From NCBI GenBank assembly GCA_021163285.1, contig JAGGXA010000164.1, positions 1 through 34,053 on the forward strand: a stretch of 34,053 bases of DNA. The letters are read 5' to 3'. This DNA comes from Deltaproteobacteria bacterium. GTDB taxonomy: Bacteria; Desulfobacterota; DSM-4660; Desulfatiglandales; Desulfatiglandaceae. The translations under genes and the position numbers were made by a program. Positions within the stretch are counted from its first letter, which is position 1, and every line of letters starts with the position of its first letter. The notes beneath the pieces are model-generated. The model was not told the DNA's origin. It was given only the letters and a program-made list of their open reading frames with translations, and searched no databases. Below, piece by piece: positions 1-34,053 of this stretch.

Positions 1-404
1 ACTGTCTGCACAGGACGAAATATTCTGTAACCGTTCACGGAACGTTGAAATTTAAAATAGAAATTGGAAACCTGTCTCAAAGTTGAATTCTTAATGCTCT
101 TGCCATAAAGCAATCCTTCCAGTCAGTTATCAAGACAAAAAATTTGTTTTACCACCCTTATTCGGCCCTTTTCTTGCTTATTTACCGTTCAATGGTAATA
201 TTTCAATATTCAGGAATAATAATTCATCGGTTCCTGCAACCATTTACAGTCCGGTCAAAAAAAGAAGGCCGGGTTTCCTGTTAACATCGGTTTGAATGGG
301 TAAATCCATGAAACAGCAGATTTACCCCGTTAAATGATACCTAAATCCTGCAAGCGTCGAGTTTGCCGAAGATGCAAAATAGTTTATGCAGGTTTTAGGT
401 GATA

Positions 405-1265
405 ATGAGCGCTGAAAATATGGACACTGAAATTCATAGGCCCGGAGATATTGATTATTCCTTAACCGCGATTAAAAATTGTTCCATAATGCTTGATATA
501 GGCAGTGAATACCTTTGTGAAACACCTCTTTTACAAAAGGTGGGCACCTGCCTAAAAGAAAATGTCTCCTATTTAATCGATCACATCAATGACATCAAAA
601 AACAATTCGTAGGGAAACCTGCCCAGAAAACAAAGTTAGAAGATCGTCTCGAACAACTTGCCGATTTTTCAAGACTTCTGCAAAAGACTGAGAAAGATAT
701 AATACAAAAATGCATTTCCGGCGAGCTTGGCGATAAATTCATGCCGGTTGTAAAAGAGATTAATTTCCTTAGAGGCAGGGTGGAAGGGAATCCCATCTCC
801 TATACAAAAATTGATTCCGCACTCGGCATTATTGGCCGGTTCAAATTCGTTGCAACATCCATTAAGTCTGTATTTTTCTTTCTTTTTAAAATCTTCTTTG
901 TGTGTGCCCTGATCTGCCTGATCGTCTTTTCATTGCTTTATTTTAATATGGGTTCGGAAAAAGAGATAACTTCCAGGATTAATCAAAAAAAAGACCTGCT
1001 CAGCTCTGAAAAGGCCCGGTTTTCCATCTTAAATAAGAAAATTGAGCAAATTCAGAAAAAAATAGATACCATTAATCAGGACGAATTAAAACGGCAGGAC
1101 GTAATAGAACTGATTGATCTGAATATCAAAGTCTATAGGTTAGAAGAAGAAAAGCAAAACAGATTAAGCAAGCTTAAAAACATAAAAGATTCACTCAATA
1201 AATGTCAGGACGAACTGGAAGAGATGCAGCGCAAATCTATATGGCAAAGGCTTTTAAAACAATGA
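405..1265 (+). CDS. Hypothetical membrane-anchored coiled-coil protein
   Basis: ORF 399-1265; ATG at 405 (GTG at 399 also possible). One strongly hydrophobic segment (VFFFLFKIFFVCALICLIVFSLLYF) followed by a Lys/Glu-rich coiled-coil-like C-terminus. Confidence 0.6.
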   Translation: MSAENMDTEIHRPGDIDYSLTAIKNCSIMLDIGSEYLCETPLLQKVGTCLKENVSYLIDHINDIKKQFVGKPAQKTKLEDRLEQLADFSRLLQKTEKDIIQKCISGELGDKFMPVVKEINFLRGRVEGNPISYTKIDSALGIIGRFKFVATSIKSVFFFLFKIFFVCALICLIVFSLLYFNMGSEKEITSRINQKKDLLSSEKARFSILNKKIEQIQKKIDTINQDELKRQDVIELIDLNIKVYRLEEEKQNRLSKLKNIKDSLNKCQDELEEMQRKSIWQRLLKQ

Positions 1266-1440
1266 TACCCTGCCCTCCTCCGGGCCATTTTACATCTTGA
1301 GCCAATTTTAAAACATCTCATTTCAAAGTCCGCCCTTATCTGCCAATTTCTGCGTCAGGCTCAAGTTTTAAAGGACGAAATACTCACATGATTCCTGTGG
1401 TCAGGAATTTTAAAAAGTGGCCGAAGTCAAAACCAAATCT

Positions 1441-2646
1441 TTATTCTTCAAACCCTGCAAATCTGACACGAACGAATTTATGATTCTCTATTCTGATAAA
1501 GACCATGTCATTTTTTCCAAGCCCGTCATGGTCGGCAGGGCTGAAATTGAAAACGCCGGTACATCCTTTAAAACCCTTTGTTTTTTCAAGTGCGTCCCTT
1601 AGTCTTAAACGGGTTACATTACCACGACACCTGATAAAAGCATCATAAAGGAGCCATATAATATCGTATCCATGTCCTGATATCTGGTCTGCCCCTACCC
1701 CGAACCGGGTCATCATCCTCTCCTGAAAAGCCGTTATAACAGGACGAACAGGGTCATCCTCGTTAAGTTGAAAAGGAACGACCGGCTTTCCGGCTGGAAA
1801 TTCGACTCCTTCCATTGCATCCCCGCCCAGATCAATGATAAAACCAAATCCAAAGGCATGCGTTCCTATAACAGGGATATTTATCCCAAGGTTTCGCATG
1901 TTTCTGCATATGACAGGTGCGGGTGGACCACCGGTTACAGCGTATAATGCATCGGCCCCTTCAGTTTTTATTAAAGGCATAAGCTTTATCAACTGGGGGG
2001 TCATATCGATATCAGCGGGGCTATGTGTCTCATTCGATACGATCGCTTTAATTCCTGTTTTTTCGGCAATATCTCTAAAATCATGCGCAAGGCTTTGAGC
2101 CAAAGGCCAGTTGCCTGCAAAGACAAGCACTTTCCTGTATCCTCGTGCAAGGCACAAGTCCACCACCTTCCGGGTGACGACTATATCGTTCTGAGCAATA
2201 TTAAATGACCAGCGCTGTTTCAATGCGCGCAGCCCAGGATTAGACGGACACACAATGATATTGGTAATCCCCTCCCTTTCAGCAATTGCCCTCGCAGTTG
2301 GCTGGAAGTTGTCTTCAAAGGGGCCAACCACTGCCAGAATTTTGTTGTCACGGGCAAATTTCAGCATATTAAAAGAAATTCTGGTAATATCAAACCCGTT
2401 ATCTTTAATAACAAGCTCCATGGGATGGCCATTTATTCCGCCCATTTTATTAATCCTTTCCACCTCCATCTCCATGGCCATCTTCAGTGTTCTCGCGGGA
2501 TTTGCCCATGGCCCCGTCAACTCAAGGTTGACACCGATCTTATAAGGGCTTTTATCAACTGCCACGGCAGATGAAACCGGTAAAAAGATAATGAAAAGAG
2601 ATAGAATCAAAACCATTGTCAGGTTATTCAGCTTAAAGTTAATCAC
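1441..2646 (-). CDS. Branched-chain amino-acid-type ABC transporter periplasmic substrate-binding protein
   Basis: N-terminal signal peptide (MVLILSLFIIFLPVSSAVA), then YKIGVNLELTGPWANPARTLKMAMEMEVERINKMGGINGHPMELVIKDN, typical of Peripla_BP_6/LivJ-like proteins. Confidence 0.85.
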   Translation of the reverse strand: MINFKLNNLTMVLILSLFIIFLPVSSAVAVDKSPYKIGVNLELTGPWANPARTLKMAMEMEVERINKMGGINGHPMELVIKDNGFDITRISFNMLKFARDNKILAVVGPFEDNFQPTARAIAEREGITNIIVCPSNPGLRALKQRWSFNIAQNDIVVTRKVVDLCLARGYRKVLVFAGNWPLAQSLAHDFRDIAEKTGIKAIVSNETHSPADIDMTPQLIKLMPLIKTEGADALYAVTGGPPAPVICRNMRNLGINIPVIGTHAFGFGFIIDLGGDAMEGVEFPAGKPVVPFQLNEDDPVRPVITAFQERMMTRFGVGADQISGHGYDIIWLLYDAFIRCRGNVTRLRLRDALEKTKGFKGCTGVFNFSPADHDGLGKNDMVFIRIENHKFVRVRFAGFEE

Positions 2647-2768
2647 AACCTTATAATCTCCTTTAAGTATTATACGTTACTACTTGAATTATATCAATAT
2701 ATAATCCTTTCCAGCAACCGAGGCAACGTCCCGCAAAAAAAATAACCGCTTCCGGGCGGACATTATTC

Positions 2769-2928
2769 AGGGAACTTACAGAAAATAATCTCAGCATCCT
2801 GCTTGCCCTTTTGCCCGTCTTCTGCGTTGCGGTAACAGTTGTATAGTTCACTATGCAAATGTTACCACGCCTTGAAGACGAACAAAAATTCTGCGCGATA
2901 TGCTGAGATTATTACCTTTCAGTTCCCT
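2769..2928. repeat. Palindromic MITE-like element, family A copy 1
   Basis: Ends AGGGAACT...AGTTCCCT; inner arms AATAATCTCAGCAT/ATGCTGAGATTATT, GTCTTC/GAAGAC, GGTAACA/TGTTACC. Recurs in reverse orientation at 16359-16519. Confidence 0.8.
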
Positions 2929-4088
2929 TATTGCAGAACCTCAATTGCTTTATCAAACTTTTCTATCATCTCCATTCTCCAATCTTCATCTATGGTTACG
3001 GCACGGCCTGCAATTTTTTCGCAATAACCGCAAATCTCACAATCCGTATGAAGACAGTCGATCTTTTTTATATGATCAAGAAAACCATCCAGCCTGGTGT
3101 TGTCTATATAGACCTTTTGAGGAAAGGGTTCACGTAATACTCCCATAATCCGGTCCATTTTCTCCTTTTCGATCAGATCCGGACGGTCAATAAGATCAAG
3201 GTTCGGCTGTATATATATTCCCTCCTGAGGGAGTGTCAATATCTCGGCAAGGTTTCCGGGATAAGACCTGAGCTCATAGGCATTAAGTATCCTGATAAGA
3301 CTTTCCGTCCCCCTGAATCTTTCTACAAGCTTAATGCAGTCTATGCCTGCATCCTCATAATAACAGATATCCTCTGGACGTATCCAGCATGACCTTAAAA
3401 ATTCCGACGGTCTAAAGAGCTTCCTTCTCTGGCAGGACAGCTTGCAGTAATCGACTGCAAAACCACCTGATGGGTGACTGTTCTGCGAGCCGTGAGAAAC
3501 CATATTACGGTGATGCAGATCAAAAGGGCAGTTATAGAGGCAACAGTGATTGGCTATTACCTCAAGCTCGCAATCCACCCCTTCCCTGATGAGGCCCAAT
3601 GTTTTGAAGTCCCTTGTCACGGATTCGGGCAGGATGATCTTATCCGCCCCCATCTCTTCCCAGAAACGTGCAAGATAGACGCTGTTTATCCGGGCAAAGG
3701 ATGAAATGCTCACTTTTAGCTGAGGGAAGTTCTTTTTGATCAACTGGATGAGAAAAGGGAGTGAAACCGTCACCATATCGGCTCCGGTCGAGGAGATCCA
3801 TTCAAGATGTTCCATGATCCGCTTATGCCCTTTTTTTGTGAACTCTTCATTATCAAAACAGGTGGCATTTATTATGTAGTTAAAACTCAATCCCCTCCTC
3901 CGGGTTTCGGAAATAAAGCCTTTTGCCTCCTCCTTATACACCCTGGGGATAAATATGAGCATCCTGCCGCCACCGAGAGGGTCTCCCCATGCCTGGCCAT
4001 AGAGACTGCTCACGGTAGTTCCCTCAAGATTATCTAAAAGCGCCGGGTCCCAATTGGTTGCAATCGAATATTGAACACCCATTCTCAA
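2928..4088 (-). CDS. Peptidase U32-family protein (UbiU/UbiV-like Fe-S protein)
   Basis: TIM-barrel-like U32 pattern with conserved cysteines (NHCCLYNCPFDLHH, DYCKLSC, RSCWIRPEDI) and C-terminal CLHTDCEICGYC. Paralogous to 4085-5260. Confidence 0.75.
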   Translation of the reverse strand: MRMGVQYSIATNWDPALLDNLEGTTVSSLYGQAWGDPLGGGRMLIFIPRVYKEEAKGFISETRRRGLSFNYIINATCFDNEEFTKKGHKRIMEHLEWISSTGADMVTVSLPFLIQLIKKNFPQLKVSISSFARINSVYLARFWEEMGADKIILPESVTRDFKTLGLIREGVDCELEVIANHCCLYNCPFDLHHRNMVSHGSQNSHPSGGFAVDYCKLSCQRRKLFRPSEFLRSCWIRPEDICYYEDAGIDCIKLVERFRGTESLIRILNAYELRSYPGNLAEILTLPQEGIYIQPNLDLIDRPDLIEKEKMDRIMGVLREPFPQKVYIDNTRLDGFLDHIKKIDCLHTDCEICGYCEKIAGRAVTIDEDWRMEMIEKFDKAIEVLQ

Positions 4089-5260
4089 TTCTCCTTAAAG
4101 ACATCGCCGTTTAACATGGCCTTGATAAAATCTTCAAAAGGCTTGCGCCGCTTTTCCGCCTCATCCCTGTCAAAATGGCCTGTCTTATCAAAGGTTCTTT
4201 GACAGAAACCGCACTTTTCGCAGTCTCTGTTGCGGCAGGAGCCGTTTTCCCGGAAAAAATCAATAAAATTCCCAAACTTCTTGTTATCTATATATATAAA
4301 ATCCCTGAAGGCAAAATTCATAAGCCCTGCTATCCGTCCGATCTTTGAAACATTAACATGTTCCGGTTTATTGAAATAATCAAGATTCGGCTTTAAATAG
4401 ACGTCAGGGTTTGTAAGTGTGAGTATGTCTATGAGATTTCCGTCAAAGCTCCTCTTTTGATAGCTCATTACCGTATTAAGGAGCACCTCTGACTTTTTGA
4501 ACCTTTCCACCACCTTGAATTTGTTAAATCCGATCTCTTCATAGGCCCAAAGGTCTTCAGGCCTGATCCAGCAGGCCTTAATGATCTCGACCGGCTCTGT
4601 AAATTTCTTCAGGGTGCAATTGAAATAAGGAAATTGAAGGTAACATGAATTGTCCATGCTATGGGTCTGTGAGGCGTGGCCGTCATGAGCCACATGCTCC
4701 AATTGATGGGGACAGTCGCGCAGACAGCAGGGATTGGAAATAAGCTCAATCTCACATTTAACCGCCTCCCTGATGGCGGAAAGCGTATCAAAATCCCGGT
4801 TTATATTCTCATCAATAATCATCTCATCCACACCAAAGTCCTCATATTGTTTCGCCCTGCTCACGGAGTTTATCCGGCATACGCTCGAGGCCTTGATCTT
4901 CATCCCCGGGAGGACTTCCTGAACCAGTTTTATCATGTAAGGAAAGCCGACTGTTACAAAATCCACACCAATAGAACCTATCCATTCAAGAAGCTCTACA
5001 ATCTCTCTGTATCCCTTCCTTGAATAGTGAATATTGTTTATGCACATCGTGTTCAGAAGGTAATTAAATCTTATTCCCGCCTTATGCGCGTGCGTTACAT
5101 GTTCCCTTGCCTGCTCGCGGCTTATCTGCGGTAGCAAAAAAGAGGGCCTTGCTCCGCCTATCACATCAAAAGGGAGCTTTCCATATATTTCCTCGGTACA
5201 TGTGTCTTTAAGGCCATCCAGCAAAGAATCATCCCAGTTAGTCGATACTCTTAATTCCAT
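4085..5260 (-). CDS. Peptidase U32-family protein (UbiU/UbiV-like Fe-S protein), paralog
   Basis: ORF track start is 5326, but ATG at 5260 (MELRVSTNWDDSLL) has GGAG 7 nt upstream and aligns with the paralog N-terminus (SIATNWDPALLDNL). Cysteines NPCCLRDCPHQ, SCYLQFPYFNC, KACWIRPEDL, CRNRDCEKCGFC. Confidence 0.75.
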   Translation of the reverse strand: MELRVSTNWDDSLLDGLKDTCTEEIYGKLPFDVIGGARPSFLLPQISREQAREHVTHAHKAGIRFNYLLNTMCINNIHYSRKGYREIVELLEWIGSIGVDFVTVGFPYMIKLVQEVLPGMKIKASSVCRINSVSRAKQYEDFGVDEMIIDENINRDFDTLSAIREAVKCEIELISNPCCLRDCPHQLEHVAHDGHASQTHSMDNSCYLQFPYFNCTLKKFTEPVEIIKACWIRPEDLWAYEEIGFNKFKVVERFKKSEVLLNTVMSYQKRSFDGNLIDILTLTNPDVYLKPNLDYFNKPEHVNVSKIGRIAGLMNFAFRDFIYIDNKKFGNFIDFFRENGSCRNRDCEKCGFCQRTFDKTGHFDRDEAEKRRKPFEDFIKAMLNGDVFKEN

Positions 5261-6716
5261 AATCATTCTCCTTTTTCTCAACGTCGCACCAGCGCAAGAG
5301 GGAAGAGATTGGAGCAATACCGTCATGATGCCACATCATGGACGGCAATGCCATGTTGCCTGGTGATGTAATCCTCGCCACACCTGCCTCCCCAAGCCTT
5401 GATATAAACTCTTTTTCCCTGTTATCCCCTATTGACAGCGCTGCATTTTGCAAAAACGGCCCCAAAGGCCTGAGGGCTGGAATGATCTCAAAGATATCAT
5501 GCACGGCAAATACCCTGATAAACCTGTTCAGTGGAGAGGCATGAAAAATACCGGGGTCTTTTTCACAGACGACAGTCCATCCTGTGTTCTTTGAAGATGC
5601 AAACATGGTTACATCCTCTCCATTCAGTTCTCTGAACTCATATCTCCCCCTGAGTTGATTGATCAAAGCGGCCTCTCCCGGAGATAGGGCGCCCCGCGGC
5701 ATCTTTGTTTCCATCTTTTTCATCGCATTTGCCAGGGCACCGGCAAACTCCTTTGGCGATACCTCTCCCCCATCCTCCACGTAATAGACATGCGGCGCAA
5801 GACAGGCATGTTGATCAAACATGGAGATGTCATATGCAACAGATGCGGCAAGCGCATCAAGGGCATCATAATTCAATCTGTTCCTGCCAAGCACCCCGAA
5901 CCCTAACTTATGCCCGTGGGTCAGGACCGTGACCCTGCGGGGGATCCTCTTCATGACAGAGGTCAAGGTCTCCACTCCGCCGAAGAGGATTGCGGCATCC
6001 GCCTGATTAAAGGCTGCACTTTCCAGGTCTTTATTCCCTCCTTTCCAGTAAAGGGCTGCGAGACTGCAAGCCATTTCAGGGTCAATATCCTCAATCGTCT
6101 TTAAGTAGAGAGGGATAAATGAGGGTTCACCTGATGCCAGTTTTCCCAGGCAGGCGGACTTTATAAGGAGAGACCTCATGAAAACGAGATGGGGAAGGGC
6201 CGGGATATTCCCTGAAAAAAAAGAGACGATAAGCCGGGGTCCAAAGGCCCTGCAATAACCGTTTAAACTTTCCGAGTATTGAAAATCATCTAAATAGAAG
6301 GGATTTCCTGTCTCTGACTTGAGAGCACGCAGGATATCTTCCTTAAGGGAGCTTTTCATCTCCACATCAATGCTTTCATCCACTGCCCCGGGAGAAAGGC
6401 CGGTCATTACAGGTATTATCTTCAGCGCCAGTTTTCGGTATGGATATTTCCTGTCAAGCCACAAACGGGAGGCCTTGTCGAGTGTATGGACGATTTTCTC
6501 TACAGGCATACCGCTCAAGTATTTATCCCTCTTCTCTTTTAAGTAGCCTGCAAGAAGTGCCACCTTTTTTTTTGTGAGAACCGGAAACTTTAAATGGACA
6601 ATTTTGTCCCCGCGTTGATACTCTCCTGTTGTTACGGGGGGCATCTCAGGGCTGAAGCCGGGCGGGAAATAAAAGCCATTTGCCTCTATTACCTCCATCA
6701 CATTCCCCTCCATCAT
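5238..6716 (-). CDS. luxC: LuxC-like acyl-CoA/acyl-protein reductase
   Basis: Aldehyde-dehydrogenase-like protein with DQHACLAPHVYYVE (LuxC catalytic Cys motif); overlaps the LuxE-like gene by 4 nt. Confidence 0.8.
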   Translation of the reverse strand: MMEGNVMEVIEANGFYFPPGFSPEMPPVTTGEYQRGDKIVHLKFPVLTKKKVALLAGYLKEKRDKYLSGMPVEKIVHTLDKASRLWLDRKYPYRKLALKIIPVMTGLSPGAVDESIDVEMKSSLKEDILRALKSETGNPFYLDDFQYSESLNGYCRAFGPRLIVSFFSGNIPALPHLVFMRSLLIKSACLGKLASGEPSFIPLYLKTIEDIDPEMACSLAALYWKGGNKDLESAAFNQADAAILFGGVETLTSVMKRIPRRVTVLTHGHKLGFGVLGRNRLNYDALDALAASVAYDISMFDQHACLAPHVYYVEDGGEVSPKEFAGALANAMKKMETKMPRGALSPGEAALINQLRGRYEFRELNGEDVTMFASSKNTGWTVVCEKDPGIFHASPLNRFIRVFAVHDIFEIIPALRPLGPFLQNAALSIGDNREKEFISRLGEAGVARITSPGNMALPSMMWHHDGIAPISSLLRWCDVEKKENDYGIKSID

Positions 6717-7840
6717 ATCCCTTCCATGATACCTGTCATCCTGCTCATCTCCTCTATTGTCAGGGAACAGCCGCGGACATCCCTTTCTCCGGCCCTCCCT
6801 GAAACCTCAAAACCACCATCAATAATCCTTCCAAGATCATCAGTCTGAATAGCGCAAATGTGTCCTCTGTTTGCCAGATCAAAGTACCTCAAAAGACCTG
6901 TCTCACCTATGGGCAGAGGCTCAAGAGTATCAGGGTTTACAACCAGGACCCTGGTCCATGGCGGGATAAATTTTGCAGGGAGATTATCCACCCCAAGGCC
7001 CCGGTTTTTCAGGTTGTTGTCATAATACTGTGAGGCTGTCTCGGTCATTCCAATGAGGTTTACACAAAATTCCCTTGAAACCCCCAGGAATTCTCCGCAA
7101 TAATCGAGAAATTCTTCCCTTACCACATCTCTGCTCTTTCCCTTGATCCCGCCTGCATCGAGGCATCTGGAACCTTTCGGGAGTCTGAATTTCAACCTGT
7201 TGGCCCTCAAAAAATCGAAAAAATTGATGAAGCCGAATGAACCTCCGCAAATGGTTGCCGGTATATTGTCCTCTTCAGAACTTCTGAGAGCGTCTGCAAG
7301 GGCATCGGCATCAAATCCATTCTTCCCTATAAAAAAACGGCTCCCCTGAAGGCCGAAAGAATCTTTCAACCTGTTCATGCCAAAAACCATAACCATATTT
7401 GGGGCGATATCAGGGGAAGGAGCAATAACAAAGAGCCTGCTCTTTATCCTGTCGGGAAAAAGGAGGCCTGAGGCAGCATGAGAAATGGTGGCCTTCATCA
7501 GTGCGAGTCCGCCCATATCATAGTCTACCCTGCCCTTTTGATCCGGATTAACGGTTCCGCTTGTCATGAATGTTTTAACTGTGAGAGAAGGAAGGAGGGT
7601 AAGACGAACCGCCTTAAAGACATCTGTGAAAACAGGGGGAACATCTTTCCAGGAGGCAATATTGCCGGGCGTAACCCCTCTCCTTTGACAATAACGCCTG
7701 TAGAGGGGGATATATTTATACTGGAGAGCAAAGCTCCTGATGGCCAGCCGGTTAAAGCCTTCATCATCCCGGTGGTCAACCCCTCTTTCGATAAAAGACA
7801 AGATATCTTCATCAACAGCCTTTACATCGGGGGGAAACAT
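6713..7840 (-). CDS. luxE: LuxE-like acyl-protein synthetase (ATP-dependent acid activation)
   Basis: LuxE family features: YKYIPLYRRYCQRRGVTPGNIASWKDVPPVFTDVFK, KTFMTSGTVNPDQKGRV, NLIGMTETASQYYDNN. Adjacent to the LuxC-like gene. Confidence 0.8.
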   Translation of the reverse strand: MFPPDVKAVDEDILSFIERGVDHRDDEGFNRLAIRSFALQYKYIPLYRRYCQRRGVTPGNIASWKDVPPVFTDVFKAVRLTLLPSLTVKTFMTSGTVNPDQKGRVDYDMGGLALMKATISHAASGLLFPDRIKSRLFVIAPSPDIAPNMVMVFGMNRLKDSFGLQGSRFFIGKNGFDADALADALRSSEEDNIPATICGGSFGFINFFDFLRANRLKFRLPKGSRCLDAGGIKGKSRDVVREEFLDYCGEFLGVSREFCVNLIGMTETASQYYDNNLKNRGLGVDNLPAKFIPPWTRVLVVNPDTLEPLPIGETGLLRYFDLANRGHICAIQTDDLGRIIDGGFEVSGRAGERDVRGCSLTIEEMSRMTGIMEGI

Positions 7841-9075
7841 TCCCGTACCTCTATATGAAAGGTGATCATTTTTTTTAGAAGCAGCCTTTTTAACATCTCG
7901 GTCAGCTCCCCCCTTGAAACCCCTTTTTCGCTTATTATCTCATTTATGGACATGCGGCCGTTCAGCATCTCCGTCAACCAGCCCCAGGCCTTGCCGAGAA
8001 TCTCCTCTATCTCCTTATTTCCTGAAAGGGCCATGGGTTTAAGACCGTCATCAAGGGCCGGAAGTTCCCGGAATCCTTTATAAAGGCAAAAATCGGTCGG
8101 CCGGTAGGCGAAAAGACAGGGTTCCCTTCCGAACTTTCTGTGATAGATATAGCGATATGCGCTCAAACCGGCGCTGATCCCATCGGAGACGGCCCTTGAA
8201 AATGAATTATACCCCCCTGCCGTAACATCCCCTGCGGCAAAAATCCCGGGGACGGATGTCTGCATATCCCGGTTTACCTCTATAAATGACGACCCTGACC
8301 AGATGTCTCCCATGTTAATCCTGCAAGTGGGTAAAAGTTCATAGGAATTAAAGTCAAGCAATACCCCGGCGCACAGCATATCCCGTCTGCCTTCAGGTGT
8401 CAAAACACTTATTCCTTTCAGGCCTCCATCACCCCAATAACTTTCGACCCAACCGCGAATGATCTCACCTGAACCATCTTTGCCTTCCCCGTCATCTCCC
8501 TCTTCCTCCATTACAAAGGCAATATCCGACCCTGCGCCTGCACGATTCAGCTCTCTTATAAGGGGAATCAGGTTCATAAGCTTTGGACTGCCTACGATAA
8601 CAAGTCTCGGCTCCCACCTCCTGCTTAACAACTCCTTCGTGCGGGATACGATAAACTCATACCCCATACTCGTTACCATAAGCCCTTTTCCAAGATAATC
8701 TATCTCATTTACAAGAACCTTAATCCCGGTCGTAATAACAACGGCAAGTGACCTGAAGACCTTTCCGCCGGAAGTTATGACCTCTTTCACGTCTCCCCTG
8801 CCTGTGATACGCGTAACCCTTCCATAATGGACAGGTATATTTAATTTTAAGATGTCTTTCTTCATACGGCTGAGGATTTCCTTCCCCTCAATTTTCCATG
8901 AAGGTCCGGTAAAAAAACACCCCTGCCATGCAGCGAGACCGCCTATAGAAGAATTCTCGATAAGGAGAACACTGCATGGGACGGCCCTGTCTCTTTTCAC
9001 CCATCGGGCCCTGACAGCAGCGCTTATACCTGCAGGCCCTCCCCCGACTATGATAAGGTCCCAGTCATAATTCAT
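7822..9075 (-). CDS. FAD/NAD(P)-dependent oxidoreductase (thioredoxin reductase-like)
   Basis: Dinucleotide-binding motif DLIIVGGGPAGISAAVRA near the start and VPGIFAAGDVTAGGYNSFSRAVSDGISAG near the C-terminus. ATG at 9075 preferred over track start 9201. Confidence 0.8.
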   Translation of the reverse strand: MNYDWDLIIVGGGPAGISAAVRARWVKRDRAVPCSVLLIENSSIGGLAAWQGCFFTGPSWKIEGKEILSRMKKDILKLNIPVHYGRVTRITGRGDVKEVITSGGKVFRSLAVVITTGIKVLVNEIDYLGKGLMVTSMGYEFIVSRTKELLSRRWEPRLVIVGSPKLMNLIPLIRELNRAGAGSDIAFVMEEEGDDGEGKDGSGEIIRGWVESYWGDGGLKGISVLTPEGRRDMLCAGVLLDFNSYELLPTCRINMGDIWSGSSFIEVNRDMQTSVPGIFAAGDVTAGGYNSFSRAVSDGISAGLSAYRYIYHRKFGREPCLFAYRPTDFCLYKGFRELPALDDGLKPMALSGNKEIEEILGKAWGWLTEMLNGRMSINEIISEKGVSRGELTEMLKRLLLKKMITFHIEVRECFPPM

Positions 9076-9583
9076 CCGAATTCTCCACAAGGTATGGGAT
9101 GAGTCCCCCGGAGGACAAGACCTTTTTGATATGCGAATCAATGGGAGAGAATCGATATTTATTTTTACTGGAAAGTTTAATAAAACCGTTTTCCGGATCA
9201 ATCAGGCATTTCTCTCCATCGCAGGCCCTGTCATGGATATTACCGCATACAAGGGGAGGTATCCCCATATTCACAAGGCTGCGAAAGAATATCCTGGCAA
9301 AGGATTTTGCAACAACCGCCTTGATCCCGCAGGCGAGAAGCGCTCTTACAGAAGTCTCGCGGCTGGAACCGCAGCCAAAGTTGTATCCTGCCACAATCAC
9401 CAGGTCTTCATCCAATGAGGCGCTGTTAACGCCTGAACCAAGCCTTTTCATCCCTTCAAGCAGGCCTTTTTTAATCCTTTCCCTTTCGAGGCTGAAAAAG
9501 GAGGGAGGGTGCAGGATATCCGTGTTTACCTGGTCGCCAAGCTTCCATATCCTGCCCTGAATTATAGTTGAAGTATCCGTCAT
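9065..9583 (-). CDS. leuD: 3-isopropylmalate dehydratase / homoaconitase small-subunit-like (LeuD family)
   Basis: VAGYNFGCGSSRETSVRALLACGIKAVVAKSFARIFFRSLVNMGIPPL is characteristic of LeuD/aconitase swivel domains. Confidence 0.88.
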   Translation of the reverse strand: MTDTSTIIQGRIWKLGDQVNTDILHPPSFFSLERERIKKGLLEGMKRLGSGVNSASLDEDLVIVAGYNFGCGSSRETSVRALLACGIKAVVAKSFARIFFRSLVNMGIPPLVCGNIHDRACDGEKCLIDPENGFIKLSSKNKYRFSPIDSHIKKVLSSGGLIPYLVENSDEL

Positions 9584-9618
9584 AATAATATCCGTTCATA
9601 GTCCTTATCCAACAACTT

Positions 9619-9644
9619 GTTTCCACGCTCTGCATGGGAACGAG
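9619..9644. repeat. Short REP-like palindrome copy (CTCGTTCCCACGCTCTGCGTGGGAA family)
   Basis: TTTCCACGCTCTGCATGGGAACGAG; reverse complement closely matches 31912-31941. Confidence 0.55.
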
Positions 9645-9685
9645 CGCCATAACCCTGAACCTTTAAACCTGTAATCCGTAACCAT

Positions 9686-10930
9686 TTACACCTCCCCTGG
9701 ATCAGTAATCTCTCCCTTCAGGGCTGATGCCGCTGCGGTCAGAGGGGATGCAAGATACACCATGGATAAGGGGTCTCCCATCCTGCCCTTGAAGTTCCTG
9801 TTTGAGGCGCTGACGCACCTTTCACCGGCAGCGAGTATCCCCTTGTCTATACCGCCGCATGGGCCGCAGCCCGGATTCAGGATCACCCCGCCTGCATCCA
9901 TCAGGGACTGGATATAACCTCTCTTCAGGGCCTCCATATAAACCTTGTTTGATGCCGGCTGAATAATGAGTCTCACATGTCTTTCCACCCTTTTTCCCCC
10001 AAGAATATAAGCCGCCATCCTGAGATCCCTGAGTCTGCCACCCGTACAGGAACCTATAAAGACCTGATCGATTGCCACCCCCTTTAAATCAGCCGCATTA
10101 ACTACGTTTGAAGGACTGTGGGGAAGGGCAACCGCAGGTTTTAGTTGGGCAAGATCTACCTTGATCTTCTCCTTATACTGAAAGTTATCCTCAAAAGGAG
10201 GGGTGATTCCTCCCCGGGCTCCTCCCCTTTTCGTCATATATTCATAGGTGATATCATCAGGGAAGAATGAACCGTTTTTTGCGCCCCCTTCCACCACCAT
10301 GTTGCATATTGCAAACCTGTCATCCATGGAAACGGCCTTGTCTCTATCGTAGAACTCCAGCGCCTTATACAGGAAACCGTCCTGACCTTTTCTTTTCAGG
10401 AGTTCAAGAGCAATATCCTTTCCCATGATATATGGGGGGAGTTTTCCTGTAAGGTCAATGCGCACGGCTGTCGGAGGCATAAGCCATGTCTTTCCGGTAA
10501 TAAGGGTATACAAAATATCGGTAGAGCTCATTCCCGTGGCAAAACAGCCGAGAGCGCCCGCTGTGGTGGTATGGGAATCCGCCCCAAGCACCAGCATCCC
10601 GGGCCCAATCCATGGCCCTTCAACAAGGAGCTGATGGCATATTCCCTTGTATACAAGGCTGTTTGTTATCCCCTCCTTCTCGATAAAATCAATGACCTTC
10701 TTTACCAGATTGGCCCGTTCCACCGTGGATGGAGGAGCGAAATGGTCAACAGTTATAAGGACTTTTTCTTTGTTCCAGATCTTCTCCTGCAGTTTCTCAA
10801 GTTCCGGCAAAAGGAGCACAAGAGCCGGATCATGCAAAAGCACAAAATCGACCTTTACAGGAAGATATTCACCCTCCCCTTCTCCTGTTACATGGTCCGT
10901 GATGATCTTTTTTGAAAATCCATTACCCAT
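9686..10930 (-). CDS. leuC: 3-isopropylmalate dehydratase / homoaconitase large-subunit-like (LeuC family)
   Basis: Aconitase motifs VLGADSHTTTAGALGCFATGMSSTD, FIGSCTGGRLRDLR, NPGCGPCGG. ATG at 10930 (MGNGFSKK) preferred over 11008; overlaps the upstream gene by 8 nt. Confidence 0.88.
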   Translation of the reverse strand: MGNGFSKKIITDHVTGEGEGEYLPVKVDFVLLHDPALVLLLPELEKLQEKIWNKEKVLITVDHFAPPSTVERANLVKKVIDFIEKEGITNSLVYKGICHQLLVEGPWIGPGMLVLGADSHTTTAGALGCFATGMSSTDILYTLITGKTWLMPPTAVRIDLTGKLPPYIMGKDIALELLKRKGQDGFLYKALEFYDRDKAVSMDDRFAICNMVVEGGAKNGSFFPDDITYEYMTKRGGARGGITPPFEDNFQYKEKIKVDLAQLKPAVALPHSPSNVVNAADLKGVAIDQVFIGSCTGGRLRDLRMAAYILGGKRVERHVRLIIQPASNKVYMEALKRGYIQSLMDAGGVILNPGCGPCGGIDKGILAAGERCVSASNRNFKGRMGDPLSMVYLASPLTAAASALKGEITDPGEV

Positions 10931-12125
10931 CCCCCGAAAGCACCTCTTGCACAATTTCCATGAATACGGCCTCCGAAAAACCGAGGCAGCGTTCATAATA
11001 CTTTTCAAGCTCCACAGCCATTCTGATGATATCCTTTTTTCCCTCTCTTATCTTCCGCTCCTTGACCTTACGGAGTATCTCCTGTAACTGTACGTAATGG
11101 GCCTCATATCCCAGTTCTTTTAAAAGGTGTCTTATTGTCCCTGTACCTGTATGCTTTCCGAGGACAAAGGCTGATTTTCTGTTTACCTCCGCGGGGTCAA
11201 TGCCTGTGTAAATCTCCTTGTCTTTAAGTATTCCATCAACGTGTATTCCTGACTCGTGACGAAAAGAGTTTTTCCCGACAATCGGGGTATGGGGCGGCAG
11301 GAATATGCCGGAACATCTCTCAACAAGCCTTGAGAGGTCATAAACCCTTTTGGTATCTATCCCATGGGGCCGACGGATGAATTTATCGATGCCGAGAGCC
11401 ACTTCATGCAGGGGGGCATTCCCCGCCCTCTCACCAATCCCGTTGACCGTGACGGATGGGCAACTCGCCCCTGCTTTCAGCGCTGTGAGCGTGTTGGCGG
11501 TTGCAAGCCCTAAATCATTGTGACAGTGAACTCCGAGCTCCATCCCGCAGGGAACACTTTCCCTGAGTTTTTTTACCATCCTCTCCATCCCGTCCGGTTC
11601 CATAATACCCACAGTATCGCAGATAAAGGCCCTTTTAGCCCCCCATTCACCTGCCTTGCGACATAGCTCACAAAGGAAAGGCAGACAGGCCCTCGACGCA
11701 TCCTCGGCAACGAGATTAACCCTGAGGCCCATCCGGACGGCATAGATAATCATATCTCTTGTCAGCCTCGTTACTTCATCCCCTGTCATCCCGAGCTTGC
11801 TTTTAAGGTGTATCGGGCTTACAGGGCATATAAGGAATATCTCCCCTGCCCCGCACCCCCTTGCCTGCTCAACCTCTTCTCGTCTTAACCTTGCCGATAC
11901 CCCAATTGATGCGGAAAGATCCTCCCCGACGATGGCTTTAATCGTATCCCTCTCCTCTTTAGAGACCGAAGGCATGCCGACATCGAGTATCTGGACTCCC
12001 GCCCGGTCAAGCTCCCTTGCAATTCCGATTTTTTCTTCTTTGGTAAAAAAAACCCCGGGGGTTTGCTCCCCCTCTCTCAAGGTACCGTCTAAAATACTGA
12101 TACTATCCACGGACGCCTCCAACAA
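10923..12125 (-). CDS. Homocitrate synthase / 2-isopropylmalate synthase-like (NifV/LeuA/AksA family, no LeuA regulatory domain)
   Basis: ILDGTLREGEQTPGVFF, GVHCHNDLGLATANTLTALKAGAS, VNGIGERAGNAPLHEV; about 400 aa. Confidence 0.88.
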   Translation of the reverse strand: MLEASVDSISILDGTLREGEQTPGVFFTKEEKIGIARELDRAGVQILDVGMPSVSKEERDTIKAIVGEDLSASIGVSARLRREEVEQARGCGAGEIFLICPVSPIHLKSKLGMTGDEVTRLTRDMIIYAVRMGLRVNLVAEDASRACLPFLCELCRKAGEWGAKRAFICDTVGIMEPDGMERMVKKLRESVPCGMELGVHCHNDLGLATANTLTALKAGASCPSVTVNGIGERAGNAPLHEVALGIDKFIRRPHGIDTKRVYDLSRLVERCSGIFLPPHTPIVGKNSFRHESGIHVDGILKDKEIYTGIDPAEVNRKSAFVLGKHTGTGTIRHLLKELGYEAHYVQLQEILRKVKERKIREGKKDIIRMAVELEKYYERCLGFSEAVFMEIVQEVLSGDG

Positions 12126-13662
12126 TCCATCTCATATATCTGCAGTATATCCTTCCCCGGAAAGGGCTGCTGCTCTTTGCGGGATTCGGGTGGAAAGAAC
12201 AATGGTGCCTGCATCTCGTCCTTTTCAGGAGCCTTTCAAATCCAAACCGGTCCAGGAGCTTTCCGTTTCCAAGGTAATCGGGGATATAATATCCAATACC
12301 GCCCGAACCTGCACCTGCCCGAAAAAAATCTTCAAATGAGTTTCTTAAAGATACGATCCCAAACTCCTCAGGGTTCATATACCAGGGGGCAGCAGGCTCA
12401 ATCGAAATGGGAGATGTCCATGTCCTCCCGATATTTTTAAACCTCCGCTTTATCTCCTTGCGAAGTGAATATGTCTTTGCAAGGTCTTTAAACTTCTCTC
12501 CGGGTATCCCCATGGCGAAGAATATATCGACCCTTATTCCCAATTTTTCCGCACGGGATATTGTCTTCATCAATGCATCATTTGAAAATGAAAAGCTCTT
12601 GTTACGACGTCTTATCCGCTCATCTCCCGATTCAGGGGAAAGGGCGATAATAGAGCCGTTCAAGTCAAAAGTCGCTGCAAATGCCTTCAGAAAGGTTTCA
12701 GAAGGAATAGAAAAAGACTCGAAATAACACTTGACCCTTAGCCCCCTCATCCTTAAAAGAGGAAAAAGTTCAAGGTAATATCTTTCTCCTTCCTTTCCCG
12801 GGTCAAAGGCGATATGTATCATCTCATAGCCGGATTCAACCGCCTCAGATACAGTATCTGCGACCTTCGAATGGGTGCGGAATACTACACTGCGCCTGCC
12901 GTTTACGAGATACTGGGCCCTGTTGCCGCCTCCGCACCATGTGCAATTGCCTGAACATCCCCGCCCGATATTTAATGGAAAGATGGCAGGCCCCAAGTGA
13001 AAATACCTCCTGTTCTTTTCTTTTGAAAGGCCCTTTGCCCATACAAAGGGCATTCCCATGTAATGCACATAATCGCTGCTGTCCAAAAGGAGATCAAGAT
13101 TCGCAAAGGAAGAGGCGTCAAGGTCTGATTCATTCGCAACGAAAGAGATGGGATTTTCCCTGATCTCATCCCTCTCCCGCCATATAAGGTTGGGGACTGC
13201 TTTCAGCTCTTTACCATTTTTAATCGAGGCCATCAATGCCGTAAGGGGGGCCTCTGCATCACCCCGGATTATCGCATCAATCTGGGAAAAGGAGGCCATG
13301 ATATCCCTCGAAAAGAAGCTTGCAGTGTAGCCTCCGAGAACAATAAAAATATCCGGACTGTATCGTTTTATTTCCCCGGCAACCTTCATGACGTCATATG
13401 ACTGCTGGTGCCAGTGAAGAGGTATCGCCACAACAAGGGGTTTTTTTTCTTTTAAGAAGGAAAGAGGAGAAAAGACCCCGTTTTTTATCCAGGCAAGTCC
13501 GAGGTGCAGTATCTTTGTCTTATAACCGTTACGAACAGATAGATCGGCTAATGACCATGTGCCCATGGGGAGGAGGTTGATGGTCATGCATTCTCCATAA
13601 GGACGGGAAAAACTGGAAAACCCGGGCACATGAATAAAGAGAAGATCGAGGGTATTTATCAT
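12103..13662 (-). CDS. B12-binding-domain radical SAM protein
   Basis: N-terminal cobalamin-domain-like segment (IFIVLGGYTASFF...IDAIIRGDAEAPL) and radical SAM motif CSGNCTWC; extra C-terminal cysteines TRCRHHCSFHP. Confidence 0.83.
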   Translation of the reverse strand: MINTLDLLFIHVPGFSSFSRPYGECMTINLLPMGTWSLADLSVRNGYKTKILHLGLAWIKNGVFSPLSFLKEKKPLVVAIPLHWHQQSYDVMKVAGEIKRYSPDIFIVLGGYTASFFSRDIMASFSQIDAIIRGDAEAPLTALMASIKNGKELKAVPNLIWRERDEIRENPISFVANESDLDASSFANLDLLLDSSDYVHYMGMPFVWAKGLSKEKNRRYFHLGPAIFPLNIGRGCSGNCTWCGGGNRAQYLVNGRRSVVFRTHSKVADTVSEAVESGYEMIHIAFDPGKEGERYYLELFPLLRMRGLRVKCYFESFSIPSETFLKAFAATFDLNGSIIALSPESGDERIRRRNKSFSFSNDALMKTISRAEKLGIRVDIFFAMGIPGEKFKDLAKTYSLRKEIKRRFKNIGRTWTSPISIEPAAPWYMNPEEFGIVSLRNSFEDFFRAGAGSGGIGYYIPDYLGNGKLLDRFGFERLLKRTRCRHHCSFHPNPAKSSSPFRGRIYCRYMRWIVGGVRG

Positions 13663-13825
13663 TACAAAAAGGTTTTTTCTACAAATCTATATGCGTCTTA
13701 TTTAAAATTGGGTGTCTGAAATTGTTCTTATCCTGCTTACGTTTTTTACCCTATTTATCCTGCGGCGTCTACTAATAATAAATCCGATCAGGAAAGTTGA
13801 GGATCAATGCAATAAACTTAGTAAT

Positions 13826-13873
13826 CGTTCACAGGTTCAAGGTACAATTATTGAACCTGTAAACCCGTGAACG
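13826..13873. repeat. Intergenic imperfect hairpin
   Basis: CGTTCAC-CAGGTTCAA ... TTGAACCTG ... CGTGAACG nested inverted repeats between divergent genes. Confidence 0.5.
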
Positions 13874-13981
13874 GGCACATAAAATCAAAGTTTGACTTCA
13901 ATCGGGTTAAATTGTATGTTAAAAGTTAAGAAAGCGGTAGTTTTATATTAATGAATAAGGAAAATCAGGGCTTCCGGAATC

Positions 13982-16294
13982 ATGAAGATAAATAGATATA
14001 AAATCTTGCCGATCACCATGATTTATATATTCTTTCTCTATATTATTGGAACAGGATGCGCAAGCAAGGAAGAACAAAAAACGAGTCATTTAAAGAGGGC
14101 AAGGCAATACTTTGAAAAAATGGAATACAAAAAAGCCAGGATTGAATTTTTAAATGTAGTTCAGCTTGATCCCAATGATGACACGGCTTACTATGAGCTG
14201 GGCGAGACCTATCAGAAGTTAAGGCAACCGGAAGATGCCCTTCAATCATATAATAGAGCCATACTGATCAACCCTGACAACCTGAAGGCCCAGTTGAAGA
14301 TAGCCCGGTTTTTTCTCTCCGCGAAAATGATCGAGGAGGGGAAAAAAAAGGCTGAACTCGTTTTAGAAAGGTCACCCGAAAATATTGACGCACTGGTTAT
14401 TCTTTCGGAAGCCATGATCCGGAAAAATGATTATAATTCCGCTTCCAGTATCCTTGAAAAGGCCCTTGCAGTCAACCCTGAGGATTTCAAAGCCATTCTT
14501 ATGACAGGCCGTTTAGCAGCGCTGCAAAACAGGTTTGAACAGAGTCAAGAAGCATATCAAAAAGCGATATCCATTAATCCCTCGTCTCGGATCCCTTACA
14601 TGGAGTTATCCCGCATCTATGTAAAAAAAGGCATGTGGGATAGAGCGGAAACAGAACTAAAAAGGATGGTTCAGGCATCAGAAACAATGTCCGAGGAATT
14701 ATTAATTCTTGCCCGCTTTTATGAAACCTGGAAGAAATGGAAACAGGCTGAAAAAACCTACCTCGAAGCAGTTAATTTTTCAGCCAAAGATGATGAGTCT
14801 CCATTGATGAATCTGGGTGCATTTTATTCCCGTAGAAAATCATACGATAACGCCCTGAACACCTTTAAACAGGCAGCAAGCATCAAGGAAGGCGATCCGG
14901 ACATACTTATCATCATTGCAAAACTGCATATTGATTTTAAAAAAATAAACAGGGCAGAGGAAGTAATTGATAAGATATTAAAAAAAGATAAGGGAAATGT
15001 AAAAGCGAATTTTTTAAAAGGCTGGATTTGTCTTGATAAAAAGGATTTTCAAGATGCCGGAAAGAGATTTGATTACGTGCTTCGGGAAAATCCGGACAAT
15101 GCTGAAGCACATTATTTCAGGGCGCTCTGTATGTTGGAAGGTGGGGAGATCAAACTGGCTGAACAGCACCTTGTAAAATCATTGGAGCTTGCCCCCGGAC
15201 TCCTTAAGGCAAGATTACTTTTAACAGAGTGTTATCTTAAAGAAAGACATCAGGACCTTGCCCGCCTGCAGATTGATAAATTACTTGACCAGGCGCCGGA
15301 TAATGTGCTGTGCCTCATGGCAAAGGGCAACCTGAAAATTATTGAAAAGGACTTTAATGAAGCTGAAGCGGTTTTCCAACAAATAATCAAACAATCACCC
15401 GGTTACGCCCCTGCTTATATCAGACTTGCTAAACTCTGTAACTTTCTCGGAGAGCGGGAAAAGGCCATAGAAAACTTAAAAAAGGTCCTTGAGACAGATC
15501 GGAGACAGATAGATGCCCTCTCAATAATTACAGGCATATATATAAAGGATGAAAGATTTGATCAGGCTGTCCGGGTCTGCGAAGAACAGAAGGAGATAAA
15601 TGAAACAGATGCATCTTTTTCAGCCGCTGTTGAAAATTTGGAGGGGAATATTTACCTGGCAAAAAAAGATTTTAAAATGGCCCGTCATCATTTTGAGAAG
15701 GCAATCAATATTGATCCCGATATCCTGGCCCCATATCCTGCGCTTGCAAAACTCAGTATTGAGGAAAAAGAGATTGATAAAGCTATTTCCAAATATAAGG
15801 CCATGTTAAAAAAGAATCCGGAATATCTTGCCGGATATATGGCCCTTGGCATAATTTATGAGAAAAATGGTGACGAAAAAAAGGCAGAGGCTGTTTACAG
15901 GGAGGCGATTGAGATTAAGAACGATTTTGGTCCTGCCGCAAATAACCTGGCATGGAACCTCGCTGAAACGGGTGGTAATATTGATGAGGCCCTCAGATTT
16001 GCACGAATTGCCAAAGAAAAGCTGCCTGACAGCCCGGTCGTCATGGATACGCTCGGATGGATTTATTACCTCAAAGGGAGTTATCTTAACGCTATTTCTG
16101 AATTTCAGGCCGGCCTGGAGTGTAATCCCGACAATCCTTTGATCAATTATCATATGGGACTTGCATATTATAGGGAACATAAGCCGGATATGGCAAAGAC
16201 ATTTTTAGAAAATGCTCTTTCGATCGACCGAAACTTCAAGGGTTCAGGGGATGCACGCGATATACTTGCCCATATCAAGACCGTAGGCCCCTAA
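13982..16294 (+). CDS. TPR-repeat lipoprotein
   Basis: Signal peptide with lipobox-like IIGTGC and many TPR repeats (e.g. AYYELGETYQKLRQPEDALQSYNRAILINPDN). Confidence 0.88.
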   Translation: MKINRYKILPITMIYIFFLYIIGTGCASKEEQKTSHLKRARQYFEKMEYKKARIEFLNVVQLDPNDDTAYYELGETYQKLRQPEDALQSYNRAILINPDNLKAQLKIARFFLSAKMIEEGKKKAELVLERSPENIDALVILSEAMIRKNDYNSASSILEKALAVNPEDFKAILMTGRLAALQNRFEQSQEAYQKAISINPSSRIPYMELSRIYVKKGMWDRAETELKRMVQASETMSEELLILARFYETWKKWKQAEKTYLEAVNFSAKDDESPLMNLGAFYSRRKSYDNALNTFKQAASIKEGDPDILIIIAKLHIDFKKINRAEEVIDKILKKDKGNVKANFLKGWICLDKKDFQDAGKRFDYVLRENPDNAEAHYFRALCMLEGGEIKLAEQHLVKSLELAPGLLKARLLLTECYLKERHQDLARLQIDKLLDQAPDNVLCLMAKGNLKIIEKDFNEAEAVFQQIIKQSPGYAPAYIRLAKLCNFLGEREKAIENLKKVLETDRRQIDALSIITGIYIKDERFDQAVRVCEEQKEINETDASFSAAVENLEGNIYLAKKDFKMARHHFEKAINIDPDILAPYPALAKLSIEEKEIDKAISKYKAMLKKNPEYLAGYMALGIIYEKNGDEKKAEAVYREAIEIKNDFGPAANNLAWNLAETGGNIDEALRFARIAKEKLPDSPVVMDTLGWIYYLKGSYLNAISEFQAGLECNPDNPLINYHMGLAYYREHKPDMAKTFLENALSIDRNFKGSGDARDILAHIKTVGP

Positions 16295-16358
16295 GGGCTC
16301 GCGCAAAAATAACTTAACATTTCGGCATCTCATCTTCAGGTCATTTTTGACATATTTC

Positions 16359-16519
16359 AGGGAACTGGAAGGAAATAATCTTGGCATATTGCACAGAATT
16401 TTTGTTCGTCTTTAAGGCATGGTAACAGTTGCATAATGAACTATACAACTGTCAACACAACGTAGAAGACGGGCAAAAGGCCAAGCAGGATGCTGAGATT
16501 ATTTTCTGTAAGTTCCCCT
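16359..16519. repeat. Palindromic MITE-like element, family A copy 2 (inverted relative to copy 1)
   Basis: AGGGAACTGGAAGGAAATAATCTTGGCAT ... GGATGCTGAGATTATTTTCTGTAAGTTCCCCT; reverse complement matches 2769-2928. Confidence 0.8.
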
Positions 16520-16522
16520 AAA

Positions 16523-16604
16523 AAGCAAAAACCTTGAAATAGCCCACTGTTACTGCGCCTTTTGCTCTTTAAAATCTACCGAACCTAACCTAAAATATGA
16601 GCGC
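16523..16604. repeat. Degenerate/partial copy of palindromic element family B
   Basis: AAAAACCTTGAAATAGCCCACTGTTACTGCGCCTTTTGCTCTTTAAAATC...CGAACCTAACCTAAAATATGAGCGCC resembles the middle and right side of 20896-21077. Confidence 0.5.
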
Positions 16605-16661
16605 CAATTCTGTAAAGTTATTCTTGTGCGAACCCTAACCGTTTTATCGAGATTATTAGAG

Positions 16662-17033
16662 ATGGAAACGAATGAGACAAAGACAATCCTGGTTATAGAA
16701 GACGACCCGGACGTGCTTTCCGTAATTATCAAGAATTTGAAATTCTTCGGTTATAAAGTGATTACTGCTTCAGACGGTATGGAGGGGCTTAAGAAGTTGG
16801 AATCAGGGGGATATCACCTGGTTATTACTGATATTGTCATGCCTTATGTAAGCGGAGTGGGTGTGATAACAGAGCTTAAGGAAAAAAATCCCGATATACC
16901 GGTTATTGCCATTACAGGATATGGCAAGGAACCGGAGGCTGCCGCAATAGAGAAAAAGGCGGATCTTGTGCTTGCAAAACCGGTGATGATATCCGTCCTG
17001 AAAAATTATATTGACGGCCTTTTAAAAAGGTAA
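16662..17033 (+). CDS. Single-domain response regulator (CheY-like receiver)
   Basis: ILVIEDDPDVL, LVITDIVMPYVSG (phospho-acceptor Asp), VIAITGYG, LAKPV. ATG at 16662 preferred over GTG at 16626. Confidence 0.88.
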   Translation: METNETKTILVIEDDPDVLSVIIKNLKFFGYKVITASDGMEGLKKLESGGYHLVITDIVMPYVSGVGVITELKEKNPDIPVIAITGYGKEPEAAAIEKKADLVLAKPVMISVLKNYIDGLLKR

Positions 17034-17036
17034 ATA

Positions 17037-19466
17037 TTGATGATGCCCAAACTATACATTTTATGTGGATCTGAAAAGGGAAAGTCATTTGATATCAAAG
17101 AAGGAACGACCTTTATAGGACGATCTCCTGACAATGATATCCGGATCAGGGACGGTTCCGTATCACGAAGACACCTGAAGCTTATAAACAAAGACAATAA
17201 ATATTTCATTGAGGACTTGAAAACTACAAATGGTACATTTTTAAATGACAGGCGCATAAAAACCGGCGAAGAATTCGAGGTATCGTCGGGTATGATTATT
17301 ATAGTTGGAAATATCCTGGTATCCCTCGACAATAAAGACAGGGGGGATGATATTTTTATCGATGAATTAGAACCTCTTTCAAATGAATTATCAAAAACCG
17401 GTATGTTTATCCTGCATAAAGACAGAGACAAAGATACCAATAAAAATTTAGGCCTGGTTTCCAGGGTCTCCGAAGTCCTTATGCAGTCATTAAATATTAC
17501 TGAAATTCTTGAGAAGATAATGGATTATCTGTTTGAACTCCTAAAGAGAATAGACAGGGGTGCTATTATTCTGATCGATAATAAGACGGGTGAGACCCGA
17601 CAAATTATAGGCAAAACAAGAAACCATACAGGCAATACCCCATTAAATTTCAGCAGTTCCGTAGTAAATATAGTAATCAAAAAGGGCAAGGCTTTAATTA
17701 TACCCGACTTGAGCAAAGCAGATCAGAATGGTTTTTCCGATAGTATGCATCAGATCAGGTCCATAATGTGTGTGCCGTTGATCAGTAATTCACAAATCCG
17801 CGGCGTAATCTATGTTGACTCCATAAAAAAAGCATATGGGTTTCGAAAAGATGACCTTCTCCTGCTTAATGCCCTGAGCGGCCCTGCTGCAATAGCTATA
17901 GAGAACGGACTACTTTATTCGGAGCTTGAGAGATTAGTTAAAGAACGGACTAAAAGTCTTCAACAGACGGAAGAAAAGCTCAGGGAAAGTGAGATAAGAT
18001 ATAAGGCTATTTTTAATAGCATGAGCAGCGGAGTCATTGTTTTTGACGCAGTTGATAATGGAGAGGACTTTATTATCATTGCCCTTAACAAAGCTGCCCG
18101 GAAAATTGAAAAAAACAAGAAAAAAATGGTGACAGGCAAAAGACTGCTTCACGCATTCCCCGGCATGAAAGATCATGACCTTTTGAAAGTCTTTAAGCGG
18201 ATATGGAAAACAGGCCAATCTGAACACCATTCCGTCATGTTACTCCAGGATAATAATACCGAGGCATGGAGAGAATACTATGCATATCGCCTGTCTTCCG
18301 GTGAAGTAGTGGCAATTTATGATGACACTACAAAAAAGAAAAAGGCTGAGAAAGAACGTAAGGCCTTGCAGGAGCAACTCCTCGCTTCACAGAAGATGGA
18401 GGCAATCGGTACCCTTGCCGGAGGTATGGCCCATAATTTCAGAAACATTTTACAGGCAATCTCGGGAAACATTGAATATCTTGAATTGATAAGCGAAAAA
18501 GAATCAGGGATCAGGGAGACAGCAAAAAATATTTATGATTCCATTGAAAAAGGTGTGGATCTTATCAATAATTTGATGCATTTTTCAAAAAAAACGGAAA
18601 CACTTGAATCAGTTGATTTAAACCTGGCCGATGTAATTATGAAGACATACGCAATTACCGACAGGGTATTTAATAAAAATATTCAGATCAAATTAAATCT
18701 GGATAACGATCTTTATACCAGGGGTAACCATTCCCTTTTAAGCCAGGTATTTATGAACTTATTTACAAATGCCAGGGATGCAATGCCGAATGGTGGAACT
18801 TTATCGGTCGAGGCAAAAAAGATAGATAATAATATCGTTACTATAATATCCGATACAGGTTGTGGAATGGATAAGGAAACCCAGGAGAAAATATTTGATC
18901 CTTTTTTTACGCTCAAAGAGGTTGGAATGGGTACGGGTCTGGGCCTTTCCACGACACATGGAATTATCGAACAGCATAAAGGTTCTATTACAGTTTCATC
19001 AATCCCTGGAAAGGGTGCAAATTTTACGATATTATTGCCGTTAATAGAACCGATCTTCCTTCAGGATGAAAGGTTTGAAAAGAAACTGATATTCGGCAAT
19101 GGAGAAAAGATTCTTATTTTAGATGATGATTCCGATGTGCTTGATTCGCTTTCCAGTGTAATAACATCTTTGGGCTATAAAGCTATTCCTGTTGATAAAC
19201 CGGCTGAAGCCTTAAAAAGCTACAATTTATGGGAACCTGATGTCGTATTGATGGACAGGAACATGCCTGAAATTGACGGCATAACATGCACTAAAGAAAT
19301 CATTAAAGCCGATCCAAAGGCCAGGATCGTCATTGTCTCCGGTTATGAAGAATCAGGAGATAATGGAATTGATGAAAACGTTAAAAGCATAATAAAGGGT
19401 TATATTACCAAACCATGTAACATGGAAGAACTGAGCCGTACCATCTCAATGATTCTGAAACAATAA
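17037..19466 (+). CDS. Hybrid sensor histidine kinase: FHA - GAF - PAS - HisKA - HATPase - receiver
   Basis: FHA (TTFIGRSPDNDIRIRDGSVSRRHLKLI ... TTNGTFLND), GAF (IMCVPLISNSQIRGVIYVDS), H-box GTLAGGMAHNFRNILQAI, ATPase DTGCGMDKETQEKIFDPFFTLKEVGMGTGLGLS, C-terminal receiver ILILDDDSD...VVLMDRNMP. Confidence 0.9.
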   Translation: MMMPKLYILCGSEKGKSFDIKEGTTFIGRSPDNDIRIRDGSVSRRHLKLINKDNKYFIEDLKTTNGTFLNDRRIKTGEEFEVSSGMIIIVGNILVSLDNKDRGDDIFIDELEPLSNELSKTGMFILHKDRDKDTNKNLGLVSRVSEVLMQSLNITEILEKIMDYLFELLKRIDRGAIILIDNKTGETRQIIGKTRNHTGNTPLNFSSSVVNIVIKKGKALIIPDLSKADQNGFSDSMHQIRSIMCVPLISNSQIRGVIYVDSIKKAYGFRKDDLLLLNALSGPAAIAIENGLLYSELERLVKERTKSLQQTEEKLRESEIRYKAIFNSMSSGVIVFDAVDNGEDFIIIALNKAARKIEKNKKKMVTGKRLLHAFPGMKDHDLLKVFKRIWKTGQSEHHSVMLLQDNNTEAWREYYAYRLSSGEVVAIYDDTTKKKKAEKERKALQEQLLASQKMEAIGTLAGGMAHNFRNILQAISGNIEYLELISEKESGIRETAKNIYDSIEKGVDLINNLMHFSKKTETLESVDLNLADVIMKTYAITDRVFNKNIQIKLNLDNDLYTRGNHSLLSQVFMNLFTNARDAMPNGGTLSVEAKKIDNNIVTIISDTGCGMDKETQEKIFDPFFTLKEVGMGTGLGLSTTHGIIEQHKGSITVSSIPGKGANFTILLPLIEPIFLQDERFEKKLIFGNGEKILILDDDSDVLDSLSSVITSLGYKAIPVDKPAEALKSYNLWEPDVVLMDRNMPEIDGITCTKEIIKADPKARIVIVSGYEESGDNGIDENVKSIIKGYITKPCNMEELSRTISMILKQ

Positions 19467-19492
19467 GGGACGTTTCCAGTACCTAATGATTT

Positions 19493-20896
19493 ATGAAAAA
19501 AGATCTGAACATCCTCATTATCGACTCTGATCCTTCGGTTATTGCCGGGTTGGAGAAGAGTTTAAATTATCTTGGATTAAGACATTATCATGCCGCCGCG
19601 CCGGGCATAGACATTGATCAATTAAATGCCATAAGCCCTGAGCTCGCTATCCTCGGCCCTTCTCTCAAGACTGAAACCTGCCTTAAGTGTATTCATACGT
19701 TAAAAATAATTGATCCTGCCATACCTGTTTTGACATCCCTTGATGATGTTTGTAATAATGGTGTTACAATAAGCACTCCTTTTGAAGGTCTCCATTGTTT
19801 CCTTCCCGGCATGAAACCGGATAAGATTTTAATGACTATTGAAGATTCATTAAGACATAAGGCCGAATGCAGATCACGGCCTGATTTCCAGTTAATTATC
19901 GGGCAAAGCCAGGAGATTATAAGGGTAAGGCAACAAATAAGAAAGGTCTGTGATAAGGATATTACCGTCTTAATCACTGGTGAAACGGGTACCGGCAAGG
20001 AATTGATCGCTCGCTCCATTCATTACCATTCTTCACGAAGCAAGGGGCCTTTAGTCAAGATAAACTGTGGAGCCATTCCGGAAGAGTTGCTTGAAAGCGA
20101 GGTCTTAGGCTTTCAGAAAGGCGCTTTTACCGGGGCCTGCAAAAACAAATCGGGCCGGCTTGAAATGGCCAATGGGGGAACACTGTTTATTGACGAAATA
20201 GGAAGCCTTCCCCTGTCACTCCAGGTAAAATTTCTCCAGGTACTTGAGGAAAAAGGATTTTCAAGGCTTGGCGGAACCTTTGACAAGGCAATAGATGCAA
20301 GGATAGTGGCTGCCACCAATTCCGATCTGACAAAAATGATGAGTGAAGGGACTTTTAGAAAGGACCTTTTCTTTCGTTTGAATGTTGTGCAGATAAAAGC
20401 CCCGCCTTTAAGAAATAGAATGGATGATATCCCCCTTTTGATTCATTATTTTCTTAATAAGTACAGTTATGAATTCAAAAAAAAAATAAAGAATATGCCT
20501 CAAAGAGTCATAAACCTCTTTATGGCATATCATTGGCCCGGTAACGTGAGGGAAGTTGAAAATTTAATCAGGAGGGCAATTGCCCTAAGCGACTGGGATT
20601 TTGTCTATAATCAGATAAAGATACAAGAGACTAATCAAAATCAGAGCGCCGGCATTCATCCGGGGAATAGCGCCAATAACACAGATTGGGAGGATAACAG
20701 AATAAAAAGTTTTATAAAAGAAGAGGCTTTTTCATTAAAAAAGATAACCAGGACATACGTCTCCGAGGTAGAACATCGGGCAATCAGAAACGCTCTTAAG
20801 AAAACCAGATGGAACAGAAAAAAGGCTGCCCGTTTATTAAAGGTAAGCTACAAGACGCTGCTAAACCGTATAGAAGAGTTTAATATCAAACCTTAG
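19493..20896 (+). CDS. Sigma-54-dependent transcriptional activator (NtrC family) with degenerate receiver
   Basis: Walker A GETGTGKE, KGAFTGA loop, GGTLFIDEIGSLPLSLQVKFLQVLEE, C-terminal Fis-type HTH (AIRNALKKTRWNRKKAARLLKVSYKTLLNRIEE). Receiver has LAILGPSL where D is expected. Confidence 0.9.
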   Translation: MKKDLNILIIDSDPSVIAGLEKSLNYLGLRHYHAAAPGIDIDQLNAISPELAILGPSLKTETCLKCIHTLKIIDPAIPVLTSLDDVCNNGVTISTPFEGLHCFLPGMKPDKILMTIEDSLRHKAECRSRPDFQLIIGQSQEIIRVRQQIRKVCDKDITVLITGETGTGKELIARSIHYHSSRSKGPLVKINCGAIPEELLESEVLGFQKGAFTGACKNKSGRLEMANGGTLFIDEIGSLPLSLQVKFLQVLEEKGFSRLGGTFDKAIDARIVAATNSDLTKMMSEGTFRKDLFFRLNVVQIKAPPLRNRMDDIPLLIHYFLNKYSYEFKKKIKNMPQRVINLFMAYHWPGNVREVENLIRRAIALSDWDFVYNQIKIQETNQNQSAGIHPGNSANNTDWEDNRIKSFIKEEAFSLKKITRTYVSEVEHRAIRNALKKTRWNRKKAARLLKVSYKTLLNRIEEFNIKP

Positions 20897-21077
20897 GAAC
20901 AAGGAAGAATTAATTTCTCCAACTATGCATCACAGCTTCAGCCCATCTTTGCCCGATCTAAAAGTACAAAAATCTTGAAATAGTTCACTATTCCTGCAAC
21001 TTTTGTGCTTTTAGATCGAACAAACCTGACCTGACTCTGTGCGCCTGCCTGGGGATGTTATTTCGTCCTCGTCCCTT
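20896..21077. repeat. Palindromic MITE-like element, family B copy 1
   Basis: Left end GGAACAAGGAAGAATTAATTTCTCC; right end (reverse complement) GGGACGAGGACGAAATAACATCCCC; inner arms GATCTAAAAGTACAAAA / TTTTGTGCTTTTAGATC. Second copy at 26253-26416. Confidence 0.78.
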
Positions 21078-21205
21078 AACTGATTTTACTAATTGACTTT
21101 GTTGCATAAAAGAATTATATAAAATCATTCTTCAAAGTTTTTAAGATAGTATAGATATTCAATAACTTATCTGTAATTTTCAATAATTTATGGAGGAAAT
21201 GCCTT

Positions 21206-22498
21206 ATGGCAGAAGAAGCAATAAACCTGAGAGAACAACAGGGAGAATTCAGAAAAAAGGTTAGGGAAATATTACCAGAAGGTAATTTAGACCTTTGTCT
21301 TACTTGTGGGGCCTGTGCCAGCGGTTGCCCTGCTACCGGTCTTGAAGATATGGATCCCAGAAAGTTTGTCAGGATGGTGGTGCTGGGAATGGATGAAGAG
21401 GTAATGACCACGCCATGGGTCTGGATGTGCAGCATGTGTCAGCGTTGCATTTATGTTTGTCCCATGAAAGTGGATATCCCCCGGATGGTTTATCTGGCAC
21501 GTCAGACCTGGCCGCGTGAAAATCGTCCGAAAGGGATACTTGGTTCGTGTGATATGGCGCTGAGAAATGATAGTTGCAGTGCTATGGGGGCATCTCCCGA
21601 AGACTTCCAGTTCGTTGTGGAAGATGTAGCTGAAGAAGTCAGAGAGACACAGCCGGGCTTTGAAACACTCCGGGCGCCGATAGATAAACAGGGTGCAGAA
21701 TTTTTCCTTAACCAGAATTCAAGGGAGCCAGTAACCGAGCCGGATGAAATGATACCGCTCTGGAAAATTTTACATGTTGCAGGGATTGACTGGACTTACG
21801 GAAGCAAAGGATGGGGAGGAGAAAATTACTGCATGTTTCTCTCCGATGATGATGGCTGGAAACATATTGTCAGCACAAGTATCAAGCAGGCCGAAGACCT
21901 GGGGTGTAAGACCTATCTAAACACTGAATGAGGCCACGTAACCTTTGCAGTCCTGGAAGGACTGAGAAAATTCGGAATCAAGACTAACCTGGATGTTGTA
22001 AGTATCTACCAGTATTATGCCAAGTGGATCAGGGAAGGAAAATTAAAGGTTAATTCTGACTGGAATAAGGATCTGAAAGTCAAGTTCACTGTTCAGGATC
22101 CATGTCAGATTGTACGTAAAAGCTATGGAGATCCAGTGGCGGACGATCTTCGGTATGTGGTAAAAGCAGTTGTGGGAGAAGAAAACTTTATTGACATGAC
22201 CCCAAACAAATCAAACAACTATTGCTGCGGCGGCGGTGGTGGATATCTCCAGTCCGGTTATGTGGATGCGCGTCATCAATACGGCAAGATCAAGTTTGAT
22301 CAGATCACAGCCACTGGAGCTGATTATTGTATAGCTGCCTGTCATAACTGTCATGCACAGATTCATGATCTCGCTGAGCATTTTGAGGGTAAATATCACA
22401 CAGTCCATCTATGGACACTTATCTGCCTTTCTCTCGGTATCCTTGGAGAGAATGAACGGGAATATTTAGGTCCTGATCTGGCAGAAGTGGGATTATAA
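21206..22498 (+). CDS. HdrC-HdrB-like fused Fe-S oxidoreductase (CCG domain), predicted selenoprotein with in-frame TGA (Sec) at 21929-21931
   Basis: SD GGAGG before ATG 21206. Two 4Fe-4S motifs (CLTCGACASGCP, CSMCQRCIYVCP). Reading through TGA gives NTE[U]GHVTFAVLEGLRKFG...QDPCQIVRKSYGD...NYCCGGGGGYL...AACHNCHAQI in a single frame to 22498. The track splits it into 21206-21931 and 22136-22498. Confidence 0.88.
21948..21964 (+). promoter_or_regulatory. Putative bacterial SECIS element
   Basis: CAGTCCT-GGA-AGGACTG: perfect 7-bp stem and 3-nt loop starting with G; loop begins 23 nt after the TGA. Stem may extend through TTT(21944-46)/AAA(21967-69). Confidence 0.75.
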
Positions 22499-22532
22499 TA
22501 TATACTTTAAATCGGCCCGTTTAAAAACAGAC

Positions 22533-22564
22533 ATCCCGTCCCTGAACAGGCGGGATTTTTTTTA
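22533..22564 (+). terminator. Rho-independent terminator after the selenoprotein gene
   Basis: ATCCCGTCCCTGAACAGGCGGGAT followed by a T run. Confidence 0.75.
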
Positions 22565-22743
22565 GATATTTTATTGGGCATTGTTCATTTGTACGTTGAC
22601 ACTTTTGAAACAACAATAAGACGCTGGTACACACAGATAAACACAGATAGTGTTGTTTTTTTGTTTTTTAAAAAAAGGGGTAAAGTACTTTTGAAGTGAT
22701 ATGAAGGATGCCGGATTATAATTATATTTAATGAGGGCAAATA

Positions 22744-23232
22744 ATGGATGTATACGATATAAAATCAAAAGAAGAGTGGCAGGATATCCTGGATGATGTC
22801 AGTCACGAATTAGGAATACCCGCCTCCCTCGCGGATAATAAAAACGCCATATTACAATCCAGCGGGAAACGAAATGAACTATGTCTAAAAATACGCGCAA
22901 ATAGTCAGGCATTAACATTTATTTGCGGCCAGACCCAACAGTTTATGGCGGAACAGGCTAAGTCGACAAAGAGGCCTTTCATTGATGCATGCGAAGCGGG
23001 AATGTCAAAATTTGTGCTGCCTCTTTTTCTCAAAGGAGAATGGGTTGGATCCTTTACAGCTTGTGGTGCATGTATTCCAGGCAATGAAATCGAAGATTTC
23101 ATTATTCAGAAAAACAGTGGGTTGAGTGAAGAAGAAATAAACCTGCTTAAAGTGCATGTACCGCAGATCGAAGAGTCAAAGTTTGTTGAAACTGCAAACA
23201 GATTATTCAATGAGTTGCAGAAATATGCATAA
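22744..23232 (+). CDS. Stand-alone PocR-like sensory domain protein
   Basis: ELGIPASLADNKNAILQSSGKRNELCLKIRAN ... FIDACEAGMSKFVLPLFLKGEWVGSFTACG resembles the PocR ligand-sensing domain; no output domain. Confidence 0.65.
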   Translation: MDVYDIKSKEEWQDILDDVSHELGIPASLADNKNAILQSSGKRNELCLKIRANSQALTFICGQTQQFMAEQAKSTKRPFIDACEAGMSKFVLPLFLKGEWVGSFTACGACIPGNEIEDFIIQKNSGLSEEEINLLKVHVPQIEESKFVETANRLFNELQKYA

Positions 23233-23305
23233 AAATATCGACCTGTGCGGTTCGCTTTTGGATAAAACTGTTCAATATCCTCTTTGCCTCATTTTTTACG
23301 AGCTC

Positions 23306-23476
23306 TTACCACCATGATATATTTTTTTCATATTCAAAAATGAGATCTATCAATTTTCCATAGTCAGCATCTTCTTCATAGAGTTTGAAAATTATCGATT
23401 CGCCTTCCGAAACGATCCGCATCAGGGTTTCAGTGTTCTTATCAGGTTTCGATTTCAAGAGGTGGAGAGTTTTCAT
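23306..23476 (-). CDS. DsrH/TusB-like small protein (not in supplied ORF track)
   Basis: 56-aa translation MKTLHLLKSKPDKNTETLMRIVSEGESIIFKLYEEDADYGKLIDLIFEYEKNISWW; start resembles TusB/DsrH (M-LH-L--SP----LLR----GD). Located directly downstream of a DsrF-like ORF. Confidence 0.5.
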   Translation of the reverse strand: MKTLHLLKSKPDKNTETLMRIVSEGESIIFKLYEEDADYGKLIDLIFEYEKNISWW

Positions 23477-23495
23477 CCGTTCTTCCTTTAAAGTC

Positions 23496-23789
23496 TCAAA
23501 AGGGAATTACAAGGTCCATTTTTCTGAGTTTCATTCCCATATCTTTAAGACTCATATAATTAATGCCGTACTTTTCAAAGTTTAACCTGTTGCTGGAATA
23601 ATATTTCGCATCCATATCGTCCAGCCATTCAAGATTTTCCCTGAATTTTTCCGTCATCTCAATTTCAAAATCCAGGATAAACAAGTAGACATAGAAATTT
23701 TCAACTGCCAGACCAAGAGCCGCACGAGACCCTTCCCACTGGTCCTCTTTCCTGCGAATCAAAAAAGCTACATTTTTGATATTCTGCAT
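23496..23789 (-). CDS. DsrF/TusC-like small protein
   Basis: [41 protein letters not shown] resembles the DsrE-superfamily TusC/DsrF N-terminus; between DsrE- and DsrH-like ORFs. Confidence 0.5.
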
Positions 23790-23805
23790 GTTGAAAATTC
23801 CTTAT

Positions 23806-24111
23806 CTATAATACTATATATCGGTCACATTCCTCGATTATCTCACCATGAACAGCCTGGGTGGCATAGTCCTTTTCAGTAATGCCCGTGACCGGAGATT
23901 TTAGACAGTTACTTTCAAATGAGACTTTGCAAAGCGCCATTTTAGCCAGGCCGTTAAGGCTTGCAAACAGGCTATCTTGTGTTAATAACACTCCCTTGTG
24001 AGTAAAGAAGATGGTTACATCAATTTGTTTCTTTTCGGCAGCGTTGCACAGCTTAATAATCTTATCGAGGTGCTTATCAGAGCTAACAAAAATCCCTAAG
24101 GTTCCAGCCAT
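23806..24111 (-). CDS. DsrE-family sulfur-relay-like protein
   Basis: MAGTLGIFVSSDKHLDKIIKLCNAAEKKQIDVTIFFTHKGVLLTQDSLFASL...LCKVSFESNCL; DsrE-like fold pattern with conserved-position Cys. ATG at 24111 preferred over 24165. Confidence 0.65.
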   Translation of the reverse strand: MAGTLGIFVSSDKHLDKIIKLCNAAEKKQIDVTIFFTHKGVLLTQDSLFASLNGLAKMALCKVSFESNCLKSPVTGITEKDYATQAVHGEIIEECDRYIVL

Positions 24112-24293
24112 ATCATTACCTGTAAATATTGCGACCTGTGCTATTGAAAAACTATTCAAAAACAATCACGAAAAAACGAAAAAAGACATAAAAATCAATT
24201 TAATATTCTTTGAGCAAATTTTTAAAAATTCTGGAATGGATTCCAGCGCTTTTTATTGCATGAATGCTGAACAATCAGGAAATGAAAGCATTG

Positions 24294-24316
24294 GGGACGA
24301 GGACGAAATAACATCC
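24294..24316. repeat. Solo terminus of element family B
   Basis: GGGACGAGGACGAAATAACATCC is identical (inverted) to the right end of the 20896-21077 element. Confidence 0.6.
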
Positions 24317-24471
24317 GCATCAAAGGCTTTTCTAAGGTAATTTGCAATATCAAGTCAATGGTATCTTTTTCGTATTTTCGTAATAATCTTCTTTTTCGTG
24401 CGTTAGACAGCCTGACGCATAACCGCACAGATCGAAATATTGCGCCAGTTTATATGAGGCAGAGTCCCTGC

Positions 24472-24505
24472 AAAAAAAAGGTTCCCGGGCAGAACTGGGA
24501 ACCAT
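24472..24505 (-). terminator. Rho-independent terminator (minus strand)
   Basis: Minus-strand reading: GGTTCCCAGTTCTGCCCGGGAACC followed by T8. Confidence 0.7.
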
Positions 24506-24545
24506 AGAATTTGTGGGCTTGTGATATACCCCGATTTTAGCGCGA

Positions 24546-24749
24546 CTAATTCAAAGAGATCTTAGCGCCTCTATAATCAATAATGGGTATTCTTGTTTCC
24601 TTTACGTCCATATTACTAAGAGCAATGGCATCAGCATGTTCATCGATCCATAACTTATAATATCTCAATAAAGAGGGATCATGAAAAATAATAGTTTCAC
24701 CCATGAATTTTAATTCCTCAATTAAGCGCCAGTACAAATGCATTCCCAT
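24546..24749 (-). CDS. Hypothetical 67-aa protein
   Basis: ORF with SD-like AGGAGAATGGGAATG context, followed by a minus-strand terminator at 24472-24505. Confidence 0.45.
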   Translation of the reverse strand: MGMHLYWRLIEELKFMGETIIFHDPSLLRYYKLWIDEHADAIALSNMDVKETRIPIIDYRGAKISLN

Positions 24750-24922
24750 TCTCCTTATTCCTTAATATAAATAGGGCGTTCACCAAAGGTACAAACTTAA
24801 GACAAAAGTTTTACCTGGATCAGCCCGGCCTGCCCTCCCTGTCCAAGATACGAACAGAAGAACAGGCTTGCTTAAATAAATTTTGATTTTAATTCTTAAT
24901 TAGAAAAAATTCAATATAAATA

Positions 24923-26161
24923 TTATCCCGAACAGCTCTTAAAACTTTTCGTCCGTGTGTAAAAGATGGTAAAGACCATTACCAGTCCTACAATAGCGCC
25001 AAGTGATATCCAGGAATTGTTATAACCTATGGTATCAATGCCGTAGCCAAATATCGGAGGAGAGATCACGACCCCGAAATAACATATGGTTACCCACAGC
25101 CCAATGGCCTGGCCGGCCTTTTCAGGCCCTGCTATTTCACCTATCAGGGTCAGGAAAAGGACATTAAAGCCGAAAGCGGCAAACCCGAAAAAGGCGGCAA
25201 TAATACCAATTATCATATAATGTGTGTTAACCGGCAACAACCCTATAATAATACAGGTTATTGACGACATAAGACCTATCAGGATGACTTCATTATTTCG
25301 ATGTTCGGCAAAATACAGATCGCTTATCCTGCCCCAGAACACCCTTCCAAGGGCGCCGAAACCCTGGGTAAGACCCAGGAACAACCCTGCCTGAACTTTA
25401 GTATATGAAAAGTAATGCACCATATACAGGGCCAGATATGCCGTGCCTGACATCTGCACTGCCGCCAAAAATATACTGATAATGCTATAAAAAACTATTT
25501 GTTTGTTTTTCCAGACAGAACTGCCCTTTTTTTTCTTAACAGGGATTGAACATTTATCTTCCGGTTTCTTTTTCGTTACGGTAGCCGGGTACATAACATA
25601 TCCGATAAACCCGAAGAATATAACAGCAACCGCAACAATTGCAACTGACCAGCGCCAGCCTGTCACCTCTGCAACAGAAGGAAGAATCACTGCCGCCGCC
25701 ATAGTTCCAAGTGTAAAACCCGTCTGTTTTACTGCCATGGCGGTCGCTCGCCACTTTGCTGTAAACCAGAGAATAACTCCCTTGCTTGTTGCCGGATTCA
25801 AAACCCCGTAACCCATACCTGCAATGAAAAGAAAAACAGCCATCAGGTTGAATGATGGTGAACATGCCACAAAACCGAGGCTTAACCCAAAAATCAAAAG
25901 TCCAAGCGTAATTGTCTTTGGCACGCCCCAATAATCAGAAAGCAGCCCGACAGGAAAGCCTGATGCAAGGGCCCCAAAATATATCAAAGAGACAAAGAGG
26001 CCTAAACTGGCGCTGCTTATGTGCAGTTCTTCTGAGATAAAAGGGAGTAAGGGAGCAAAGCATAATGCAGCAAAGGCCGAAAAAAAATATGTGCCGGTAA
26101 AGATTGAGAGTATTTTCCATCTGTCTGCCCTGCTCAGAATATCCTGATCTTCCATTCCCAT
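24923..26161 (-). CDS. MFS transporter
   Basis: About 12 hydrophobic segments; FPVGLLSDYWGVPKT and FLGLTQGFGALGRVFWGRISDLYF are typical MFS loop motifs. Confidence 0.88.
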   Translation of the reverse strand: MGMEDQDILSRADRWKILSIFTGTYFFSAFAALCFAPLLPFISEELHISSASLGLFVSLIYFGALASGFPVGLLSDYWGVPKTITLGLLIFGLSLGFVACSPSFNLMAVFLFIAGMGYGVLNPATSKGVILWFTAKWRATAMAVKQTGFTLGTMAAAVILPSVAEVTGWRWSVAIVAVAVIFFGFIGYVMYPATVTKKKPEDKCSIPVKKKKGSSVWKNKQIVFYSIISIFLAAVQMSGTAYLALYMVHYFSYTKVQAGLFLGLTQGFGALGRVFWGRISDLYFAEHRNNEVILIGLMSSITCIIIGLLPVNTHYMIIGIIAAFFGFAAFGFNVLFLTLIGEIAGPEKAGQAIGLWVTICYFGVVISPPIFGYGIDTIGYNNSWISLGAIVGLVMVFTIFYTRTKSFKSCSG

Positions 26162-26252
26162 TTTAATTTACCTCCTGTATGCAGATTATTTGGCCCCCGA
26201 CGCAAGGCGGAACAAGTACAGCCATGTATGCCAATTACAAGGACAGTGATGT

Positions 26253-26416
26253 TAGGAACGAGGAAGAATTAATTTTCCCAACTAATACATCACAGCTTCA
26301 GCCCATCTTTGCCCGTTCTGAAAATACAAAAATCTTGAAATAGCTCACTACTCCTGCAACTTTTGTGCTTTTGGATCGAACAAACCTGGCCTAAATCTGT
26401 GCACCTGCTTGGGCAT
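26253..26416. repeat. Palindromic element family B copy 2 (right terminus lost)
   Basis: TTAGGAACGAGGAAGAATTAATTTTCCCAACTAATACATCACAGCTTCAGCCCATCTTTGCCCG... closely matches 20894-21055. Confidence 0.78.
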
Positions 26417-26451
26417 CCTTCATTTTGACTTTACACTTGGCAGAAAAGTGG

Positions 26452-26493
26452 CAGCGGCATCCTGCCGCTGATTTAAGAGGCTATAAGCCTCTT
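26452..26493. repeat. Tandem perfect hairpins
   Basis: CAGCGGCA-TCC-TGCCGCTG (26452-26470) and AAGAGGCT-ATA-AGCCTCTT (26475-26493). Confidence 0.6.
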
Positions 26494-26624
26494 CTACAAT
26501 TTACAATTTTTAGTTCCAATAAAAGTGTCAGGTTGCTCTCCACCCCGCCTCGCGGCAATCCTGAACAATTCGATTATTTACTAAATACAGGAAATAATCA
26601 TTCTGAATAAAATTTATCTAATTA

Positions 26625-26660
26625 AAGAAAAAAGATGCAGGACTGTTACAGTCCTGCATC
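26625..26660 (-). terminator. Rho-independent terminator of the thiolase gene
   Basis: 12-bp perfect stem GATGCAGGACTG-TTA-CAGTCCTGCATC (26634-26660); minus-strand reading is followed by TTTTTTCTTT. Confidence 0.8.
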
Positions 26661-26696
26661 TTTATCCGTGTTATCTATCTGTTTCGGTCGGGAAGA

Positions 26697-27893
26697 TCAT
26701 CTTCCAACGATACCAATGCTGATAATATTATTGATTGGAAATCCACCGAGGTTGTGTGTAAGGCCATACTTGGGATTTTCGATCTGCCTGTCTCCGGCCT
26801 TTCCCTGCAACTGTTTATACATTTCATACATCATTCTGAGACCGGAGGCCCCGATGGGATGTCCAAAACACTTAAGCCCGCCATCAGGCTGGCACGGTAT
26901 TTTTCCATCTAATTCATAAAACCCATCTTTTATATCATCACCTGCCTTGCCTCTTGGAGAGATGTGGAGGTCTTCATAGGTTACAAGCTCTGTGATGGAG
27001 AAGCAGTCATGAACCTCCATCATACCCACCTCTTCTCTCGGATTTGTGATGCCGGCCTCATTATATGCCATATCCACGCATTTATTGGTCGTCTTGACAT
27101 AGGTCCCGTCCCAGTCAGTATACATCAATTCTTCACCGGAGCTGATTGCTACCTGCATGGCCTTGACAAGAACAGGATCCGACCTGAAATTCTTGGCCAT
27201 ATCCGCACGGCAGACAATAGCCGCGGCAGAACCGTCACTCACACCGCAGCAGTCAAAGAGACCTAATGGATAGGCTATCATAGGCGCATTCATTATCTGT
27301 TCAACTGTTGCCTCTCTTCTTAGGTGGGCCTTTGGATTTTTGGCGCCATTCTTATGACTTTTTGCGGATATCATGGCAAGCAGCTTTTTCCCCTCTTTCG
27401 GATCGATGCCATATTTTGCAAAATAGGCATTTGCCATCATGGCAAATGCCCCCGGAGCAGTAACATTGGGCATTATCATCCTGTTCTTGTTTCCCATCTG
27501 GGTAAAAAGATCAGGAAGTCCTCCATAGCCGGTATCCTTTAATTTTTCCACACCGAGGGCAAGACAAATATCATAGGCCCCTGAAGCCACGGCATAAACT
27601 GCGTTTCTTAATGCTTCAGTACCGCCGGCACAAAAGTTTTCAACCCTTGTAACGGGCTTAAACGGGAGCTTTAAAGTCATGCTGAGCGGCATGCCGGTCT
27701 TTCCAACGTTATTGCTGTCCATACATGTGCTGAACCAGGCAGCATCAATATCTTTTTTTTCTATTCCAGCGTCTTCAATAGCTTCCTGAAACGCTTCAAC
27801 CATTAAGTCTTCTCCGCCTGCCTCCCAGCGCTCACCAAACCGGGTGCAACCCATTCCGATAATAGCGACCTTATCTCTTATACCTTCTGACAT
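26697..27893 (-). CDS. Thiolase-family (SCPx-type) acyl-CoA acetyltransferase
   Basis: VENFCAGGTEALRNAVYAVASG (nucleophilic Cys) and KCFGHPIGASGLRMMYEMYKQLQG. Confidence 0.85.
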   Translation of the reverse strand: MSEGIRDKVAIIGMGCTRFGERWEAGGEDLMVEAFQEAIEDAGIEKKDIDAAWFSTCMDSNNVGKTGMPLSMTLKLPFKPVTRVENFCAGGTEALRNAVYAVASGAYDICLALGVEKLKDTGYGGLPDLFTQMGNKNRMIMPNVTAPGAFAMMANAYFAKYGIDPKEGKKLLAMISAKSHKNGAKNPKAHLRREATVEQIMNAPMIAYPLGLFDCCGVSDGSAAAIVCRADMAKNFRSDPVLVKAMQVAISSGEELMYTDWDGTYVKTTNKCVDMAYNEAGITNPREEVGMMEVHDCFSITELVTYEDLHISPRGKAGDDIKDGFYELDGKIPCQPDGGLKCFGHPIGASGLRMMYEMYKQLQGKAGDRQIENPKYGLTHNLGGFPINNIISIGIVGR

Positions 27894-28048
27894 TTTTTAC
27901 CTCCTAAGTAAAACAACTACCCATCTATATTTTTCAGGATAATTGCTCTCTTTTTCATATAAAATTAGTTGAACCTGTCCTCAAATACCTGTTGGACTGA
28001 ATTAACAGGTCTTAAATCGAGAAATACCGGTGCATACATCTATCAAAA

Positions 28049-29497
28049 CTAATCCATAACCGGAACAGCTTTCCAGAAGTAGGCATGGATTGCGAAAGTT
28101 TCATCAACATATTTTTTTCTGAAACTCATTTCAATGGGCATATTAACTGATAAGGACTCAGGATCAATATCACTTATATCAAACCAGTATCTTCCTCCCC
28201 CATCGAAATCCACCATCCCATACATTCCCGGAGGACTTGGGGTAAACGCCAGGTGATCAACCGTAAAACTTCTCAGGGTTCCCTTTTTTTGTGAGAACCT
28301 GTATTTTTCCATCTCGCCTACAGCGCCGCAGTCCGGCTTAACACATATTATCTGGGATGGGTATTGCGGGGTGCCGCAAACCTTGCATTTGGTGCCGCAA
28401 AGGCCTAAGATTTGGTCGCGAAGCCTCCACAATTCCGATAATGGCGTAAACGGCATGATTTCTCCGCGGATACCTTTTTCAATAGGCAGAATATTACGGA
28501 AGCTTAACATTTTTTCATAACTCGTCAGCTCTGTTTTCGCTTCGAGGTGTTTTTTGATCCCTCTTCTATTCCCCTTGATGTCATTAATCTTGTCGGTTAC
28601 TTCAAAAAGAAGCGCATCGCTTCCTGTTCCAAAGCTTGCAATTACTATCTTGTCGCCCGGTTTGGCATCCTCTAATGCGGCAACAAGCAGCATAAGCGGA
28701 TTGCTCGAACCGGTATATCCCACATTTGCCAGCAACGGGTCCTGTACCTGTGAAGACTCAAGGCCTAATTTTTTTCCGATTTTTTTGTGATCACCTGCAT
28801 AAAGGCACGGATAACCGACTTTGGCAAGGTCTTTTGGATCCACATTATATTTTTTTAGCACTCCTGAAATGGCTTCGGGAATAAAAACCGAGTAGCCAGC
28901 ATCACGAATAAACCTGTCTTCCCACTGACGGTCATATTTGTCATCTTCAGCCTTCCAGTGATCTACGAAATCGTACGAAACGGAAAAAGAGCCGATAAAA
29001 TCAGCAACGACATTATCATTTCCTAAAATAAGAGATGCAGCGCCATCACCGAAGAGCTCTTCCTGAGCGCTTCCGGGCCTGCCTACACGGCAATCCGATG
29101 CGCACACTATTACATTTCTTGATGTCCCTGCCTGCACGGAATCCAGGGCCGAGAGCGTGGCGGTAGTCCCCGATTTAACGGTATCGGTAAAATCAGCTGT
29201 ACGAATATCACTGCGTAAATCAAAAGCGGTTGATATAATCTCCGCGGTCTGTCTTTCTTTGTAAATTGCGGAAGTGCTTGCAAAATAAGATGTGTCAATA
29301 ATGTCGGGATCAATATCACTCAGACAATCCATGCCTGCGGCAACGGCCATGGTTACTGCATCTTCATCATAATTGGCCACAGCCTTTTCACCCTTAAGAT
29401 ACGTAGCCGGGTTAACCCATCCTATGGATTTATAAATAATTTTGCGGTCTATCCTGAATTTTGGAATATAAGCGCCGTAAGAGACGATTCCTGCCAT
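28049..29497 (-). CDS. HMG-CoA synthase-like / KAS III-like protein fused to C-terminal DUF35 (Zn-ribbon plus OB-fold)
   Basis: N-terminal MAGIVSYGAYIPKFRIDRKII; LFGDGAASLILG; C-terminal CGTKCKVCGTPQYPSQIICVKPDCG Zn ribbon and OB region. ATG at 29497 (MAGIVSYG) follows AAGGAGG and is preferred over 29557. Confidence 0.8.
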   Translation of the reverse strand: MAGIVSYGAYIPKFRIDRKIIYKSIGWVNPATYLKGEKAVANYDEDAVTMAVAAGMDCLSDIDPDIIDTSYFASTSAIYKERQTAEIISTAFDLRSDIRTADFTDTVKSGTTATLSALDSVQAGTSRNVIVCASDCRVGRPGSAQEELFGDGAASLILGNDNVVADFIGSFSVSYDFVDHWKAEDDKYDRQWEDRFIRDAGYSVFIPEAISGVLKKYNVDPKDLAKVGYPCLYAGDHKKIGKKLGLESSQVQDPLLANVGYTGSSNPLMLLVAALEDAKPGDKIVIASFGTGSDALLFEVTDKINDIKGNRRGIKKHLEAKTELTSYEKMLSFRNILPIEKGIRGEIMPFTPLSELWRLRDQILGLCGTKCKVCGTPQYPSQIICVKPDCGAVGEMEKYRFSQKKGTLRSFTVDHLAFTPSPPGMYGMVDFDGGGRYWFDISDIDPESLSVNMPIEMSFRKKYVDETFAIHAYFWKAVPVMD

Positions 29498-29702
29498 CTG
29501 TTTTACCTCCTTAAATAAATTAATACCCGTAAATAATATTATTCTATTCCGGAACATTCATCTGCCCATTGCTTAAAGTGTTTCCGTAAAAATACATGTT
29601 TTTGCGAAAACAGAAAGAAGCCCTTACCATTTCTGATACACACAAAACAGAGATACATCAGTCAAGCTTCATACATAATAAAGGGGCAAAAAAATACCGG
29701 GG

Positions 29703-30029
29703 CTACCAGAAGTTAATTTGTGTTACAAGCTCCTTTCTTTTTAATATTTTTGTTATCTCTTTTTTTGAATTTTCATCCACGACAGGTTCCACTTCGGAAA
29801 TCTGCCGGCCGGATTCATTTCTTTTCTTCCAGTTGCGGATATATCCCGGGACAAGGGCATACCTGCAACCACCCATGCCGCAGCATGACGTTTCAATTTT
29901 TCCCATTCCGATAATACATAATACAATATCATCCTTGTATTCAAGCTTCCATTCCTTTTCTACAGTATAAAAGCCTGATATGGCCTGAATCTCAGTGTCG
30001 GGGTTTGTTGTTTGATGAATATATTCCAT
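29703..30029 (-). CDS. Hypothetical Cys-containing small protein
   Basis: 108-aa ORF with CIIGMGKIETSCCGMGGCRYALVPGYI; three clustered cysteines. Confidence 0.5.
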   Translation of the reverse strand: MEYIHQTTNPDTEIQAISGFYTVEKEWKLEYKDDIVLCIIGMGKIETSCCGMGGCRYALVPGYIRNWKKRNESGRQISEVEPVVDENSKKEITKILKRKELVTQINFW

Positions 30030-30483
30030 AGATTAATGTATAAGATCTTTTATTGCTCAGGTGCTCAGTTAAAAGGCTAAAGGAAAGAGAATCATTTTCA
30101 GCAGAAAATAATATAGTTTTTATTTGCAAAAGCACATATGACTATACATCCCATGTTTTACTTTCAATCATCATCTTTCAATCTTTTACCTGAATAATCA
30201 TGGTATCTTTCACTAAACCCTTGAATATTCCGGTTGATAACATTCAAATATCCGGATGAAAACTACAAAATCGGATCTACTGCAAATAGTTCTGCTATGT
30301 TTTGCCTGGATAAACAGTATTAACATGATAGTTTCTTCATCCTGTTGGATTTATATCATTTCTATCCTGTTATCCTTTCAAAGATTTTATTTTACATACG
30401 GTAAACAATTACGATATACTTTATTATATAATGATAAACAAGAAAAAACTTTTTGGTAATCGTTGATAACGTACAAGATGTAG

Positions 30484-30924
30484 TTATACCTCAAAAATTA
30501 CTTCGCAACACTCGTCACCATCTGCCAGGGTCTGAATGATGCTCAACTTTACAGGCATTTCAGTTGCACTTTCAAATATCCCCCTGTCACACCCCATTGC
30601 CGCTGCGCAGAGGTCCCTGCCCTTTCCCTTGAGGCCAAGGGCACATGCATATGATTTCAGATGGTAAACCTTATCATCCAATTTAATAAGGTCTATTTTT
30701 GTGCCCCGCTTGCGCGCGCCATCCGTAAAGGACCTGGCAACCGTGCTCAAATTAGTGTCCGGCAGGTTTTTCTTCATCTTTTCTCCGACCGCAAGCCCTA
30801 ATTTATGCCATACATATTCAATTTCAGGCAGGGCATCAGCGCCAAATTTTGAATACATCTTTTGGCTTAACAGTGATAGTGCATCCCTTGCAGAACTTAC
30901 GTTAATCTCCTGGCCCTCACTCAT
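30484..30924 (-). CDS. L-2-amino-thiazoline-4-carboxylic acid hydrolase-like (ATC hydrolase family) protein
   Basis: C-terminal CALGLKGKGRDLCAAAMGCDRGIFESATEMPVKLSIIQTLADGDECCEVIFEV resembles the family pattern (C...D...L...tla.GD..C.f.F). Confidence 0.55.
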   Translation of the reverse strand: MSEGQEINVSSARDALSLLSQKMYSKFGADALPEIEYVWHKLGLAVGEKMKKNLPDTNLSTVARSFTDGARKRGTKIDLIKLDDKVYHLKSYACALGLKGKGRDLCAAAMGCDRGIFESATEMPVKLSIIQTLADGDECCEVIFEV

Positions 30925-30929
30925 AATAA

Positions 30930-31712
30930 TTACCTCCCTGTAAAAACCGGTTTTCTTTTTTCCATAACCGCCTTAATTCCCTCTTCCGCATCTTTGCTCA
31001 TGTTTATCTCATCAACAAGCCCTGCCAATTCCTTTTCAAGGGATGGAGCAAGGCGGTTTTCCTCAAAGAGTTTTTTAATGGTTAATTTTGTAACCCTCAC
31101 CGCCAAAGGGGCTGTTTCTTCTGCAAGTTTATTTGCAAAAGAATATGTAAAACGCTCAAGTTCATCATGTTTTATCACCTGATTAACAAGCCCTGTTTCT
31201 CTTGCCCTGTCTGCGTTAATCAAACTTCCGGTCAGGAGTATTTCTTTTGCCGCTTTAATGCCGACCAGCCTTGTCAGACGCTCAATAGCGGTATAATAAT
31301 AGGTCCTTCCCATTTTAACGAGGGGCACTCCGAATCGAGCGTCTTCGGCAGCGAAACAAAAATCTGAAATAACCGAAATATCAAGACCTGCCCCTATAGC
31401 CGGACCATAAACCATTGAGACAAGAGGCAATGGACAATTTATCAGACCTTCAATACAATAGGTAAGTCCTTCGATTGTACGTTGAAACTCTTTATATCCA
31501 CCGGCAACGTCCCCTCCGGATGTAAAGATCTTTTCACCGGCTCCTCTCAGGATAATAACCCTGGCCTTACCCTCTTTATCTATTTCCCTTACAAGGTCTC
31601 CCAGACTGAAGAGGGCGTCGGCATTCAAGGCGTTTCTCTTTTCCGGGCGGTTAAATATTAATGTAGTAAGATGTCTTTTATCTTCCCTGATAATTTCATT
31701 TGCCATAGACAT
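30930..31712 (-). CDS. Enoyl-CoA hydratase/isomerase family protein
   Basis: NRPEKRNALNADALFSLGDLV, VIILRGAGEKIFTSGGDV, VYGPAIGAGLDISVISDFCFAAEDARFGVPLVKMG. Confidence 0.88.
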   Translation of the reverse strand: MSMANEIIREDKRHLTTLIFNRPEKRNALNADALFSLGDLVREIDKEGKARVIILRGAGEKIFTSGGDVAGGYKEFQRTIEGLTYCIEGLINCPLPLVSMVYGPAIGAGLDISVISDFCFAAEDARFGVPLVKMGRTYYYTAIERLTRLVGIKAAKEILLTGSLINADRARETGLVNQVIKHDELERFTYSFANKLAEETAPLAVRVTKLTIKKLFEENRLAPSLEKELAGLVDEINMSKDAEEGIKAVMEKRKPVFTGR

Positions 31713-31911
31713 ACCTGATATACAGACCTCGGAAATTATAGATTGAATAAAAATGCGAAGAGCCTTATTATTCAGGTCGTTCGGCCATTACACAATGATT
31801 TACTGGACAGACACAAGCAAAGAGATTGATTAAAAAACATATACTGCATACAATATGTCCTCCCCTGATTCCGTTATAATCAGAAAAAATATTACCGATT
31901 GAATTATTGCT

Positions 31912-31941
31912 CTCGTTCCCACGCTCTGCGTGGGAATGCAT
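31912..31941. repeat. REP-like palindrome
   Basis: CTCGTTCCCACGCTCTGCGTGGGAATGCAT; hairpin CCCACGC-TCT-GCGTGGG; related copy at 9619-9644. Confidence 0.65.
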
Positions 31942-32179
31942 ACCAAACGGGCATCAACAATCACTGCCCCTGTAACCGGCATATAACCCATGAAGGTTCT
32001 TTCATTTTTTTATTTTTATCACTTATATTGATTGAAGATCAAGCTCTAAAATAGAATTTGCAGCAACCTGAAAAAAACATATTTTACTCACATTATCATA
32101 GCTGATAATTATTTGAAATTACACTTAATTTACTTTATTGCATTCAGGGACACATAATTACGGTAATTTTATTTGTAAA

Positions 32180-32203
32180 GGACGAGGACGAAATAATTTC
32201 CCC
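32180..32203. repeat. Solo terminus of element family B
   Basis: GGACGAGGACGAAATAATTTCCCC shares GGACGAGGACGAAATAA with the family B terminus. Confidence 0.5.
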
Positions 32204-32211
32204 GACACCTG

Positions 32212-32724
32212 TTACATACCGTCTGATTCGATATATGATATTAATTTCTTGCACACCAGAAGATCAGTGGGATATGCCATTGGTTCAGGCAAGGCATGTA
32301 AAGAAAAGAAATCAGCTTTACTTGCATCGGATCCTGCTTTGAGCTCCCCCCCGGTATGTCTGCCCCGGAACCATATGCCTACGGTTTGATTTTCAAGGTC
32401 ATGAAAATTTGAATGCACGTCAAATACAGGGCCAATCTCCACTTCCAGTCCGGTTTCCTCCATGAACTCGCGCCTTGCCGCTGAGCGAACATCTTCTCCC
32501 CATTCTACATGTCCGCAGGGTATGCACCACATCCCCTCGTAAGACCCCAACCGCTTTACAAGGAGCAATTTGTCTTTTTTCATCAAAATTACCGCAACCC
32601 CTATTGTTGGGTTCCGGTAATGAATCTTCTTACACTGACCGCAATAAAGACGTTTTCTGCCGTCATCCACCCTTTTTTGCAAAGGATTTCCGCAAAAAGG
32701 GCAAAATTTCGATTCCATAAGCAC
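32212..32724 (-). CDS. Nudix hydrolase with N-terminal zinc ribbon
   Basis: [24 protein letters not shown] and Nudix box [25 protein letters not shown]. Confidence 0.88.
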
Positions 32725-33095
32725 CTCACCTTTCGTAAGGGCAAAAATACATTAGTGATTTTTTGGTGTCAAAGATATTCAGTATATTCTTCCATTCGTT
32801 CAGATTTGTTCTGCATTTCTCAGACCTTATTTACTGCCTGAAAACTATTACAGTCACATTAACATGATGAATCGAAAATTTGAAGTCTTTCAAATAAATT
32901 TGGCCGTGCAATTTCGTATAAATTTTCTTTACGAAGCACAATGAATTGGCATGGAATTTGATATTTTTAACTTTTATACCAAAGATATCAAGAAGTTACA
33001 GTAATATTTCACTTGAACCTCATCCCTTTTTATGATAGGATATCTACAAAACTTTTTGATATCCCAATGGAAAGGATAGATTATAAATGTTTATT

Positions 33096-33731
33096 TTACG
33101 GTTCGCTCATTCCATTTTGGCTTTTATCATTCCTTTTACCACTTATAGTAGGTTTCAGGGATCTGTTCAGACTTTTTTTAACTTCAAGATTAGGGTATGA
33201 GAGCGTGTAAACATATTCAGAATCAAGTTCAGACCGGCTTTTTATGGTAATATAGCCTGTCTGGAATAAAATAGTCTCAAGGGATAGATTATCAATCTCG
33301 AAACTGCCCGGAATTTCATCTCCTGTATGAAAAGATTCAAGAACCGGGACATAATATTTTCTGTCCTGAATAAGTTTTATCAAAAAAGATGGTGAGCCTG
33401 TTTCAAACCAGTAATTTCGGAATTTACCTGATTTTAAATAAAGCAGAACATCAAATGGATTATAAACAGGTTCACCCAAAAAATTATAACCATTATACCA
33501 CTCTTTGATTTCATTCAGATCAGCGAGTTTAAGGGGTTCTTTGAATACAGATTCAAGCTCGTTCCGGGTATAACCGCAAATTGCTGAATAACGATTGTCA
33601 AGACTGATATCTTCAAGATTGTTCAGACCGGAAAGTCTTCTTTTTCCTGTGCCAGGGCAGGGGGGGAAAGGGTCAAAAGTATTAACAGGATTATTTTTAT
33701 GCGTATGATTTTCATAGTTTTTTTTTATCAC
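33096..33731 (-). pseudogene. Truncated AAA-ATPase-like / DUF1703 (PD-(D/E)XK superfamily) protein remnant
   Basis: YSAICGYTRNELESVF...LNEIKEWYNGYNFLGEPVYNPFDVLLYLKSGKFRNYWFETGSPSFLIKLI matches the mid-region of this family; Walker A part and C-terminal nuclease domain are absent. Confidence 0.65.
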
Positions 33732-33858
33732 GAAAAAAGGAAAAAAATGAATAAATCACTTTTTCATAATATCAAGTAAAAAATAGTGCATGCGGTGGAT
33801 TCAATTCGCTTAAGCCACCAAAACATCTCACGCCAAAGCAAATCGCAGAATAATTTAC

Positions 33859-33874
33859 CCCTGTCGCGACAGGG
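33859..33874. repeat. Perfect 16-bp palindrome
   Basis: CCCTGTCGCGACAGGG between the AAA-like remnant and the PIN gene. Confidence 0.6.
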
Positions 33875-33877
33875 TGC

Positions 33878-34053
33878 TTATGGTAACGTTATCAGACCCT
33901 CTTTTCCGGCTGATTTGTTCAGGCTTTTGTCGTAACATGCAAAAATAAATTCTTCTTCAATTCTTTGCCGCACAATTAATGCCGAGGCGAGATGGATGGC
34001 ATCAAATCCTTTAAGTGGATGCGTGGCTATCACTCTTTTAATGGTTTTGTTTA
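33878..34053 (-). CDS. PIN-domain (VapC-like) toxin, C-terminal part; truncated by window edge
   Basis: Minus-strand translation NKTIKRVIATHPLKGFDAIHLASALIVRQRIEEEFIFACYDKSLNKSAGKEGLITLP*; LKGFDAIHLASAL and CYDKSLNKSAGKEGL are PIN-domain-like. Not in the ORF track. Confidence 0.7.
   Translation of the reverse strand, partial: NKTIKRVIATHPLKGFDAIHLASALIVRQRIEEEFIFACYDKSLNKSAGKEGLITLP

Follow-up and report, generated by a model that had tools for sequence, protein, structure and literature searches.

A hairpin behind an in-frame TGA as a very probable SECIS element within the gene of an HdrD-like iron-sulfur selenoprotein

The question raised by the locus described here is whether a TGA codon ends a gene or is read as selenocysteine (Sec) within it. 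In the window, that is, the whole stretch of 34,053 nucleotides of deltaproteobacterial DNA that was analysed, an open reading frame starting with ATG at position 21206 of the forward strand ends at a TGA (21929–21931, forward strand), and reading this codon as Sec yields a single protein of 430 residues that extends to position 22498 and carries Sec at codon 242. Standard gene calling would split the gene at the TGA into fragments of 241 and 120 residues; read correctly, it would encode a complete redox enzyme of the HdrD-like type that belongs to anaerobic energy metabolism and has Sec beside a predicted noncubane cluster. We conclude, with a probability of about 97%, that the hairpin at 21948–21964 is a bacterial SECIS (bSECIS) element embedded in a gene that encodes a selenoprotein, namely an HdrD-like iron-sulfur protein, and we infer SelB binding and Sec insertion at this site. 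The conclusion is based on the observations that (i) UGA replaces an otherwise invariant Cys, (ii) a conserved and covarying hairpin is lost along with Sec in Cys-containing homologs, and (iii) the Sec machinery is complete.

Judged by its Pfam content (a Fer4_8 dicluster domain and a C-terminal CCG domain), the product of the gene at 21206–22498 is predicted to be an HdrD/TmcB/HmcF/DsrK-like iron-sulfur protein, and Pfam detected no membrane-anchor domain in the 430 residues. Assignment as a TmcB, HmcF or DsrK equivalog was rejected since the NCBIfam scores fall far under the cut-offs (182.6 vs 750 bits for HmcF, 168.5 vs 735 for TmcB and 126.6 vs 400 for DsrK), and the protein is thus a relative rather than a member of these families. 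In the translation, Sec242 is held by a conserved E-U-G-H motif, and column 242 of an alignment of 65 sequences is invariably Cys or Sec. When 297 genomes from the phylum of the window were sampled, 127 proved to contain a relative at E ≤ 1e-30, and the near homologs come from records titled Desulfobacteraceae, Desulfobacterales or Deltaproteobacteria. Among the 176 homologous places that cover the site, 148 carry TGA at the same codon and 28 align a Cys codon with it (24 TGC, 4 TGT). One TGA homolog (L043) comes from Desulfonema magnum, a relative that is in culture. A TGA that truly terminates translation, or that results from a sequencing error or from pseudogene formation, combined with a hairpin that is a chance palindrome, is exceedingly improbable: the 148 TGA homologs are nearly always devoid of any other internal stop, the protein stays collinear with its homologs over 188 residues downstream of the TGA, invariant cluster Cys residues included, and in the relatives examined the TGA, the reading frame and the stem are all conserved. 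Two homologs do possess additional in-frame stops (TAG in L186, G163:C57; TGA and TAA in G295:C122).

The preliminary description of this DNA had noted a perfect 7-bp stem directly after the TGA, and its sequence and coordinates proved exact: on the forward strand, the 5' arm CAGTCCT (21948–21954) and the 3' arm AGGACTG (21958–21964) enclose the loop GGA (21955–21957), which begins 23 nt past the TGA as claimed, and the same nucleotides are coding (GCA GTC CTG GAA GGA CTG AGA, translated as AVLEGLR). Also as proposed there, folding with RNAfold yields a stable stem of 7 bp with a loop of 3 nt. Viewed in isolation the hairpin is only mildly unusual, and its fold energy is weak evidence. For positions 21926–21970 RNAfold gives −11.9 kcal/mol, which corresponds to a z-score of only −1.8 relative to dinucleotide shuffles (14 of 200 being equally good), and for a longer slice the z-score is −0.9; the window contains 39 perfect 7-bp short-loop stems, compared with 21.6 in simulations, and about 10 of its 1358 TGAs (∼0.7%) are followed by such a stem with a suitably placed loop G. 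These numbers speak for a chance palindrome. Comparable hairpins not being rare in the window, chance is excluded by comparison with homologs, where compensatory changes preserve the stem, and not by energy. A scan of the window at Rfam gathering thresholds returned zero matches, which we do not count against a SECIS element because bacterial SECIS elements are diverse. The small loop opening with G and the spacing, described beforehand as lying within the general bacterial layout, agree with the published bSECIS model, which specifies a spacing of 16–37 nt (here 23 nt), a stem of 4–16 bp (7 bp), a loop of 3–9 nt (3 nt), G within the first two loop positions, mostly as G[G/U]N (GGA here; GGN or GTN in 102 of 102 distinct TGA homologs above 50% identity), and a minimum free energy of ≤ −7.5 kcal/mol (PMC13188914).

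For the comparison, positions were numbered from the T of the TGA as 1, so that the seven pairs run from 20-36 to 26-30, and the near homologs (>50% identity) comprised 102 distinct TGA and 13 distinct Cys sequences. The TGA sequences form on average 6.95 of the 7 pairs, with all seven present in 97 of 102, and the Cys sequences form 3.23. Equal conservation in Cys homologs had been named beforehand as the outcome that would speak against a SECIS element; instead, the stem is relaxed to 3.2 of 7 pairs, that is, to chance level. The compensatory changes that had been proposed as a further check are found among TGA homologs at four of the seven pairs, both sides having changed at 26-30 (T-A, G-C and A-T variants), 22-34 (G-C to A-T), 23-33 (T-A to C-G) and 21-35 (A-T to T-A in homolog L145). 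In a subset of 28 rows, hand-picked from the full set for diversity and thus not random, 25 cells have both sides changed as compared with 8.3 after shuffling, covariation amounts to 0.393 vs 0.170 (none of 500 shuffles being as high), and shifting the partner column abolishes it. Applied to the Cys rows, this count gave no signal, with 46% paired. Unprompted, RNAalifold returned exactly these seven pairs and no others. In a quick protein tree built without the columns of the site, pair 26-30 requires at least 19 changes among the Sec rows; repeated changes of this kind imply that the covariation does not reflect a single inherited event. As judged from the aligned sequences, the comparative evidence lifts the hairpin above chance.

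Could the hairpin nonetheless be a by-product of conserved codons, imposed by the protein and carrying no RNA signal? The conserved peptide A/S-V-x-x-G-L does favor pairing: when all synonymous recodings of each sequence's own peptide are enumerated, the TGA sequences attain a mean of 4.10 of 7 pairs. The observed 6.95 is well above this null, only ∼1.4% (median) of the recodings equal the observed stem, and the Cys sequences lie at their own null (3.23 observed vs 3.17), having lost the stem; hence, the excess of pairing is confined to Sec genes. Moreover, some stem changes are paired amino-acid changes, namely Leu to Arg where CTG-GCA becomes CGG-GCC, V to I accompanied by GGACTG to GGATTG, and L to Q in L145. 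Protein constraint as the sole origin of the hairpin has, in our view, a probability close to nil, and a SECIS element embedded in coding sequence is the reading which we retain.

Since no tRNA gene was found within the window, the Sec machinery was sought genome-wide in the 2.7 Mb genome to which the window belongs and which is 97% complete. The search revealed a single tRNA-Sec above cut-off (69.8 bits; anticodon TCA according to ARAGORN), SelA (602.5 bits), full-length SelB (369.6 bits) and SelD (380.1 bits), which together make up a complete Sec machinery in the same genome. The selD gene (L198) has one in-frame TGA of its own and thus probably encodes a selenoprotein too; SelD is commonly reported as a selenoprotein. 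Decoding of the TGA as another residue, for example Trp under genetic code 4, would as read-through likewise yield the full protein, but the TGA is an ordinary stop elsewhere, as exemplified by the thiolase open reading frame at 26646–27893, which gains few residues on read-through, and homologs have Cys instead of Trp at codon 242. Given also that tRNA-Sec, SelA, SelB and SelD are all present, such decoding is most unlikely. The thiolase stop, the codons of the homologs, the covariation and the null behavior of the Cys homologs led us to reject Trp reassignment, a pseudogene and codon constraint.

With Sec insertion as the preferred reading, the following course of events can be proposed. At the UGA of codon 242, SelB carrying Sec-tRNA-Sec would bind the G[G/U]N loop that the 7-bp hairpin presents 23 nt further on, and translation would not terminate but continue with insertion of Sec to give the 430-residue protein. 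The latter is predicted to hold two cubane [4Fe-4S] clusters bound by eight invariant Cys within residues 31–85, and one noncubane [4Fe-4S] cluster bound by C300, C340, C341, C379 and C382, as suggested by the invariant Cys pattern of the 65-sequence alignment (two cubane sites and one five-Cys noncubane site). Sec242 would reside in a degenerate first CCG domain and, by alignment with EtfD, face the noncubane site. An AlphaFold model (pLDDT 92.7) has its best fold match in EtfD (9ojn; E = 3.3e-10), followed by HdrB; the structural match to EtfD comes with ∼16% identity, and a profile alignment places U242-G-H244 onto C581-P-H583 of EtfD. In EtfD, C581 is a ligand of the linear cluster D1 and H583 completes the noncubane [4Fe-4S] cluster D2 (PMC13083937). 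Within the first CCG domain, position 242 is the sole cluster residue that is invariably Cys or Sec here. Because no other Cys of this domain is invariant, it appears likeliest, on the basis of a remote alignment, that Sec242 provides a reactive selenol directed at the noncubane cluster, where it might either act as a ligand or carry out an attack during thiol/disulfide or electron-transfer reactions. As with the cluster assignment, we infer the catalytic role and the partner; a literature search combining DsrK, a noncubane cluster and DsrC found nothing.

On the protein tree the Sec and Cys states require at least six changes. The existence of many Sec and Cys versions makes the benefit of selenium at this site, and the loss of the SECIS element after a switch from Sec to Cys, directly testable. 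Thirty distinct TGA sequences represent remote homologs (33–43% identity). In 25 of them, at least five contiguous pairs form a stem at the same place; the loop measures 4 nt, with the register shifted by one, in 19, and 3 nt, with the register of the window, in 6. A seventh sequence in the latter register has three contiguous pairs only, and four others score in neither. By eye, these five remaining sequences (L182, L161, L162, L165 and L185) display a stem of 4 bp that encloses 6 nt of loop. In remote Cys relatives no stem exceeds three pairs. The remote homologs (L155–L196) thus present two stem registers at about 19–38 nt from the start of the TGA, 19 of 30 with the 4-nt and 7 of 30 with the 3-nt loop. 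Taken together, the paired replacements, the interchanges of Sec and Cys with a merely background-level hairpin in the Cys forms, and the two registers make it fairly probable that the hairpin shapes the protein and that the family offers an unusually clear natural experiment on SECIS loss and register shift within coding sequence. What is new is modest, namely the repeated Sec/Cys switching with loss of the SECIS element and the two stem registers.

The Sec gene is isolated in the window, its neighbours being a sigma-54 regulator gene and, downstream, a PocR-sensory-domain gene (22744–23232, forward strand; Pfam PF10114). The latter is at most a candidate part of the system, and its sequence cluster recurs in 4 of 80 homologous loci. 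A pattern scan identified a possible intrinsic terminator after the Sec gene (22533–22556, forward strand; an 8-bp stem followed by T7), about 1.4 such sites being expected by chance in the region. The 80 loci comprise the window itself and a single Cys locus. An HdrA-like neighbour is found in 43 of them, in 21 of these 43 together with MetF-like genes, and MetV-like genes are found in 23 of the 80; these three names were assigned by inspecting the sequences and not by a family search. Elsewhere in the genome, a Cys paralog (64% identity) adjoins an mvhD/FlpD gene and HdrA-like open reading frames (L201, contig C192 of the same genome, 356–3212 and 3999–5616, reverse strand), which appear as overlapping pieces in different frames, suggesting assembly frameshifts or decayed genes. 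Phage records gave no match. On the reverse strand of the window, a LuxE-like acyl-protein synthetase gene lies at 6689–7840, near a homocitrate synthase-like open reading frame, which was checked, and near LuxC- and LeuC/LeuD-like ones named by sequence reading only; two adjacent, similar open reading frames are located at 2928–4088, which matches peptidase family U32, and at 4034–5395.

How does this selenoprotein relate to known systems? The hairpin conforms to every geometric constraint of the published bacterial SECIS consensus, its 3-nt loop being at the lower size limit, and no differences were found (bSECISearch model; PMC13188914). The SECIS element is very probably real and of an ordinary kind, and the outcome is a sound annotation correction along with comparative data of good quality rather than a new system. 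When compared with EtfD of Mycobacterium smegmatis (PDB 9ojn; PMC13083937) and HdrB of methanogens, the protein shares the fold and the five-Cys noncubane motif, but has Sec242 at the place of Cys581 of EtfD and no Pfam membrane-anchor domain. An Fe-S oxidoreductase-like protein (GlpC, COG0247) is listed among bacterial selenoproteins (PMC9312934, PMC13188914), with a UGH motif given for it (PMC13188914). Being an Fe-S protein with CCG and Fer4_8 domains and a UGH motif, the protein is by domain content, motif and context assigned to this catalogued GlpC/HdrD-type kind of selenoprotein; the listed protein (PTHR43551; reference WP_174406253.1) is likewise described as a deltaproteobacterial Fe-S protein with Sec in UGH. 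In Deltaproteobacteria, the Fe-S oxidoreductase-like selenoprotein is encoded in operons with hdrA, frhD, frhG and frhA (PMC1794560), and the HdrA-like neighbour noted above recalls this arrangement, whereas the Sec copy in the present genome stands alone. Finally, Desulfobacterium autotrophicum HRM2 has a Sec-containing HdrD (hdrD4), and each of its Hdr groups includes paralogs both with Sec and lacking it (PMC2702500); likened by description, both proteins are soluble, Sec-containing HdrC+HdrB-like fusions whose genomes also encode Cys paralogs.
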